This document shows positions 1-64,000 of a DNA stretch of 64,000 nucleotides, piece after piece. The notes beneath the pieces were generated by a model that was not told the DNA's origin, made no database searches, and saw only the letters and a program-made list of their open reading frames with translations. Made by a program: the position numbers and the translations under genes. The stretch comes from Ruminococcus flavefaciens (GTDB lineage: Bacteria; Bacillota; Clostridia; Oscillospirales; Ruminococcaceae). The stretch is taken from contig JAMPIL010000005.1 of assembly GCA_023662725.1 (NCBI GenBank), positions 1-64,000 of the forward strand. Direction: 5' to 3'. Numbering within the stretch: the first letter of the stretch is position 1; each line of letters starts with the position of its first letter.

Positions 1-90
1 CTTTTCCTTTTCCTTCTTGTTTGTTCTCTTCCATTTCGTTTCCTTCTGCTTTTTCAGTAAAAAAGTTTTTGAAAAGATTTCGAAAATCGC

Positions 91-119
91 TTGACAAATT
101 CTTTTAAATGTGATATAAT
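91..119 (+). promoter_or_regulatory. promoter of the tRNA/5S unit
   Basis: TTGACA at 91-96 and TATAAT at 114-119 with a 17-base spacer make a perfect vegetative promoter. Transcription would begin about 126, just before tRNA-Lys. It shows that the tRNA-5S-tRNA unit has its own start and does not depend on an upstream 16S-23S operon. Confidence 0.85.
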
Positions 120-138
120 AGTTAAGCAGTAAAGAAAT

Positions 139-214
139 GCACCATTAGCTCAGTCGGTAGAGCAACTGACTCTTAATCAGTGGGTCCTGGGTTCGAGTCC
201 CCGATGGTGCACCA
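139..214 (+). tRNA. tRNA-Lys (CTT anticodon)
   Basis: The acceptor stem GCACCAT (139-145) pairs with ATGGTGC (204-210), followed by discriminator A and an encoded CCA at 212-214. The anticodon loop CTCTTAA displays CTT, which reads AAG (lysine). The D-arm (TAGCTCAGTCGGTAGAGC) and T-loop (GGTTCGAGTCC) are canonical. First gene of the unit, 3 bases before tRNA-Glu. Confidence 0.95.
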
Positions 215-217
215 GAT

Positions 218-292
218 GGCCCGTTGGTCAAGCGGTTAAGACACCGGCCTCTCACGCCGGTAACACCAGTTCGATTCTGGTACGGGTCACCA
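218..292 (+). tRNA. tRNA-Glu (CTC anticodon)
   Basis: The acceptor GGCCCGT (218-224) pairs with ACGGGTC (282-288), and CCA is encoded at 290-292. The anticodon stem CCGGC/GCCGG frames the loop CTCTCAC with anticodon CTC, which reads GAG. The body GTTGGTCAAGCGGTTAAGAC is typical of bacterial tRNA-Glu. It lies between tRNA-Lys and 5S rRNA. Confidence 0.93.
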
Positions 293-302
293 TTATAAAT
301 AA

Positions 303-418
303 ATCGGTGTTTATGGCAACGAGGTCACACCCGTTCCCTTTCCGAACACGGAAGTTAAGCTCGTTTACGTTGATGATACTTGGCTGGCGACGGCCTGGGA
401 AAGTAGAAAGACGCCGAT
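303..418 (+). rRNA. rrf: 5S ribosomal RNA
   Basis: ATCGGTGT (303-310) pairs with ACGCCGAT (411-418) as helix I of a 116-base molecule. Internal landmarks are the CCGTTCCCTTTCCGAACACGG hairpin and GAAGTTAAGC after it, both typical of 5S rRNA, and the loop-E/helix IV region around TGGCTGGCGACGGCCTGGGAAAGTAG. No 16S or 23S rRNA is present in the window. The gene sits between tRNA-Glu and tRNA-Asn and is therefore read from the tRNA promoter at 91-119. Confidence 0.93.
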
Positions 419-426
419 ATTTATAT

Positions 427-502
427 TCCTCCTTAGCTCAGTCGGTAGAGCACTCGGCTGTTAACCGAGTTGTCGCCCGTTCGAGCCGGGCAGGGGGAGC
501 CA
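427..502 (+). tRNA. tRNA-Asn (GTT anticodon)
   Basis: The acceptor TCCTCCT (427-433) pairs with AGGGGGA (492-498), one pair being T-G. Discriminator G and encoded CCA follow at 499-502. The anticodon stem CTCGG/CCGAG holds the loop CTGTTAA with anticodon GTT. Last gene of the unit; the terminator begins directly after its CCA. Confidence 0.94.
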
Positions 503-538
503 AAAGCGATCAGTGAATTTCATTGATCGCTTTTTTAT
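503..538 (+). terminator. intrinsic terminator of the tRNA/5S unit
   Basis: AGCGATCA (505-512) pairs with TGATCGCT (524-531) around an 11-base loop and is followed by a run of T at 531-536. It ends the stable-RNA unit and lies directly before the gene at 565. Confidence 0.85.
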
Positions 539-564
539 TTATAATTTCGGGATGGTGTGTTAGT

Positions 565-984
565 ATGAATATAAAGAGATTGATAAGCGTAGTCGTAGTT
601 TTCTGCCTTGCTATAGTGGGGTGGGCGATATACAGAAATCATAATACAAAATCAGAAAAAACACACCAAGATGACTATAGAATCATTGAAACGTTACATA
701 GAGAAATGGATAAAATTTCTAAGTCCGCCTCTGTCTATGATTTGGGTGACAACGGTGTATGGCATATTTATGAACTTGGTCTTATGTATGAAAAGGATGA
801 GGATTTCTTCAAACAGCTTAGCCGTGATCTTGGAAGCGATTTCAAATGGAAGCTTTCTAACAGTGACTCTCTTTTCATAGGAATACTCCCACATAGAAAT
901 AATTATCGTATATATGCAGGAACACCAGATGATGAGCATATGCTTTATCCGGAGTGGAATTACTCCAAATTAGAAGAAAAATGA
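565..984 (+). CDS. small membrane-anchored hypothetical protein
   Basis: Unrecognised protein of 139 residues. An upstream TTG start at 523 is possible but lies inside the terminator hairpin; the ATG at 565 has a weak GGGATGG upstream and places a clean membrane anchor (residues about 6-22, rich in V, A, I and W) at the N-terminus. The rest is hydrophilic and probably extracytoplasmic, with many Asp, Glu and aromatic residues; no cysteine lipobox is seen. No promoter is evident between the tRNA terminator and the start. No function can be assigned. Confidence 0.55.
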   Translation: MNIKRLISVVVVFCLAIVGWAIYRNHNTKSEKTHQDDYRIIETLHREMDKISKSASVYDLGDNGVWHIYELGLMYEKDEDFFKQLSRDLGSDFKWKLSNSDSLFIGILPHRNNYRIYAGTPDDEHMLYPEWNYSKLEEK

Positions 985-1056
985 TGCGTTTTTAATGAGA
1001 TTTAGAAAACTGATAGTCGAGAAATCACGTATTATCCACATTCTACTAACAGTCGA

Positions 1057-1086
1057 TTGACATTATAAGCTGATATACTGTATAAT
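1057..1086 (+). promoter_or_regulatory. promoter of the membrane XRE gene
   Basis: TTGACA at 1057-1062 and TATAAT at 1081-1086 are separated by 18 bases, 39 bases upstream of the ATG at 1125. Confidence 0.75.
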
Positions 1087-1124
1087 AAATTCATAATATT
1101 ATTATAGATTGTGAGGATATAGTT

Positions 1125-1937
1125 ATGAATTTAGAAAAAATGGGAAAATTTATAGCTGAATTAAGAATATTGAAGAAAATGACTCAGAAAGATTTGGCTG
1201 AGCATCTTAATATTACAGATAAGGCTGTTTCAAAATGGGAGAGAGGATTAAGCGGTCCTGATATTTCCTTACTTACGCCTTTGGCAGATATTCTTGAGAT
1301 AACAGTAAGCGAACTGCTTAATGGTGAGAAAAAAATTTCTGTGGACGAAGGAGTCGAAGAAAATTTAAATAATGCAATTACTTATACTGAGAACATTGTA
1401 AATCAGAAAAATAATAAATTTCGTAGTATTGGCGCTGGTTTATTCTCTGTGAGTTTATTTGTTGCGTTTATTGTTTGTGTAATATGTGATTATTCAATAT
1501 CGCAGCAGCTAAGCTGGTCGCTTTATCCAATAAGTTCAATGGTTTTCGCATGGATAGTAATATTTCCATTAATCAGACTTCCAAAGAACGGAGTAATAGT
1601 TGCGCTGATTTCTTTGAGTTTATTTATAATTCCTTTTCTTTATGTAAGAGACAGACTTGTTAAAACGGGCAAATATATTCTGCCAATAGGAATAAGGGGA
1701 TCAATTATTTCAATTTGCTTTTTATGGATTATCTACGGATTATTTAAGTTTTTTAAGAACAGAAAGTTACTTGCTTTAGGGATATCTTTTGTTTTAGGAA
1801 GTCTGTTCTGCTTACTTATAAATATAGTCGTTTCAAAAGTTCTCCTTGAACCTATTATTGATATCTGGGATGTTATTTCGTGTGTTTTATTGTTGATTAT
1901 AGGTATACTCTGTGTTATGAAGGAACGGTTAAAATAA
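1125..1937 (+). CDS. XRE-family regulator with a multi-pass membrane domain
   Basis: 270 residues. Residues about 8-65 form a helix-turn-helix of the XRE/Cro type (KKMTQKDLAEHLNITDKAVSKWERG, then a second half around DISLLTPLADILEITVSELLNG). This subtype is frequent in Firmicutes, where the HTH is linked to membrane segments. After a short linker there are about six hydrophobic helices from residue 100 to 263. The protein would sit in the membrane with a cytoplasmic DNA-binding head, so it may sense envelope state; that role is inference. It is followed after 31 bases by the broken small membrane gene, which probably belongs to the same transcript. Confidence 0.85.
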   Translation: MNLEKMGKFIAELRILKKMTQKDLAEHLNITDKAVSKWERGLSGPDISLLTPLADILEITVSELLNGEKKISVDEGVEENLNNAITYTENIVNQKNNKFRSIGAGLFSVSLFVAFIVCVICDYSISQQLSWSLYPISSMVFAWIVIFPLIRLPKNGVIVALISLSLFIIPFLYVRDRLVKTGKYILPIGIRGSIISICFLWIIYGLFKFFKNRKLLALGISFVLGSLFCLLINIVVSKVLLEPIIDIWDVISCVLLLIIGILCVMKERLK

Positions 1938-1968
1938 ACATATTTATTTAAAAAAAGGGGTATGAAAA

Positions 1969-2378
1969 ATGTTTATAGTTGTCGGATTTGTTGTAATTAT
2001 TGCCGGAATAATCATATGTTATATCCATAAAAGTCGTATTAGTAATTCTGAAACGTATTATGGAACAATAATAAATCTTCAGGAAAAGTTTATGTACCAT
2101 TATGGAGTTTTTACTAAGTATTGCCGTCCTGTAGTAAAGTACAGTAACGGTTTCACGGAAATAATTGCTGAACATTATAAAATAAAACTATAAAATTTAT
2201 AAATCTTCGTCATGGAGAAGGTGCAACGGTTTTGATCAATGTTGATCCTCGTATGCCAAAAAGCTTTTATTTTGCAGATGAAGAACGAAATTTTCCATTT
2301 GAAGCCATTATTGCTTTTGCTTTTGGTGTAACATTTATTGTTTTCGGAATTATCATAGAAGCTATTATATTATTATAA
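1969..2378 (+). pseudogene. frameshifted DUF3592-like membrane protein
   Basis: The first part (1969-2193) reads 74 residues: one N-terminal membrane helix, then YYGTIINLQ, a pattern seen in DUF3592-type proteins, and stops at TAA 2191. The continuation lies in another frame from about 2181: HGEGATVLINVDPRMPKSFY, then a second membrane helix, with its stop at 2376-2378. Joined together they make one protein of about 135 residues with a helix at each end and a small beta domain between, as expected for that family. The break falls in an A-rich run near 2178-2190, where a one-base change, or a sequencing error, would be easy. RBS AAAGGGG lies upstream. Confidence 0.6.
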
Positions 2379-2406
2379 AAATAAGCTGTTGCATTTGCAA
2401 CAGCTT
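2378..2406 (-). terminator. terminator downstream of trpB2
   Basis: A 10-base perfect hairpin, AAGCTGTTGC (2383-2392) with GCAACAGCTT (2397-2406) and a 4-base loop. On the minus strand it is followed by an ATTTTTAT tract. It closes the trpB2 transcript and may also stop the plus-strand XRE transcript. Confidence 0.75.
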
Positions 2407-2415
2407 TCATTTTAA

Positions 2416-3789
2416 TTAACCGATTTTAGGAAGTTTATCTGTAGATTTTTTAATTTCTTCATCAGTTGGGATATAGTCACCCATTTTGCCGTCATTGAAA
2501 GCGCCATAAGCGTACATATCAAAGTATCCGGTTCCTGTAAGACCGAAGAGAATGGTTTTTTCCTCGCCAGTTTCCTTGCATTTAAGAGCCTCGTCGATAG
2601 CGACCTTGATAGCGTGGCTGCTTTCAGGAGCGGGGAGAATACCTTCAACTCGTGCGAACTGTTGAGCTGCTGTAAAAACGGAAGTTTGTTCAACTGCAAC
2701 CGCTTCCATTAAGCCCTGATCGTAAATTTCTGACAGAATCGAGCTCATTCCGTGGTATCTGAGTCCGCCTGCATGACTTGCTGACGGCATAAATCCGCTT
2801 CCGAGAGTGTACATTTTCTGAAGAGGGCAAACCTTACCCGTATCGCAGAAGTCATAAGCGTAAACTCCTCTTGTGAAGCTCGGACAAGAAGCCGGCTCTA
2901 CAGCGATAAAGTGGTAATCAGCTTCGCCACGAAGCTTTTCTCCCATAAACGGAGAAATAAGTCCTCCGAGGTTGGAACCGCCGCCGGCGCAGCCTATGAT
3001 GATATCAGGTTTGATTTCGTATTTGTCCATAGCAATTTTCGATTCCATACCGATTATGGACTGATGAAGAAGAACCTGAGCAAGAACGCTTCCGAGAACG
3101 TAGCGGTAGCCCTCACGAGAGGTTGCGGCTTCAACGGCTTCTGAAATAGCGCAGCCAAGGCTTCCATTTGTGTCAGGGAATTCAGCGAGGATCTTTCTTC
3201 CAACCTCAGTTGTGTTGGAAGGAGACGGAGTTACGCTTGCGCCATAAGTTCTCATAACCTCACGGCGGAAAGGCTTCTGCTCGTAGGAGCATTTAACCAT
3301 ATAAACATTGCAGTCGAGGTCAAAATATGAGCAAGCCATAGAAAGAGCCGTACCCCACTGTCCTGCGCCTGTTTCGGTAGTAACGCCTTTAAGTCCCTGC
3401 TGCTTAGCGTAATAAGCCTGAGCGATCGCAGAATTAAGCTTATGGCTTCCGCTTGTATTATTTCCCTCGAACTTGTAATAGATTTTAGCCGGAGTTCCGA
3501 GTTTTTTCTCAAGGCAGTAAGCTCTTACGAGGGGTGAGGGACGATACATTTTATAGAAATTCTGAATTTCCTCCGGAATAGCGATATAACGGTCAGTTTC
3601 GTTAAGTTCCTGAGCAACAAGCTCATCGCAGAAAACGTGACCAAGCTCTTCGGCTGTTACGGGCTTTCCTGTAGCCGGATTAAGAAGCGGCGCAGGTTTT
3701 TTCTGCATATCGGCACGAACATTATACCATTCCTTTGGCATTTCGTTTTCTTCAAGATAAATTTTGTATGGAATTTTTTCGTTTGACAT
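2416..3789 (-). CDS. trpB: tryptophan synthase beta-like protein (TrpB2 type)
   Basis: 457 residues, longer than the usual 390-400 residue TrpB, with the N-terminal extension and inserts of the TrpB2 class. The family condenses indole with L-serine on PLP to give tryptophan. Visible landmarks: SGSHKLNSA holds the PLP lysine, ETGAGQWGTALS is the substrate region, GCAGGGSNLGG is the phosphate-binding loop, and LTGTGYFD lies near the C-terminus. RBS AAAGGAG precedes the ATG. It stands alone without trpA or other trp genes, and is preceded by a T-box leader with a UGG specifier, which strongly supports a tryptophan-linked role. TrpB2 proteins are often proposed to salvage free indole; here that is inference. 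PLP-fold relatives such as threonine synthase are less likely. Confidence 0.9.
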   Translation of the reverse strand: MSNEKIPYKIYLEENEMPKEWYNVRADMQKKPAPLLNPATGKPVTAEELGHVFCDELVAQELNETDRYIAIPEEIQNFYKMYRPSPLVRAYCLEKKLGTPAKIYYKFEGNNTSGSHKLNSAIAQAYYAKQQGLKGVTTETGAGQWGTALSMACSYFDLDCNVYMVKCSYEQKPFRREVMRTYGASVTPSPSNTTEVGRKILAEFPDTNGSLGCAISEAVEAATSREGYRYVLGSVLAQVLLHQSIIGMESKIAMDKYEIKPDIIIGCAGGGSNLGGLISPFMGEKLRGEADYHFIAVEPASCPSFTRGVYAYDFCDTGKVCPLQKMYTLGSGFMPSASHAGGLRYHGMSSILSEIYDQGLMEAVAVEQTSVFTAAQQFARVEGILPAPESSHAIKVAIDEALKCKETGEEKTILFGLTGTGYFDMYAYGAFNDGKMGDYIPTDEEIKKSTDKLPKIG

Positions 3790-3799
3790 AATAATTACT

Positions 3800-4110
3800 C
3801 CTTTTACTTGCCGGAAAAACGAAAAGCCTCCGTTCCGGCATAATAATGAAATGCCGGGACAGAAGCTGAATAATCATCTTTCTGCGGTGCCACCCTGCTT
3901 GACGCACAAATACGTCCACTCTGCACGCTCTTTTTCAAACGCCGGTTTTGATAACGCAGACCTGCTGCGGCTTACCTAATGAATCGGTTAAGATATTTCA
4001 GTTCGCCCTCGGAAGTCCATTCACAACTGAACTGTATATCTGCTCGCACCAAACGCAGACTCTCTGGTATACAATTTCAGAAGCTACTTACTCTTCTTCA
4101 ACGGTTTATA
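3800..4110 (-). promoter_or_regulatory. T-box riboswitch, tRNA-Trp specific
   Basis: Leader of trpB2. The conserved T-box AGGGTGGCACCGC is on the minus strand at 3896-3884. Upstream are AGAGAG and the rest of a stem I (about 4020-4095). A terminator hairpin, ATGCCGG/CCGGCAT with T-rich trailer, spans 3857-3816. On the 3' side of stem I the minus strand reads GTGAATGGACTTCC; the GAA-NNN-AC pattern of specifier loops puts codon UGG (minus 4019-4017) in the specifier position, which matches tRNA-Trp. Uncharged tRNA-Trp would stabilise the antiterminator and turn trpB2 on when tryptophan is short. Confidence 0.92.
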
Positions 4111-4116
4111 TATATA

Positions 4117-4145
4117 AATATATCATTATTATATTGTTATGTCAA
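4117..4145 (-). promoter_or_regulatory. promoter of the T-box/trpB2 transcript
   Basis: On the minus strand TTGACA (4145-4140) and TATATT (4122-4117) are spaced by 17 bases, giving a start near 4110, immediately before the T-box stem I. Confidence 0.7.
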
Positions 4146-4269
4146 GAGTCCTGTGCGTTTTTTGATGATATGCACAAAGTAAATATTACTGATTTGTGCT
4201 ATTTTCTGAAAAAAGTTTGCAAAAACCCTTTTATTTTTAATGGAAAAATGTTATAATAGATACAGTTTC

Positions 4270-4986
4270 TTATTTCCCATCAGGACGGTGTTTATCTCTG
4301 GTTGTGGAAATGCTTTCTTCGCTCCTCTTGATAAGGTTAAGAAGCGACGATGAATACTGAGCATAATCCTTTTGAAGAGTAGCCGTTGTTACATAAAGCG
4401 TATCGAAATTATCGACGCAGTCGTTTCCGTCAAGGGCAATGCCGCTTGAAGCAGCTTTGATATTAGCTTCGCTCATTGAAACGATAGCGTTTGCACTGTC
4501 GTTAGCTATAACTTTAGGTATCTTGAAAAGCTTCTGGTCATTATTCGGATTTGCGTTGTAGATGATTCTGAAAAGCTTATAAACCGAAAGCATAAGATAA
4601 GACGCAACTTCTTTAATAAGAGTTATGCTGCCTGCTTTTTGGGCGAGACTGAAAAGCAGACTGATTGAATTATTTATAATTCTTCGGTTGAAATTGATTA
4701 TCTCCGGTGACGGCATTTTAAGGGTATTATTTCCGTCGTCATCAGGAATATCCTCGATAGAGATTATTTTTCCCTCCGGTTCAGGAGTTCTTCCAAGAAG
4801 ATAATCGCACGATACATTATAATAATCTGCAATTTTTACAAGGAAATTCAATCCGCATTCACGGATTCCCTTTTCATAATGTGAAAGCAGCGCCTGAGAG
4901 ATGCCAAGATCGGTTGCAGCCTGCTTCTGGCTAATATGGCGTTCTTTTCTTTGTAATGTAATGATTCTTGCAAAATCGGAATTCAT
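4270..4986 (-). CDS. XRE-family transcriptional regulator
   Basis: 238 residues. An N-terminal helix-turn-helix (residues about 8-62: RKERHISQKQAATDLGISQA, LLSHYEKGIRECGLNFLVKI, ADYYNVSCDYLLGRTPE) is followed by a long non-membrane region rich in helices, with no recognised ligand domain. RBS GGGAGG lies 10 bases before the ATG. Its own promoter overlaps an inverted repeat (5034-5046), which suits autorepression. Targets are unknown; the neighbours are the divergent phosphatase gene beyond the repeat element and the convergently placed region behind trpB2. Confidence 0.85.
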   Translation of the reverse strand: MNSDFARIITLQRKERHISQKQAATDLGISQALLSHYEKGIRECGLNFLVKIADYYNVSCDYLLGRTPEPEGKIISIEDIPDDDGNNTLKMPSPEIINFNRRIINNSISLLFSLAQKAGSITLIKEVASYLMLSVYKLFRIIYNANPNNDQKLFKIPKVIANDSANAIVSMSEANIKAASSGIALDGNDCVDNFDTLYVTTATLQKDYAQYSSSLLNLIKRSEESISTTRDKHRPDGK

Positions 4987-5027
4987 AAAAAGTATCCTCC
5001 CAAAAATAAAAAAATATCAGCAGTATT

Positions 5028-5056
5028 ATTATAATACAAAATGTATAATAAGTAAA
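5028..5056 (-). promoter_or_regulatory. promoter with overlapping operator-like palindrome
   Basis: On the minus strand TTTACT (5056-5051) and TATAAT (5033-5028) are 17 bases apart. The spacer is filled by the palindrome ATACA-AAA-TGTAT (5034-5046 on the plus strand), a likely site for the XRE protein encoded just downstream. The palindrome is seen directly; its role is inferred. Confidence 0.6.
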
Positions 5057-5200
5057 TATGTCTGCGCATTGAAGAATTATTAATTTTTCGACGTTTTTTT
5101 GTGAGATTTGTCAATGAATAGAAAATTAACGCATTTTTTTGTGCATATCGTCTTACAGAAATAAGCCGGATTCAGCCAAAGAGTATAGTAAGACTGAATA

Positions 5201-5366
5201 TTAAGGAAACCTCTAAACACTCCTTTGATTAAGAAAAAATCAGATAGGTGCAACAGAGGCAAGGAAAGTGACCTAAATCGGGCTGTTGTCCTTTGAGGGT
5301 ACTTGACGCAGCATATGCCTTGCATAGCTGATTTTTGTAAAAAGAGGTTTTTAGAGGTTGCCTTAA
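5201..5366. mobile_element. miniature inverted-repeat element with TTAA ends
   Basis: GGAAACCTCTAAA (5205-5217) and TTTAGAGGTTGCC (5350-5362) are inverted repeats matching at 12 of 13 positions. They bound 158 bases flanked on both sides by TTAA (5201-5204 and 5363-5366), which looks like a target duplication. Inside, AAAAAATCAG and CTGATTTTTG form a second inverted pair. No credible protein is encoded. It occupies most of the 425-base space between the XRE promoter and the phosphatase gene and has the form of a MITE derived from an insertion sequence. Confidence 0.6.
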
Positions 5367-5411
5367 GATGTTTGCCGTCTAAGAGGTATTAAATATGAAA
5401 GGAATGTTAAT

Positions 5412-6071
5412 ATGAAAGGTTACCGTATAAGCATTATCCGTCATGGACTGACGGAGGCTAACGAAAAAGGCATTTATATCGGAAAAACCGATCTTCCGCT
5501 TTCTCAGAAAGGAGCGGGAGAACTTGCATCCAAAATGGATGAGTTCGATTATCCGTCTGTCCATAGAGTATATTCTTCACCATTGAGAAGATGCACGGAA
5601 ACGGCGGAGATTCTTTTCCCGTTTACGCAAATGTGTACTGTTGACGATTTAAGAGAGCTTGATCTGGGCGTTTTCGAGAATAAAAGCGTTGACGAACTCG
5701 TTGACCGTGATGACTATAAAGCGTGGCTCAGAGGCGGAAAAGACTCACGTCCGCCGGAGGGAGAAAGTCTTGAGGAGCTTTCTGCGAGAACTTTCAAGAC
5801 TTTGCACGAAATAATTATGGACATGATGAACGACGGTCTGACACATTGCGCTCTTATAACGCACGGAGGAGTAATTTCAAATATGCTCAGCGGTTTCGGG
5901 ATACCGAAATATGATCCGAAACAGCTTAATGCGGAGTTCGGCGAGGGATTTGATATAATAGTTACAGCTCAAATGTGGCTGAATTCTCAGGCATTTGAGA
6001 TTCTGGGATATTGTCCGTATGACAAAATTCCCGATCCAACGGACGATTATGCGTATAATGACTATATGTGA
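5412..6071 (+). CDS. histidine phosphatase family protein
   Basis: 219 residues of the phosphoglycerate mutase-like branch. The catalytic RHG motif is in SIIRHGLTEANEKG, the second arginine region is SPLRRCTETAEIL, the proton donor glutamate is in RELDLGVFENKS, and the second catalytic histidine is in LITHGGVISNML. No signal peptide, so a cytosolic phosphatase. Members hydrolyse small phosphate esters, for example alpha-ribazole phosphate or sugar phosphates; the substrate cannot be told. The longer spacing after the HG motif and the C-terminal tail (YDKIPDPTDDYAY) are typical of uncharacterised clostridial members. RBS AAAGGAATG precedes the ATG. Confidence 0.9.
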   Translation: MKGYRISIIRHGLTEANEKGIYIGKTDLPLSQKGAGELASKMDEFDYPSVHRVYSSPLRRCTETAEILFPFTQMCTVDDLRELDLGVFENKSVDELVDRDDYKAWLRGGKDSRPPEGESLEELSARTFKTLHEIIMDMMNDGLTHCALITHGGVISNMLSGFGIPKYDPKQLNAEFGEGFDIIVTAQMWLNSQAFEILGYCPYDKIPDPTDDYAYNDYM

Positions 6072-6132
6072 ATTTGCATATTTTCTATGATTTTACACAT
6101 AATACCATAAATCCATTCTGGAGGAAAGTATT

Positions 6133-7026
6133 ATGAAAATCAGAGAGCTTACAGCCTTTTCAAAAAAATTACTGAAAAATAAAAAAGCGCCGACCATGAT
6201 GATCTGTCTGCTTCCGCTTGCCGCAGAACTTTTCTTTCGTTTTGCAGAAGCCGCAGTTTTCAGTCTTTTGCTATATTTCGGAGAAATGCCGCCTATAGCT
6301 CTTTTCAGCGGAGAAAGCAAGATACAGCTTGCTGTAACTTTTGTTGCATTCGTTCTGAGAACGACGGTAACTGCTCTTCTTTTATATGGAGCAGCGTATC
6401 GACTTATGGAACTGTGCGACGAGAATCGGAAAAGGTCAACTCCGTTTTCAAGAATTCTTATGAGCAGAAGAAATTTCCGTAAAAGCCTTGCGATAATGCT
6501 CTGGTCTAAACTTATCGGGTTTCTGGCGCTTATTCCGGCGGCCTTTTTTGGAATAAACGCTTATTCGCTGTTTATCAGAAGCCATAATGTCAGCGGAATC
6601 TTTCTGACCTGTCATGCCTGTATGCTCACTGTTATTTCAGCAGTTTTCTGGATATCGGTAAGACTTAGTCTTGCGTCAGGATTTTTTCTTGCGGCACATT
6701 TCCCGAAAATGAGTGCGTTTAAAATCATTATATATTCGCTCCGATTCATGCGTGGACGAAAAAAGGAGCTTATGAAGCCGGTACTGTTTTATATTCCGGT
6801 TATGATTACCGTTATCGGAATTCCCTATGCCATTACAAGGCTTATGACGGCTTATGCGCTCGGAATTTCTATTTACATTAAAGAGGATGAGTATTTTGAA
6901 AGAAATAAAGCTGATCGTGGAATCGGTGAAGTCGATAACTCTTCAGACCTTCCTTATCGACCAAAAAGGCGTTTCAAAGCGTCTGCTTACAAAGCTGAAA
7001 CGTCGAGAGGGAGGAATAATGCGTAA
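6133..7026 (+). CDS. polytopic membrane protein of unknown function
   Basis: 297 residues with about five or six hydrophobic helices between residues 25 and 245 and a basic, hydrophilic C-terminal tail. No enzymatic motif is recognised; the architecture resembles DUF975-like integral membrane proteins, but this is a weak comparison. A strong RBS (GGAGG) precedes the ATG. Its last 131 bases overlap the start of the pseudouridine synthase gene in another frame, so the hydrophilic tail may be a by-product of that overlap rather than a selected domain. Confidence 0.65.
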   Translation: MKIRELTAFSKKLLKNKKAPTMMICLLPLAAELFFRFAEAAVFSLLLYFGEMPPIALFSGESKIQLAVTFVAFVLRTTVTALLLYGAAYRLMELCDENRKRSTPFSRILMSRRNFRKSLAIMLWSKLIGFLALIPAAFFGINAYSLFIRSHNVSGIFLTCHACMLTVISAVFWISVRLSLASGFFLAAHFPKMSAFKIIIYSLRFMRGRKKELMKPVLFYIPVMITVIGIPYAITRLMTAYALGISIYIKEDEYFERNKADRGIGEVDNSSDLPYRPKRRFKASAYKAETSRGRNNA

Positions 7027-7741
7027 TGGGCAGACTGTCCGCAGTATAGACACGGTTTACAACGGTGATGAGATAATTCTCCGTCTTGCCGACGAGAGCT
7101 TTCTTGAACCGAACGGTTTACTGAACGTTCCTGTAGCATTTGAAAATGAAAGCCTGATAATATTTGATAAGACCGGAGGAATGCCCGTTCATCCGTCGAT
7201 AAAGCATCAGGGCGATACTTTGGGTAATTATTTTGCCTATCTTTATCCGGAGCTGACTTTCCGTCCTGTAAACAGGCTGGATAAAGATACATCCGGACTG
7301 TGCGTTGTCGCTAAAGATCCTTTTGCGGCGAAGCTTCTTCAGGGATGCTGCAAAAAGGTATACTATGCGGCAGTACACGGAAATATTGACGAATCCGGAA
7401 CGATTAATGCTCCGATAGCGAGAGAACGTGAATCGATAATCCTGCGATGCGTTCGTGAGGATGGACAGGAAGCTGTTACGCATTACAAAAGAGTTAAAAT
7501 GAACCCGCAGTATTCGCTTGCTGAAATAAATCTCGAAACAGGCAGAACTCATCAGATAAGGGTTCACTTCTCGCATATCGGACATCCTCTTGCCGGAGAT
7601 GATATGTACGGCGGATACAGGACTGATATATCACGTCAGGCGCTTCATTGCGGAGAAATTTCGTTTAAAGATCCTGTTTCGGGAGAGCAGATTACAGTAA
7701 GATCGGAAATTCCGGAGGATATAGAAAAAATATTCAAATAA
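6896..7741 (+). CDS. RluA-family pseudouridine synthase with S4 domain
   Basis: 281 residues from TTG 6896 (AGAGG about 10 bases upstream; ATG 6887 also possible). The N-terminus (residues 1-60) is an S4 RNA-binding domain: SKRLLTKLKRREGGIMRNGQ, then NGDEI. The catalytic domain shows FRPVNRLDKDTSGLCVVAKD, with the catalytic Asp in RLDKDTSG, and the family signature GRTHQIRVHFSHIGHPLAGDD. It would isomerise uridines in 23S rRNA or tRNA. A shorter start at ATG 7019 has a GGGAGG but would destroy the S4 domain. The gene overlaps the upstream membrane gene by 131 bases, and luxS follows after 33 bases. Confidence 0.92.
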   Translation: MKEIKLIVESVKSITLQTFLIDQKGVSKRLLTKLKRREGGIMRNGQTVRSIDTVYNGDEIILRLADESFLEPNGLLNVPVAFENESLIIFDKTGGMPVHPSIKHQGDTLGNYFAYLYPELTFRPVNRLDKDTSGLCVVAKDPFAAKLLQGCCKKVYYAAVHGNIDESGTINAPIARERESIILRCVREDGQEAVTHYKRVKMNPQYSLAEINLETGRTHQIRVHFSHIGHPLAGDDMYGGYRTDISRQALHCGEISFKDPVSGEQITVRSEIPEDIEKIFK

Positions 7742-7774
7742 AAGATTCTTATATAAGTACAGGAGGAAAATATT

Positions 7775-8245
7775 ATGGAAAAAATAGCAAGCTTTCAGGT
7801 AGACCATACAAAATTCGGAATTGGTATGTATATTTCAAGGATAGACGGCGATATTGTTACATACGATGTACGCATGGTAAAGCCAAACGGCGGAGTTTAT
7901 ATCTCGAATCCGTCGCTTCATACTATCGAGCATCTTTTTGCAACCTTTGCAAGAAATTCACGCTTTGGCAGCAATATCGTCTATGTAGGACCTATGGGAT
8001 GCAGAACGGGATTTTATCTTCTCACAAGAGGCATCGCTCACGAGGACGCTATTGCTCTCGTAAAAGAAGCTTACGCTTTTATTGCCGGTTACAATGATGA
8101 AATCCCCGGATGTACCGAGATAGAGTGCGGAAATTACCTCGAACACGATCTTGAATCGGCTAAAAAAGATGTTCTGCCTCTTTTGAAAAGGCTGGAGAAT
8201 TATGCTGTTGATATGCTTGATTATTCTTACCATTTTGACAAATAA
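7775..8245 (+). CDS. luxS: S-ribosylhomocysteine lyase LuxS
   Basis: 156 residues, the normal LuxS length. The metal-binding HTIEH motif, the catalytic cysteine in VGPMGCRTGFYLL and the GCTEIECGNYLEHD segment with the third metal ligand are all present. The enzyme splits S-ribosylhomocysteine to homocysteine and DPD, the autoinducer-2 precursor, as part of the activated methyl cycle. RBS AGGAGG is 8 bases upstream. It probably shares a transcript with the pseudouridine synthase; no methylthioadenosine nucleosidase gene is adjacent. Confidence 0.97.
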   Translation: MEKIASFQVDHTKFGIGMYISRIDGDIVTYDVRMVKPNGGVYISNPSLHTIEHLFATFARNSRFGSNIVYVGPMGCRTGFYLLTRGIAHEDAIALVKEAYAFIAGYNDEIPGCTEIECGNYLEHDLESAKKDVLPLLKRLENYAVDMLDYSYHFDK

Positions 8246-8311
8246 AAACTCCTTGAATTTGTGCAAGTATACAAAATAGCGGTTTATTCAGAAAAAATGA
8301 TATTATTTTCG

Positions 8312-8339
8312 TTGTATTTTGAGCAGATGTTGCTATAAT
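8312..8339 (+). promoter_or_regulatory. promoter of the M23 peptidase gene
   Basis: TTGTAT (8312-8317) and TATAAT (8334-8339) with a 16-base spacer, 41 bases before the ATG. Confidence 0.6.
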
Positions 8340-8380
8340 ATTACATTGTAACCGCTTTGTAACTGAAAGGAGTTGTTTTC

Positions 8381-10123
8381 ATGGAGCAGAAACGTCCGGA
8401 GGATATTGACGTTTCAGAAAATGTGAATATGTCTGAAAAGCTCATCTGCAGTTTTGAGAAAATTTTTGTCCGGCTCGGAGTTAATACGGTTAAAATAATT
8501 GCCGTAGTTCTTCTTGCAGTTATTATGGGAGTAAAGTTCATTGCTCTTGAGATAGCAGGACTGTTGACGCTTATTTTAAAGGGAGTCCGTTGGTTTTTCA
8601 GAGGTCTTACAGAATCTATCCGTTTTCGTACAAAACGCAATAAAGAGCTTCTTGCGGCTGTCAGGAAGTCTAAAAAGAAGAGCAAAGCTGCTTATTTTAA
8701 GTCGATAGTAAGATTTGCCGGTTCGTTTTTGTTTGGTGAGGACGGGATCTGTTATACCGCTTTTAACTATATGCTTCCAATCGTTTCTGCCGCTTTTCTT
8801 ATCGGAGTTATAAGGTTCGGCTCGGGCATTGAATATGGAATAGCCGTTGAATATAACGGCAAAGAGATCGGAATAATCAGTGCGGAGGCAGATTTTGAGC
8901 AGGCTGAACGTGAGGTTCAGCAGAGAATCCTTTATTCCGAAAACGATAAAACAGTAGATCTTTCCGCAAATTTTTCCCTTAAAATAATATCCGACGGAGA
9001 CCGCATTTTAAGTGCAGATCAGCTTGCGAACGAAATGCTCGAGGCTTCTGATGAAGAGCTTACGGAAGCTTTTGGAATCTATATCGACGGAAAATTCATA
9101 GGCGCTGTTAGGGATAAAGACGCCATTCAGGACGCTCTTGACGAAAGACTTGTAAATTATCATGTTGACGGCATAGTGCGTGACGTTTCGTATAAAAATA
9201 AGATAGAATATACAAAGGGAATCTATCTTGCCAGCAGTGTTAAAGAACAGCAGGAAACGATAGATATGCTTACCTCTTCAACCGAAAAAAAGGGAGTTTA
9301 TATTGCTAAATCAGGCGACAGTATAGTAAGCGTCTGCCAGAAATATAATATGAGCATAGAGGATTTCAATAGGCTTAATCCCAATGCTGAAAACGGCATA
9401 AACGGCGGAAATATGATAAATGTCATTGAAACTGAGAGCTATCTTCCTATTCAGTACGTAAGAGAATTGGAAACGCTTTCACTTCTTGATTATGAAACAG
9501 TTGAAGTTGAAACAAGTTCGCTCAATGTTGGTATGAGGTCTATTCTCGTCAAGGGCGAAAAGGGAGAAAGAGTCAGCAATATAGAGATAACGTATGTTGA
9601 CGGAATTGAATATGCGAGAAAAACGGTAAGCTCGGAAATAACAAAAGAGCCTGTTGTCGAACAGATCGGAATCGGAACATATTCTGCGCACCCTGATGAA
9701 GGCGTAAGAGAGCTTTACGGTTCCGGAGAATTCGGCTGGCCTGTTGACGGCGGATGGATAAGCGATACGTTTATCAGCGACCGAAATCATAAGGGACTCG
9801 ATATTGCTGCTCCCGGAGGAACAGATATTTACGCTGCCGCAGACGGAGTCGTTATATCTGCCGGATGGAATCCCGGAGGCTACGGTTATTTCGTACAGAT
9901 AGATCATCTTAATGGTTATCAGACGGTTTACGGTCATATGAGTACAGTTTTTGCAGTGGAGGGTCAGACCGTTACACGAGGTCAGCTTATCGGAGCTGTT
10001 GGAACTACGGGAAATTCAAGCGGCGATCACTGCCATTTTGAAGTGCGCTATATGGGAATATGCTACGATCCGGAGCTGTTTATAAATACAATAGATCCTT
10101 ATATTGAAGATACAAGCGAATAA
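8381..10123 (+). CDS. membrane-anchored M23 peptidase with LysM and G5 domains
   Basis: 580 residues. Two hydrophobic stretches (about residues 36-62 and 126-145) anchor it, and the long remainder is outside. A LysM-like module lies at about 305-350 (YIAKSGDSIVSVCQKYNMSI), then a G5-like module (about 365-440, EVETSSLNVGMRSILVKGEK), then the peptidase (about 450-575). Zinc ligands are visible in NHKGLDIAAPGG and GDHCHFEVRY; VYGHM is also conserved. Such proteins cut peptidoglycan cross-bridges or, if inactive, activate amidases; all metal-site residues appear intact here. Own promoter and a downstream terminator make it monocistronic. Confidence 0.93.
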   Translation: MEQKRPEDIDVSENVNMSEKLICSFEKIFVRLGVNTVKIIAVVLLAVIMGVKFIALEIAGLLTLILKGVRWFFRGLTESIRFRTKRNKELLAAVRKSKKKSKAAYFKSIVRFAGSFLFGEDGICYTAFNYMLPIVSAAFLIGVIRFGSGIEYGIAVEYNGKEIGIISAEADFEQAEREVQQRILYSENDKTVDLSANFSLKIISDGDRILSADQLANEMLEASDEELTEAFGIYIDGKFIGAVRDKDAIQDALDERLVNYHVDGIVRDVSYKNKIEYTKGIYLASSVKEQQETIDMLTSSTEKKGVYIAKSGDSIVSVCQKYNMSIEDFNRLNPNAENGINGGNMINVIETESYLPIQYVRELETLSLLDYETVEVETSSLNVGMRSILVKGEKGERVSNIEITYVDGIEYARKTVSSEITKEPVVEQIGIGTYSAHPDEGVRELYGSGEFGWPVDGGWISDTFISDRNHKGLDIAAPGGTDIYAAADGVVISAGWNPGGYGYFVQIDHLNGYQTVYGHMSTVFAVEGQTVTRGQLIGAVGTTGNSSGDHCHFEVRYMGICYDPELFINTIDPYIEDTSE

Positions 10124-10124
10124 A

Positions 10125-10160
10125 AAATGCTGCTGTACTTTTGTACAGCAGCTTTTTTAA
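10125..10160. terminator. bidirectional terminator
   Basis: GCTGCTGTAC (10129-10138) pairs perfectly with GTACAGCAGC (10143-10152) around TTTT. A T6 run follows on the plus strand and an ATTTTTTATT run on the minus strand, so it serves both the M23 gene and the convergent lipoprotein gene. Confidence 0.88.
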
Positions 10161-10170
10161 TTATTTATTT

Positions 10171-10740
10171 TTATTCTGCATCTTCCAGATCGTCCCACTT
10201 TACCCAGCCGTCTTCGGGATCTAAGTCTTCATCATCAAAATCCAGATCGCCGAAATCAAGATTTCCCTTCAGATCTTCCTCGCTGAATTCTGTGAATTTA
10301 TCTACTTTGATAAAAGTAATGGACATATCTCCGAATCCGAGTGAATCTTCCGCATCTTCTTCCGGACTTGTTGCAATAAGCTTGCCGTCCTTGTAGTCAA
10401 GCGTGATTGTTTCATCTTCACCTTCAACAGGAGTTGCCTCAATGGTATCCTCATCGATTTCTTTCCATGTGCCTTCTGTTGTTTCGCCATCTGCTTCCAG
10501 CTGAGAAGTCAGTGTCATTTTGCCGCCGTCTTTAATTTCAACCTGTGCCATTGCAGCAACCGGAATTCCCATAAAATCTGTCATAGTTGTTCCGCCGAAA
10601 GATATTTCGGAGCATTCCCACTTGCCTATGAACTGGTTTTCCTTTTTCTTGGATTCGCTTTCATCGTCTTTTTTGCCGCAGCCTGCTGCGCATCCGATAA
10701 GACAAAGAGCCGCAAGTGATAAACTGATAAGTTTTTTCAT
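10171..10740 (-). CDS. lipoprotein of unknown function
   Basis: 189 residues with a lipoprotein signal peptide (KKLISLSLAALCLIGC; a second Cys five residues on). After a charged linker (KKDDESESKKK) comes a compact beta-rich region, QFIGKWECSEISFGG and TEGTWKEIDEDTIEATP. This W/G pattern recalls lipocalin-like or DUF5640-type lipoproteins of gut Firmicutes, though the match is from memory. The C-terminus is strongly acidic. It would be exported and lipid-anchored outside the cell; the role is unknown. Minus-strand promoter at 10794-10822. Confidence 0.82.
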   Translation of the reverse strand: MKKLISLSLAALCLIGCAAGCGKKDDESESKKKENQFIGKWECSEISFGGTTMTDFMGIPVAAMAQVEIKDGGKMTLTSQLEADGETTEGTWKEIDEDTIEATPVEGEDETITLDYKDGKLIATSPEEDAEDSLGFGDMSITFIKVDKFTEFSEEDLKGNLDFGDLDFDDEDLDPEDGWVKWDDLEDAE

Positions 10741-10793
10741 AATACTATCTCCCTATAAAATTTCAGAATGCTTTCCGCACTTCTGTATTCAAA

Positions 10794-10822
10794 ATTATAT
10801 CATACTTATAAAGAAAAGTAAA
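10794..10822 (-). promoter_or_regulatory. promoter of the lipoprotein gene
   Basis: Minus-strand TTTACT (10822-10817) and TATAAT (10799-10794) spaced by 17 bases. Confidence 0.65.
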
Positions 10823-10857
10823 TTGATAAAATGAACAACGTTCATGAGATAATATCA

Positions 10858-11823
10858 TTACAATTCAGTATCATTGCAATTTTTCAGAACTACGCTTCCC
10901 GTTTCCGATTTATTGAAAAGATATGATTTTGCAGCAAATCTGCTTTTAGCAGGAGTGTATTTTGAACTGGGTAAAACTTTTATTCTTTTTGGATCAGCAA
11001 AAACGATCAGCGCAAAATTTTCTTCATTGGGATATTGTCTGTATGCGCTGAGTATCTTGCACCGTGTATAGATGAATTCTTTTTTTGAGCATTCATTGCC
11101 GTTTTTGCATGATTCCTCATAAAATTTACGTTCCTCTTCGGATAACGGAGCAGAAAGAGCAAATTCGATGCGTCTTTTTTCCTGATTTAATTTGGCCTGA
11201 ATCATTCTATCAATACGTTCCTGTTTCAGCTTTATAAATTCCGGAAAATTCTGGTAGTTCTCTGTGTAAACGGTTTTATGTATGGTGTAAAGAGCCATAG
11301 CGTCGTTGAACGCATTATGAAAGCTTCCGTCTGTAGGAACGTAATTAAAAGCAGAAGCGAGTTCCTTTATATTAACCGCTTGAGGAAGTTCCATTTTTTT
11401 GGTTATATCATTCTGAATATCAGTTACGGCAGAGCATATCTTACTTATATTGCGGTAAGGTTTTTTAAAGCGTTTATGCTGTTTTATATCAGAGCAAAGA
11501 CCGGGTTTATCAAAATTCCCCCAAACGAAAAGTTCTGTTATTGAATAACGGTTTATAAGATCGGCTGCTGTTTTAAGAACAGCGTCGCTGTCAGCCGAGG
11601 AGTCTATTTCGCTTTGAGTAAGGTGAGTAAGTTCACGGCACTGCTTTGTAAGTTTAGGAAAACGATTTGGTTTTGAGGTCTGATAGAATTTTTCAATTAT
11701 ATCATAGCTGCCGCTGCAAATCACCAATCCAACCGAAAGCATTTCACTGTTTACATGGCTGGATGCATTTCCGCAGGTGAATTCAAAATCGGCAAAGCAC
11801 ATATATTTTTCATTTTCTGTCAT
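10858..11823 (-). CDS. DEDDh-type 3'-5' exonuclease
   Basis: About 321 residues from ATG 11823; a TTG at 11832 is an alternative. The ExoI-type acid pair is in CFADFEFTCGN, a second acidic position is near VWGNFDKPGLCSDIK, and the last histidine and aspartate are in FHNAFNDAMALYTIH. This order matches the RNase T/DNA polymerase epsilon fold. The C-terminal 130 residues, rich in Lys and Glu, are not recognised. It would trim RNA or DNA 3' ends; the substrate is unknown. A perfect 16-base palindrome (AAGGCAGATCTGCCTT, 11831-11846) lies over the ribosome-binding region, unusual for this neighbourhood. Confidence 0.82.
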   Translation of the reverse strand: MTENEKYMCFADFEFTCGNASSHVNSEMLSVGLVICSGSYDIIEKFYQTSKPNRFPKLTKQCRELTHLTQSEIDSSADSDAVLKTAADLINRYSITELFVWGNFDKPGLCSDIKQHKRFKKPYRNISKICSAVTDIQNDITKKMELPQAVNIKELASAFNYVPTDGSFHNAFNDAMALYTIHKTVYTENYQNFPEFIKLKQERIDRMIQAKLNQEKRRIEFALSAPLSEEERKFYEESCKNGNECSKKEFIYTRCKILSAYRQYPNEENFALIVFADPKRIKVLPSSKYTPAKSRFAAKSYLFNKSETGSVVLKNCNDTEL

Positions 11824-11944
11824 ATATTTCAAGGCAGATCTGCCTTTCAGCCTCCTTTTAGAACCTATGGATGCAGATTCTTATATTTCATGATATTATT
11901 ATATCAGAAATTTATAGAAATTGCAATAAATTTGTATTTTCATA

Positions 11945-11973
11945 GTGACAAAATAAAAAAAATATGATATAAT
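11945..11973 (+). promoter_or_regulatory. promoter of the Spo0A-like gene
   Basis: GTGACA (11945-11950, one change from consensus) and TATAAT (11968-11973) with a 17-base spacer, about 78 bases before the ATG. Confidence 0.6.
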
Positions 11974-12051
11974 ATCCTTGATGAACACTGTTTAGTACGA
12001 TAAGATCGTCGGCGGGCAGTATAAATGTGAAAGGACAGAGGTGCAGAATAA

Positions 12052-12774
12052 ATGAAAAAAAATGTGCTTATATGCGAGGATTCCATAGCAATCGGAAAAG
12101 CTATTTCCGAAAAACTTAAAAGCCGCAAAATTGAATCTTTTGTTATCGAAAATAATATTGCAAAAATAAAAAATCGTTTTAACAGCTTTAAATATGACGC
12201 TGTGGTTATTAATCCTATCGGAGAGATGGAGCGTTATTACAGACTTATAAAAAGACTTTCTTCCGATCATCCGGATATGCAGATAATAACAATAATGTAT
12301 ACGGATAATCCGGCAGAACAATCAAAACTTCTTTCTGTCGGTGTGGACAGATGTCTTATAATGCCTATGACGGTATCAAAGATCGTTGATTATATCGCAG
12401 TTCAGCTTGTTTGTGCAGATCATAAGGAAATAATGCCCGGAATGGCAGGATTTCTTGTTGAAAGCGGATTTAACGACTGTAAAAAAGCCGGATTCTTTTA
12501 TCTTTGCATAGCTCTTGAACTGTGTGTTGCCGAACCGGCAAGACTCCATTCTCTTATGTTGGACGTGTACGGCGAGATCGGAAACCGACTTGGCACAAAC
12601 GCTTCATGCGTTGAGCGAACCATACGTTATCTGGTTGAGCATGCAGGCAGCGGCCTTATAGAACACATTACAAACGGACAGCGTAAAGATGGAATAACCA
12701 ACGGTGCGCTTATCAGTTTATTATGTGATAATTATCTTAAAAGCAGAGATGTACTTCTGCTTAAAGCACAATAA
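12052..12774 (+). CDS. Spo0A-like regulator with a degenerate receiver domain
   Basis: 240 residues. Residues 1-118 have the receiver fold: acidic pair in LICEDS (E9, D10), beta-3 in KYDAVVINPIGE, then IITIMYTDN and RCLIMPMT. The phospho-acceptor position is Asn54 instead of Asp, and the conserved Lys before Pro in beta-5 is Met, so ordinary phosphorylation is unlikely. Residues about 130-238 match the Spo0A DNA-binding domain: YGEIGNRLGTNASCVERTIR, then DGITNGALISLLCDNY. Spo0A starts sporulation in Clostridia. This could be a phosphorylation-independent Spo0A or a paralogue with another trigger. Own promoter, terminator and good RBS make it a single-gene unit. Confidence 0.85.
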   Translation: MKKNVLICEDSIAIGKAISEKLKSRKIESFVIENNIAKIKNRFNSFKYDAVVINPIGEMERYYRLIKRLSSDHPDMQIITIMYTDNPAEQSKLLSVGVDRCLIMPMTVSKIVDYIAVQLVCADHKEIMPGMAGFLVESGFNDCKKAGFFYLCIALELCVAEPARLHSLMLDVYGEIGNRLGTNASCVERTIRYLVEHAGSGLIEHITNGQRKDGITNGALISLLCDNYLKSRDVLLLKAQ

Positions 12775-12794
12775 AAAACGTTTTTTATAAATAA

Positions 12795-12838
12795 AACAGC
12801 AGTCTCTGCGGAAAATACAGAGACTGCTGTTATTTTTT
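12795..12838. terminator. bidirectional terminator
   Basis: AACAGCAGTCTCTG (12795-12808) pairs perfectly with CAGAGACTGCTGTT (12818-12831), a 14-base stem with T runs on both strands. It separates the Spo0A-like gene from the convergent ABC permease gene. Confidence 0.9.
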
Positions 12839-14201
12839 ATTCTTCAATTTCAGAATTTTGCTTTCTCTTTTTATATTTCGATTTCTGCCCGAAATTAAGC
12901 GAGATAGTGAAAATCTTATCCGACATGAACAATCTTAATGCAAAGAAAATACAGATGAGGAATATAATTATCTGATAAATAAGTCCGATGTAGAAGATGG
13001 TGGTGTTGCCGAACATCAGATTCGGAATTGCTGAGAAGGTGTGTGTAAACGGAATAGCATATACAAGGATTCGGATTGCCATTGGAAGCGTATTTACATC
13101 AGTGAACACCGAGATCATAAACGGTATCATTGCGCACAGCATTATCGGCATTATCATATTCTGAGTATTCTTGGAATCATTGATAAGCGCTCCGAGAATA
13201 AGCGAAACGGAAAGACAGATCATGATAGTGAAGAAGAGCTGTAATCCGACAAGGACGTAATCTCCTGCATTGAGGGAAAGTCCGAGTTGATTGAGAGCTG
13301 TGTCAATAGACATATTTTGTCCGATAACCGAATCGGCAGCATCTGAAAGGGTGTTGGTTGCTCCGCCGACAAAAGTGGAGAATCCAACCATGTATACGAC
13401 CGCATTAATGAGCGCTATAATGGCGGCGGCAAGCATTTTTGAGCCGATAACTGAAAGTCTTGATACAGGAGCTGAAAGCAGTGTTTCAAGGGTTTTATCT
13501 ATTTTTTCATTTGCGATAGCTCCCATGAGCATCTGCGATGTAAGCATGATAAGAACAAAAACTATGAGCGGAAGAACCATATTCTGCATCATGACTTTAT
13601 TCATAATGCTGTCTGATGAAACAGGAGCGGAATTATCGTCAACAACGGTATTATTTACTACGGAAACAGGAGATTCCATAAGAGCGTATTGTTTTTCGTT
13701 CATACCGGTATCGGAAGCTATAGTATTTGAAATACAGTTTTCAATAAGCTTTATTCCGCTGCTGTTTCCCGAGCTGATATTGGACATAGTAGCTGTGGAA
13801 GTCATTCTGGAAATGCTGATTATCTCCGGCTGTTCAGTTTTATTGATAGAATCAGTAAATCCTTTTGGAATGACGATAAGATTTGAGATATCGTTGCTGC
13901 TCAGTATATCGGCATAATCGTCGCCTTCGGTTTCAAAAATGTTTACCTTTACATTTGCGTTTGCATCCGGATCATGATTTAAGGCGTTCAGAGATTCAAT
14001 AATACCGTTTGTGAAATCGGTTTTGTCACGGTCGCTGATATTTATTGTAACGTTAGTGTTTTCATCAACGGCTTCATTGATAGACGTTTTCATTACTGTT
14101 CCGAGAACCATGAATATTGCCAGGCTGACAACAAGACCAAGTATCATTTGCAGATTGATAAGCTCGGAAAGCTCTTTTTTCAAAAGGTTAATGAACTTCA
14201 T
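12837..14201 (-). CDS. ABC-2 type permease, NatB-like
   Basis: 454 residues from ATG 14201, with a GGGTGG upstream; a longer frame to 14270 exists but has no RBS and lies in the ATPase gene. One N-terminal helix (residues about 17-37), a large extracytoplasmic domain to about 215, then five or six helices with NEKIDKTLETLLSAPVSRLS between them. That motif is typical of NatB/YhaP ABC-2 permeases, which pump sodium ions or drugs outward. It overlaps the ATPase gene by 14 bases, so translation is likely coupled. The downstream end is at the terminator 12795-12838. Confidence 0.88.
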   Translation of the reverse strand: MKFINLLKKELSELINLQMILGLVVSLAIFMVLGTVMKTSINEAVDENTNVTINISDRDKTDFTNGIIESLNALNHDPDANANVKVNIFETEGDDYADILSSNDISNLIVIPKGFTDSINKTEQPEIISISRMTSTATMSNISSGNSSGIKLIENCISNTIASDTGMNEKQYALMESPVSVVNNTVVDDNSAPVSSDSIMNKVMMQNMVLPLIVFVLIMLTSQMLMGAIANEKIDKTLETLLSAPVSRLSVIGSKMLAAAIIALINAVVYMVGFSTFVGGATNTLSDAADSVIGQNMSIDTALNQLGLSLNAGDYVLVGLQLFFTIMICLSVSLILGALINDSKNTQNMIMPIMLCAMIPFMISVFTDVNTLPMAIRILVYAIPFTHTFSAIPNLMFGNTTIFYIGLIYQIIIFLICIFFALRLFMSDKIFTISLNFGQKSKYKKRKQNSEIEE

Positions 14202-14928
14202 TTTCGAGCACCACCCTTTCAAAAACTTCTTCAAGATTAGCTGCATTATAACGCTGCTTAAGCTCGTCAATAGCTCCTGTTACCATAAGATGACCTTTGG
14301 CGATTATACCTACACGGTCGGAAACGAACTCTATTTCAAGCATATTATGAGACGAGAGCAGGAACGACATTCCCTCTTCTTTTGCAAGCTTTTTGATCGT
14401 CTTTCTTATTTCAATAGCGTTAAGAACATCAAGACCGCTTGTCGGTTCATCAAGAATAGCCAGCTTTGGCTTGGTCATAACAGCTCTTGCAAGAAGAAGC
14501 TTACGGATCATTCCACGGCTGTAGCTTCCGATTTTTTCGTTAAGACGATCTCCGAGACCGCATATTTCTTTTGCTCTTTCCACACATTTATTGACTGAAT
14601 CGATATCGGAGTAAAAAAGTCCTGCCATAAAGCGGAGATATTTTATTCCGGTCATATTTTTATATGCTCCTGCTTCATCCGGAAGATACGTTATACACTC
14701 ACGAACCTTATCAGGCTCTTTAACAACACTGTGTTCCCCTACGATAGCGTCGCCCGCTGTTGGTATAAGCAGAGTTGAGATCATGCGTATCGTAGTTGTC
14801 TTGCCTGCGCCGTTAGGACCGATTAGAGCGAAAATCTCGCCTTTTCCGATATCAAATTGTATGTTATCGGCAGCAAGAACCTTTGTATACTGTTTGGAAA
14901 GACCTTTTACTTCAAGAACTTTTTCCAT
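14188..14928 (-). CDS. ABC transporter ATP-binding protein, NatA-like
   Basis: 246 residues. Walker A GPNGAGKTTT, Q-loop region ITYLPDEAGAY, signature SYSRGMIRKLLLARA (SRGM replaces the usual SGGQ), Walker B LAILDEPTSGLD and the H-loop SSHNM are all present. Together with the coupled permease it forms an ABC-2 exporter of the NatA/YhaQ type. RBS AAGGAGG is 8 bases before the ATG. First gene of a two-gene operon; the substrate cannot be told. Confidence 0.93.
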   Translation of the reverse strand: MEKVLEVKGLSKQYTKVLAADNIQFDIGKGEIFALIGPNGAGKTTTIRMISTLLIPTAGDAIVGEHSVVKEPDKVRECITYLPDEAGAYKNMTGIKYLRFMAGLFYSDIDSVNKCVERAKEICGLGDRLNEKIGSYSRGMIRKLLLARAVMTKPKLAILDEPTSGLDVLNAIEIRKTIKKLAKEEGMSFLLSSHNMLEIEFVSDRVGIIAKGHLMVTGAIDELKQRYNAANLEEVFERVVLENEVH

Positions 14929-15131
14929 TGAACAGCCTCCTTTTCAATAATTAAGTATAATCATATCACATTACCATAATCTTGTCAATGGAAATGCAGA
15001 CGATAAAGATTATTCTATATATCATATAATACCACAAATGAGATCAGAAGTCAACGGTTTACCGACAATTATTTTGTACAAAAAATGCTATTATTAATTA
15101 TGAGTTTTTATAAAGAAAAGAGGGCATTTTT

Positions 15132-15374
15132 ATGAATATTTCAGAAGCGGTTTCAGAAAGGATTCTTGAACTTTGCAAAGAAAATGGGATAACGGTAAAT
15201 AAGCTTTCAACCATTTCGGGAGTAACGCAGTCTACAGTGAATGATATAGTGAATCGCAGAGCGAAAAATATAGGTATAGTGACTATTAAAAAACTTTGCG
15301 ACGGTTTGAATATTTCCATAACCGATTTTTTTGATACAAACACTTTCCGCTATCTTGAACAGGAGCTTTATTAG
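15132..15374 (+). CDS. small XRE-family regulator
   Basis: 80 residues, almost entirely one helix-turn-helix domain (ELCKENGITVNKLSTISGVT, then QSTVNDIVNRRAKNIGIVTI, KKLCDGLNISITDFFD). This is the stand-alone Cro-like form common in Clostridia. RBS AGAGGG lies upstream, with a loose TTGTAC/TATTAT promoter around 15073-15098. Nothing suggests its target; the candidate small RNA follows at 15462. Confidence 0.85.
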   Translation: MNISEAVSERILELCKENGITVNKLSTISGVTQSTVNDIVNRRAKNIGIVTIKKLCDGLNISITDFFDTNTFRYLEQELY

Positions 15375-15426
15375 AGAATTTTGATAAAGTAAATATATTA
15401 CATTTATTAATATCGACATACGGTTA

Positions 15427-15455
15427 TTGACAAAAACAAATAAATTTGATATACT
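15427..15455 (+). promoter_or_regulatory. promoter of a candidate small RNA
   Basis: TTGACA (15427-15432) and TATACT (15450-15455) with a 17-base spacer. The predicted start is G15462. No reading frame follows within the next 280 bases. Confidence 0.8.
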
Positions 15456-15461
15456 TAGTTA

Positions 15462-15597
15462 GAAGGATTTATGCAGTTTGGCAAAGCTGTGAAATCAGAA
15501 CGTGAGGCATAGGCAGCCCGGGTTCGTATTGTGTTCGGTTTATATGTTATTAGTATAATGCAGAAATCCCTCTCAAATTCTGCATTATAATTTTTTA
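15462..15597 (+). ncRNA. candidate small regulatory RNA, about 135 nt
   Basis: Bounded by a strong promoter and a perfect intrinsic terminator. The 5' end AGAAGGATTT (15461-15470) can pair with AAATCCCTCT (15564-15573) at 9 of 10 positions. That second segment overlaps the terminator loop, which exposes CCCTCTC, complementary to Shine-Dalgarno sequences. The middle has short self-complementary pieces (GAAC with GTTC). No start codon with RBS is present. It is not a recognised SRP RNA, tmRNA or RNase P RNA; 6S RNA is possible because of the closing pairing, but it is short. Function unknown. Confidence 0.6.
15554..15597 (+). terminator. terminator of the candidate small RNA
   Basis: TATAATGCAGAA (15554-15565) pairs perfectly with TTCTGCATTATA (15578-15589), a 12-base stem with a 12-base loop, then ATTTTTT. 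The loop holds CCCTCTC. Confidence 0.85.
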
Positions 15598-15749
15598 TGA
15601 TATTTCTATGCTCTGCTGCCGGAATATTTTCGGTTTTTTTGTTGTGCCTTAACTCAGAACTTGTTAGTATAGTATACTGTAGTCTATGCGCCGATCATGT
15701 GTGAACAAGCTATTATTTCACGCTATTGCGGGAAAGGTGGATATAATAA

Positions 15750-18713
15750 GTGAACGTTAAAAAAATATGCCGCAGTTTTTCTGCCGGTATCTTGTCCTGC
15801 ATTGTTACGGTAAGCGGATGCGGGGGGATGTTCTCGGTTTTGGCTGCGGATAATGAAAACGATGAGTATGTTGTTTCGAGTGAAACTCTTGCTTCTATGG
15901 AAGAAGATTATTACACTATCGAGCCTATCGACAGTGATATGCTTTCTTTCAGCGATTATTATGATCTTTATTCTTCCGTTAATCGTTCGGATAGGTCGAT
16001 AGAGGTTAAAGGAATAGATTATACTTCGTTCAGCGGAGATATGTATGTCGGTTCTTACTCTGCGGACGGAGTTGAAAAAGACGACGTTCTTATATGGTCA
16101 GGCAGCGACGGTGAGGTTTTTTATAATATTGATGTAGAAGAATCCGGAATTTATTGTCTTAATATTGATTACTGCGCTCTTGTTTCAAACAGTTCGTCCG
16201 TTGAATTGTCGATGAAAATAGACGGAAAAGCTCCGTATGATACGGCTTCAAGAATCACTCTTAACAGAGTCTGGGTGAATGAGCAGGAGATTTATAAGGA
16301 TTCAAGAGGAAATCAGGTTCGTCCATCACAGATACAGAAAGAAATGTGGCAGAATTGTTGGGTAGGAGACGTTGAAGGTCTTTTCAGTCAGCCGCTTTTT
16401 TTCTATCTTGAAGAAGGTGAGCATGAGGTTTCGTTTTATTCCGAAAGAGCGCAGATCGCTGTCGATAGCTTTCGGTTTGCTAATCCGGAGGAGCTTTCAT
16501 CTTATTCAGATTATGTATCTTCGGTAAATGCTTCAGTAACAAAGGAAACAACTCCTTCAAGATTGTTCAGAATAGAAGGCGAAAATGCCGTTTATAAATC
16601 GGATTCAACGCTTTATCCTACATATGATAATACGAATTATCTTGTTTCGCCCTCTGATCCGAGAAAGGTTGTGTACAACACTCTCGGAAGCGAGAACTGG
16701 AAAAAGGCTTTGCAGTCGGTAACCTGGATAATTCCTAAGGAGAAGATCGGCAACGACGGCTGGTATAAAATTGGAATCAAGTCACGACAAGATCAGATGC
16801 GTGGATTTTACTCAAACAGACGTATTTATATTGATGATAAGGTGATCTGCGAGGAAATGGATCAGGTCAAATTCTATTATGATAACGACTGGGACGTCGT
16901 AAGCCCTAAGGCTGACGGAGACTATATCTACGTTTATCTTGACGCAAGCGTTGACCATACTATAACTCTTGAAGCTATTCCCGGAGAAATAGGCGATTCT
17001 CTCAGAAAGCTCGATAATGTTGTAGCCGATCTTAATACATATTATCGTAAGGTTCTTATGATAACAGGTCCTTCCCCGGATAAATATACCGATTATTACG
17101 TTCATGAAAAAATACCGGAGCTTGTCGGTGAATTTTCAAGAATTTCAGGCGAGCTTCAACAGATACAGAACGATATTGAAAAGCTTTCGGGTTCAGCCGG
17201 TTCAGAAGCAGCCGCACTTGAAACAATGACGGTAATTCTTGATAAATGTGTGGAGAAGCCGCTTAAGATACCGTCATATCTTTCTCAGATTAAGGATAAC
17301 ATCACATCCGTTTCTTCGTGGATGAGAGATTATCGTGACCAGCCGCTTGAAATCGACTATATTGAATTTGCTTCTGCTTACAAGGACTTTACAAGCTGTA
17401 AGAAAAACATCCTTAAATCGGCAAAATTTAGTTTCAGCGCATTTATCGGCTCATTTTTCGAGGATTATACGACTCTTTCCGATGTTACAGGCGAAGATGT
17501 TATCAATGTCTGGGTCTCGCTCGGACGTGATCAGGCTCAGGTAGTAAAGGAAATGGCGGAAAACCAGTTTATGCAGGAATATAATATCCCGATCTCTGTC
17601 AACCTCGTTATCGGAGGCGTTGTTGAGGCTACTCTTGCCGGAAAAGGTCCTGATGTTGCACTGTTCCTCGGCGGAGAATTTCCGGTAAACCTTGCCGCCC
17701 GTGATCTGCTTGTTGATATGTCTCAGTTCAGCGACTATAAGGAGGTCACCGAACGTTTTCAGAAAAACGCCATGACTCCTTATACTTACAACGGCGGAAC
17801 TTACGGTTTGCCTGTAAGCCAGACTTTCCCGATGATGTTTTACCGCACCGATGTTCTGACCGAATTGAATTATAATGAACCTCCGGAAACGTGGGACGAC
17901 CTTATAGATATGCTTCCTGCGCTCCAGCGAAATTATATGTCTGTCGGGCTTATTCTTCCGCCGACTAATATCTCGCCTGCAACAGAAGCCGGACATACCT
18001 TTGCAATGCTTCTGCTTCAGAAAGGCAGGAACTATTATAACGACGCTCAGACGACCTCGACGTTTGATTCGATCGAAGCAGTTCAGGCTTTCGAGCAGTG
18101 GACGGATTTCTATACCGAATACAGCTTCGTTCAGACCTATGACGCATTCAGTCGTTTCAGAACGGGCGAATATCCTATTGTTATCGCAAATTATACTTTT
18201 TATAATCAGCTTTCAGTGGCTTCTCCGGAAATCAAGGGACTCTGGGACTTCTGTCAGGTTCCCGGAACTCTTCAGGAGGACGGAACTGTTTCTCATGCTG
18301 CAAATTCAACCGGTTCGGGAGCAGTCATCTTCAAAAAGGTGAAAAACAAAGAAAACGCATGGAAATTTGTAAAATGGTTCACGGAAACCGAAACTCAGGT
18401 TCAGTATGGTACTCAGATAGAAGGACTTCTCGGCACGATGGGAAGATTCGATACCGCTAACCTTGAGGCTCTTGAGCAGCTTTCATGGTCTAACGATGAA
18501 CTTGCAAGACTTCGTGACCAGCAGGAGGAGCTTGTGGAGATTCCTGTAATTCCCGCTTCTTATGCAGTCACAAGAAATATTATGAACGCTTTCAGAGAAA
18601 CTGTAAATGAAAACCAGAATCCAAGAGATACCCTTGTCTGGTATAATCGTGATATAAACGACGAGATCACAAGAAAACGTGAGAATCTCGGATTAAGCGC
18701 AGATGAAGAATGA
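15750..18713 (+). CDS. large extracellular solute-binding protein with N-terminal accessory domains
   Basis: 987 residues from GTG 15750 (GGAAAGGTGG upstream), about twice the size of a normal sugar-binding protein. A signal peptide covers residues 1-33, and VTVSGC resembles a lipobox, so a lipid anchor is possible. Residues about 65-240 and 270-430 look like two beta-sandwich modules of a carbohydrate-binding type (for example WYKIGIKSRQDQMRGFYSNR). A helical linker follows (about 455-520). Residues about 565-985 are a family-1 solute-binding domain: VINVWVSLGRDQAQVVKEMA, GKGPDVALFLGGEFP, YGLPVSQTFPMMFYR, NAWKFVKWFTE. It heads an operon with permeases and probably captures an oligosaccharide. 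Confidence 0.88.
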   Translation: MNVKKICRSFSAGILSCIVTVSGCGGMFSVLAADNENDEYVVSSETLASMEEDYYTIEPIDSDMLSFSDYYDLYSSVNRSDRSIEVKGIDYTSFSGDMYVGSYSADGVEKDDVLIWSGSDGEVFYNIDVEESGIYCLNIDYCALVSNSSSVELSMKIDGKAPYDTASRITLNRVWVNEQEIYKDSRGNQVRPSQIQKEMWQNCWVGDVEGLFSQPLFFYLEEGEHEVSFYSERAQIAVDSFRFANPEELSSYSDYVSSVNASVTKETTPSRLFRIEGENAVYKSDSTLYPTYDNTNYLVSPSDPRKVVYNTLGSENWKKALQSVTWIIPKEKIGNDGWYKIGIKSRQDQMRGFYSNRRIYIDDKVICEEMDQVKFYYDNDWDVVSPKADGDYIYVYLDASVDHTITLEAIPGEIGDSLRKLDNVVADLNTYYRKVLMITGPSPDKYTDYYVHEKIPELVGEFSRISGELQQIQNDIEKLSGSAGSEAAALETMTVILDKCVEKPLKIPSYLSQIKDNITSVSSWMRDYRDQPLEIDYIEFASAYKDFTSCKKNILKSAKFSFSAFIGSFFEDYTTLSDVTGEDVINVWVSLGRDQAQVVKEMAENQFMQEYNIPISVNLVIGGVVEATLAGKGPDVALFLGGEFPVNLAARDLLVDMSQFSDYKEVTERFQKNAMTPYTYNGGTYGLPVSQTFPMMFYRTDVLTELNYNEPPETWDDLIDMLPALQRNYMSVGLILPPTNISPATEAGHTFAMLLLQKGRNYYNDAQTTSTFDSIEAVQAFEQWTDFYTEYSFVQTYDAFSRFRTGEYPIVIANYTFYNQLSVASPEIKGLWDFCQVPGTLQEDGTVSHAANSTGSGAVIFKKVKNKENAWKFVKWFTETETQVQYGTQIEGLLGTMGRFDTANLEALEQLSWSNDELARLRDQQEELVEIPVIPASYAVTRNIMNAFRETVNENQNPRDTLVWYNRDINDEITRKRENLGLSADEE

Positions 18714-18732
18714 ACGGAAGGAGGATAAAGCC

Positions 18733-19674
18733 TTGGCTCAGACAGATACTGAAAATATCGGCAGAAAAAACAAAAAAGAAGAACGCCGCATGATATGGAG
18801 TTCTATGAAGCGCAATAAAGCCTGTTATGCAATGCTTGCGCCGTTTATGATATTCTTTATCGTTTTTACGGTCATTCCCGTTGTTATGTCGCTTCCTATC
18901 GGATTCACCGATTTCAATATGGCTCAGCCGCCTAAATATATCGGTCTCTCTAATTATACTACGCTTTTCCTTTCGGATAAGATATTCATTAAATCAATAA
19001 GAGTTACTATAGTTTTCGTTTTGTTCACAGGTCCGATAAGCTATATTCTCTGCTTTCTGCTTGCATGGCTTATCAACGAGCTTCATCCGAAACTGAAAAC
19101 TGTTTTCACTCTTATTTTCTACGCTCCGTCAATGGCTAACATTTATACAGTATGGCAGCTTATTTTCAGCGGAGATATGAACGGATATATCAACTCGTTT
19201 CTCATAAATCTCGGACTTATCAACGCTCCGATCCAGTGGCTTACCGACGCTAAATATGTTCTCGGAGCAACTATCGTGGTTCAGCTCTGGATATCTCTCG
19301 GAGCAGGCTTCCTTGCTCTTCGTGCGGGATTTCAGAATATCGACCGATCAATGTATGAAGCAGGAGCTATCGAGGGTATCAGAACAAGGTGGCAGGAGCT
19401 TATCTATATCGTTATCCCATCTATGGGACCGCAGCTTATGTTCGCTGCCGTTATGCAGATAGTAAGCTCGTTTACCGCCGGAACTGTGGCGCAGAATCTT
19501 GTCGGATTCCCCAGCACGGATTACAAGGCGCATACTATCATGACTCACGCTTACGATTACGGATGGGTGCGATACGAAATGGGTTACGCTTCGGCAATAT
19601 GTATGGTATTGTTCGTGGCGATGTATCTCTGCAACAAACTTATCAGCAAGGCGCTGAGCAAGTATATGGATTAG
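18733..19674 (+). CDS. sugar ABC transporter permease, MalF/UgpA type
   Basis: 313 residues from TTG 18733. An upstream ATG at 18703 would overlap the previous gene, but the only ribosome binding site, AAGGAGG at 18718-18724, lies downstream of it and 8 bases before the TTG. The resulting N-terminus (MAQTDTEN) resembles that of the next permease (MAQVNTAK). Six membrane helices and the cytoplasmic EAA loop (EAGAIEGIRTRWQELIYIVI, P) that contacts the ATPase are present. It pairs with the next gene to form one import channel; the energising ATPase is not encoded nearby. Confidence 0.93.
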   Translation: MAQTDTENIGRKNKKEERRMIWSSMKRNKACYAMLAPFMIFFIVFTVIPVVMSLPIGFTDFNMAQPPKYIGLSNYTTLFLSDKIFIKSIRVTIVFVLFTGPISYILCFLLAWLINELHPKLKTVFTLIFYAPSMANIYTVWQLIFSGDMNGYINSFLINLGLINAPIQWLTDAKYVLGATIVVQLWISLGAGFLALRAGFQNIDRSMYEAGAIEGIRTRWQELIYIVIPSMGPQLMFAAVMQIVSSFTAGTVAQNLVGFPSTDYKAHTIMTHAYDYGWVRYEMGYASAICMVLFVAMYLCNKLISKALSKYMD

Positions 19675-19686
19675 GGAGGAGGTTTG

Positions 19687-20565
19687 ATGGCTCAGGTCAA
19701 TACTGCGAAGCTTAAAGCTTCAAATAAACAAGCCGGAAAAAAAGTCGGCGGAACTATCGCTATCTTTGCGTTCCTCACCATACTCGGACTTTTCATGGCG
19801 CTTCCTATTTATCTTACTGTTGTAATGTCGATAAAGCCTGTTGAGGAGCTTTTCATTTTTCCTCCGAAGCTTTATGCGATAAGACCTACTCTTGATAATT
19901 TCAGCGAGATGTTTGCCGCTCTTAATCAGAACAGAGTTCCGTTTTCAAGATATGTTTTCAACAGCATTTTTGTAACGGTCACCGTTACTATCGCACAGTG
20001 TATATTTGCTTCAATGGCGGCTTTCGTTCTTGCAAAATGCCGTTTTCCGGGAAGCAAAATAATCAACAGCATTATCGTTGTCGCTCTTCTTTATCAGAGC
20101 AATGTTATCTATATAATGCAATACATGGTTATGGCTAAGCTTAATATGATAGATTCGTATCTGGCGCTTATTCTTCCTTCGATCGCTTCACCTATGGGTC
20201 TTTTTCTTATGAGACAATCTATAAGTCAGGTTCCCGACGCTATGATAGAGGCGGCGAAGGTTGACGGAGCAGGATTGTTCCGTATATGCTGGCAGATAGT
20301 TATGCCCAATCAGAAACCGGCGCTTATGACTCTTATCATTTTTGCGTTTCAGGCAGCCTGGAATATTCAGGCGGGAACTGTTGTATTCCGTGAGCAGTAT
20401 AAAACGCTCCCCACCGTTGTTACGCAGGCGGCAGCCTCAGGTCTTGCAAAAGCCGGAGTCGCTATGGCGGCGGCAGTATTCATGCTTGTTCCGCCTATCA
20501 TCGTATTCATGATAGCTCAGAAGAACGTTATTGAAACAATGGCTCATTCAGGCATAAAAGATTAA
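19687..20565 (+). CDS. carbohydrate ABC transporter permease, MalG type
   Basis: 292 residues from ATG 19687, preceded by GGGAGGAGG. Six membrane helices; the EAA loop reads EAAKVDGAGLFRICWQIVMP, a good MalG/CUT1 match. It is 12 bases downstream of its MalF-type partner and forms with it the first permease pair of the locus. Confidence 0.94.
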   Translation: MAQVNTAKLKASNKQAGKKVGGTIAIFAFLTILGLFMALPIYLTVVMSIKPVEELFIFPPKLYAIRPTLDNFSEMFAALNQNRVPFSRYVFNSIFVTVTVTIAQCIFASMAAFVLAKCRFPGSKIINSIIVVALLYQSNVIYIMQYMVMAKLNMIDSYLALILPSIASPMGLFLMRQSISQVPDAMIEAAKVDGAGLFRICWQIVMPNQKPALMTLIIFAFQAAWNIQAGTVVFREQYKTLPTVVTQAAASGLAKAGVAMAAAVFMLVPPIIVFMIAQKNVIETMAHSGIKD

Positions 20566-20588
20566 GAAGTACGGAAAGGGTGAAATAA

Positions 20589-22124
20589 GTGAAAAAAGGA
20601 AATAAAAAGCTTTTGCCGCTGGTTTTATCGGGTGTGCTTCTTACAGGAGTTTCAGCTTCGCTTACAGCTTTTGCCGATGAACCCTATGATGTCTACAACT
20701 ACGACCGCTGGGGCGAGGCTATCCCGTCGCAGGCAGGATATATCGCAGACAGAAGCGTTTCCGGCAACGATCTCGGAATAGGTTCGATGAACAGTCCGAG
20801 CGATATCTTCCGTGACCATAACGACATTTTTTATATTGTCGATACCGGAAACGACCGGATCATTACCGTTAATTCCGAAATGGACAAGGTGCTTCGGATC
20901 TACGATAAGTTCACCATGCCAGACGGCTCGGAAACAACTCTTAAAAATCCTATGGGAATTTTTATTTCGGCTGAAAACGACTATATGTATATCGCCGACA
21001 ACGAAAATTCAAGAGTGCTTGTGTGCAATTATGACGCAGAGGTTATTCAGGAGATAAAAAAGCCGACCTCTGATGTTTACGATCAGAAAAGAACTTTTCT
21101 TCCGCAGCGTGTTGTTGCGGATAAGGCAGGCAACGTTTACGTTGTTCTGAATAATATTACAACCGGAGCCGCCATGTTTTCTCCGGACGGAGAATTCATA
21201 GGCTTTTACGGTGCAAACCGTGTTGAAGCTACGGCGGAAATAGTCGGAAACTATGTTAAAAACCTGTTTGCTTCAGAGGAAAAGAAAGCGCATAAGGCAA
21301 GAAACGTCCCTACAGGTATCACAAGTTTTGATATTTACGGAGATTTCATTTTTACCTGCACTTCCTCGTCAACGCAGACAACCGATACCGTTAAGAAGCT
21401 TAATGCTGCCGGAAATAATAATTTTGCGAATCTTGAACTTTATTTCGGCGATATTACTCCGATGTATGATACATCCCAGAATAAGCTTCTATCTTCGGCT
21501 ATTGTTGATATTGATATTGCCGATGATAAGAATATAAATTGCCTCGATCGTACGACAGGACGTGTTTTTCAGTATGACGAAGACTGTAATCTTATGTTTA
21601 TTGTCGGAACAAAGGCGAATCAGCTCGGAGGTTTCGATACTGTTTCGGCTATTGAATCAATGGACGGAAATCTTTATGTTGTTGATTCCGCAAAAGCTAC
21701 TGTAACGATCTTTACGGAAACGTCGTTTGGCGAGATAGTTCACGAAGCGGCTTCGCTTTATAATGCAGGATATTATGAAGAAGCTCTTGAACCGTGGTAT
21801 GAGGTTCTTAAAAGAGACGGAAACTACAGAAGAGCGTATATCGGAGTTGCGTCTGCTCTTCTCCGCAAGGGCGATTATAAGGGTGCGATGAAGTATGCAA
21901 AGCTTGCTGACGCTCCTGCAATTTATAATAAGGCTTTCGAGGGATACCGCATGGAATTTCTTAAAGCCAATTTCGGAAAAATAGCTGCGGTTCTGGTAAT
22001 TCTTGCTGCGGTGATTATATTTCTGAACAAAAAGAAGAAGAAAAAACGTCTTGTCGAAGCAGCGGCTCTGGCAGCTAAGCTTGCCGAGGAAGAACGGGAA
22101 CGCAAGAAAAAGGAGGAGGGATAA
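20589..22124 (+). CDS. exported NHL-repeat and TPR protein with C-terminal anchor
   Basis: 511 residues from GTG 20589 (GGAAAGGGTG upstream). A signal peptide (residues 1-30, cut near AFADEP) is followed by an NHL-type beta-propeller (about 60-370: [56 protein letters not shown]). A TPR-like helical pair follows (about 385-440: [20 protein letters not shown]), then one membrane helix (about 465-483) and a lysine-rich cytoplasmic tail. The sensor-like propeller therefore faces outward. NHL propellers bind sugars, peptides or RNA in various families. Placement between two permease pairs suggests a surface partner of the transporter; this is inference. Confidence 0.85.
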
Positions 22125-22129
22125 GCTTT

Positions 22130-22759
22130 ATGATGGATCTTACTCAGAGAGAATGGGTAAAACACGCAGTTACTCATCCTTTTGAAGGATTCGAGGATAT
22201 GCGCTGGAAGAAATCCGGTTCGCTTAAAATCGCTTTTCTCATAGTGCTTCTGTTTTTCTTTGCGAGAATTGCTTATTCAAGGCTTTACGGTTTTCAGTTT
22301 TATGTTGATTACGACAAAACATTCAATATTATCCCTTATATTATTCAGAGTATAGTTCTGTTTGCGGCTTGGGTAGTCGGAAACTGGGCGGTCTGTACTC
22401 TTTTAAACGGAGAGGGAACGGCGAAAAATATCTGTATCTACAGCGCCTATGCTCTTATTCCGTATGTTGCTCAGATTTATATAAACGTTATTCTTTCCCA
22501 TGTTCTGATAAGGGACGAGTATATATTCATGCAGGCGATCGAAATAATAGGAACGGGATGGACTGTTATTCTGCTGTTTTCAGCGATCAAATCGGTTCAT
22601 CAGTATTCTTTCGGAAAAACCGTTTTTGCGATAATTTTAACTATTGCGGCAATGCTTATTATGTTGTTTTTGCTTGTTTTGTTCATGTCGCTTATCCAGC
22701 AGGTATGGATATTCGTTTCAACGGTTTATACTGAAATTTCTTACAGGCTCAGAGTCTGA
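22130..22759 (+). CDS. Yip1-like integral membrane protein
   Basis: 209 residues with five hydrophobic helices (about residues 30-47, 62-82, 100-122, 136-157, 165-192) after a short cytoplasmic start ([26 protein letters not shown]). The [11 protein letters not shown] motif at the start is a hallmark of bacterial Yip1-domain proteins. Lies 5 bases after the NHL gene and overlaps the next frame. Yip1-like proteins have no defined activity in bacteria; the strict placement here argues for a structural role in the uptake complex. Confidence 0.8.
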
Positions 22760-22776
22760 TGAACGGCGGTGAAATT

Positions 22777-25629
22777 ATGAGTAATAAAATTAAACGATTT
22801 TTACTTTGTTTTCTTATCGTTTCGGCTATGAGCATGGGCGGAAATATTTTTGCCGTTGATGAAAATGACGATGAAAGTATTTCTTCCGCTGATGAGGAAT
22901 ACAAAGAAGAAACCGGTGAGAGCGATTTGAAAGCAAGGGCTAAGAGAAGCGAGGCTGTTGAAAAAACTGATTTCGATGCGGAAACGTCAAAAAAATTCTT
23001 CATCAATGCCGGAAGCGTTGACGGACTGAACGTCTATATTAAAAGTGAGAATTACGAAGATGAGATCTGGAATTCGCATGGCGGAAAGCCTGACAAAAAA
23101 GCTGAACTGACTGAGGCTCAGGAAAAGGAAAAAGAAGCCGTAGAGGATGAGATTTCCGCCGTTAAGAAACTTGGAGACGCTGTTGCTTTTTATTCGGAAA
23201 CAGGCGAGCCGGCTGCTGAATTCAAACAGCTTTCCGAGAATGACGGAGTACGCTCTTTCATCAGCAATGAAGGCAGATTTATTATCGAGGTTCAGAGCGA
23301 TACCAATAAGGTAATCAAGGTCAAAAATATAGTGTCAACTCTCGACAGTGAAAACGTTTTTCTTTCGGATGAGGGAAAAACGCTGGAGCTTATGTCCGAT
23401 GACAATAAAAAGGTTGATACTGTTTTCAGATATGCTTCCACAGCGGACGGCATGAGAACTTATAAATCCGAAAACGACGGTAAATTTGCTTGGGTTTCGG
23501 AAACAGCAGACCATTTTTACGGTATTTACAGATACGGTGAGGAGAACGATGATTTCAGGATGATCGTTGACGATGCACACGCTATTTTCGGTCTTGAAAA
23601 TAAAAAAACAGGCTATATCTGGTGGTCTTCACCGTTTGACGCTACTCAGGATACTTATGCTACACCGCTTCTCGTTGATGGGCTACGCTCGTCAAATATG
23701 ATGAATTACGGTGTGATTGAAAACCGTAATACCAGCAATACGCTTTATTCAAATACCGGCGACTGCGTTGTTGCAGTAAGCGATATTTCAAACGGAATTA
23801 GAGTTGTTTATGATTATAAAAAAGCCGGATTCAAGTTCCCGGTCGATTATACTCTGGAAAGCGATCATCTGAAAGCAAGTTTGAAGGTAGGTGAAATAGA
23901 GGAGACGAATTCCGCTAATGCCGCTTTGGAAATGACCGTTCTTGCCAATTTCGGCGCAGCCTCTGATAAAGAGGACGGATATTTTATCATTCCGGATGGA
24001 AGCGGAGCGCTGGTTCGATTCAACAATGACAGAGTTATGGGTTCAAATGCCTATATGCAGAAGGTTTACGGTTCGGACATAACGGCGGTTCCCACAACTA
24101 AGGGAGCAGTTACAGAACAGATATATCTTCCGGTTTACGGCATTGTAAAGGAAGATAACGCAATGCTTGTTGTCGCTTCAAAGGGCGATTCAAATGCTTC
24201 TGTTTCGGTCAAAGTGTCGAAACAATCGAATACAAGCTATAATATGTGCAATTTTACCTTTACCCTCAGAAATACCGATACATATTTCATGTCCGGCGGA
24301 AATCAGAAACTTACTATGTTTGAAAGCGGAAAGATAAAGTCTGACGATATCGAGCTTCTTTATTATCCGATCTCAAAAGAGGGCGTGGACTATGTTGATG
24401 TTGCTGAATGCTACAGAAATTACCTCGTCAATGAAGCGGGAGTTACAAAGAAATCCGAAGCTGGATATGCTCCGATGTATGTCGATCTTTATGGCGGCGT
24501 TCAGAAGAAAAAGCCGATTCTTGGCATTCCTGTAACGCTTAAAACGGCTGTTACGGATTATGAACAGGCGAAAGAGATACTTACGGGACTTAACGGCAGC
24601 GGTGTTGATAAGATGGTCGTTTCCTATAATAACTGGACTAACGACGGCATAAAAAATAAAATCGATACCGACGCTAAGCCTTCCGGAACTCTTGGCGGAA
24701 AAAAAGATTTTAACAGTCTTGTGGACTATATGAACAGCAATGACATTGAATTCTATCCCGTGTCTGACAACAGGAATTTTTATTCCGGAAACGGCTATTA
24801 TTCCTTTACAAGCACAGCGGTAAGAGTTTCGGGAAATTATTCAAGAATAGTCAGCTACGACCGTGCGTACGGTATTCCGGACGGATTCAAGAAGAATATG
24901 TCGCTTCTTTCGCCAAGTTACTTCGGCGAGATAATGGGGGAGATTTCGGAAAATTATCCAAAGTCCGGTCTTGAGGGAGTATCGGTCGCCGATCTGACAA
25001 CTGCTCTCTATGGCGATTACGGCAAAAAAGCTATGTCACGCTGCGATACGATGAAGCAGCTCGTTGAAAGCTATAAAAAGCTGGATTCTTCGCTTGAAAA
25101 CGGTATGCTTGCCGACAGCGCAAACGCTTATGCACTGCCGTATGTAAGCCATATTACGAACGTTCCGCTTTCTTCAAGCCGATTTGATATGTTCGACGAG
25201 GATATACCGTTCTATCAGCTTGTAATGCATGGAATTATTCCTTATTCCACAACTGCTGTCAACGGCAGCGCTGATTCGGAAACGCTTCTGCTTATGGCGG
25301 CTGCTACCGGAAGCAATCTCGGCTACGATATGCTTTATGAGGAAACGAGTTTGCTTAAAGATACGGAATTTGATATATATTACTATGCAAACTATCAGAA
25401 CTGGATAGAAACAGCTGCGGCTGAATACAGGCTTATTGAACCTATTCTCAGCAGTGTTAGCGACTCTGTAATCACGGATTACGTCGCTGACAACGACGGT
25501 AATAATATTACAACAACTTACTCGAATGGAAACGTTATAAGCGTTGACTTTGAAGAAAAATCAATAGATTTTAACGGCTCACGTTATTATCTTTCAGATC
25601 TTGAAGAGGAAGGGGGTATCAGATTCTGA
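22777..25629 (+). CDS. large exported DUF5696-type protein
   Basis: 950 residues from ATG 22777 (GGCGGTG upstream); an ATG at 22759 overlapping the previous stop is an alternative and adds six residues. Signal peptide at residues 1-28, then an acidic low-complexity region, a beta-rich region (about 170-420) and a probable TIM-barrel-like half (about 540-860: GSGVDKMVVSYNNW, NSLVDYMNSNDIEFYPVSDN, SLLSPSYFGEIMGEI). The arrangement fits DUF5696 proteins found beside sugar permeases, which look like distant glycoside hydrolases; no catalytic acids can be named with confidence. It probably acts at the cell surface on the transported glycan. Confidence 0.75.
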   Translation: MSNKIKRFLLCFLIVSAMSMGGNIFAVDENDDESISSADEEYKEETGESDLKARAKRSEAVEKTDFDAETSKKFFINAGSVDGLNVYIKSENYEDEIWNSHGGKPDKKAELTEAQEKEKEAVEDEISAVKKLGDAVAFYSETGEPAAEFKQLSENDGVRSFISNEGRFIIEVQSDTNKVIKVKNIVSTLDSENVFLSDEGKTLELMSDDNKKVDTVFRYASTADGMRTYKSENDGKFAWVSETADHFYGIYRYGEENDDFRMIVDDAHAIFGLENKKTGYIWWSSPFDATQDTYATPLLVDGLRSSNMMNYGVIENRNTSNTLYSNTGDCVVAVSDISNGIRVVYDYKKAGFKFPVDYTLESDHLKASLKVGEIEETNSANAALEMTVLANFGAASDKEDGYFIIPDGSGALVRFNNDRVMGSNAYMQKVYGSDITAVPTTKGAVTEQIYLPVYGIVKEDNAMLVVASKGDSNASVSVKVSKQSNTSYNMCNFTFTLRNTDTYFMSGGNQKLTMFESGKIKSDDIELLYYPISKEGVDYVDVAECYRNYLVNEAGVTKKSEAGYAPMYVDLYGGVQKKKPILGIPVTLKTAVTDYEQAKEILTGLNGSGVDKMVVSYNNWTNDGIKNKIDTDAKPSGTLGGKKDFNSLVDYMNSNDIEFYPVSDNRNFYSGNGYYSFTSTAVRVSGNYSRIVSYDRAYGIPDGFKKNMSLLSPSYFGEIMGEISENYPKSGLEGVSVADLTTALYGDYGKKAMSRCDTMKQLVESYKKLDSSLENGMLADSANAYALPYVSHITNVPLSSSRFDMFDEDIPFYQLVMHGIIPYSTTAVNGSADSETLLLMAAATGSNLGYDMLYEETSLLKDTEFDIYYYANYQNWIETAAAEYRLIEPILSSVSDSVITDYVADNDGNNITTTYSNGNVISVDFEEKSIDFNGSRYYLSDLEEEGGIRF

Positions 25630-26582
25630 TGAATGAACAGAATGCTGTTTCAATGAAAACAGATGTAAAAGAGAAAAAGAAAAAAGTTCGCAGGATGTCT
25701 TACGAAAGAAGAAAGGCGCTTTACGGATATGGTTTTATTTCGCTCTGGCTTGTCGGAACGCTGATGTTTTTTCTTATTCCTCTGGGAAAATCGCTATGGT
25801 ACTCATTTAATGAAGTAACAATCGAAACAGGAGGAATAGTTACTGAATGGAAGGGGCTTGGAATGTATTCATATGCCTTGAATGAAGACCGTGATTTTGC
25901 CGATAATCTTGGAGATATGCTTCTTGAAACTCTATGGAAAACGCCTCTTATCCTGATTTTCTCACTGTTTATCGCTGTTATTCTTAATCAGAAATTCAAG
26001 GGAAGAACTCTTTCAAGAGCAATTTTCTTCCTTCCTGTAATTATTGTTACAGGACCTGTTTTCAAAATAATCAGCGGTGATATGAATTCGACCGGAAACA
26101 CCGGCGCAGAACAGTTTTCTACGATGTTTTCAACTGATCTGGTCGGGGAGCTTATGCAGTTTCTGGGAATTTACGGACTAAGCGATAAAATGAATACCAT
26201 AATTTCAGCCGTCGCCGATAACATTTTCGGAATAGTATGGAGTTCGGGAATACAGATACTCCTGTTTCTTGCTGCTCTTCAGAACATTCCGCCGTCGGCA
26301 AAGGAAGCTGCTCAGATGGAGGGCGCAACGGCTTGGGAATATTTCTGGAAGATTACTTTTCCTTATGTAAGTCCGTTTATTCTTGCGAATCTTATTTTTA
26401 CGGTCATTGATTCGTTTACAAGTCCGATGAATACTGTTATGAAGCGTATTCTTGAGACAAAGAGCGAATGGAAATACGGCGAGGCTTCGGCTATGGCATG
26501 GATATATTTCCTTATCGTTCTTGCCGCCATCGGCATAATTTCCGCAATAGTAAATAAATTTATTTACTATGAGGTCGATTAA
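25629..26582 (+). CDS. sugar ABC transporter permease, second MalF type
   Basis: 317 residues, ATG overlapping the previous TGA by one base, with GGAAGGGGG upstream. Six membrane helices after a basic N-terminus (KEKKKKVRRMSYERRK); the EAA loop is EAAQMEGATAWEYFWKITFP. A long extracytoplasmic segment after the first helix (about residues 55-95) distinguishes it from the first MalF-type gene at 18733, so it is not a recent duplicate. It forms a second permease pair with the next gene. Confidence 0.92.
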   Translation: MNEQNAVSMKTDVKEKKKKVRRMSYERRKALYGYGFISLWLVGTLMFFLIPLGKSLWYSFNEVTIETGGIVTEWKGLGMYSYALNEDRDFADNLGDMLLETLWKTPLILIFSLFIAVILNQKFKGRTLSRAIFFLPVIIVTGPVFKIISGDMNSTGNTGAEQFSTMFSTDLVGELMQFLGIYGLSDKMNTIISAVADNIFGIVWSSGIQILLFLAALQNIPPSAKEAAQMEGATAWEYFWKITFPYVSPFILANLIFTVIDSFTSPMNTVMKRILETKSEWKYGEASAMAWIYFLIVLAAIGIISAIVNKFIYYEVD

Positions 26583-26596
26583 GGAGGTGGAGCAAT

Positions 26597-27628
26597 ATGT
26601 CAGATAATACCATCGATCCTGTCGTTAAGTCCGAACACGAGATCGGCAGCGGCATGAGTAAAAAGCAGGCGAAAAAAATTCGTTTGCAGTTTATGTCGAG
26701 AGAAGAGATCGGCTATGTAAGAAGAAAAGCTGCACTTGAAAAAGTATGGCCGTTTTTCAGGTTCGTTATTCTTTTCGGATTGGGATTTGTAATTCTCTAT
26801 CCTCTTATTTATATGGTGAGCTGCGCTTTCAGAGACAGAGCCGATATGAACGATCCGACAGTTATGTGGATTCCGAGGCACTACACTATTGAAATAATGA
26901 AGGAAACCATTAAGGCGATGGATTTCGGCAAGACTCTTAAAACAACTTTACTGCTGAATATAGGCTGTTCATTTGTTCAGGTAATTTCGTGCGCAATAAC
27001 AGGATACGGCTTTGCAAGATTTAATTTTAAGGGTAAGAAATTTCTTTTTCTCATTGTTATAATGATGATACTTGTTCCGCCGCAGGTTATTTCGCTTCCG
27101 CTGTTTGCACAATTCAGATTCTTTGGTATCAAGGGACTGTTTTCAGTCAATCTTATAGACAGTATGCTTACGATGTATCTTCCGGCAATTACGGCGAACG
27201 GAATACGTTCGGGACTTATGATTCTTATTTTCCGACAGTTCTTCAAGGGACTTCCGAAAGAGCTTGAGGACGCTGCTTATATCGACGGATGCGGTCCTTT
27301 TATGACATTTATAAGAGTTATGATACCAAATGCGGTTTCATCTTTCCTTACTGTTTTTCTCTTTTCGGTCGTATGGTACTGGAACGATTATTATGTAAGC
27401 ACAACTTTCTTCACCAATACAAATACTGTTGCAACTATGCTTTATAATATTGATACAAGACTCAGCGAGGCTCTTTTTAATGATGCGACTGTCAAGATAG
27501 ATCCACGTGAGCTGATCGTTTGGAAAGAAGCTGGCTGTTTGCTTTCAATAACTCCTATTCTTGTCATTTATGTGTTCCTGCAAAAGCATTTCACGGAGGG
27601 AATTGAGCGTTCGGGACTTGTTGGTTAG
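26597..27628 (+). CDS. carbohydrate ABC transporter permease, second MalG type
   Basis: 343 residues, with RBS AAGGAGGTGG 5-6 bases before the ATG. A long basic cytoplasmic N-terminus (about 55 residues) precedes six membrane helices; the EAA loop reads DAAYIDGCGPFMTFIRVMIP. An extra loop near the C-terminus (residues about 265-310, TRLSEALFNDATVKIDPREL) is not typical of MalG. Last gene of the uptake operon; a terminator follows at 27661-27700. Confidence 0.92.
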   Translation: MSDNTIDPVVKSEHEIGSGMSKKQAKKIRLQFMSREEIGYVRRKAALEKVWPFFRFVILFGLGFVILYPLIYMVSCAFRDRADMNDPTVMWIPRHYTIEIMKETIKAMDFGKTLKTTLLLNIGCSFVQVISCAITGYGFARFNFKGKKFLFLIVIMMILVPPQVISLPLFAQFRFFGIKGLFSVNLIDSMLTMYLPAITANGIRSGLMILIFRQFFKGLPKELEDAAYIDGCGPFMTFIRVMIPNAVSSFLTVFLFSVVWYWNDYYVSTTFFTNTNTVATMLYNIDTRLSEALFNDATVKIDPRELIVWKEAGCLLSITPILVIYVFLQKHFTEGIERSGLVG

Positions 27629-27660
27629 TTTCTTTTATTAATTCATCAAAAATTTACAAC

Positions 27661-27700
27661 AGCTTTCTGGAAAAATCTCCGGAAAGCTATTGCTTTTTGC
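27661..27700 (+). terminator. terminator of the uptake operon
   Basis: AGCTTTCTGG (27661-27670) pairs with CCGGAAAGCT (27679-27688), one pair being G-T, followed by ATTGCTTTTT. The T tract overlaps the -35 of the next promoter. Confidence 0.75.
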
Positions 27701-27718
27701 GGAAAGACGTGGTATAAT
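27690..27718 (+). promoter_or_regulatory. promoter of the S10 leader
   Basis: TTGCTT (27690-27695) and TATAAT (27713-27718) with a 17-base spacer; transcription would begin near 27725. No other good promoter is seen before rpsJ. Confidence 0.7.
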
Positions 27719-27724
27719 GATATT

Positions 27725-27968
27725 CGTTGAGTACGCAGTGTGCGTACTGACTGCAGAAGATATGCGAGGAAGCAGAAGGTTGCTGCCGGTATGGCAGGTA
27801 ATTTCTGTGGAGTATGTCCGATTTTAAACCGGGCGATTGGGATAATGAACACAGTTTGTGGTATTTAAAACTTGCGCAGCTTGCGTATGCGTAAGGATAA
27901 TAATGCCCTAACTATACACGCTTGAAATCCTGATTACTCGGAAAACATACCGTTTTTCGAGTTTTTTT
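27725..27968 (+). ncRNA. structured leader or small RNA ahead of the S10 operon
   Basis: About 244 bases without a credible gene but with ordered hairpins: AGTACGCA/TGCGTACT (27730-27748), CAGAA-CTGCC/GGCAG-TTCTG (27773-27806), CTTGCGCA with TGCGTAAG (27871-27895), and a terminal stem CTCGGAAAAC/GTTTTTCGAG with T7. Because no second promoter is visible between this terminator and rpsJ, the likeliest reading is a ribosomal-protein attenuation leader for the S10 operon, in the manner of L4 control in E. coli. A free-standing RNA is the alternative. Confidence 0.6.
27937..27968 (+). terminator. terminator or attenuator before rpsJ
   Basis: CTCGGAAAAC (27937-27946) pairs with GTTTTTCGAG (27952-27961), nine Watson-Crick pairs and one G-T, then seven T. 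A further small hairpin, CACACG-GAAG-CGTGTG (27987-28002), follows before the rpsJ ribosome binding site. Confidence 0.8.
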
Positions 27969-28050
27969 ATCAGAAAAAGCGTGAAACACACGGAAGCGTG
28001 TGAAATCCCAGATTTGCGTCCCCATAATATTTCCTAAGGAGGCGAAAATA

Positions 28051-28365
28051 ATGGCAGTCAACGAAAAAATCAGATTCAAGATCAAGGGCTACGATCACGC
28101 TACTGTTGATATTGCAGCAGCTAAGATCGTTGAAGCAGCTAAGAGAAGCGGCGCAAGAGTTTCAGGACCTATCCCGCTCCCTACAGATAAGGAAGTTGTT
28201 ACAATTCTTCGTGCTGTTCACAAGTATAAGGACAGCCGTGAGCAGTTTGAAATGAGAACTCACAAGAGACTCGTAGACGTTATCCGTCCTACAGAGAAAA
28301 CAACAGCTGCTCTTGATAAGCTTGAAATCCCAGCAGGTGTAGACGTTGTTATGGAGGTTAAGTAA
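28051..28365 (+). CDS. rpsJ: ribosomal protein S10
   Basis: 104 residues from ATG 28051, with AAGGAGG at 28036-28042; an upstream in-frame start at 28000 has no [23 protein letters not shown] and the conserved loop [20 protein letters not shown] identify S10. It joins the 30S head and also serves in NusB-dependent antitermination. First gene of the S10-spc-alpha cluster, behind the structured leader. Confidence 0.98.
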
Positions 28366-28477
28366 TTAACCGCAGTTTACGCTGAAATGCCGCAATTGGG
28401 ATGCGGCAATGGCGGTATTCCGCCGGTCATGTTGATAACTTGATTATCAACCAATAACCTATAGGAGGAAATGCTAA
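28366..28477 (+). promoter_or_regulatory. three-hairpin leader between rpsJ and rplC
   Basis: Unusually long spacer in a cluster whose other gaps are mostly 0-40 bases. It holds GCCGCA/TGCGGC (28389-28407), GGCGG-TATT-CCGCC (28411-28424) and TTGATAA/TTATCAA (28432-28450) in a row, none followed by a T run. They are not terminators; mRNA processing or binding of a ribosomal protein near the rplC start is plausible. Confidence 0.45.
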
Positions 28478-29110
28478 ATGCAGAAAGGTATTATCGGTAA
28501 GAAGATCGGTATGACACAGATCTTCGACGAGACAGGAAAAGTTGTTCCTGTAACAGTTGTTGAAGCCGGTCCGTGCGTTGTTGTACAGAAGAAAACTGTA
28601 GAAAACGACGGTTACGCAGCTCTTCAGCTCGGCTACGGAGACGTTAAGGCTCAGAGAATGAACAAGCCTATGAAGGGTCACTTCGATAAGGCTGACGCAG
28701 GTTATAAGGCTACTCTTAAAGAGTTCAGACTTGACGACTGCGATTCACTCAACGTAGGCGACATCGTTAAGGCTGATACATTTGCTGTCGGCGACGCTAT
28801 CGATGTTGTCGGAACAAGCAAAGGTAAGGGATTCCAGGGCGCAATCAAGCGTCACAATCAGCACAGACTTAAGGAAACTCACGGTACAGGTCCTGTTCAC
28901 AGACAGGCTGGTTCTATGGGCGCTTGCTCTTCACCTTCAAGAATCTACAAGGGTAAGGGCATGGCAGGTCACATGGGTGCAGAACAGGTTACTGTTCAGA
29001 ATCTCGAAGTAGTTAAAATAGACGCAGAAAACAATCTCATCGCTATCAAGGGTGCTGTTCCTGGTCCAAAGGGCGGTATCGTTTATATCGTTGACAGCGT
29101 TAAGGCTTAA
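28478..29110 (+). CDS. rplC: ribosomal protein L3
   Basis: 210 residues. [20 protein letters not shown] at the start and the loop [20 protein letters not shown] with GHMG are L3 signatures; that loop reaches the peptidyl transferase centre. RBS ATAGGAGG 8 bases upstream. An early-assembling 50S protein; it follows the three-hairpin spacer. Confidence 0.98.
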
Positions 29111-29127
29111 GGAAGGAGGAAACGTAA

Positions 29128-29751
29128 ATGTCTACAATTTCAGTATTCGATATGGCTGGTAATCAGGTTTCCGAAACAGAGCTTTCAGACGCTGTATTCG
29201 GAATTACTCCCAACGAGGCTGTAATGCACGCAATGGTAGTTAACTACCTTGCTAATCAGAGACAGGGTACGCAGTCCACTCTTACAAGAACAGAAGTAAG
29301 CGGCGGCGGCAGAAAGCCCTGGAGACAGAAGGGTACAGGTCATGCAAGACAGGGTTCAACACGTGCTCCTCAGTGGGTTCACGGCGGAATCGCTCTCGGT
29401 CCGAAGCCCAGAGATTACAGATATTCCCTTAATAAGAAAGTAAGAAGACTCGCTATGAAGTCTGCTCTTTCCGCTAAGGTTCTCGATAACAACATGATCG
29501 TTCTTAACGAGCTTTCTCTTGAAGGCTACAAGACAAAGACTGTTGTTAATATGCTTAAGGCTCTCGGCGTTGACGGTAAGGCTCTTATCGTAACAGCAGA
29601 GGCTGATGCAAAGGTTATCAAGAGCGCAGCTAACATCCCAGGTGTTAAGACTGCCGCTGTAAACACTCTTAATGTTTACGACATCCTCAACTACGATAAG
29701 TTCATCGTTGTTAAGAATGCCGTTGGAAAGATCGAGGAGGTGTACGCATAA
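29128..29751 (+). CDS. rplD: ribosomal protein L4
   Basis: 207 residues. The exit-tunnel loop is recognisable by [18 protein letters not shown]; the globular part begins near [13 protein letters not shown]. Besides its 50S role, L4 represses the S10 operon in some bacteria by binding the leader, which is relevant to the structured leader at 27725-27968. Stop codon overlaps the rplW start by one base. Confidence 0.98.
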
Positions 29752-30044
29752 TGAAAGCACCACAGGATATCATTCTGAAGCCCGTTATCACTGAAAAGTC
29801 AATGGACGAACTTCAGGCAGGCAAGTACACCTTTAAGGTTGCTACAGACGCCAACAAAGCAGAGATCAAAAAGGCTGTAGAAGTTCTTTTTGGCGTTAAG
29901 GTTGCTAAAGTCAACACAATGAACTGCAACGGCAAGGAAAAAAGAGTCGGCAGATTTGTTGGCAAAACATCTGACTGGAAAAAGGCTATCGTTACTCTTA
30001 CAGAAGATTCTAAGACAATTGAATTCTTCGAGGGTATGGTTTGA
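29751..30044 (+). CDS. rplW: ribosomal protein L23
   Basis: 97 residues. [20 protein letters not shown] and the [20 protein letters not shown] helix identify L23, which sits at the tunnel exit and docks trigger factor and SRP. Start ATG overlaps the L4 stop (TAATG), so translation is coupled; GAGGAGG lies inside the L4 gene. Confidence 0.98.
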
Positions 30045-30119
30045 TCCGCCAATTAAGTAAAAGTCAGAAAGTATGGGAGTAATGCTCCCGCAAAAAACGC
30101 ATTTTAAGGAGTGAAATAA

Positions 30120-30953
30120 ATGGCTATTAAAAGCTATAAGCCTACGACACCTTCGAGACGTCAGATGACTGTTACTGATTACTCGGTTCTGTCTAAGGTT
30201 GAGCCGGAGAAAAGCCTTCTCGAACCAATGAAGAAAAAGTCGGGAAGAAACAGCTACGGCAGAATTACAGTTCGCCACAGAGGCGGCGGTAACAGAAGAA
30301 AGTACCGTGTTATCGACTTCAAGCGTGATAAGGACAACATGATCGCAAACGTTCTTACTCTTGAATACGATCCTAACAGAAGCGCGTTCATCGCTCTTAT
30401 TCAGTATGAGGACGGCGAAAAGAGATATATCCTTGCTCCTAACGGTCTTAAGGTTGGCGACAAGGTTGAATCCGGTCCTGAGGCTGATATCAAGCCCGGC
30501 AACGCTCTTAAGCTTGCTGATATTCCGGTTGGTACATTTATCCACGCTATTGAGCTTTATCCCGGCAAGGGCGCTCAGCTCGTAAGAAGCGCAGGAAATC
30601 AGGCTCAGCTTATGGGTAAAGAAGGAACTTATGCGCTTATCAGACTTCCTTCCGGCGAAATGAGAAAGGTTCCGATCGGATGCAAGGCTGCAATCGGTCA
30701 GGTTTCCAATATCGATCACGAGAACGTTAATTACGGTAAGGCCGGTAGAGTCCGCAATATGGGCTGGAGACCTACTGTAAGAGGTTCTGTAATGAACCCT
30801 TGCGATCACCCGCACGGTGGTGGTGAAGGTAAATCACCTGTCGGCCGTCCAGGACCTGTTACCCCTTGGGGCAAGCCTGCACTCGGCTACAAGACTCGTA
30901 AAAAGCATCACAGAACAGATAAGTTCATCGTAAAGCGCCGCAACGGCAAGTAA
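30120..30953 (+). CDS. rplB: ribosomal protein L2
   Basis: 277 residues, full length. [36 protein letters not shown] and the C-terminal [20 protein letters not shown] are diagnostic; the His in PHGGGEG lies near the peptidyl transferase centre. A 75-base gap with RBS AAGGAG separates it from rplW. Required for 30S-50S joining. Confidence 0.98.
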
Positions 30954-30974
30954 TCTGAAAGGAGGAACTGATTA

Positions 30975-31259
30975 ATGAGCAGAAGCATTAAAAAGGGACC
31001 TTATGTCCAGGAGGTTCTTCTTAAGAGAGTTGTGGCTATGAACGAAGCAGGCGAAAAGAAGGTTCTTAAAACATGGAGCCGTTCTTCAACAATTTTCCCT
31101 GATTTCGTAGGTCATACATTCGCTGTTCATGACGGACGCAAGCACGTTCCGGTTTATGTAACAGAAGATATGGTAGGTCATAAGCTCGGCGAGTTTGCAC
31201 CTACAAGAACCTATAAGGGCCACGCAGGCTCTAAAACATCCAATAACGGTAAGAGATAA
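30975..31259 (+). CDS. rpsS: ribosomal protein S19
   Basis: 94 residues. [11 protein letters not shown] at the start and [18 protein letters not shown] at the end are S19 signatures. A head protein of the 30S subunit that pairs with S13. RBS AAAGGAGG; 21 bases after rplB. Confidence 0.98.
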
Positions 31260-31279
31260 GCGGAAGGAGGAGTTCAGAG

Positions 31280-31615
31280 ATGGAAGCAAGAGCTTATTTA
31301 AGAAATGCTCGTATATCACCCAGAAAGGTGCAGATTGTTCTTGACCTTGTCAGAAACAAGCCTGTTGACATCGCTTTGGCTACTTTAGATCTTACTCCGA
31401 AGGCTGCAAGTCCTATCGTTGCAAAGCTTATAAAGTCCGCTCAGGCAAATGCTGAAAACAACTTCAGCATGGATAAAGATAACCTTTATGTTGCTGAGTG
31501 TTTTGTAACACCCGGTCCTATCATGAAGAGAATCATGCCAAGAGCACAGGGCAGAGCATATAGAATTTTTAAGAGAACATCACACATCACAGTTGTTCTT
31601 AAAGAAAAAGAATAA
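31280..31615 (+). CDS. rplV: ribosomal protein L22
   Basis: 111 residues. [20 protein letters not shown] at the start and the long beta-hairpin [20 protein letters not shown] that lines the exit tunnel identify L22; changes in that hairpin give macrolide resistance in many bacteria. RBS GGAAGGAGG upstream. Confidence 0.98.
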
Positions 31616-31634
31616 TCCCAAGGAGGTTTGAATA

Positions 31635-32420
31635 ATGGGCCAGAAAGTTAATCCGCACGGTCTTCGTGTCGGCGTTATTAAGGATTGGGATTCACGCTGG
31701 TATGCCAATAAGGCAGATTTCGGCGACACTCTCGTTGAGGACTACAATGTTCGTAACTTCATTAAGAAGAGCTTGTATGCAGCAGGTGTTCCGAGAATCG
31801 AAATCGAGCGTTTCGCCGATAAGGTTAGAATTCACATCCACTGCGCTAAGCCCGGTATCGTAATCGGCAGAGGCGGCGCAGAAATCGAAAAGCTCAGAGC
31901 TAAGCTCGAGGCTATGATGAAGAAGCAGGTTTTCATCAATATTATTGAGGTTAAGCAGCCTGATATGGATTCCCAGCTCGTTGCTGAGAAGATCGCTCTT
32001 GATCTCGAAAACAGAGTTTCATTCAGACGTGCTATGAAGCAGTCTATCGGCAGAACAATGCGTCTTGGCGCAAAGGGTATCAAGGTTAAGGTTTCAGGCA
32101 GACTTGCCGGAGCTGAAATCGCAAGAAGCGAAAGCTACCACGAGGGTACTATCCCGCTTCAGACTATCCGTGCTGATATTGATTACGGCTTCGCAGAGGC
32201 TGATACAACTTACGGAAAGCTCGGCGTAAAGGTTTGGATCTATAAGGGCGAAGTTCTTAAGGGCGACGCTGCTAAGGCTGCTGCTCAGAGAGAAAAGATC
32301 GAGAGAAAGAACGAACCTAAGAACAACGACAGACGCCGCCGTGACGACAGACGTGACGGAAACAGACGCGGCGGAAGAAATTTCAACCGTGATGCAAAAA
32401 GAGAAGGAGGTAACCAGTAA
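31635..32420 (+). CDS. rpsC: ribosomal protein S3 with long Arg/Asn-rich tail
   Basis: 261 residues, about 40 more than Bacillus S3. [20 protein letters not shown], a KH domain with [15 protein letters not shown], and the C-terminal [13 protein letters not shown] are standard. From about residue 218 a tail of Lys, Arg, Asn, Asp and Gly follows ([20 protein letters not shown]), resembling RGG-type RNA-binding tails. S3 forms the mRNA entry channel with helicase activity. The stop overlaps the rplP start by one base. Confidence 0.97.
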
Positions 32421-32845
32421 TGCTGCTTCCAAAAAGAGTTAAATACCGCAGAGTTCACAGAGGACGCTTAAAGGGTAAGGCATACAGAGGAAATAAGGTA
32501 ACTTACGGCGATTACGGTCTCCAGGCTCTTGAGCCTTCATGGATCACTTCCAATCAGATCGAGTCTGCCCGTATCGCTATGACTCGTTATATCAAGAGAG
32601 GCGGACAGGTTTGGATCAAGATCTTCCCTGATAAGCCTATCACAGAAAAACCGGCAGAAACACGAATGGGTTCCGGTAAGGGTTCGCCTGAATACTGGGT
32701 TGCAGTAGTTAAGCCGGGCAGAGTTCTTTTCGAGATCAAGGGTGTTCCGGAGGAAACTGCAAGAGAAGCTATGCGTCTTGCTATGCATAAGCTTCCTATC
32801 AAGTGTAAGTTTGTTACTAAAGCAGAGCAGGAGGTTGAGCAGTAA
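32420..32845 (+). CDS. rplP: ribosomal protein L16
   Basis: 141 residues. [20 protein letters not shown] and [20 protein letters not shown] identify L16, which holds the elbow of A-site tRNA. Start overlaps the S3 stop (TAATG) and the stop overlaps the L29 start, so three genes are translationally linked. Confidence 0.98.
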
Positions 32846-33045
32846 TGAAGGCATCAGAAATCAGAGAAATGTCAGTTGATGAGCTCAACGAGAAGCTCAG
32901 CAGCCTGAAGGAAGAGCTTTTTGCGCTCCGCTTTCAGCACGCTATAAATCAGCTTGATAACACAGCTCGTTTAAAGGCTGTTAAAAAGGATATTGCACGC
33001 ATCAAGACAACTCTGCGTGAGGCAGAGCTTGCTGCAGAGCAGTAA
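32845..33045 (+). CDS. rpmC: ribosomal protein L29
   Basis: 66 residues, two long helices: [20 protein letters not shown] and [20 protein letters not shown], then [10 protein letters not shown]. Located at the tunnel exit beside L23. GGAGG in the end of rplP acts as RBS. Confidence 0.97.
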
Positions 33046-33064
33046 GAAAGGGAGGATTTAGCTA

Positions 33065-33325
33065 ATGTCTACTGAGAGAAACCTTAGAAAAACAAGAGTA
33101 GGTAAGGTTGTAAGCGATAAGATGGATAAAACCGTCGTAGTTGCTATCGTTGATAACGTTAAACACCCGCTTTATAAGAAAATCATCAAGCGTACCGTTA
33201 AGCTTAAGGCTCACGATGAAAACAATGAGTGCAGAATCGGCGATCGCGTTGAGGTTATGGAAACACGTCCGCTTTCAAAGGATAAGAGATGGCGTGTAAC
33301 AAATATCATTGAAAAAGCTAAGTAA
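33065..33325 (+). CDS. rpsQ: ribosomal protein S17
   Basis: 86 residues. [20 protein letters not shown] and the OB-fold end [20 protein letters not shown] are S17 signatures. A primary 16S binder needed early in 30S assembly. RBS GGGAGG upstream; 40 bases separate it from rplN. Confidence 0.98.
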
Positions 33326-33364
33326 TTTTGATATAAGCTTTATGCTTGAAAGGAGGAACTCGCT

Positions 33365-33733
33365 GTGATACAGATGCAGACTTATCTTAAAGTCGCTGAT
33401 AACACAGGCGCTAAGGAGCTTATGTGTATCAGAGTTCTGGGAGGTACACGCCGCAGATATGCTAATATCGGCGATGTTGTAGTTGCTTCAGTTAAGAAAG
33501 CAACACCCGGAGGCGTTGTAAAGAAGGGCGATGTTGTAAAGGCAGTTATCGTTCGTTCAGCAAAGGGTCTCAGAAGAGAGGACGGAACTTATATCCGCTT
33601 CGATGAGAACGCTGCTGTTATTATTAAAGAAGATAAGAACCCAAAGGGTACTCGTATCTTCGGACCGGTTGCTAAGGAGCTCCGTGAAAAGGAGTATACA
33701 AAAATTCTCAGCCTCGCACCGGAAGTTCTTTAA
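33365..33733 (+). CDS. rplN: ribosomal protein L14
   Basis: 122 residues from GTG 33365 with AAAGGAGG upstream; the N-terminus [20 protein letters not shown] matches L14, which supports the GTG start. RVLGG and [15 protein letters not shown] are also conserved. It contacts 16S helix 14 as an intersubunit bridge and is the docking site of RsfS. Confidence 0.98.
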
Positions 33734-33751
33734 TGGAGGTGTCATTCGATT

Positions 33752-34093
33752 ATGAGTAAGGTACACGTAAAAACCGGTGACACTGTTATCCTTCTCACCG
33801 GAAAGTATGAGGATAAATTCAACAGCAAGGGCGACAGAAAAACAGGTAAGGTTTTAGAGGTTAGCCCTAAAGAGGATAAGGTAATCGTTGAGGGTATCAA
33901 CATTATCACAAAGCACGTTAAGCCGACAAGAATGGGCGAAAAGGGCGGTATCGTTAAAACCGAAGCCCCTGTTTACGCTTCAAAGGTTCAGCTCGTTTGC
34001 CCTAAGTGCGGCAAGGCAACAAGAGTCGGCCACGTTTTTGAAGACGGCAAAAAGCTCCGCCTTTGCAAGAAGTGCGGCAAGTCTTTTGAATAA
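33752..34093 (+). CDS. rplX: ribosomal protein L24 with zinc ribbon end
   Basis: 113 residues. The KOW motif ([17 protein letters not shown]) and [13 protein letters not shown] are standard. The C-terminal region carries two CXXC pairs, [11 protein letters not shown] and [10 protein letters not shown], so it probably binds zinc, unlike the cysteine-free Bacillus L24. An assembly-initiating 50S protein. RBS TGGAGG upstream. Confidence 0.97.
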
Positions 34094-34111
34094 TGTAAAG
34101 GAGAAACGACA

Positions 34112-34651
34112 ATGGCAAGATTAAAGGATTATTATGTTAGCGACGTTGCTCCGGCACTGATGAAGAAGTTCGGATACAAGAGCGTTATGCAGATTCCGAA
34201 GCTCGATAAGGTCGTTATCAACGTTGGCGCAGGCGAAGCTAAAGACAACGCTAAGGTCATCGACGCAATTATGACAGATCTCGCTGCTATCACAGGTCAG
34301 AAGCCTGTAGTATGCCGCGCTAAGAAGTCTGTTGCTAACTTCAAGCTTCGTGAAGGTATGCCGATCGGCGTTAAGGTTACTCTTAGAGCTGAAAAGATGT
34401 ATGAGTTTGTTGATAAGCTCTTCAATGTTGCGTTCCCTCGTGTTCGTGACTTCAGAGGTATAAGCGCAAATTCTTTCGACGGCAAGGGCAACTATTCAAC
34501 CGGTATCAAAGAACAGCTTATCTTCCCTGAGATCGAATACGATAAGATCGACAAGGTAAGAGGTATGGATATCAACTTCATCACAACAGCAAATACTGAT
34601 GAAGAAGCTAAAGAGCTCCTGACACTTCTGGGCGCTCCGTTCATCAAGTAA
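34112..34651 (+). CDS. rplE: ribosomal protein L5
   Basis: 179 residues. [40 protein letters not shown] and [20 protein letters not shown] identify L5, which binds 5S rRNA in the central protuberance. RBS AAAGGAG; 18 bases after rplX. Confidence 0.98.
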
Positions 34652-34667
34652 TCAGGGAGGAATAAAA

Positions 34668-34853
34668 ATGGCTAAGAAGGCAATGATCAACAAGCAGCAG
34701 AGAACTCCCAAGTATTCCACAAGAGCATATAACAGATGCAAGATTTGTGGCAGACCGCACGCATATCTCAGAAAGTTCGGCATCTGCCGTATCTGCTTCA
34801 GAGAGCTTGCTCACGACGGTCAGATTCCGGGTGTTAAAAAGGCAAGCTGGTAA
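34668..34853 (+). CDS. rpsZ: ribosomal protein S14, zinc-binding type
   Basis: 61 residues, the short C+ form. Two pairs of cysteines in [18 protein letters not shown] and [13 protein letters not shown] bind zinc. Ends in the usual PGVKKASW. This is the main S14 at its normal place in the spc operon. Confidence 0.98.
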
Positions 34854-34877
34854 AATACGAAAAGGAGGTCATTCGGC

Positions 34878-35276
34878 ATGCAAATCACTGATACAATAGC
34901 AGATCTTTTAACAAGAATTCGTAATGCGAATACTGCAAAGCACGCCACAGTTGACGTTCCCGCTTCAAGAGTTAAGAAGGATATTACACAGATTCTCGTT
35001 GACGAGGGTTATGTAAAGGGCTTTCAGCTCATTGAGGACGGCAAGCAGGGTGTTATCAGAATCACGCTTAAATACGGCGACAACAAGTCTCCGGTAATCA
35101 CAGGTCTTAGAAGAGTTTCTAAGCCCGGTCTGCGTATCTATTCAAGCTGCGCAGATATGCCAAAGGTTAGAAAAGGCCTTGGTATCGCAATCGTTTCAAC
35201 TTCAAAGGGAATCGTTACAGACAAGAAAGCAAGAGAGCTTAATGTCGGCGGCGAAGTTCTCGCATATATCTGGTAA
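34878..35276 (+). CDS. rpsH: ribosomal protein S8
   Basis: 132 residues. [20 protein letters not shown] and the C-terminal [20 protein letters not shown] with GGEVLAYIW are S8 signatures. In E. coli S8 represses the spc operon by binding near rplE; no such site was recognised here. RBS AAAGGAGG upstream. Confidence 0.98.
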
Positions 35277-35292
35277 TTAGGAGGAAGCTGAT

Positions 35293-35838
35293 ATGTCAAG
35301 AATCGGTAAAATGCCCATCAGCATTCCTGCAGGTGTAGAGGTTAAAAACGAAAACAACCTTATCACAGTTAAGGGACCCAAGGGCGAGCTTACAAGACAG
35401 TTCAACACAGAGCTCGGCATTGAGGTTGCTGAAGGTGTAATCACAGTTACAAGACCAAGCGACGATAAGAAGCATCGTTCACTTCACGGTCTTACAAGAA
35501 CACTTATCGCCAACATGGTTGAAGGTGTTACAAACGGATATTCAAAAACTCTCGAGATCGAGGGTGTCGGCTACCGTGCTGCAAAGCAGGGAACAAAGGT
35601 TACTCTTAGCCTTGGTTACTCACATCCTGTTGTTATCGAGGAAACAGACGCTATCAAGCTCGATGTTCCTCAGCCAAACAAGATCGTTGTAAGCGGTATC
35701 GACAAGCAGGCTGTAGGTCAGTTTGCAGCTGAAGTTCGTGAAAAGCGTCCGCCTGAGCCTTATAAGGGCAAGGGAATCAGATATGCCGGCGAACATATCA
35801 TCCGCAAGGAAGGTAAGGCCGGTAAGGGCAAGAAGTAA
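35293..35838 (+). CDS. rplF: ribosomal protein L6
   Basis: 181 residues. [18 protein letters not shown] and the C-terminal signature [20 protein letters not shown] identify L6, near the factor-binding site of the 50S subunit. RBS TAGGAGG upstream; 16 bases after rpsH. Confidence 0.98.
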
Positions 35839-35857
35839 TTAGAAGGAGCAAATTGCT

Positions 35858-36217
35858 ATGATTAAGAAATTTGACAGCAATAAGGCAAGATTAAAGAGAC
35901 ACCGCAGAGTTCGTGCTAAGATCTCAGGAACTCCCGAGCGTCCTCGTCTCAATGTGTTCCGTTCAACAAAGCATATCTATGCTCAGATTATAGATGATGT
36001 AAACGGTGTTACTCTTGCTTCTGCATCAAGCATGGATAAGGGCTTTGAGGGCAACGGCGGCAACGTTGAAGGCGCTCGCAAGGTCGGCGAAATGATCGCT
36101 AAGAATGCAGCAGAAAAGGGTATCAGCGATGTTGTTTTCGACAGAGGCGGCTACCTTTATCACGGACGTGTTAAGGAACTCGCTGAAGGCGCACGTGAAA
36201 ACGGATTAAAGTTCTAA
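35858..36217 (+). CDS. rplR: ribosomal protein L18
   Basis: 119 residues. [20 protein letters not shown], the [13 protein letters not shown] strand and [20 protein letters not shown] are L18 signatures. It binds 5S rRNA with L5. RBS AGAAGGAG upstream. Confidence 0.98.
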
Positions 36218-36232
36218 GAGGGAGGTAAAACA

Positions 36233-36733
36233 ATGGCTAATATTGAAACACAGGCTCCTGAATTCGTTGAAAAGGTTGTTGCAATTAACAGAGTTTCAAA
36301 AACTGTTAAGGGCGGCCGTATCATGAAGTTTGCCGCACTCGTTGTTGTCGGCGACGGCAACGGAACAGTAGGCTTTGGCCTTGGTAAATCCGGAGAAGTT
36401 CCGGATGCAATCCGCAAGGGTATTGAAGACGCTAAGAAGAACCTTAAGAAGGTTGCTCTCAAGGGAACAACAATTCCTCATGAGATCGTTGGCGAATTCG
36501 GCGCAGGCAGAGTTCTTATGAAGCCCGCTGCACCCGGTACCGGTGTTATCGCCGGCGGTCCGGTTCGTGCCGTAATCGAGGTTGCAGGCATCAAGGATAT
36601 CAGAACAAAGTCACTTCGTTCCAATAACCCCTGCAACGTAGTAAGAGCTACTATCAACGGTCTTACATCTTGCACTTCTGCTAAGGAAGTTGCTGCTAAG
36701 AGAGGCAAGACTGTTAAGGAAATTTTAGGTTAA
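36233..36733 (+). CDS. rpsE: ribosomal protein S5
   Basis: 166 residues. [20 protein letters not shown], then [20 protein letters not shown] are the S5 hallmark, with [20 protein letters not shown] in the C-terminal half. It acts in decoding accuracy and mRNA helicase activity. RBS GGGAGG upstream. Confidence 0.98.
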
Positions 36734-36750
36734 GAGGAGGCAGTAACACC

Positions 36751-36927
36751 ATGGCAAAGAACATCAAGCTCGTTAAGAGCCTTATCGGAAGAAAGAAAGA
36801 CCAGATTGCTACTGCTCAGTCACTTGGCCTCAAAAAGGTCGGCGACGTAACTACTCAGCCCGATAATGAGCAGACACAGGGCAAAATCAACAAAATCTCA
36901 CACCTCGTTGAGGTTACAGAAGCGTAA
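36751..36927 (+). CDS. rpmD: ribosomal protein L30
   Basis: 58 residues: [20 protein letters not shown], then [36 protein letters not shown]. Position between S5 and L15 and the beta-alpha-beta pattern fix the identity. RBS GAGGAGG 11 bases upstream. Confidence 0.97.
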
Positions 36928-36945
36928 GCAAGGAGGTGCAAATAT

Positions 36946-37386
36946 ATGAAAATTCATGAATTAACTCCAGCACCAGATTCAAACAAGGCTGTTAAGCGTA
37001 TCGGAAGAGGTCATGGTTCCGGAAACGGAAAGACTGCCGGTAAGGGCCATAAGGGTCAGAACGCACGTTCAGGCGGCGGTGTTAGAATCGGTTTTGAAGG
37101 CGGACAGATGCCTCTTACAAGAAGAATTCCTAAGAGGGGCTTCAATAACATATTCGCTACAAAGTATGCTATCGTTAACGTATCTGATCTTAACAAGTTT
37201 AAGGACGGTACTGTTGTTGATACAGAGCTTCTTATGGCTTCAGGCCTTGTTAAAAAGGTTTATGACGGCGTTAAGATCCTCGGCAACGGAGAGCTTACTT
37301 CTAATTTAACTGTAAAGGCTGCTAAATTCTCACAGAGCGCTATCGAAAAAATCGAAAAGGCTGGCGGGAAGGCAGAGGTGATGTAA
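36946..37386 (+). CDS. rplO: ribosomal protein L15
   Basis: 146 residues. [20 protein letters not shown] and the Gly-rich extension [38 protein letters not shown] are diagnostic. A late 50S assembly protein. secY begins one base after its stop. Confidence 0.98.
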
Positions 37387-37387
37387 C

Positions 37388-38713
37388 GTGTTCCAGACCC
37401 TGAAAAAGGCTTGGGGAGTTCCGGAGATCCGTAAAAAACTCCTTTACACATTACTCATGATCATCATTTTCAGATTCGGAAGCGCCGTAACTGTTCCGTT
37501 CCTTAATTCAGATGTTGTAAAAACCTGGATGGACAGCAACGCAACAGACGGAAACTTCCTTGAATATCTGAACGTAATCACCGGTGGTGCGCTTTCACAA
37601 TCCACCATATTCTCATTATCAATCACACCGTTCATCAACGCTTCGATCATAATGCAGCTTCTAACATATGCGCTGCCGCCTCTTGAACGTCTCAGGAATG
37701 AGGGTGAAGAGGGAAGAAAGAAAATTGAAAAGATAACTTCTATCGTTTCAATCGTTCTTGCGTTCGTTATGTCTTACGCTTATTATATAACGCTGACACG
37801 AATGACAGATTCTAACGGCAATGCGGCTGTTAAATATCTTGGAAAAGATTTCGCTCATTATTTCTCCGCAGCAGTAATTATTCTCTGCTTCGTTGCAGGC
37901 GCTGCGCTCGTTGTATGGATGGGTAACAGAATAAGCGATAAGGGTATCGGAAACGGTATTTCCATGCTGCTCTTCGCAGGTATCGCTGCAAGATTCCCAA
38001 CCGACGCCGGTCTTCTCATTGATCTTACAAAGAGAACTCCGGAAAAATACCTCTTCGTATCGATCGGTTATCTTGTTTTCTTAATTGCGGAAATCGCTTT
38101 CATCGTTTTCATGAACGAATCAGAAAGAAGAATTCCGATACAGTATGCAAAGCGTGTTGTAGGAAGAAAACAGTACGGCGGACAGAAAACACATATTCCG
38201 ATAAAGGTTTGCATGAGCGGCGTTATGCCGATCATCTTCGCTATGTCGTTTATGGCTCTTCCGCAGACAATTCAGCTTTTCAAGCCTGATACTAAAAGTT
38301 CAGGATTCTATCATGGGTTCTGCCAGTTCTTCAGCAGAACAAACTGGACTTACGCTGTTATGTACTTCTTACTGATTATCGCATTTAACTATTTCTATGT
38401 TTCAATCCAGTATAATCCAATTGAAATGGCTAACAATCTTCGTCAGAGCAACGGCGGTATTCCCGGTATAAGACCCGGCAAGCCTACTTCCGACTACATT
38501 CAGAAGGTTCTCTCAAAGATCACTTTGGTCGGAGCTTTCTTCCTCGGAGTTATTGCTGTTATCCCGATCTTCATGGGTATGGCAGACGGAAACCTTCAGT
38601 CGCTTTCAATGGGCGGTACTACAATTCTTATCTCGGTAAGCGTTGCGCTTGAAACAACAAGAACACTTGAATCACATCTTATGATGCGTCATCATAAGGG
38701 CTTCTTAAAGTAA
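37388..38713 (+). CDS. secY: SecY preprotein translocase subunit
   Basis: 441 residues from GTG 37388, right after the L15 stop with GGCAGAGG inside rplO. Ten membrane helices; the conserved plug and pore stretch GGALSQSTIFSLSITPFINA and the cytoplasmic loop NLRQSNGGIPGIRPGKPT are present. It forms the protein-conducting channel used by the many signal-peptide proteins in this window. Confidence 0.97.
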   Translation: MFQTLKKAWGVPEIRKKLLYTLLMIIIFRFGSAVTVPFLNSDVVKTWMDSNATDGNFLEYLNVITGGALSQSTIFSLSITPFINASIIMQLLTYALPPLERLRNEGEEGRKKIEKITSIVSIVLAFVMSYAYYITLTRMTDSNGNAAVKYLGKDFAHYFSAAVIILCFVAGAALVVWMGNRISDKGIGNGISMLLFAGIAARFPTDAGLLIDLTKRTPEKYLFVSIGYLVFLIAEIAFIVFMNESERRIPIQYAKRVVGRKQYGGQKTHIPIKVCMSGVMPIIFAMSFMALPQTIQLFKPDTKSSGFYHGFCQFFSRTNWTYAVMYFLLIIAFNYFYVSIQYNPIEMANNLRQSNGGIPGIRPGKPTSDYIQKVLSKITLVGAFFLGVIAVIPIFMGMADGNLQSLSMGGTTILISVSVALETTRTLESHLMMRHHKGFLK

Positions 38714-38727
38714 AGGAGGAACGTTTT

Positions 38728-39366
38728 ATGAACCTTATCTTTTTAGGCGCTCCCGGCGCAGGAAAGGGAACACAGGCTGAGGTAGTTTCCGAAGCTTTGA
38801 ATATCCCACAGATTTCAACAGGCAATATTCTTCGTGAGGCTGCTAAAAACGGCACCGAGTATGGTCTTAAGGCTAAGGCTGCTATGGATTCCGGCGCTCT
38901 CGTTTCCGATGAAATCGTAATCGGAATTCTTAAAGAGAGAATCGCTCAGGATGACTGCCAGAACGGCTTTATCCTTGATGGTTTCCCAAGAACAGTTCCA
39001 CAGGCAGAGGCTCTTGACGCTATGAACATTAAGATCGATAAGGTTATCGAAATTAATGTAGCCGATGAAACTATCAAGCAGAGAGTTTCAGGCAGAAGAG
39101 TCTGCCAGGGCTGCGGAGCTTCTTACCATATCGATTATAAGCCTTCCAAGGTTGAAGGCGTTTGCGATAAGTGCGGCGATAAAACTGTTATCCGTAAGGA
39201 TGACCAGCCGGAGGTTGTTCTCGAAAGACTCGCAACTTATCACGAAAAAACAGCTCCTTTAAAGGATTACTACGAAAAACAGGGCAAGCTTGTTACTGTA
39301 GAAGGTCAGGAAGAGGTTGCTGATACATCAAAACTCACTCTTGCAGCAGTAGGAGCAGAGAACTGA
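38728..39366 (+). CDS. adk: adenylate kinase, zinc LID type
   Basis: 212 residues. The P-loop FLGAPGAGKGTQAE, DGFPRTVPQAEAL, and a LID domain with two CXXC pairs (RVCQGCGASYHI and VCDKCGDK) show a zinc-stabilised long-form enzyme. It balances ATP, ADP and AMP. Its stop overlaps the map start by one base. Confidence 0.98.
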   Translation: MNLIFLGAPGAGKGTQAEVVSEALNIPQISTGNILREAAKNGTEYGLKAKAAMDSGALVSDEIVIGILKERIAQDDCQNGFILDGFPRTVPQAEALDAMNIKIDKVIEINVADETIKQRVSGRRVCQGCGASYHIDYKPSKVEGVCDKCGDKTVIRKDDQPEVVLERLATYHEKTAPLKDYYEKQGKLVTVEGQEEVADTSKLTLAAVGAEN

Positions 39367-40118
39367 TGAGTATTACTATCAAATCAAAGTCCGAACTCGC
39401 CATAATGCGTGAAGCAGGTAGAATTACCTGCGGCGCAATATGGTATGCGGGCGAAAGATTAAAGCCGGGTATGTCAACGCTCGATGTTGATAAGCTTGTC
39501 GGCGAATATTACGCAAGACACGGCTGTAAATCCTGCTTTAAAGGTCTTTATGGATTTCCTGCAAATGCCTGTATTTCAGTTAATGAAGAGGTAATTCACG
39601 GAATTCCGAAAGCAAGCCACAGGCTTAAGGAAGGCGATATTGTCAGCATTGATACCGGAGCCGCTTATAAAGGCTTCAACGGCGACAGCTGCTGGACTTT
39701 TCCTGTTGGTAAAATTTCTGATGAGGCTAAGGCATTGCTTGAGGTAACTGAGAAAAGCCTTTACGAAGGTATTGCTCAGGCTCAGGTGGGCGCAAGAATC
39801 GGAGATATTTCTCATGCTGTTGAAGAGTATTGTGCTTCACGAGGCTACGGAATCGTAAGAAATTACTGCGGCCACGGTATCGGCAGAGAGGTTCACGAAT
39901 CGCCGGAGATACCGAACTGGGGACGGACAGGTCACGGTTCAAGGCTTGTCTCAGGTATGACGATATGCATCGAGCCTATGATAAACGTAAAGGGCGACGA
40001 TGTTAAAACTCTCAAAGACGGTTGGACTGTGGTTACCAAAAATGGTTCGCTGTCGGCTCATTTCGAGCATACAATCGCAATAACTCCTGACGGTCCCGTC
40101 ATTATGACACAGCCCTGA
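39366..40118 (+). CDS. map: methionine aminopeptidase type I
   Basis: 250 residues. Metal ligands are recognisable in VSIDTGAAYKGFNGDSCWTF (both Asp), CGHGIGREVHE (His), CIEPM (Glu) and SAHFEHTIA (Glu). It removes the initiator methionine from nascent proteins. Coupled to adk through a TGATG overlap. Confidence 0.98.
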   Translation: MSITIKSKSELAIMREAGRITCGAIWYAGERLKPGMSTLDVDKLVGEYYARHGCKSCFKGLYGFPANACISVNEEVIHGIPKASHRLKEGDIVSIDTGAAYKGFNGDSCWTFPVGKISDEAKALLEVTEKSLYEGIAQAQVGARIGDISHAVEEYCASRGYGIVRNYCGHGIGREVHESPEIPNWGRTGHGSRLVSGMTICIEPMINVKGDDVKTLKDGWTVVTKNGSLSAHFEHTIAITPDGPVIMTQP

Positions 40119-40133
40119 CGGAGGGAATATATT

Positions 40134-40376
40134 GTGAAGCTAAGTAAAGGCTCGGTTGTTATAGCGGATGCCGGAAGAGACTGCGGAGGTTTCTTTGCAG
40201 TGATCGAAATATCCGAAAAATATTGCTTGATCGCAGACGGCAAAAGCAGACGGCTTTCAAGTCCGAAGCGAAAAAGCGTTAAACACATCCATATGACAAA
40301 CAGTATGATAGATTTAAACGATATAACTGATAAAAAACTCAGAAAACTGCTGAACGGAATTAAGGCGGCTGAGTAA
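40134..40376 (+). CDS. KOW-domain RNA-binding protein
   Basis: 80 residues from GTG 40134 (GGAGGG upstream). [20 protein letters not shown] is a KOW motif resembling archaeal and eukaryotic L14e/L27e; the rest is basic ([17 protein letters not shown]). Firmicutes often carry such a gene between map and infA, which fits here. Probably ribosome-associated, but its exact role is unknown. Confidence 0.85.
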
Positions 40377-40392
40377 AGGGAGGTTATGCAAG

Positions 40393-40611
40393 GTGTCCAA
40401 GGAAGATGTAATCGAGGTTGAGGGCGTTGTAACAGACGCACTGCCTAACGCAATGTTCAAGGTTCAGCTTGAAAACGGTCACGAGGTTTTATCACACGTT
40501 TCCGGCAAGCTCAGAATGAATTATATCAGAATCGTGCCAGGTGATAAGGTAAAGCTTGAAATGTCTCCGTACGATCTTTCAAAAGGCAGAATCACATGGC
40601 GTGTTAAGTAA
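40393..40611 (+). CDS. infA: translation initiation factor IF-1
   Basis: 72 residues from GTG 40393 with GGGAGG upstream. An S1/OB fold: [60 protein letters not shown]. It blocks the A site during initiation. Normal place before rpmJ. Confidence 0.98.
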
Positions 40612-40673
40612 AGAATACAGGGTATCTGAACAACAAACAGAGTATCCCATATCCGCTAAAGGAGGTATTTTCA

Positions 40674-40787
40674 ATGAAAGTCAGACCTTCAGTAAAACCT
40701 ATTTGCGAAAAGTGCAAGGTTATTAAACGTAAAGGCAGAATTATGGTAATCTGCGAAAACCCAAAGCATAAGCAGCGTCAGGGTTAA
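40674..40787 (+). CDS. rpmJ: ribosomal protein L36
   Basis: 37 residues: [20 protein letters not shown], then [17 protein letters not shown]. The zinc ligands C, C, C and H (CEKC and CENPKH) are all present, so this is the zinc form. RBS AAAGGAGG upstream. Confidence 0.98.
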
Positions 40788-40822
40788 TCCCCGAAACGCA
40801 TTAATGGAGGTGCAATTTTAAT

Positions 40823-41191
40823 ATGGCAAGAATAGCCGGTGTTGACCTTCCAAAGAATAAGAGAATCGAAATCGGTCTCACTTATATCTACGGAATCGGT
40901 CGTCAGACTGCAACAACTATCCTCGCTAATACAGGCGTAAATCCGGATACAAGAGTAAAGGATCTCGCTGAAGAGGACGTAGCTAAGCTTCGTGACTATA
41001 TCGACGCAAATCACACAGTAGAGGGTGACCTCCGCCGTGAAGTTGCTCTTAATATCAAAAGACTTGTTGAAATAGGCTGCTACAGAGGCGTTCGTCACCG
41101 TAAGGGTCTTCCTGTAAGAGGACAGAGAACAAAGACAAACGCAAGAACTCGTAAGGGTCCTGTTAAGACTATCGCTAACAAGAAGAAGTAA
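40823..41191 (+). CDS. rpsM: ribosomal protein S13
   Basis: 122 residues. [20 protein letters not shown] and [27 protein letters not shown] identify S13, a 30S head protein that contacts P-site tRNA and 50S. RBS TGGAGG upstream. First r-protein of the alpha operon segment. Confidence 0.98.
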
Positions 41192-41205
41192 GGAGGTTAT
41201 GAGCT

Positions 41206-41610
41206 TTGGCACAGCAGAAGGGTAAAAAGGTTTCTACAATCAGAAGACGTAGAGAGCGTAAGAACATCGAAAGCGGCGCAGTTCATATTCAGTCCACTTT
41301 CAATAACACAATCGTAACTATCACAGATACAGCCGGAAACGCTATTTCATGGGCAAGTGCAGGCGAGCTTGGTTTCAGAGGTTCTAAGAAATCAACTCCG
41401 TTCGCAGCTCAGACAGCGGCAGAAACAGCAGCAAAGGCTGCTATGGAACACGGCCTTAAGAATGTTGAAGTTTACGTTAAGGGACCGGGCGCTGGTCGTG
41501 AAGCAGCTATCAGAGCGCTTCAGACAGTTGGCCTTGAGGTTAAAATGATCAAGGATGTAACCCCTATCCCGCATAATGGATGCCGTCCGCCTAAGAGACG
41601 TCGTGTCTAA
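41206..41610 (+). CDS. rpsK: ribosomal protein S11
   Basis: 134 residues from TTG 41206, with AAGGAGG at 41190-41196. [20 protein letters not shown] and [13 protein letters not shown] at the end are S11 signatures. It forms the mRNA exit platform with S18. Confidence 0.98.
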
Positions 41611-41631
41611 TCATATAGGAGGTGTTTTAAA

Positions 41632-42231
41632 ATGGCAGTACAGAAAGAACCAATTCTTAAAAAGTGCAGATATCTGGGTATCAGTCCCGCAGTTATGGGC
41701 GTTTCCAAGAAGGAATCTATCCGCTTTAAGAATGCAAATAACAGAAAGAAGATCTCTGAATACGGTCTTCAGCTTAAAGAAAAGCAGAAGCTCAAGTTCA
41801 TCTACGGCGTACTCGAAAAGCAGTTTTACCACTACTTCGAGATCGCTTCCAAGATGGAGGGCAAAGCCGGTGATAACCTGATCACTTGTCTTGAATCAAG
41901 ACTCGACAGCGTTGTTTACAGAATGGGTCTCGCTCTTACAAGAAGAGAAGCAAGACAGCTTGTTGTTCACAGCCACTATACTGTAAACGGACAGAAGGTT
42001 AATATCCCTTCCTACAGAGTTAAGCCGGGCGATGTTATCGCTCTTCGTGAAAAAGACAGAACCTCTGATAAGTTCAAGGCTACTGTTGAAGAAACAAAAG
42101 ACAGACTCGTTCCTGTTTGGCTCACAACTAATAAGGATGATTTCTCTGCAACAGTAAATCGTCTTCCCTCGGCTGATGATATTGATTACGAGGTTGCAAC
42201 ACACCTTATCGTCGAGCTGTACTCCAAGTAA
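41632..42231 (+). CDS. rpsD: ribosomal protein S4
   Basis: 199 residues. The S4 domain is RLDSVVYRMGLALTRREARQ, LVVHSHYTVNGQKVNIPSYR. A primary 16S binder and, in Bacillus, autoregulator of its own gene; the N-terminus lacks the four-cysteine zinc site, as in cysteine-free S4 proteins. RBS AGGAGG upstream. Confidence 0.97.
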   Translation: MAVQKEPILKKCRYLGISPAVMGVSKKESIRFKNANNRKKISEYGLQLKEKQKLKFIYGVLEKQFYHYFEIASKMEGKAGDNLITCLESRLDSVVYRMGLALTRREARQLVVHSHYTVNGQKVNIPSYRVKPGDVIALREKDRTSDKFKATVEETKDRLVPVWLTTNKDDFSATVNRLPSADDIDYEVATHLIVELYSK

Positions 42232-42294
42232 TAATAATTTACTTGATTCATCAGAACTCGAAATAAACAGTTATTGTGAAATAGGAGGGTTTTT

Positions 42295-43260
42295 ATGCTG
42301 GAAAAAATTAATAAGCCTGATATTGATATTGTCGAGCTTAAAAGTGACGGCAAATACGGCAAATTCGTTTTAGCACCGCTGGAGCGTGGATACGGTATTA
42401 CACTTGGAAACAGCCTCAGACGTGTGCTGCTCTCCTCACTTCCGGGTGTGGCTGTAACATCCGTAAAGCTTTCGGGCAAGGACGGTACGGTTCACCATGA
42501 GTTGTCAACTATTCCGGGTGTAAAAGAGGATGTAACAGAAATCATTCTCAGCATCAAGGGTCTTACTGCTAAGCTCTACGGAGAAGGCCCGAAAACGGTC
42601 TATATAGAGGCAGAGGGAGAATGCGAAATAACCGCCGGAGATATAAAAACCGACTCTGAGGTTAATATTCTTGATCCCGGTATGCATATTGCAACGCTGG
42701 GAAAGGACGCTAAGCTTTATATGGAAATTACTATCGACAGAGGAAGAGGCTATGTTTCGGCAGAACGCAATAAGAAACAGATAAGCCTTCCGGTTGATGT
42801 AATTGCTGTAGACAGCATCTATACTCCTGTTCTGAAGGTAAACTACACGGTCGAGGATACTCGTCTGGGTCAGGTTACCGACTATGATAAGCTTACAATG
42901 GAGGTTTGGACCGACGGTACAATATCTGCAAAAGAAGCATTATCACAGGCAGCCAATCTCCTCAACGAGCATCTGAAGCTGTTCATTGACCTTTCAGAGG
43001 AATCTGGACTTGCTGAGGTCCTTGTTGAAAAGGACGAAAAGGGTAAGGAAAAAATCCTTGAGATGACCATTGAGGATCTTGACTTATCGGTGCGTTCATT
43101 CAATTGCTTAAAGCGTGCCGGAATTAATACCGTTGATGACTTGATCAACAAGTCTGAGGAAGAAATGATGAAGGTTAGAAACCTTGGAAAGAAATCTTTC
43201 GATGAGGTAAAAGAGAAGCTCCAGTCACTTGGCTTCGATCTTAGCTCTGAAGAGGAATAA
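42295..43260 (+). CDS. rpoA: RNA polymerase alpha subunit
   Basis: 321 residues. The N-terminal dimerisation domain has [35 protein letters not shown]. The C-terminal domain, which binds UP elements and activators, has [20 protein letters not shown] and [28 protein letters not shown] upstream; 63 bases after rpsD. Confidence 0.98.
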
Positions 43261-43309
43261 ACCACAAAATGTGCGTTTTGCGCACTGATACGAAAAGGAG
43301 TGAAATACA

Positions 43310-43651
43310 ATGCCGGGTACAAGAAAGCTGGGCAGAACAACTGACCATAGAAAGGCTATGCTCAGAGGCATGGTAACTTTCCTTCTTGAAAACGGTCAGA
43401 TTGAAACAACCGTTACAAGAGCAAAGGAAGTTCGTGCTGTTGCAGAAAAAATGATTACTATCGGTAAAAATGCTGATCTGCACTCCAAGCGTCAGGTATT
43501 AGCTTATGTTACAAAGGAATCCGTTGCAAAGAAGCTTTTCGACGAGATCTCTCCTAAGTATGCCGACAGAAACGGCGGTTATACACAGATCGTAAAGATC
43601 GGACCACGCCGTGGCGACGCTGCTGAAATGGCTATCATCAAGCTCGTTTGA
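43310..43651 (+). CDS. rplQ: ribosomal protein L17
   Basis: 113 residues. [20 protein letters not shown] and [20 protein letters not shown] are L17 signatures. It lies near the tunnel exit. Last gene of the ribosomal cluster; the terminator follows after 23 bases. Confidence 0.98.
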
Positions 43652-43674
43652 TCGCAGATTCGATATAAAAACAG

Positions 43675-43711
43675 GACTGCTGCATAATTATGCGGCGGTC
43701 TTTTTTGTTTT
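43675..43711 (+). terminator. terminator of the ribosomal protein cluster
   Basis: GACTGCTGCAT (43675-43685) pairs with ATGCGGCGGTC (43690-43700), with two G-T pairs, then TTTTTTGTTTT. Confidence 0.88.
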
Positions 43712-43765
43712 AATGAATGTAAAATGTGCACATACAGTTATATTAAATTTCAGACCATTCGTCAA

Positions 43766-43794
43766 TTGACTTTGTTAAAAGAAAATGATATAAT
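43766..43794 (+). promoter_or_regulatory. promoter of the broken protease gene
   Basis: TTGACT (43766-43771) and TATAAT (43789-43794) with a 17-base spacer. The signal is intact although the gene behind it is damaged. Confidence 0.75.
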
Positions 43795-43836
43795 ACAAAT
43801 ATAAAACAAGTCTCAAGCGGTTAAGGTTGGATTTAG

Positions 43837-44537
43837 ATGAAAAATAAATTAATTGCATTAGCGGTTTCTTTATCATTGTTTTCGGCATAATGTAATACGT
43901 ATATGCCGGCGATACAAGTGGATGCCGCAAGTCGTACTATGAATTTAAAAGTTTATTTCGATGTGACGACAACAACGCAATATGGTGTTCCCGGTGCATT
44001 TTATACACGTTTTCCGAGAATTGCATCTAAAGTTCAGGGGTTTTATTTCGGTGCTTTTTCAATTAACCTTAATTTTACCAATCTAAAACAGGCTGATGTT
44101 ATTTCTACCGAAATGTCTAAATGTTTAACGGAATATGATAATACTAATTTTAACAGATATTGCGGAATAGTAGATGCATTATGCAGTTCAAGCCACCATA
44201 CAAACGTGTTTAAAGTAAGAGATGATTTTTTCAGCAAAACAGGTTTTAATACATCTAATTGTGTTGCTGTATATTTGTCCTGTGGTATATTTTGTCATGG
44301 CAACAATTCAGCTCATGGTAATACATTTACTGCTTATGATTTTCTTGAAGTCAGAGATAGTGATTATGTTAGGTATAATACATCACTTGCTGACACAAAA
44401 TATATTAATTATACATCGGAAGTATTAGCGCATGAAATAGGACATTTATATGGTGTTCTGGATCATTATAATACGGAATATGTAGTACTTGCAGAGAAAC
44501 CATTATGGCAAATGCAGATAATTATAATCATTCATAA
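43837..44537 (+). pseudogene. secreted metzincin-type metalloprotease, broken twice
   Basis: From ATG 43837 the frame reads a signal peptide (MKNKLIALAVSLSLFSA) and meets TAA at 43888-43890, then continues in the same frame through ASRTMNLKVYFDVTTTTQYG to the zinc motif EVLAHEIGHLYGVLDHYN (HExxHxxGxxDH). Near 44482 the frame slips: a single missing base would turn the observed reading into GSTCRETIMANADNYNHS with a stop at 44535-44537. That restored end supplies the Met-turn (IMAN) expected after a metzincin zinc site. One nonsense and one frameshift, both repaired by minimal changes, argue for recent loss. A truncated protein from 43903 is possible but would lack export and the Met-turn. Confidence 0.75.
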
Positions 44538-44549
44538 GGGGGCGTTATC

Positions 44550-45176
44550 ATGAAAAAATATTTATCTTTGTTAATGTGCATATTAGCTCTTGTAAGCTGT
44601 GGAAAAAATGTTGCAGATGAAGAAAAGGCAAACGTTGCTGAAACGACAGTGGTAATTTCACCTAAAGAAACAACAAATGTACGTGAGGATGAAGTAATAA
44701 GCTGTGATATTATCGATACTACATTTTACAACAGCATTGAAGAGCTTAAAGAAGCGTATTCCGCTGCTCAGGGTTACAGTGCTGATGAGAAAGATGTAGA
44801 TTTTCCTTACGCTCTTGCTTATGATGAAAATAAATATGAGCCGGATAAAATTTATGCTGAGCCTAATAATTACCACCATTATTCATTTAAAGATAAAGAA
44901 ACAGGAAAGTATGTTACTATTGGCATAAGCTATGCAACATATCTTACGGGAATTGAACAGTATTTTGAAGAAAATCCCAACGCAGAGCCTTATACAATAG
45001 AAACTGAAAAAGAACGCTTCAATGTAGCATTGCTTAAAACCCCTTACATTCCGGAAGAGAATTATGGCGTATTGTATATTCCAAAAGAACATTTTGAAGT
45101 TACAATATATGCAGATTATTCCACAAAAGAAGAAATCATCGAATACGTTGATGATTTTGAAATTGAACCAGTATAA
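44550..45176 (+). CDS. lipoprotein of unknown function
   Basis: 208 residues. Lipoprotein signal peptide MKKYLSLLMCILALVSCGKN with lipobox LVSC, then a Thr/Glu-rich linker. The mature part is acidic and aromatic, with no family recognised. RBS AAGGGGG precedes the ATG by 9 bases. It follows the broken protease by 12 bases and probably shared its transcript, so it may have been its surface partner or immunity-like companion; this is inference only. Confidence 0.8.
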   Translation: MKKYLSLLMCILALVSCGKNVADEEKANVAETTVVISPKETTNVREDEVISCDIIDTTFYNSIEELKEAYSAAQGYSADEKDVDFPYALAYDENKYEPDKIYAEPNNYHHYSFKDKETGKYVTIGISYATYLTGIEQYFEENPNAEPYTIETEKERFNVALLKTPYIPEENYGVLYIPKEHFEVTIYADYSTKEEIIEYVDDFEIEPV

Positions 45177-45187
45177 ATAGTTGATCT

Positions 45188-45220
45188 GAGCCGCTTTTAA
45201 AAAGCGGCTTAAATTTTATA
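45188..45220 (+). terminator. terminator of the lipoprotein gene
   Basis: AGCCGCTT (45189-45196) pairs with AAGCGGCT (45202-45209), followed by TAAATTTTATATT. The T tract is interrupted, so it is moderately strong. Confidence 0.65.
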
Positions 45221-45230
45221 TTAAAATTGA

Positions 45231-45259
45231 TTGACAATGTCGTAGTTTTGCGGTATAAT
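45231..45259 (+). promoter_or_regulatory. promoter of the two-component system
   Basis: TTGACA (45231-45236) and TATAAT (45254-45259) with a 17-base spacer, 53 bases before the response regulator ATG. Confidence 0.82.
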
Positions 45260-45312
45260 TAATATAGATTATAATTAAATTTTGGAATAATAAAGAAAAG
45301 GAGCTAAGAAAA

Positions 45313-46020
45313 ATGGCAAATGAAAAAAGTTTAAAGGTTCTTATTGTTGACGATGATAAGAATATCTGCGATCTTCTCAGACTTTATCTCGAAAAAGACG
45401 GATATGGCGTTATTCTTTCTCATGACGGAGAAGAAGCCGTTGTTAAATTCAATGCTCTTAAACCAGATATGGTTCTTCTTGATATAATGCTTCCCGGAAT
45501 GGACGGCTGGCAGGTTTGCCGGGAGATAAGAAAAAAATCCAATGTTCCTATCATTATGATAACGGCAAAGGGGGAAACGATAGATAAGGTCATAGGTCTT
45601 GAACTGGGTGCGGACGACTATATCGTTAAACCTTTTGATGCAAAGGAAGTTATTGCCCGTATCAATGCCGTTACAAGACGTGTTGGAACAGGCAGCGCCG
45701 AGCCGGAAATAAAAGAGGTTCATTATGATAAGCTTTCTGTCAATATGACCCGCTATGAGCTTAAAGTGAACGGAAAAACTATTGATACTCCGCCGAAAGA
45801 GCTTGAGCTGCTTTTCTATCTTGCTTCAAATCCGAACAGAGTTTATACCCGTGATCAGCTTCTTGACGAAGTGTGGGGATTTGAATATTACGGCGATTCA
45901 AGAACTATCGACGTACATATCAAACGTCTTCGTGAAAAACTTGAGGGTGTGTCTGAAAAGTGGACGCTCAAAACAGTATGGGGTGTAGGATATAAGTTTG
46001 AGGCAGACGAAGAAGAATAA
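45313..46020 (+). CDS. OmpR/PhoB-family response regulator
   Basis: 235 residues. Receiver domain (1-120): acidic pocket VDDDK, phospho-acceptor in MVLLDIMLPGMDGW, Thr in MITAKGE and Lys in DYIVKPF are all intact. The winged-helix output (about 135-232) reads LELLFYLASNPNRVYTRDQL, SRTIDVHIKRLREKLEG and VWGVGYKFE. It is transcribed from its own promoter and would be phosphorylated by the kinase at 46255, from which it is separated by an inverted-repeat element. Confidence 0.95.
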   Translation: MANEKSLKVLIVDDDKNICDLLRLYLEKDGYGVILSHDGEEAVVKFNALKPDMVLLDIMLPGMDGWQVCREIRKKSNVPIIMITAKGETIDKVIGLELGADDYIVKPFDAKEVIARINAVTRRVGTGSAEPEIKEVHYDKLSVNMTRYELKVNGKTIDTPPKELELLFYLASNPNRVYTRDQLLDEVWGFEYYGDSRTIDVHIKRLREKLEGVSEKWTLKTVWGVGYKFEADEEE

Positions 46021-46028
46021 GAAGTCTT

Positions 46029-46184
46029 AGAGCCTGTTCAGAATCTTTTTTGCACGTCTTTTCGATTAATTGGAGGCTTACTGCGTCAAAATCAGGGACA
46101 TACATCAGTGTGTCTGTGAATTTTTCTTGTAATCAATAAAATTATGCTCGAAAATCCGCACATAAAAGATATTTAACAGGCTCT
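46029..46184. mobile_element. miniature inverted-repeat element between regulator and kinase
   Basis: AGAGCCTGTTCAGAATCTTT (from 46029) and its counterpart ending AACAGGCTCT (46175-46184) are inverted repeats: the outer 10 bases match perfectly and most of the next 12 match. The 156-base unit has no coding capacity. GAGCC ends recall IS1031-group IS5 elements, which duplicate a TNA target; TTA on the left and TTTA on the right are not an exact duplication. Its size resembles the element at 5201-5366, but the ends are different. Confidence 0.6.
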
Positions 46185-46192
46185 TTAAAATA

Positions 46193-46220
46193 ACATGGGG
46201 GACTTTTGTCCCCTGTTTTG
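46193..46220 (+). terminator. hairpin before the kinase gene
   Basis: GGGGAC (46198-46203) and GTCCCC (46208-46213) around TTTT form a strong stem, followed by TGTTTTGTT. It could partly terminate the regulator transcript and so lower kinase expression, or be part of the inserted element's surroundings. Only the hairpin is seen directly. Confidence 0.5.
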
Positions 46221-46254
46221 TTATGGAAAACCGTTTTTGTGTGGGGTGTTTTTA

Positions 46255-47751
46255 TTGAATTATAAGGAAAGCTCTTATTATAAGCTGTTCAGATTTTCAT
46301 TTATTGTTATAATTTCTGTTCTTTTATTTTTAGGAGTAATTGTTATTTCCGTAAGCGCAAGAGTATTTAAAAATTCAAAGCTTAAAGACCTTGAATCAGA
46401 CGGAAAACTTTTTATAAGATGTCTTGAAGATGAATACGATGAAAGCGGAGATATTTTAAGTGACTCCATTCAAAAGCTTCACTTCTACTTTTCAAACGAA
46501 AACAGATTGAAAATATATTTTTATGATATGAATGGCGAATGTATCTTTTCTGCTTCCGATTATGATGAAGAGTTTTTAAATGAATTAAATCCTTATAATA
46601 ACGTATTGAAGCCTTCAGATAAGAACGAGTCGCTTTCGGGAAGTGTTAAAAAAGCAGTTGACGGTAAGGAGAAATGTTACCTTGATATGGATTCGAGCTC
46701 CCTTTCTAAAAATGAACCCTATCTGATTTATGGAACTAAGGCTGTTCTTAGACATGATAATCATGAATCGGCGGAGAAAATTTATATTCTTTTCTGCGGA
46801 AAAACGGACAGCATTAATAAATTTACACAGAAAATGATCATTTTTTATGTGATCTTTGCGTTCCTTGCAATATATTTGTCGTACGTTATGCTTAAAAAGC
46901 GTATGAAAAAACTTACTGCATATGAATATGATTTTCTTAGAATAAGTGAAAGATATGCAAAAAATGATTTCACGGAAAAGCTTAGCACTGATATAGACGG
47001 CATTCCTAAGGCGATAACTGAATATATAAACGTTCTTGCCGCAAATGTTGAAAACAGTGAAGCCGTTTCAAAAACTTTTATAGCCAATGTTTCGCATGAA
47101 CTTCGTACTCCGATGACTACAATCGGCGGCTTTGTTTCAGGAATTATTGACGGAACTATTCCGAAATCGAAACAAAGTGAATATCTGATTCTTGTCAATA
47201 ATGAGATAAAAAGACTGAAAATACTTATCTCTTCCATGCTTAATATGACGAAGTTTGAATCGGGAACTATGACTCCAAATTTCAGCGAAACTAATCTTAC
47301 CGACCTTGTTATTCAGACGGTTCTTATGTTTGAGAAGAAGATAGAAGCTAAAAAGCTTGAGGTTGAAGGTCTTGACGGCAACAGACTTATTGCCGTTGCT
47401 GATGCCGATCTTATTCAGCAGGTTATATATAATCTTGTTGAAAATGCCGTTAAATTTATTGATATAGGTGGAACGCTTTCTTTCCGTATTGAAAAAAATG
47501 ACGGAATGAATGAAATAGCAGTCAGAAATACAGGAGAAGGTCTTACGGATTCTGAAATCCAGCAGGTTTTTGACAGATTCTATAAAACGGATTCCTCAAG
47601 AGGAAAAGATGCAACGGGACTTGGAATTGGTCTTTCTATTTCAAGAAAAATAGCTCATCTTCATAAAGGTCATATTGTCGTTAAAAGCGTTTACGGCGAA
47701 TATACGGAATTTATTCTTCAGATTCCGGATTTGAAAAAGAGAGAGCATTAA
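46255..47751 (+). CDS. sensor histidine kinase
   Basis: 498 residues from TTG 46255, with GGGGTG upstream; an ATG at 46195 lies inside the hairpin and has no RBS. Two membrane helices (about residues 12-35 and 195-217) flank an extracytoplasmic sensor of about 160 residues. Then the H-box IANVSHELRTPMTTIGGF, the N-box IYNLVENAVKFI, and GLGIGLSISRKI of the ATPase domain. All catalytic motifs are intact. It partners the OmpR-type regulator upstream; the HtrA-type protease downstream suggests an envelope-stress theme, which is inference. Confidence 0.94.
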   Translation: MNYKESSYYKLFRFSFIVIISVLLFLGVIVISVSARVFKNSKLKDLESDGKLFIRCLEDEYDESGDILSDSIQKLHFYFSNENRLKIYFYDMNGECIFSASDYDEEFLNELNPYNNVLKPSDKNESLSGSVKKAVDGKEKCYLDMDSSSLSKNEPYLIYGTKAVLRHDNHESAEKIYILFCGKTDSINKFTQKMIIFYVIFAFLAIYLSYVMLKKRMKKLTAYEYDFLRISERYAKNDFTEKLSTDIDGIPKAITEYINVLAANVENSEAVSKTFIANVSHELRTPMTTIGGFVSGIIDGTIPKSKQSEYLILVNNEIKRLKILISSMLNMTKFESGTMTPNFSETNLTDLVIQTVLMFEKKIEAKKLEVEGLDGNRLIAVADADLIQQVIYNLVENAVKFIDIGGTLSFRIEKNDGMNEIAVRNTGEGLTDSEIQQVFDRFYKTDSSRGKDATGLGIGLSISRKIAHLHKGHIVVKSVYGEYTEFILQIPDLKKREH

Positions 47752-47786
47752 ATCTTTATATTTATAATTCAGGAAAGGACTTTTTT

Positions 47787-49208
47787 ATGGACGACAGAGA
47801 AAATGACATCATTATGAAAAGCGCAGAACCTGAAAATCCTGATGCAGGGGAAACAGATGCAAGTACTCCGAAGCATGAACAGGAATCTTCTGAGAGCGTT
47901 CAGAATCATAATTATAAGGTTGGATACGATGCCTTTATGTATGAGCCTATAGGCTTTGAAGAGCTTGAAAAACAGCAGCAGGAGCTAAGCAGCGACGCTG
48001 AAAGTGTTGTTAAGCCAAATACAAAAAGAACTAAAGGAGAAACGACAGCGATAGTTCTGTTTCTGATACTCATCATCGGTTCAGCCGCTCTCGCTGTATT
48101 TGGAATAGTAAACGATATTGTGAACAGCAAGCAGGCTATCGAAAAAATTGCAGCAACAAAGAAGGTGTTGTTCTACAAAGAATCAAAGCCGGAGAATGCC
48201 AATATAGAAGCGGTTATTCCTGATAAAAACGGCAAATATACAATAGCCGGAGTCGCTAAACTTGTTAAGCCTTCTATCGTTGAGATATACACCTATGATT
48301 CAAAATCGGACGCTTCTTTTGGAAATTCTGTCGGAACGGGTTCTGGCATCGTTTTTTCCGATGATGGATATATTATAACAAACGCTCACGTTCTTAAAGA
48401 GAACGGTTTCCACATTGTCAACACTTTGGACGGTAAATCGTATGACGCTGAAATAATAGGCAGAGATGTTAAAACTGATATCGCAGTTATAAAGGTTGAA
48501 GGAGCAAATCTTATTCCGGCAACTTTTGGTGATTCCGACGACGCAATAGTCGGTGAACAAGTTGTTGCTATAGGAAATCCGGCTAATCTTTCAAGCACTG
48601 TTACCGATGGAATTATTTCCGCTATCGACAGAAAGATCAGAAGCGACGGCACCTCCTTTGAAATGAATTGTATTCAGACGAATGCTGATATCAGTCCCGG
48701 AAATTCCGGCGGCGCTCTTGTAAATATGTACGGAGAGGTTATCGGAATAACCTCGTCCAAATATGTAAGCAGCAGCTTTGAAGGTCTTGGCTTTGCGATA
48801 ACAACAAACGAAGCTCTTCCGATCATAGAAGAGCTTATCAGACAGGGATATGTCAGCGGACGCTTTAGAATAGGAATCCAGCTTGTTGATATGTCAACTG
48901 CGGCAAATGTTCTTCGTATCGAGGAACTTCTCGGTTTTGAGCTTCCGGATGATTTCTCCGGAATTTATATAGATTCTATAAGCGAGGATGCCGATATTTT
49001 CAACACGGAGCTTGAAGAGGGCGATTTTATAACTGAGATCAACAGAAAGCATGTCAGAACTTACAATGAGTTTTATGAAGCTGTAAGCAGTCAATATGGC
49101 GTTGGGGATACTGTTCCGGCGAAGTGCGCTCATGTTGAAGAGGACGGAAATATCTCTTATTATGACATTAAGTTCAAGCTTATGGAGGATTATTCGGGAA
49201 ATTATTAA
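47787..49208 (+). CDS. membrane-anchored HtrA-type serine protease
   Basis: 473 residues. A long cytoplasmic N-terminus (about 90 residues, acidic and Gln-rich) leads to one membrane helix (about 90-112). The trypsin-like domain has its triad in DDGYIITNAHVLK (His), VKTDIAVIKVEG (Asp) and QTNADISPGNSGGALVNMYG (Ser). A PDZ-like domain follows (about 370-460: GIYIDSISEDADIFNTELEE, GDFITEINRKH). Such proteases remove misfolded exported proteins. RBS AGGAAAGGA upstream; 35 bases after the kinase gene, so probably co-transcribed with it. Confidence 0.94.
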   Translation: MDDRENDIIMKSAEPENPDAGETDASTPKHEQESSESVQNHNYKVGYDAFMYEPIGFEELEKQQQELSSDAESVVKPNTKRTKGETTAIVLFLILIIGSAALAVFGIVNDIVNSKQAIEKIAATKKVLFYKESKPENANIEAVIPDKNGKYTIAGVAKLVKPSIVEIYTYDSKSDASFGNSVGTGSGIVFSDDGYIITNAHVLKENGFHIVNTLDGKSYDAEIIGRDVKTDIAVIKVEGANLIPATFGDSDDAIVGEQVVAIGNPANLSSTVTDGIISAIDRKIRSDGTSFEMNCIQTNADISPGNSGGALVNMYGEVIGITSSKYVSSSFEGLGFAITTNEALPIIEELIRQGYVSGRFRIGIQLVDMSTAANVLRIEELLGFELPDDFSGIYIDSISEDADIFNTELEEGDFITEINRKHVRTYNEFYEAVSSQYGVGDTVPAKCAHVEEDGNISYYDIKFKLMEDYSGNY

Positions 49209-49217
49209 TTCACGTAT

Positions 49218-49616
49218 TCACGTTCTAAGACTTTTCGGTCTTTTTGAATTAACTCCGGTCACACCGCCGATTGCTCCTGAGACTACAAGCAGGAGCAATT
49301 TTTTTATTCCCGTAAAGCTTCCGGCAAAGACGATTCCAAATATAAGGAGAGCGAAATAAAGTAAAACTCCGCAGATAATGCCCTCGATAAGACCTTTTTT
49401 CCGTCTGTGTTTGCCGCAGAAAAAAGATCCGGAAAAAGCTCCTGCGAAAAGCGGGATCAGTGAAATAAAGCGGATCGCTTTCAAGTCGCTTATAAATAAG
49501 AATGCAAATAAAGCCATTAATGCTGTTACGATGAGTGTGGATAATATTCCGACAGCGGCAGAAGCTATAAAGCTTAGCAGACTGTTTGTCCATATGCTCT
49601 GACGGTTACTTCGCAT
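49218..49616 (-). CDS. TIGR04086-type small membrane protein
   Basis: 132 residues with four membrane helices (about 12-40, 50-68, 75-95, 98-118) and the basic loop CGKHRRKKGLIEGIICGVLL, which is typical of the TIGR04086 family found next to yajC in Clostridia. The yajC gene lies just upstream on the same strand. Its 3' end is only 9 bases from the convergent protease gene, and a weak hairpin (AAGAC/GTCTT, 49227-49242) sits inside its last codons. Confidence 0.8.
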   Translation of the reverse strand: MRSNRQSIWTNSLLSFIASAAVGILSTLIVTALMALFAFLFISDLKAIRFISLIPLFAGAFSGSFFCGKHRRKKGLIEGIICGVLLYFALLIFGIVFAGSFTGIKKLLLLVVSGAIGGVTGVNSKRPKSLRT

Positions 49617-49619
49617 AAG

Positions 49620-49664
49620 AAAACCTCCGCAAAAAGAATTGTTCTTTCAATTCTATGCGGAGGC
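49620..49664 (-). terminator. terminator downstream of yajC
   Basis: On the minus strand CCTCCGCA and AGAATTG pair with CAATTCT and TGCGGAGG, with a small internal mismatch, then TTTTCTT. It may attenuate the gene at 49218. Confidence 0.75.
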
Positions 49665-49672
49665 TATTTTGA

Positions 49673-50209
49673 TTATTCTTCTTCTTTTTTATTCTTCTTA
49701 GACTTTTTCTTTTCATCAGCGTCATCGTCAACGAGCTGTGCGGAAGCAAGTCCGGCATTTTCGGATTTCTTGTTTGCAGCAGCGGCTTTCATTTCCTTAT
49801 AGCGCTCAGCAGCTGTAACGTTTTCTGTAATTGCCCATGTTTTGATTCTGAGCTTATGTCTTTCACCGCCTGTTTCGATAACGACTGTATCGTCGCCTGT
49901 ACGTACAACGATTCCGACAATTCCTCCGCCTGTGATGACTTCGTCGCCCACCTGAAGACTGCTTTGCATTGCTTTCATTTCCTTGTCTCTCTTTTTCTGC
50001 GGTCTGATAGCAATGAAATAGAGGAGAACAAACATGATGATAAGCGGGAAGAATGTCATAAGAAGGCTTCCGCCTCCGCTCGGTTCAGTGTTTGAAGCTT
50101 CGGATGCAGCGGTTGCATCTTCGGCAAAAGCGGACATTGCAGTAAAAATCGCCATTGCCGACATTGAAACAGCGGCAGCAGCAGAAGCTATAAATTTTTT
50201 CAGTGTCAT
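49673..50209 (-). CDS. yajC: YajC-like preprotein translocase subunit, extended
   Basis: 178 residues from ATG 50209 (GGAG 6-9 bases upstream; an earlier start at 50221 is less likely). The usual YajC core is at about residues 47-125: one membrane helix ending in YFIAIRPQKKRDKEMKAMQ, then LQVGDEVITGGGIVGIV. Normal YajC has about 90-110 residues. Here an additional Ala-rich signal-like helix with AFAEDATAA precedes it, and a Lys/Glu-rich tail follows. YajC joins SecDF at the translocon. Its promoter is on the minus strand at 50262-50290. Confidence 0.9.
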   Translation of the reverse strand: MTLKKFIASAAAAVSMSAMAIFTAMSAFAEDATAASEASNTEPSGGGSLLMTFFPLIIMFVLLYFIAIRPQKKRDKEMKAMQSSLQVGDEVITGGGIVGIVVRTGDDTVVIETGGERHKLRIKTWAITENVTAAERYKEMKAAAANKKSENAGLASAQLVDDDADEKKKSKKNKKEEE

Positions 50210-50261
50210 AATAATCTCCAATCTGCCGCATATTACGGCAATTCAAATAAATACAATAGAT

Positions 50262-50290
50262 ATTATATCATAATAAGAATTTAATTGCAA
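50262..50290 (-). promoter_or_regulatory. promoter of yajC
   Basis: Minus-strand TTGCAA (50290-50285) and TATAAT (50267-50262) with a 17-base spacer. The 160 bases between this and the groESL control region are AT-rich and otherwise featureless. Confidence 0.7.
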
Positions 50291-50453
50291 GTCTTTTTTG
50301 CCGATTTCACGCAAGATTCACAAAATTTGTATGTTGGGAAAAAATAACCATATTATAACTAAGAAAACCAATAAAATACGCTGATTATTTGTCAACAAAG
50401 TGTTGAATGAATTGTGCAAAATACCAAAGTTTGTGAAAGTTTGCAGAATATAC

Positions 50454-50512
50454 TTGATTTATTGAAAAAAGGTGGTAAAATATAATTAGCACTCAAAGAA
50501 TAAGAGTGCTAA
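50454..50512 (+). promoter_or_regulatory. groESL promoter and CIRCE operator
   Basis: TTAGCACTC (50486-50494), nine bases, GAGTGCTAA (50504-50512): a perfect CIRCE element, the binding site of the heat-shock repressor HrcA. TTGATT (50454-50459) and TAAAAT (50476-50481), 16 bases apart, are the likely promoter, so HrcA binding would block the transcription start. The hrcA gene is not in the window. Confidence 0.92.
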
Positions 50513-50539
50513 ACACCAATTGTTTTGATTATTTTTTAG

Positions 50540-50824
<285 letters not shown>

Positions 50825-50899
50825 TTTCATAAAGATTGATAACTTTATTTCCGTATATTCAGACGGAGAACATAACATATTATAATTAAAGGAGATTGA

Positions 50900-52528
<1,629 letters not shown>

Positions 52529-52603
52529 GCAGCGTGACGATATCATCGTCTCATATTTGTTAACGTAAGGCAAACAGCTAAAACACTTTAAAAAACACGA
52601 TAA

Positions 52604-52634
52604 AAAAGGACGAATCTTATAGGTTCGTCCTTTT
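52604..52634. terminator. bidirectional terminator after groEL
   Basis: AAAAGGACGAA (52604-52614) pairs perfectly with TTCGTCCTTTT (52624-52634). It serves groESL and the convergent minus-strand operon ending at 52649. Confidence 0.87.
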
Positions 52635-52648
52635 AATTATTTATAGAA

Positions 52649-54454
52649 TCAATAAACAATATTATGATCAAAAACTAAAATATAATATTCTGTTCCGTTT
52701 ACGAAAGCGGAAAGATTTTGCGATGCGTCTTCAATAAGAGAATTTTGACCGTTTGCAATAGTGCTGTATTCGTAAGAAGTCAGAAGCAGGAAGTATTCAT
52801 CCTGTCCCGGCTGATCTTTATACCACTCCGATGAGGACTGATATAAACGCTTTGAAACGCCGTATTCGCTGACATTTACGTCACGAACCTTTACTTCTGA
52901 ATCTGATATAAGGGTTATTGCGTTAGCGTTCCAGAATGAAGCGTAGCCGTATGAAAGTCCGGCTTCTTCGAGAAGCTCGGTAAGTCCGAAAAGATAGTTT
53001 TCTTTCTTGTAATCTTTTTTGGAAAGATTGATAAGTCCCTGAATATTCAAAATTGAAACAAGTATTACGGGAATTGAAATAAGAGCTATTATCCTTCCCG
53101 ACGAAATTTTGCTTACTGCTATGTAGTGTACAAATATTATTGAGAGCATAAGGGATGTCCCGATTATGGGAGTAAGTCTCCAGTCGGCAGAGGAGAGGAG
53201 TCCGCAGATATATCCGACAAGAACTATCGCTGAAGACGCCCAGTGAATCCATATCCAGATGCGAAGCGCCTGAGAACCTTTGGCCTTTTTGATTTTGGAA
53301 TAATAGCAGGTTGCAATAACCGGCATTACGGCAAGAATGACTGAAGCGGCAATGCGAAGAAGATTTAAAATGCTTTCTTTTTCAAATAGAGGCTGATTGG
53401 TCATATCCTCAACTCCGAAAAGTCTCATCCATGCAAGCGGGAGATTTTGAATATGCTCTATCCATGTACTCATACCTGAATAAGCGGAATATGCCTCCTG
53501 ATAACCCGCAGTCATATCGCCGACCCAGCGTTCGTTAAGTTTTATTCCTAAGAGTATCATAACTCCGAAAATTGCTGCTGAGCCGAATGTTTTAAGGGTT
53601 TTCAAACTGAAAATTTTGTTTGAGTCATTCGCAAATGCTTCTGCAAAAATAGCAGCAATGAATGGTATGGCAAAAATTGAAAGAGCGGATATACCGTCGG
53701 TTGCAGTGAACATGACGAATACGGCAAGACAGACGAACGTTATGAGGAAATGAAGAAATAATCTTTGAGCTTTTTTGTCTTTTGGATCAAGACTTTGTCT
53801 TTTATGTGAAAGATTCAGAAGCCGGAAATAAAGGTATAATCCGATTACAATAAAAAGAAGTCCGAGGGAATAATAAATCGTATGCTGCCAGAAAATTTCA
53901 CGGAGTTTTGATGAAGAAACCGTGACAGCAAGCATAACTGAACCGGCGAAACAGATGCTTCTTAAATTCCAGTGCATTTCCTTCAGCATAAGACAGAAGA
54001 AAACAACAAGAAGAGCAAGATAGCTGAGCATACCAATGATATGAGCTTTAAGCGACAGTCCGAAAATCGAGATAAGCGGCTGCATAATAAGATTTATGCC
54101 GAATGGGAGGAAGCAGGCGTAGCTGAAATTCTCATCGTAAATATGACCGCTTTCATGGGAAGCGTTTGCCCACATAATAGTATCGGTGCAGTCAGCATGA
54201 AACTCGGATTTGAAACCTACCGTGATGTAATAAACCACACTGGCTATAACACCGAGAAAAATTAAAATTGGCAGGATATATGAAATAACCGTGATTATTT
54301 TGTCTTTATTTTTGACAATACATTTGCCAAAACGGAGCAGTGAATTTTCCTTTTTTTCAGTTTTCGCAGCATTTTGAATGTCTTTTTCAACAACGGACTG
54401 CTGTTTATTCGTCAGTTCCGTTTCTGAATCTTTAATAATTGATGAATCAGGCAT
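52649..54454 (-). CDS. polytopic membrane protein, GT-C glycosyltransferase-like
   Basis: 601 residues from ATG 54454 (AAAGGAG upstream; a longer frame to 54484 lacks an RBS). A cytoplasmic start is followed by about eleven membrane helices and a short C-terminal outside domain. The first outside loop, EFHADCTDTIMWANASHESG, has the acidic and histidine residues at the place where GT-C enzymes keep catalytic Asp. These enzymes move sugars from lipid carriers at the outer face of the membrane. Not securely assigned to a family. It is last in an operon with the oxidoreductase and GtrA genes. Confidence 0.75.
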   Translation of the reverse strand: MPDSSIIKDSETELTNKQQSVVEKDIQNAAKTEKKENSLLRFGKCIVKNKDKIITVISYILPILIFLGVIASVVYYITVGFKSEFHADCTDTIMWANASHESGHIYDENFSYACFLPFGINLIMQPLISIFGLSLKAHIIGMLSYLALLVVFFCLMLKEMHWNLRSICFAGSVMLAVTVSSSKLREIFWQHTIYYSLGLLFIVIGLYLYFRLLNLSHKRQSLDPKDKKAQRLFLHFLITFVCLAVFVMFTATDGISALSIFAIPFIAAIFAEAFANDSNKIFSLKTLKTFGSAAIFGVMILLGIKLNERWVGDMTAGYQEAYSAYSGMSTWIEHIQNLPLAWMRLFGVEDMTNQPLFEKESILNLLRIAASVILAVMPVIATCYYSKIKKAKGSQALRIWIWIHWASSAIVLVGYICGLLSSADWRLTPIIGTSLMLSIIFVHYIAVSKISSGRIIALISIPVILVSILNIQGLINLSKKDYKKENYLFGLTELLEEAGLSYGYASFWNANAITLISDSEVKVRDVNVSEYGVSKRLYQSSSEWYKDQPGQDEYFLLLTSYEYSTIANGQNSLIEDASQNLSAFVNGTEYYILVFDHNIVY

Positions 54455-54474
54455 GATATACTCCTTTCTACGAT

Positions 54475-54502
54475 AACACCTCACAGTAAATTGTGAGGTG
54501 TT
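54475..54502 (-). other. strong hairpin between gtrA-like and GT-C-like genes
   Basis: AACACCTCACA (54475-54485) pairs perfectly with TGTGAGGTGTT (54492-54502). The T run lies on the plus-strand side only, so on the coding (minus) strand it has no U tract and would not terminate well; it could protect or process the mRNA. Confidence 0.55.
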
Positions 54503-54511
54503 TTTTAGTTT

Positions 54512-55000
54512 TCAGTTTTCTTTTTTAGAGAAAAGCAGAATCTTTCTTGCAAAGAAGTTCCAGAAGAAAGCGACTGCTGTTGAAACAATTTTTGCTATGA
54601 TTTGGTAAAGACTCGTAACGTCTTCGAGCCATATTCTGAAAAGCGCCGTTATGCCGATAGTCATAAGAAGTCCTACAAGACCTATTGCTGCAAATCCGAG
54701 AAATTCCACAAGCTTTGATTTAACTTTGGAATTTTTGAATATCCAGAATGTACTTAAAATGTAATTGACTGCAAGTCCGGCAACGAATGACAGTGAGTTG
54801 GCAAGTTCCGCAAGATTTTCTCCGAAAACAAAGCGGAAAAGTATATAGGAAACTGCCCAGTCAACAACAGTTGCCAGTCCGCCTACGAAGAGATAGCGGA
54901 AAAACTGGATGAACGTATTCTCTGTATCGCCTGAAAAAAGTCTGCCGAATTTTTTCTCATGAAGAATGTCTTTTACTTCCTGAAGCTGAGAATTAGCCAT
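54512..55000 (-). CDS. GtrA-like flippase-family protein
   Basis: 162 residues with four membrane helices; FFRYLFVGGLATVVDWAVSY and LNFFARKILLF-like end (FFWNFFARKILLFS) are GtrA family marks. GtrA proteins are thought to move lipid-linked sugars across the membrane for envelope modification. The start overlaps the stop of the oxidoreductase gene by one base (TAATG on the minus strand), so the two are coupled. Confidence 0.9.
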   Translation of the reverse strand: MANSQLQEVKDILHEKKFGRLFSGDTENTFIQFFRYLFVGGLATVVDWAVSYILFRFVFGENLAELANSLSFVAGLAVNYILSTFWIFKNSKVKSKLVEFLGFAAIGLVGLLMTIGITALFRIWLEDVTSLYQIIAKIVSTAVAFFWNFFARKILLFSKKEN

Positions 55001-56556
55001 TATTTCTTCTCCTCGTGATATTCTTTTTCGGTGTTGACATTCCAGATGTTCGACTTATCTTTCTTGCCGCTCTTGATGTTTTTTACGGCTTCAAAAGAAG
55101 TTACCATAGAGTGGTCAATATTGTTGTAGCGATGCTGACCGTTACGTCCGACGCAGTAAAGATTGTCGATAGAGCTGAGGTACTTAACAAGCGTATCGAT
55201 CTCGTCGTAAGTATCGAAATAAGCAGGATAAGCCTTCTTTACCTTTTCCATGTGAGTGTCGATGACTTCGTTGGCATTATTGATGAGACCGAGCTTTACC
55301 ATTTCCTTAACGCAGAAATCGGAGAACTGCTTTTCGGTCATATTCCAGAAATTATCGCCCTCGTTTACGAAATATTCAAGACCAACCCAAACGGTATTTT
55401 TCAGATCCTTTACCATGTAAGGCGACCAGTTGTTGTAAATCTGGAAACGACCCATTTTAACACGTCTGTCCTGAACGTAAACCCAGCAGTCGGGAACGAT
55501 ATTGCCGACTGTTTTAAAGCTTGTCTTATTCTGAAGATTGAGTTTTGGAACGAGAACTCCGAGCGTCATATAGTCACGGTATGGAAGTCCGGAAGCGATT
55601 CTTGCAGGTTCAGCAGGAACATCGTTCATTCCTGCAACAAGGTCCTTTACAGGCATGGAGGAGATGACATAATCGCCGCTGAGCTGGATTTCCTGACCGT
55701 CCTTGATATAAGTAACGCCGGTAAGGATATTGCTTTCGTTTTTGTGAAGCTTTTTAACTCCGGCATTCATGATGATCGTTCCGCCGAGTTTTTTTATCTC
55801 GTCAGCAGTTACCTCCCAGAGCTGTCCGGGACCGAGCTTCGGGTATTTGAATTCCTCGATAAGAGAAGTGTTTACCTTACGATTCTTTACTTTAAATACC
55901 TTGCCGAAGAAATCCTTGATGATGCCTGTAATAGAAAGACCTTTAGTACGCTGCGCTCCCCATGAAGCGTCAATCTCGCTTGGATGTCTGCCCCAGAGGT
56001 TTTCTGTGTAGTATTCAAAGAACATTGAATAGAGCTGTTTTCCGAAGCAGTTGATGTAGAAGTTTTCAAGGTTGTTTTCAGGTCTTTTATGAATTACAGC
56101 TCCGAGATAGCTAAATCCTACTTTCATAGTTGTAAAGAAGCCGAAATTTTTGATAGTTTCCGGCTTAAGTGAGACCGGATAATCGTAGAATTTATCGTTG
56201 AAAAGAATTCGTGATATTCTGTGTCTTGTAAGCATAGCACGGTTCTCCTTTTCAGGATCAGGACCGCCTTTTTCAAGTCGTGTGCTGCGTTTGAGAAGGA
56301 TATCGTCGTAAGACGGAGACCCCTGCATAGGAAGCATGTCGTTCCACCAGCGGTTTACCTCTGGAATTTTTGAGAAAAAGCGATGACCGCCCATATCCAT
56401 ACGGTTTCCTTTATAATTTACGGTTTTGGAAATACCGCCAATAGCGTCAGTTTCTTCGAGAATAGTAACTTCATATTCTCCTGAATTATCTTTAAGAAGC
56501 TCGTAAGCAGCGGTAAGACCGGCAGGTCCTGCGCCAATAATTATAACTTTTTTCAT
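55000..56556 (-). CDS. FAD-dependent oxidoreductase, UDP-galactopyranose mutase-like
   Basis: 518 residues from ATG 56556 (AAAGGAG upstream; the longer frame to 56595 lacks RBS). The FAD-binding start [20 protein letters not shown] and MGGHRFFSK with [11 protein letters not shown] recall the Glf/protoporphyrinogen-oxidase-like amine oxidase superfamily often placed in polysaccharide clusters. A C-terminal [16 protein letters not shown] also fits this group. It may convert or reduce a sugar nucleotide; reaction unproven. First gene of the three-gene minus operon, with a promoter at 56617-56645. Confidence 0.85.
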
Positions 56557-56616
56557 AAAAATCTCCTTTAAATAAAGTAGTAAATAGCGAAGCATATTTG
56601 AGATCGCATTTAATAT

Positions 56617-56645
56617 ATTATAACATATAATTCTTCAAATAGCAA
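56617..56645 (-). promoter_or_regulatory. promoter of the envelope glycan operon
   Basis: Minus-strand TTGCTA (56645-56640) and TATAAT (56622-56617) with a 17-base spacer. The rest of 56646-56727 is AT-rich without further signals. Confidence 0.65.
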
Positions 56646-56717
56646 ATAAAATTTGTAACTTATATAAAATTAGTCGGGAAAAAGTACAAAAACTCTCATG
56701 TAATTCCTTGAAAACGG

Positions 56718-56756
56718 AAAAAAATTTCACGTCCCAATCGTTTTGAATGGGACGTG
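56718..56756 (-). terminator. terminator after the CotH-dockerin gene
   Basis: CACGTCCCA (56728-56736) pairs perfectly with TGGGACGTG (56748-56756). On the minus strand AAATTTTTTT follows, ending the upstream minus gene 80 bases after its stop. Confidence 0.85.
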
Positions 56757-56835
56757 TTTGTGTTTTATAGCTAAAATCTATATACGATATACATTGATTT
56801 ATTGGAATGGTTTACAGAAAAGTCATATAAAGTTT

Positions 56836-58926
56836 TTAATTTTGGATAATAAGTTTTCGCATAGCGGCAAGGTCGAAAGAGTCTATCACTCCGTCTTTAC
56901 AGATATCGCCTGCCTGCCAGTCTGCCAGTTCTGCTTCACCGAGCAGAAAACGCTGAAGTATCACTATATCTGCAATGTTGAATTCACCGTCGGAATTAAC
57001 ATCGCCTTCGATTTTTTTGTATTCTTCCCAGATTGCATTAAGACCATTTTTTCTGTCAAATAAATAGCGTCTCATAATATCGACTGATTCCATGTAATCT
57101 TTTCCGCTTGAAGAGCCGAAAACGCAATATTTACTTCCGCCGTATGTGTGCCATCGAGCATTATTCATCTCGGCTGATGGCTTTATTTGTTCCGCCATTT
57201 GAGTGATGAGAGCGCCTCCTTCATTGGATACCGAAGTAAGTTTGGTAATATAGGGTTCAAAGCGTTCAAAATATATTTCAGCCGCCCGCTTGGCGAAGTC
57301 ATCTTTTTTGTAAAGTGTGCCTATCCAGCTTATTCCGGCTATGGACGGCTGTTCTTCAGACTTCCATTCATAGCCGTTTACGGGAAAACAGGTAACAAAC
57401 AGTGATTTTGTATCAAAAGAATGGCATATATCACCGTCGGAATTTTGTCTTATAGTTGAAAAAGTTCCGTAAGCGAGGTCGAAATCCCATGCAGGACCAA
57501 AATGAATTTTTCCGTCGCCTGTTAGGTCCGAATCCTTATAGAAATAGAAGCTTGTCTGAGTTGCGTCAATATTCATAGAAATTTCCTGAACCAGATATGC
57601 GGTTATGAGAGAATCGACGTCTATATATTCGCTGTAGTGCTTTCCCTTCGAGTTATACCCTGTTTCGGAATAAATAGCGTCTTCCATTTCCTGAACGAAA
57701 TTTCTGATATAAAGAACCTGTTCTTTGCTTGCATATTCAGGACCGTCTATTTCAACAGCCTGTCCCCTTGAAGTAATAAATCCGCTTTCCGCTTTGTAGC
57801 TGTATCTTGTACATATCTGAAACTGAAGAAGATAACCGCCCGTTATATCATTGGGGTTATTCGGAATATCATAATATTTATAGCTGTTTACCACATACTG
57901 ATCGGGCGTATTTTCGGGAACTCCGACAACAACCTGAGGATACTCATCAAGATCTTTGTCATTAAGTTTTTCGGTATTCTCTTCAAGATCATTGATATTG
58001 ACACGTTGTTTCTGAACCTGAACACGTTCGCTGAGCTGATATGTTCCACGGTAAGAACCGTCAGCATAAAGATCGACGAAAACCGAATCCATTACACATT
58101 CCATACCGCCGGCACGGCTCATTTCAAGCGTTACTTTGTTGCGTAGCATGGAATGATCGAGATAATTTGATAAAAGAGTCCACTTTTTAGCCTTGCCCAT
58201 GCCGTAAAGATTTTCTTTTTTAGGGAGCTTTATGTTGTAGGATTTCTTTTTGCTGTAGTCCCATGAGGAATTTCCGTGGGCTTTTATTTTTTCAAGTTCG
58301 CCGGAAAACTCAACAGCTCCGTCCGCATCAAGCATCAGAGCCGATCCTGTTTCGTTCAGCCATCTGTTATTATCGAGAGCGTCGAGTCCTCCGGTTGAGG
58401 TTGAAAGATAAATGCATCCCAGATTAGATTGCATCACTTTTAATTTTCCGCAGTCGGTATTGCCGACCTTTATATCAAATTCGTCAGCTTCACTCAGAAG
58501 AGAGGTTGACGCTCCGGAGATAATTTTGTTTCCATTTAAAGTAAGTTCTCCGTTTTCGGTCTGATATGTTATAACAAGATCGCTTCTGTCGGCAGTTGCA
58601 GGAAGAAAAACATAACGGCAGTCGTCCCATTCGCTGTACCACCAATCGGTATAATCAATATCGGTGACGGTCTGAGGAGAAAGGTTGCCTACCTGAAACT
58701 TTGTTACCGGAATATCTGAGTAGCGGAGTTCTGTTTCCTCGGATTCAGCGCTAAAGGCGGCTATTGCAAAATCGGGGAGAATATCCATATAGTCGTCTTC
58801 ACGGCTGAAATCAACTTCATATTCGGGAACAGGTTCATTCACGGCAAATATGTCGGTTTTAAAACACCCGAAAGTAATAAATGATGCGAGAGTTAGTGAA
58901 ATAAACTTTGTAAATTTTTTTATCAT
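56836..58926 (-). CDS. secreted CotH-type kinase-fold protein with dockerin
   Basis: 696 residues. A signal peptide (1-28; FITFGC could be a lipobox) is followed by a linker and beta region (about 60-190), then the CotH domain (about 195-600): EKIKAHGNSSWDYSKKKSYN, KKWTLLSNYLDHSMLRNK, FGPAWDFDLAYG. CotH proteins have an atypical kinase fold. The last 57 residues are a type I-like dockerin with two calcium loops, GDVNSDGEFNIADIVILQRF and GDICKDGVIDSFDLAAMRKL, each with an F-helix. The dockerin would plug it into a cohesin scaffold. CotH-dockerin proteins are known in cellulosomal ruminococci; their substrate is unknown. Confidence 0.93.
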   Translation of the reverse strand: MIKKFTKFISLTLASFITFGCFKTDIFAVNEPVPEYEVDFSREDDYMDILPDFAIAAFSAESEETELRYSDIPVTKFQVGNLSPQTVTDIDYTDWWYSEWDDCRYVFLPATADRSDLVITYQTENGELTLNGNKIISGASTSLLSEADEFDIKVGNTDCGKLKVMQSNLGCIYLSTSTGGLDALDNNRWLNETGSALMLDADGAVEFSGELEKIKAHGNSSWDYSKKKSYNIKLPKKENLYGMGKAKKWTLLSNYLDHSMLRNKVTLEMSRAGGMECVMDSVFVDLYADGSYRGTYQLSERVQVQKQRVNINDLEENTEKLNDKDLDEYPQVVVGVPENTPDQYVVNSYKYYDIPNNPNDITGGYLLQFQICTRYSYKAESGFITSRGQAVEIDGPEYASKEQVLYIRNFVQEMEDAIYSETGYNSKGKHYSEYIDVDSLITAYLVQEISMNIDATQTSFYFYKDSDLTGDGKIHFGPAWDFDLAYGTFSTIRQNSDGDICHSFDTKSLFVTCFPVNGYEWKSEEQPSIAGISWIGTLYKKDDFAKRAAEIYFERFEPYITKLTSVSNEGGALITQMAEQIKPSAEMNNARWHTYGGSKYCVFGSSSGKDYMESVDIMRRYLFDRKNGLNAIWEEYKKIEGDVNSDGEFNIADIVILQRFLLGEAELADWQAGDICKDGVIDSFDLAAMRKLIIQN

Positions 58927-58960
58927 ATACTCATCTCCTTTATTTTAGCTTTTACTAATT

Positions 58961-59100
58961 AGTCGTTCGATCATTGAATATCTCTCATACCTTTATATGG
59001 AAAATGTTAAAATAAAAATATATGTTCGATACTATTGACAAAATAAAACTTTTGTTCTATAATAATAAATACAAGGAATTGAACGTTTGTTCTAAGCTAT
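58961..59100 (+). promoter_or_regulatory. promoter with repeated GTTC boxes
   Basis: TTGACA (59035-59040) and TATAAT (59058-59063), 17 bases apart, give a start near 59070. GTTCGAT or GTTCTA recurs at 58965, 59024, 59054 and 59089, and GAACGTTTGTTC (59081-59092) is an imperfect inverted repeat close to a Firmicutes LexA/DinR box. The repeats are seen directly; control by LexA is only a suggestion. Confidence 0.5.
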
Positions 59101-59130
59101 CTTTTCTCCCTAACGAACAGGAGGTTAAAA

Positions 59131-59367
59131 ATGAAACAGATGATACATGGTTATGAAACAAGCTGTGAAATGGTTATGAAACGAATACATCAACTTACAA
59201 AACAGCGCAACGAATTGCAGAAAAACGGAAACGATTTTGAAATTGACGAACTTGATCTTGAACGCCGTATAAGAATATTGTACACAGAACATAGTCAGAT
59301 GAAAGAAATTATAACTCACCTTACGCAATATATGAGGAGGATTGATAAAAGTGTCGAAACGAAATAG
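59131..59367 (+). CDS. small coiled-coil protein
   Basis: 78 residues, almost all helical and charged (KRIHQLTKQRNELQKNGNDF, EIDELDLERRIRILYTEHSQ). No known family. It has RBS AGGAGG, a strong promoter and a 17-base overlap with the sigma-like gene. Its heptad-like pattern suggests dimerisation or binding to a partner, possibly the next gene's product. Confidence 0.72.
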   Translation: MKQMIHGYETSCEMVMKRIHQLTKQRNELQKNGNDFEIDELDLERRIRILYTEHSQMKEIITHLTQYMRRIDKSVETK

Positions 59368-59647
59368 TTATTCTGATGAATTTTCCGGCGATACTGATAA
59401 GGGTATACGCTCGATACTGGAATATGAAAGCGATGATGAATCCGAAAACAGATTGAGAAGAATACTGTTAAAAGTTATAAATAATGAACTTACTCCAAGA
59501 CAAAAGGAGATAATTATGTTATACTATTACAAGGGAACAGATACTGTTAAAATAAGCCAGAAGCTTGGAATAACGCCACAGGCAGTTTCGGCGGCTATGG
59601 CAAGGGCAAGAATGAGAATTTACAGAATCCTGCAATATTATATATAG
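59351..59647 (+). CDS. sigma-70 region 4-like DNA-binding protein
   Basis: 98 residues from GTG 59351 (GAGGAGG about 10 bases upstream; a TTG at 59342 is too close). After an acidic, low-complexity start the C-terminal half is an HTH: NNELTPRQKEIIMLYYYKGT, DTVKISQKLGITPQAVSAAM, ARARMRIYR. This resembles region 4 of sigma factors and phage/ICE regulators; region 2 is absent, so it is not a complete sigma factor. It may act with RNA polymerase or as a plain activator. Confidence 0.8.
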   Translation: MSKRNSYSDEFSGDTDKGIRSILEYESDDESENRLRRILLKVINNELTPRQKEIIMLYYYKGTDTVKISQKLGITPQAVSAAMARARMRIYRILQYYI

Positions 59648-59659
59648 TGAGGTAGAAAA

Positions 59660-60994
59660 ATGAAAACACCGATTTATGATTTTCTGAAAAATTATACAGA
59701 TTCCGAAATACTCCGCTGTCATATGCCGGGACATAAGGGGAAAACGCTTTGCGGCGGTTTTGAGAAAATGTTTGAAAGCGATATAACTGAGATCGCCGGA
59801 GCGGACAGCCTTTTTGAGTCCAACGGTATTATAGCTGAAAGCGAAAAAAATATGTCAAGCCTTTATAAAACGGCGGCAACGGTTTATTCTGCCGGAGGTT
59901 CAACCCTTTGTATTCAGGCTATGCTTGCGATCATGAAAAATGAGAACAGGAAAGTTTTTGCGGCAAGAAACGTTCATCGAGCTTTTTTGAATGCGGTGGC
60001 TTTGCTCGATATTGATGTTGAATGGATAATGCCCGAATATTCAGCGGGAATTTTGTCCGGCGAGCTTCACCCAGAAATCATTGAAGAAAAACTGAAACTT
60101 TGCCGTCAACCGTCGTGCGTTTATGTAACGTCCCCTGACTATACGGGGAAAACTGCCGATATCAGGGCGATTTCGGAAGTATGCCGCCGATACGGTTCAC
60201 GTCTTTTAGTGGATAATGCTCATGGAGCGCATCTTGCTTTTTTTGAAAAAAATGTTCATCCCATAGCTTTAGGAGCAGATATATGCTGTGATTCGGCACA
60301 TAAAATGCTCCCGGCGCTGACTGGTGCGGCTATGCTTCATACGGGACGTTCTGAATATGCCGCACTTCTTAAACCGTCAATGAGCCTTTTTGCATCTACA
60401 AGTCCTTCGTACCTGATAATGCTCTCTCTTGATCTGTGCAATAAATATATATCCGAGAGCATAAGTGACGATATTAAATCGAACTTTGAATATCTCGAAA
60501 GGTTGAGGAAAGATTTTTCCGGTGAGCTTATATTTGCCGATACAGAGCCTTTTCACGTTACTATCAAAGCTTCTGAAAGCGGATTTGACGGCAATGAATT
60601 TGCAGAAATTCTTCGTAAGAACGGCGTTGAATGTGAATATTCCGACAGATGGACGGTCATTCTTCTTATGTCTCCTATGAGCAGAGAAGATGATTATACA
60701 AGGCTTTCGTATGCATTAAAGAGAACGGTTAGTTTGGCTGAACGATGTGAGAGCAGATCGAACTCCGGAAATTTTCTCCAAAATCTACCCGAAAGAGCCA
60801 TGAGCATACGCAGTGCGGTATTTTCAACTTGTGAGGAGATTCATGTTGAAATGTCCGAGGGAAGAATTTGCGGAGCTGTAAGAGTTCCTTGTCCGCCTGC
60901 GATACCGATAGCGGCGAGCGGTGAGATAATTGACAGGGAATGTATAAAAATTTTTCAAAAGTATGGAATTTCAGCTATAAATGTGTTAAAATAG
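59660..60994 (+). CDS. Orn/Lys/Arg decarboxylase-family PLP enzyme
   Basis: 444 residues. RCHMPGHKGKTLCGGF is the family's start, VYSAGGSTLCIQAM the next conserved piece, VDNAHGAHLAFF contains the PLP aspartate region, and CCDSAHKMLPALTGAAMLH has the PLP lysine. It has the short form lacking the wing domain, like Bacillus YaaO. Substrate (arginine, lysine or ornithine) cannot be told. Its place before holB matches the yaaO neighbourhood of Bacillus, but tmk and yaaQ are not here. Confidence 0.92.
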   Translation: MKTPIYDFLKNYTDSEILRCHMPGHKGKTLCGGFEKMFESDITEIAGADSLFESNGIIAESEKNMSSLYKTAATVYSAGGSTLCIQAMLAIMKNENRKVFAARNVHRAFLNAVALLDIDVEWIMPEYSAGILSGELHPEIIEEKLKLCRQPSCVYVTSPDYTGKTADIRAISEVCRRYGSRLLVDNAHGAHLAFFEKNVHPIALGADICCDSAHKMLPALTGAAMLHTGRSEYAALLKPSMSLFASTSPSYLIMLSLDLCNKYISESISDDIKSNFEYLERLRKDFSGELIFADTEPFHVTIKASESGFDGNEFAEILRKNGVECEYSDRWTVILLMSPMSREDDYTRLSYALKRTVSLAERCESRSNSGNFLQNLPERAMSIRSAVFSTCEEIHVEMSEGRICGAVRVPCPPAIPIAASGEIIDRECIKIFQKYGISAINVLK

Positions 60995-61066
60995 AAAGAG
61001 AAGGAAACAAAAAGAAAACGTGAAGCCTGCGGCATGATTTTTACTTTTTGTTAGTATAGGTGACTT

Positions 61067-62047
61067 ATGAAAAAAATCTATGGAAACGATTACCTTCTTT
61101 CAACTCTCGAAAGCATGGTAAACTGCGGAAGAACTGCTCATACGGTTCTGTTTTACGGCGAAAAGGGATGCGGCAGAAAACTTATCGCTAAATATTATAT
61201 AAAGCTTCTCCTTTGTGAGAATAAAACAGACGGAAAGCCTTGCGGAGTATGTCAGGCCTGCCGAAATGTCGATACCGAAGCTCATCCGGATGTCTGGTTT
61301 GTGAATAAAAGCGGAAAGCTCGGCGGATTCTCGGTTGAAACGGCAGGTATTGTTGCTAACGACGCTTATATCAAACCGAATAATCAGAGCAATGTTAAAG
61401 TTTATGTTTTTGCCGACTGTCAGAATTTCGATGTTCGTCCGCAGAATAAACTGCTCAAGCTTGTGGAAGAACCGCCGGATTATGCTTATTTTATCTTTAC
61501 AGCTGAATCAAAATCGGTTTTTCTTCCGACCATTATTTCACGCTGCGTCTGCTTTGGCGTCTCCGTAGGAACAGAGGAAGAAGCCTGCCTTGCGCTTTCT
61601 GAATGCGGGTACGATAAGGATGATATAGAAAAGGCTGTAAGCTGTTTTCACGGAAATATAGGAATGTGTACCGACTATATCTTCAATGAAGAGCTTAGAA
61701 ATAAAGTCGATTTGACAAAATCTCTTGCTGATAGTATAATAAGAAGAGATGAATATGCTCTTAACTGCGCTTTTTATTCTGTCGGCAAAGACAGAAACGA
61801 CGTCAGAACTACGCTTTTGCTGTTGGATACGCTTGTACGTGATGCGGCTGTTCTGATAAAAAACAGTTCGGCGAAAACTATCGGATGTTTCAGAGAAGGC
61901 GCTGAAAAGCTTGCAGAGAGCATTACTGTTTATCAGGCTGCAAGAATTCATAAACATATTGAAAGAGCTTGGAAAGCGATCGAATGCAATGTTTCCGCAC
62001 CGCTTGTTCTTGCCTCGCTTTGCGCTGATATAATATCAGATCTATAA
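61067..62047 (+). CDS. holB: DNA polymerase III delta' subunit
   Basis: 326 residues. YGEKGCGRKLIAKYYIK is the P-loop of the clamp-loader AAA domain, a zinc site is formed by LLCENKTDGKPCGVCQACRN, and LLKLVEEPPDYAYFIFTAES, then TIISRCVCF are typical. The P-loop ends in GRK rather than GKT, consistent with the delta' subunit, which does not hydrolyse ATP. It is part of the clamp loader for replication. ricT follows after 71 bases. Confidence 0.93.
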   Translation: MKKIYGNDYLLSTLESMVNCGRTAHTVLFYGEKGCGRKLIAKYYIKLLLCENKTDGKPCGVCQACRNVDTEAHPDVWFVNKSGKLGGFSVETAGIVANDAYIKPNNQSNVKVYVFADCQNFDVRPQNKLLKLVEEPPDYAYFIFTAESKSVFLPTIISRCVCFGVSVGTEEEACLALSECGYDKDDIEKAVSCFHGNIGMCTDYIFNEELRNKVDLTKSLADSIIRRDEYALNCAFYSVGKDRNDVRTTLLLLDTLVRDAAVLIKNSSAKTIGCFREGAEKLAESITVYQAARIHKHIERAWKAIECNVSAPLVLASLCADIISDL

Positions 62048-62118
62048 TTGATTGTTTTGACACGATTTGAACAGCAGCATACCGGCTGTATGTCATAATC
62101 AGGATAGGAGTAAATTTA

Positions 62119-62985
62119 ATGAAAGAAATTGTCGGAGTACGCTTTAAAAAAGTTGGAAAAATATATTATTTCTCTCCCGACGGCATAAAGGCAAATGTCG
62201 GGGAGTATGCCATTGTTGAAACCGTTCGCGGAGTGGAATGCGGAGAGATAGTTATTGCAAACCGTGAAATTCCGGAGGAGCTTATTGCTTCTCCGCTTAA
62301 ACCCATAATCAGACTCGCAACGCCGGCTGATATGAAAATAGTTCAGAAGAATAAGTTGCGTGAGCAGGAGGCATTTGCTGTTTGTGAAGAAAAAATTGCC
62401 AGCCGCAAGCTTAAAATGAATCTTGTCGATGTTGAATGCACTTTTGACAATAATAAGCTTCTCTTCTATTTTACCGCTGAAAACCGAATTGATTTCCGTG
62501 AGCTTGTTAAGGATCTCGCTGCCATTTTCAGAACCCGTATTGAGCTTCGTCAGATAGGCGTTCGTGATGAAGCAAAAATTCTCGGAGGACTTGGAATTTG
62601 CGGAAGAGAATTCTGCTGTAAAGGATATATGGGCGAATTCCAGCCGGTTTCCATAAAAATGGCTAAGGAACAGGGACTTTCTCTGAATCCTACCAAGATT
62701 TCAGGAACTTGCGGAAGGCTTATGTGCTGTCTTAAAAACGAACAGAACGTTTATGAGGAACTGCTGAAGGTTACTCCGAAGGTAGGAGCTATTGTAGTAA
62801 CTCCGGACGGCGACAAGGGTAGAGTAGAAGAAGCTAACCTTATTACGGGAAAACTCAGGATAAAAACGGATAAATCAGAAGTTCCTGTAACTCTTGACAG
62901 AAGCGAAGTGAAACTTCTTCGTGATGCGGAGATAAGGGTAAACCGTGAAGAACTGAAAGCGTTGAAAAATCTTGAGGATAAATAA
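62119..62985 (+). CDS. ricT: RicT/YaaT-like PSP1-domain protein
   Basis: 288 residues. VGVRFKKVGKIYYFSPDG opens the PSP1 domain, and the diagnostic Cys motif is LGGLGICGREFCCKGYMGEF, then SGTCGRLMCCLKNEQ. In Bacillus YaaT belongs to the Y-complex with YlbF and YmcA that carries iron-sulfur clusters and promotes RNase Y processing and Spo0A phosphorylation. The start follows a GGATAGGAG. queH overlaps its stop by one base. Confidence 0.94.
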   Translation: MKEIVGVRFKKVGKIYYFSPDGIKANVGEYAIVETVRGVECGEIVIANREIPEELIASPLKPIIRLATPADMKIVQKNKLREQEAFAVCEEKIASRKLKMNLVDVECTFDNNKLLFYFTAENRIDFRELVKDLAAIFRTRIELRQIGVRDEAKILGGLGICGREFCCKGYMGEFQPVSIKMAKEQGLSLNPTKISGTCGRLMCCLKNEQNVYEELLKVTPKVGAIVVTPDGDKGRVEEANLITGKLRIKTDKSEVPVTLDRSEVKLLRDAEIRVNREELKALKNLEDK

Positions 62986-63602
62986 TGCAGAAAGTTAATT
63001 ACGGCAGACTTCTTGACGATAAGCTTGTACAGCTTAAAAAAAACGGTGAGAAACCGTCTCTGCTGCTTCATGCCTGTTGTGCGCCGTGCAGCAGCCATAC
63101 ACTTATGTTTCTTGACGGACATTTTGAGATAACGCTTTATTTCTTCAATCCGAATATTGCTCCGGAAGGGGAGTATGATTTCCGCCTTAGTGAGCTTAAA
63201 CGGCTTGTTTCGGAGATGAAGCTGAACGTGAATATTATTGAGGAACATTACGATCCTACGCCTTTTTTCGCTCTTGCAAAGGGACGCGAAGAGCTTCCGG
63301 AGCGAGGTGAACGATGTAAGCGATGCATTGAATATCGTTTGAGAAAAACCGGAGAAAAAGCGCAGGAGCTTGGCTTCGATTATTTTACCACTACGCTTAC
63401 AATAAGTCCGCATAAGGATTGTCAGTTTATAAATGAATGCGGAGCGATGATCGCTTCCGGTTTAGAGACGGATTATCTTTTTTCTGATTTTAAGAAGCAT
63501 GAAGGGTATAAACATTCTATCGAGCTTTCAAAGCAGTATAACTTGTACAGGCAGAATTACTGCGGCTGTATCTATTCCAAAAAAGAAAGAGAAGAGAACT
63601 GA
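62985..63602 (+). CDS. queH: epoxyqueuosine reductase QueH
   Basis: 205 residues. HACCAPCSSHTLMFL with the CC motif, RCKRCIEYRLRKTGEKAQEL, TLTISPHKD and the C-terminal NYCGCIYSKKER carry the metal-binding cysteines. QueH replaces QueG in making queuosine for tRNA wobble positions. It is coupled to ricT (TAATG overlap) and followed by the deacylase gene. Confidence 0.93.
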   Translation: MQKVNYGRLLDDKLVQLKKNGEKPSLLLHACCAPCSSHTLMFLDGHFEITLYFFNPNIAPEGEYDFRLSELKRLVSEMKLNVNIIEEHYDPTPFFALAKGREELPERGERCKRCIEYRLRKTGEKAQELGFDYFTTTLTISPHKDCQFINECGAMIASGLETDYLFSDFKKHEGYKHSIELSKQYNLYRQNYCGCIYSKKEREEN

Positions 63603-63604
63603 AA

Positions 63605-64000
63605 ATGTCTAAGGAACAGAAAACCAACGCTATGCGTTTTCTTGAAAAAAATAAAATATCATATGAATCTCAGTCCTATCAATGTGATGAATTTATTGAC
63701 GGCATAACTGTTGCTCAAAAACTCGGACAATCTCTTGAAAAAACTTTTAAAACGCTCATCGCTCATGGAAAATCGGGACAGTATTATTGCTTTCTATTGC
63801 CGGTAGCGCTTGAACTTGACCTGAAAAAAGCCGCCAGAAGCGTTGGTGAGAAATCTGTTGAACTGCTCCATGTCAAGGACATAACGAAAGTAACAGGCTA
63901 TGTAAGAGGAGGATGTACTCCTATTGGCATGAAAAAACAGTTCATGACTGTCGTACATAATTCGGCGGAGACGCTTACAGAGTTTTTCATAAGCGGAGGA
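63605..64000 (+). CDS. YbaK/EbsC-type aminoacyl-tRNA deacylase (partial)
   Basis: The first 132 residues are in the window; the 3' end is cut off. MSKEQKTNAMRFLEKNKISY, AQKLGQSLEKTFKTLIAHGK, VGEKSVELLHVKDITKVTGY and VRGGCTPIGMKKQFMTVV are typical of YbaK, including the catalytic lysine region (KTFKTLI) and the GGxxPxG-like loop. It hydrolyses Cys-tRNA-Pro. RBS AGAGAAGA lies in the end of queH, 2 bases from the start. Confidence 0.9.
   Translation, partial: MSKEQKTNAMRFLEKNKISYESQSYQCDEFIDGITVAQKLGQSLEKTFKTLIAHGKSGQYYCFLLPVALELDLKKAARSVGEKSVELLHVKDITKVTGYVRGGCTPIGMKKQFMTVVHNSAETLTEFFISGG

Follow-up and report, generated by a model that had tools for sequence, protein, structure and literature searches.

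A conserved eight-gene locus of Ruminococcus flavefaciens as a probable two-importer CUT1-type uptake system for plant cell-wall oligosaccharides

Within the window, the 64,000-nucleotide stretch of Ruminococcus flavefaciens DNA analyzed here, we identified a cluster of eight plus-strand open reading frames (ORFs) at positions 15750–27628 that probably encodes a CUT1-type system with two importers that takes up plant cell-wall oligosaccharides and is equivalent in kind to XloEFG-X-GH129-AxoFG(E). The genes are arranged in the order giant solute-binding protein (SBP), MalF1, MalG1, NHL-TPR, Yip1, DUF5696, MalF2, and MalG2, with neighboring genes overlapping by up to 11 bases or lying at most 23 bases apart. 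The coordinates and strand of all ORFs agree with those of the initial annotation, which had described eight close-packed genes with two MalF/MalG pairs (Table 1). Given that the homologous operon in hot-spring bacteria is induced by xylan, the operon is most likely a machine for the uptake of plant cell wall fragments, and its substrate in this organism would probably be a xylan- or beta-glucan-derived oligosaccharide. The system is not peculiar to the window but is kept throughout the genus Ruminococcus, with DUF5696 being present in all 35 genomes of the genus searched, and it also occurs in other plant-degrading Bacillota.

Table 1 Features of the uptake locus and of its candidate unlinked binding proteins. 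Unprefixed positions refer to the window; those prefixed C11 lie elsewhere in the same genome (G000).
Feature	Position	Strand	Characteristics
Promoter-like site, TTGACA-17-TATACT	15427..15455	+	11/12, TG before second hexamer; consensus match only
Giant solute-binding protein, 987 aa, XloE-type	15750..18713	+	Hydrophobic export/anchor segment at N terminus; N-terminal half of ~520 aa; CUT1 binding-protein domain at C terminus
MalF1-type permease (XloF-type)	18703..19674	+	BPD_transp_1, EAA loop
MalG1-type permease (XloG-type)	19684..20565	+	BPD_transp_1, EAA loop
NHL propeller + TPR protein	20589..22124	+	Signal segment, one C-terminal TM, then lysine-rich tail
Yip1-domain membrane protein	22130..22759	+	Pfam; five predicted TM segments
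DUF5696 (PF18952) protein, 956 aa	22759..25629	+	Pfam; export/anchor segment at N terminus; domain architecture possibly remotely GH129-like
MalF2-type permease (AxoF-type)	25629..26582	+	BPD_transp_1, EAA loop
MalG2-type permease (AxoG-type)	26597..27628	+	BPD_transp_1, EAA loop
Intrinsic-terminator-like hairpin	27661..27688	+	11 pairs + T-rich tail; starts 33 bases past last stop codon; consensus match only
Two orphan lipoprotein-like SBPs	C11:1191724-1193136 and C11:316643-318100

The promoter-like and terminator-like sites that flank the operon constitute weak evidence for the boundaries of the unit, because the consensus scan yields many such sites, some of them inside the operon (45 promoter-like sites versus 28.5 expected from shuffling, and 16 terminator-like sites versus 11.5). 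A TTGACA..TATA pair was present in 50 of the 58 giant-SBP leaders compared. An S10-Clostridia leader begins at position 27759, and the next unit is therefore a ribosomal-protein operon. The eight-gene operon itself contains no glycoside hydrolase (GH) gene, with no xylanase or xylosidase gene before the hairpin and ribosomal-protein leader that follow the last permease, and no standard-size second SBP was found in it beside the second permease pair.

All four permeases scored above the Pfam cut-off for BPD_transp_1 and contain an EAA-type ATPase-docking loop, and the Pfam match of the giant SBP to SBP_bac_8/SBP_bac_1 is confined to residues ~598–888. The hallmarks of a CUT1 ABC importer are thus present, namely a binding-protein domain of CUT1 type and a pair of permeases carrying EAA loops. 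Like CUT1 importers that depend on a shared MsmX/MsmK/UgpC ATPase, the system combines a binding protein and two unlike EAA-loop permeases with an unlinked ATPase that possesses a MalK OB fold, whereas it differs from ordinary CUT1 importers in having two permease pairs, a binding protein of about twice the size, and three additional exported or membrane proteins. The NH2-terminal half of the giant SBP is related to CBM35/CBM6-like modules, with CBM_35 being detected at E ≤ 0.1 in 13 of 26 family members and the window's own protein giving no match at that threshold. This half was found in all 41 genomes with a strong DUF5696 match (in one as a contig-end fragment; 398 genomes sampled) and in 2 of the 357 genomes without such a match, counts that ignore relatedness among genomes and exclude 11 genomes with weak DUF5696 matches, the split between strong and weak having been made by hand, as well as 6 genomes without strong DUF5696 in which the SBP half was matched less strongly (E 2e-46 to 3e-14).

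The locus resembles the XDL transporter operon of Caldicellulosiruptor bescii, xloEFG-X-GH129-axoFGE (Athe_0174-0185), as described in PMC8579813 and PMC12285236. The order giant SBP-F1-G1-NHL/Yip1-DUF5696-F2-G2 is the same, no ATPase gene is present among these genes in either organism, and by operon order the "X" of C. bescii corresponds to an NHL-Yip1 protein and its "GH129" to the DUF5696 protein. In contrast to C. bescii, the window encodes NHL and Yip1 in separate genes, the candidate SBPs of the second importer are located elsewhere in the genome, and the operon is not followed by GH genes. Table 3 of PMC8579813 gives the C. bescii operon as differing in expression on xylan and cellulose, and xylan induction is reported in that paper for the C. 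bescii operon only.

In comparisons across genomes, all 128 testable loci had NHL/Yip1 directly upstream of DUF5696, all 128 testable loci had MalF2 directly downstream of it, and the complete gene order was kept in 91 of 102 loci. The proposal that the parts belong together was thus borne out for DUF5696, which was not seen in unrelated contexts. SBP-F1-G1 was separable from NHL-DUF-F2-G2, however, so that the single multi-part locus proposed at the outset holds as shared membership but not as one fixed block, the genes instead forming two separable modules. Synteny across the compared loci rules out a chance or artefactual assembly of genes. Spread on mobile plasmids was also rejected, with DUF5696 homologues being found in 2 of 72,556 plasmid records and DUF5696 therefore not being a typical plasmid gene.

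For the three proteins between the permease pairs, Pfam gave matches to DUF5696 (E 2e-159) and Yip1 (E 2e-13), whereas the NHL match was barely over the cut-off (E 2e-4) and TPR was below it. A homologue carries both NHL (E 4.5e-12) and Yip1 (E 1.4e-21) in one ORF, and NHL and Yip1 are fused into one protein in 28 ORFs from many lineages; the NHL/TPR label is weak for the window's copy but solid, with regard to NHL, for the fused homologue. The DUF5696 protein appears to be remotely GH129-like. Its residues 260–941 aligned with a GH129-type protein at an hhalign probability of 93, and the core region at 95, compared with values at or below 3.7 for all eight controls, with the GH129 side of the comparison consisting of two sequences and with the GH129, DUF6259, and GH13 proteins having been picked because the DUF5696 profile already matched them weakly rather than as a blind sample. 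In relation to the GH129/GH101 glycoside hydrolases (NagBb, 5WZN), the protein thus aligns with a GH129-type sequence but shows no match to Pfam GH129 (PF11308), DUF5696 being the sole family detected at E ≤ 1. A search of 249 sampled genomes yielded no further GH129 relatives for a deeper profile, with the controls giving no match either; GH129 relatives were present in two of nine genomes of one family. The single match of the DUF5696 profile among solved structures was a chondroitinase chain (E 0.2). Across 128 sequences, D753 is the sole position of the barrel region that is acidic in at least 85%, position E814 holds E in 75%, and a conserved pair of catalytic acids was not found. The literature searched contained no published functions for the NHL, Yip1, or DUF5696 parts, no relevant result for DUF5696 by name, nothing relevant that linked Yip1 with an SBP, permease, NHL, sugar ABC transporter, or Firmicutes, and, one review included, nothing relevant on two permease pairs or unusual permease sets.

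No ATPase gene is located between the first and last genes of the operon, as the initial annotation had noted, and its suggestion of a shared ATPase encoded elsewhere gained support from three directions. First, among 45 ATPase matches in the genome, one passed the UgpC cut-off (482 versus 432 bits); this UgpC/MsmX-type gene lies at C11:224934–226064, unlinked to the operon, its scanned neighbors being a pseudouridine-synthase gene and a peptidase gene, and its product alone of the two best genome matches contains the MalK OB fold. Second, ugpC is situated inside the operon in Paenibacillus cellulosilyticus, the one such case found. Third, deletion of msmK has been published for C. bescii (PMC8579813), in which MsmK is described as the shared ATPase. 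An ATPase hidden in the flanks was rejected: when the UgpC-type ATPase served as blastp query on the ORFs of the compared loci (E ≤ 1e-20), the matches were limited to the two ATPases of the genome itself and to ORFs of at most 340 amino acids with identities of about 38% or less.

The giant SBP, which had been taken as the one binding protein of the locus, was confirmed at 987 residues but is probably not the sole one, the idea of a single binding protein being weakened by two unlinked orphan SBPs of the operon-flanking family. Of the 19 operon-flanking SBPs compared, 14 matched one orphan and 13 the other at E ≤ 1e-5, and 15 matched at least one; the 19 came from a BLAST cluster of flanking ORFs with 29 members (ten were excluded, several being cut pieces), and five flanking SBPs were checked by Pfam. 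Other ORFs in the eight stretches of the same genome that were compared did not match the flanking SBPs. Both orphans fall inside the flank-SBP clade of the tree, and the standard SBPs that adjoin the operon in loci L165, L170, and L172 lie outside it. By hand count over 40 genomes of the genus, 36 carry orphan type B and 37 carry type A. A GH10 xylanase gene precedes orphan B in the window's genome. An ORF resembling GH10 was detected by BLAST beside orphan B in 5 of 20 relatives' loci, the two of these five look-alikes that were scanned by Pfam being GH9, and no GH10 (and two GH9) was found by Pfam among ten orphan-B neighbors scanned from eight of the 20 loci. The GH10 gene next to orphan B is thus a weak hint of a link to xylan.

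With regard to regulation, the published XDL operator was found in 3 of 13 genomes of the thermophile-like family, ~7.4 kb before DUF5696; in the thermophile-like genome checked, it precedes the giant SBP by 170 bp, and GH43 and GH10 genes follow the operon. The half-site TTATGCAG is present in 23 of the 58 giant-SBP leaders. The window's own operator-like site has six mismatches to a consensus of our choosing, a level (≤6) that 2 of 20 shuffled patterns also reach in the same sequence. The full palindrome (≤8 mismatches) was absent from the stretches containing the orphan SBPs and the ATPase gene, and the scan does not support co-regulation of these genes with the operon by a shared operator.

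We propose that importer 1 comprises the giant SBP together with MalF1/MalG1, with the carbohydrate-binding NH2-terminal half possibly holding polymer or long oligomers, and that importer 2 comprises MalF2/MalG2 and would be served by the two unlinked lipoprotein-like SBPs, the assignment of each SBP to a permease pair being inferred from gene order and literature names. The NHL-TPR/Yip1 unit is predicted to place its propeller outside the cell and Yip1 in the membrane. Because NHL/Yip1-DUF5696-MalF2 forms an inseparable core, this unit and the exported GH129-like DUF5696 protein are probably dedicated partners of importer 2, where they would most likely receive or trim the incoming glycan and pass it on at the membrane. 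The single UgpC/MsmX-type ATPase would power both permease pairs. It is somewhat unlikely that the operon instead encodes two independent, ordinary CUT1 importers, as the published names XloEFG and AxoFGE imply, with NHL/Yip1 being incidental, DUF5696 a plain exported glycosidase, and no joint machine being formed. PMC8579813 presents the operon as a pair of CUT1 transporters separated by "X" and "GH129", and the separability of the modules and the remote resemblance of DUF5696 to GH129 are consistent with such an arrangement. However, the core remains intact in all 128 testable loci despite differing GH neighbors, unlike a substrate-specific enzyme, and the giant SBP accompanies strong DUF5696 in all 41 genomes. 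We also consider it unlikely that the system represents a new class of ABC importer with NHL-Yip1 and DUF5696 as obligate subunits at the surface. In such an importer, the GH129-like fold would serve as a glycan receptor or hand-over clamp docked to MalF2/MalG2, and both pairs would form one supercomplex that shares a single ATPase and would be the Gram-positive equivalent of "bind and import" machines of the SusCD type.

The initial annotation had suggested that the locus binds, perhaps trims, and imports a complex glycan. Uptake is supported by the xylan-induced homologous operon and by nearby carbohydrate-active genes, whereas trimming is unproven because DUF5696 is only remotely GH129-like and has few conserved acidic residues. 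Pfam assigned 7 of 20 chosen flanking proteins to GH or lyase families (GH43, GH26, GH30_2, GH3, GH42, GH35, and alginate lyase) and five to binding proteins, and GH genes adjoin copies of the system in several families, with the kinds of GH differing between copies. The P. cellulosilyticus copy adjoins LLM flavin-dependent oxidoreductases and extra SBPs but no GH genes, an arrangement that, together with the lack of a GH gene in the window's operon, would fit a general substrate other than a plant glycan, with the link to xylan being a specialization of Caldicellulosiruptor. The CBM35/CBM6-like modules in giant-SBP relatives, the CUT1-type families, and the occurrence of GH genes next to the system in several families speak against this reading, which is highly unlikely. 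It is most improbable that NHL/Yip1/DUF5696 acts outside transport, either in sensing at the surface or in the assembly of glycan-degrading proteins. NHL and TPR domains mediate protein interactions, the NHL/Yip1 protein has a predicted membrane-spanning topology, and a two-component system is found upstream of the Butyrivibrio copy, but the invariant neighbor on one side is a permease gene rather than a kinase, regulator, or secretion gene, and Pfam detected no cytoplasmic signaling domain in the proteins scanned.

Sugar transport in this setting has been described as understudied (PMC12096829). The genus-wide importer includes three conserved parts for which no function was found in the literature searched, the homologue of one of them, DUF5696, having been published as GH129 in C. 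bescii. Synteny suggests co-purification partners for these parts as well as candidates for the ATPase and for the binding proteins absent from the operon, and C. bescii, in which gene deletion has already been achieved, provides a tractable testing ground.

The initial annotation had claimed an eight-gene uptake locus, and all eight ORFs were found where it had placed them, close-packed on the plus strand with intergenic spacing of –11 to +23 bases. A family scan confined the binding-protein domain to the COOH-terminal 40% of the 987-aa solute-binding protein (SBP), detected BPD_transp_1 in all four permeases, each of which also has an EAA loop, and identified a Yip1 domain in the Yip1 protein and DUF5696 (E 2e-159) in its 3' neighbor, with a weak NHL/TPR match in the NHL protein. 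Hydropathy revealed NH2-terminal hydrophobic segments, for export or anchoring, on the SBP, NHL and DUF5696 proteins, five transmembrane segments in the Yip1 protein, and a single COOH-terminal one, followed by a lysine-rich tail, in the NHL protein. No domain matched the NH2-terminal half of the window's giant SBP at E ≤ 0.1; at this threshold, 13 of 26 family members had a CBM_35 match and 17 a Golvesin_C match. Solved relatives align with the COOH-terminal part only, Lin1841 best and then other sugar-binding proteins.

Features of the operon and its flanks in the window
Feature	Position	Strand	Remark
ABC exporter pair (permease and 246-aa ATPase)	12837–14928	minus	divergent from operon; by sequence
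Promoter-like TTGACA-17-TATACT			ends 295 bases 5' of first start codon; consensus scan
Near-palindrome TTATGCAGTTTGGCAAA...	15469–15493		just 3' of promoter-like site
Terminator-like hairpin with T run	15618–15634		inside the ~295-base leader
Eight-ORF operon	15750–27628	plus
Terminator-like hairpin			begins 33 bases 3' of last stop; consensus scan
S10-Clostridia ribosomal-protein leader (RF03136)	27759–27836		43.6 bits; directly downstream of operon

Because the consensus scan finds many such sites, the promoter-like and terminator-like sequences are weak evidence for one transcript. The near-palindrome, whose half-site TTATGCAG recurs in 23 of 58 giant-SBP leaders, is a possible operator for some regulator; it had no match in the stretches carrying the two orphan SBPs (A and B, encoded away from the operon) or the ATPase. 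Attenuation at the leader hairpin is also possible; among nine aligned leaders, this hairpin was evident only in that of the nearest relative, L096. ORFs that roughly match the exporter pair in size and strand are also present in other Ruminococcus loci, but look functionally unrelated. Some other Ruminococcus loci have a ~600-aa ORF that separates the operon from the S10 operon; the single example scanned (L072:14896–16707) is a membrane glycerophosphodiester phosphodiesterase.

DUF5696 was present in all 35 same-genus genomes and in 50 of 60 relatives overall; among 398 genomes sampled phylum-wide, it exceeded the cut-off in 43. For gene order we compared 134 loci (batches of 20, 77 and 34, and three others), many of them from close relatives, with profiles derived from the first batch of 20; DUF5696 reached threshold in 133 loci (all except L038), and one ORF is present twice, as L024 and L095. 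In every locus testable on its contig, NHL/Yip1 lay immediately 5' of DUF5696 (128/128) and MalF2 immediately 3' (128/128). The full order SBP-F1-G1-NHL-Yip1-DUF5696-F2-G2, with Yip1 free or fused, was found in 91 of 102 loci; NHL and Yip1 form one protein in 28 ORFs, including the incomplete ORF of L168. Among the eleven exceptions, Yip1 is split into two ORFs (L025), SBP-F1-G1 is placed 3' of the second pair (L169, L173, L175, L176) or is missing from the stretch (L162, L163, L190), the giant SBP is missing from the stretch, which has only other F1/G1-like permeases 3' of the second pair (L185), MalG2 is missing from the stretch (L181), or the giant SBP lies 3' of MalF2 with a MalG2-like gene at the front (L170). 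These exceptions define a fixed core, NHL/Yip1-DUF5696-F2 and usually G2, and a movable SBP-F1-G1 module. G045, a 1.8-Mb assembly from the same order as the host, carries six DUF5696 genes, at L025–L027 and three more places, as if the system had been multiplied for different substrates.

The giant SBP nevertheless accompanies the core at genome level. With strong and weak matches split by hand (strong DUF5696, best E of 6e-125 or better), the NH2-terminal half of the giant SBP was found in all 41 strong-DUF5696 genomes, at E of 1e-150 or better in 40; in G155 it is a fragment (E 2e-46) at the start of the DUF5696-bearing contig. Two genomes had the SBP half without a DUF5696 match, on contigs of only 3.8 and 4.3 kb, and six further genomes with weak SBP-half matches were left out of the count. 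Co-occurrence gave a Fisher p of 6e-54, relatedness being ignored.

The UgpC cut-off (432 bits) was passed by one ORF of the genome (482 bits), among 45 matches genome-wide at E ≤ 1e-3; the runner-up scored 319.5 bits. This ATPase has the MalK OB fold, and its gene is flanked by pseudouridine-synthase and peptidase genes. PMC8579813 describes poorer growth of a Caldicellulosiruptor bescii msmK deletion strain on cellobiose, cellulose, xylan and pectin. On a Paenibacillus cellulosilyticus plasmid (L299, NZ_CP054609.1), ugpC heads the operon copy, 37 bases 5' of the giant SBP. Genes for LLM flavin-dependent oxidoreductases and two SBPs lie 3' of this copy, suggesting a different substrate, perhaps non-glycan or modified.

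Standard-size SBPs of about 430–600 aa adjoin the operon at many loci. A single BLAST cluster comprises 29 flanking ORFs, five of which were confirmed with Pfam, and on each of two named plasmids a pair of annotated SBPs lies beside the operon. Nineteen cluster members were searched against eight stretches of the own genome, which together hold all its PF01547 matches outside the window. At E ≤ 1e-5 only the two orphan SBPs were matched, by 14 and 13 queries (at least one by 15 of 19), and the window's giant SBP was matched by none of the 19. In a 39-row tree both orphans fell inside the 21-row flank-SBP group (support 96/97), in a five-row group with both L171 SBPs and the L186 SBP (97/96); the standard SBPs of L165, L170 and L172 lay outside the flank-SBP group, and several branches were long. 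We read lipobox signals at the start of both orphan sequences. Type A (identity 57% or more) occurs in 37 and type B (45% or more) in 36 of 40 genus genomes. Orphan B follows a GH10 gene in this genome, and its neighbors differ among 20 relatives.

Literature searches found no function for the three accessory proteins (NHL/TPR, Yip1 and DUF5696). With hhalign, a DUF5696 profile of 128 sequences matched a GH129-type protein with a probability of 93 (E 3e-7, residues 260–941); the core region alone gave 95 (E 3e-8) on a shorter alignment. Scores were 72–83 for DUF6259 and GH13 proteins and 3.7 or less for eight other proteins; the GH129-type, DUF6259 and GH13 proteins had been picked because they already weakly matched the profile. 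In Pfam the GH129-type protein hits both GH129 and DUF5696, and it resembles 5wzn; the window's DUF5696 protein by itself matched no Pfam family except DUF5696. D753 alone among the barrel-region residues is acidic in 85% or more of the 128 sequences. Glycoside hydrolase genes adjoining operon copies vary (GH43, GH26, GH30_2, GH3, GH42, GH35); set against the constant position of DUF5696, this weakly favors a role in structure or hand-over. An 871-aa protein with a GH129 (PF11308) match and a COOH-terminal DUF5696 match (L195:7417–10029) usefully links the two families.

A row of Table 3 in PMC8579813 gives the C. bescii operon as xloEFG-X-GH129-axoFGE-xynF-xynE-xynD-xyn10A-xynX-xynB, and the same source describes its differing expression on xylan and cellulose and its membership in the XynR and AraR regulons; PMC12285236 places the XynR operator 5' of Athe_0174. 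The exact published operator was found in three of 13 genomes of one family, ~7.4 kb from DUF5696, and from this match we infer that the family is that of Caldicellulosiruptor. One of these genomes was checked in full: its operator lies 170 bp 5' of the giant SBP, which is followed by F1, G1, a 716-aa NHL-Yip1 protein, DUF5696, F2, G2, a 601-aa ORF in the place of axoE, and GH43 and GH10 genes; the 597-aa ORF at the corresponding place in the related locus L171 is an SBP. We conclude that the published X is the NHL-Yip1 protein and the published "GH129" the DUF5696 protein. The locus is one real, deeply conserved and widespread system. Rather than a new category, it represents a variant among known CUT1 importers, with a counterpart that has been published and partly studied.
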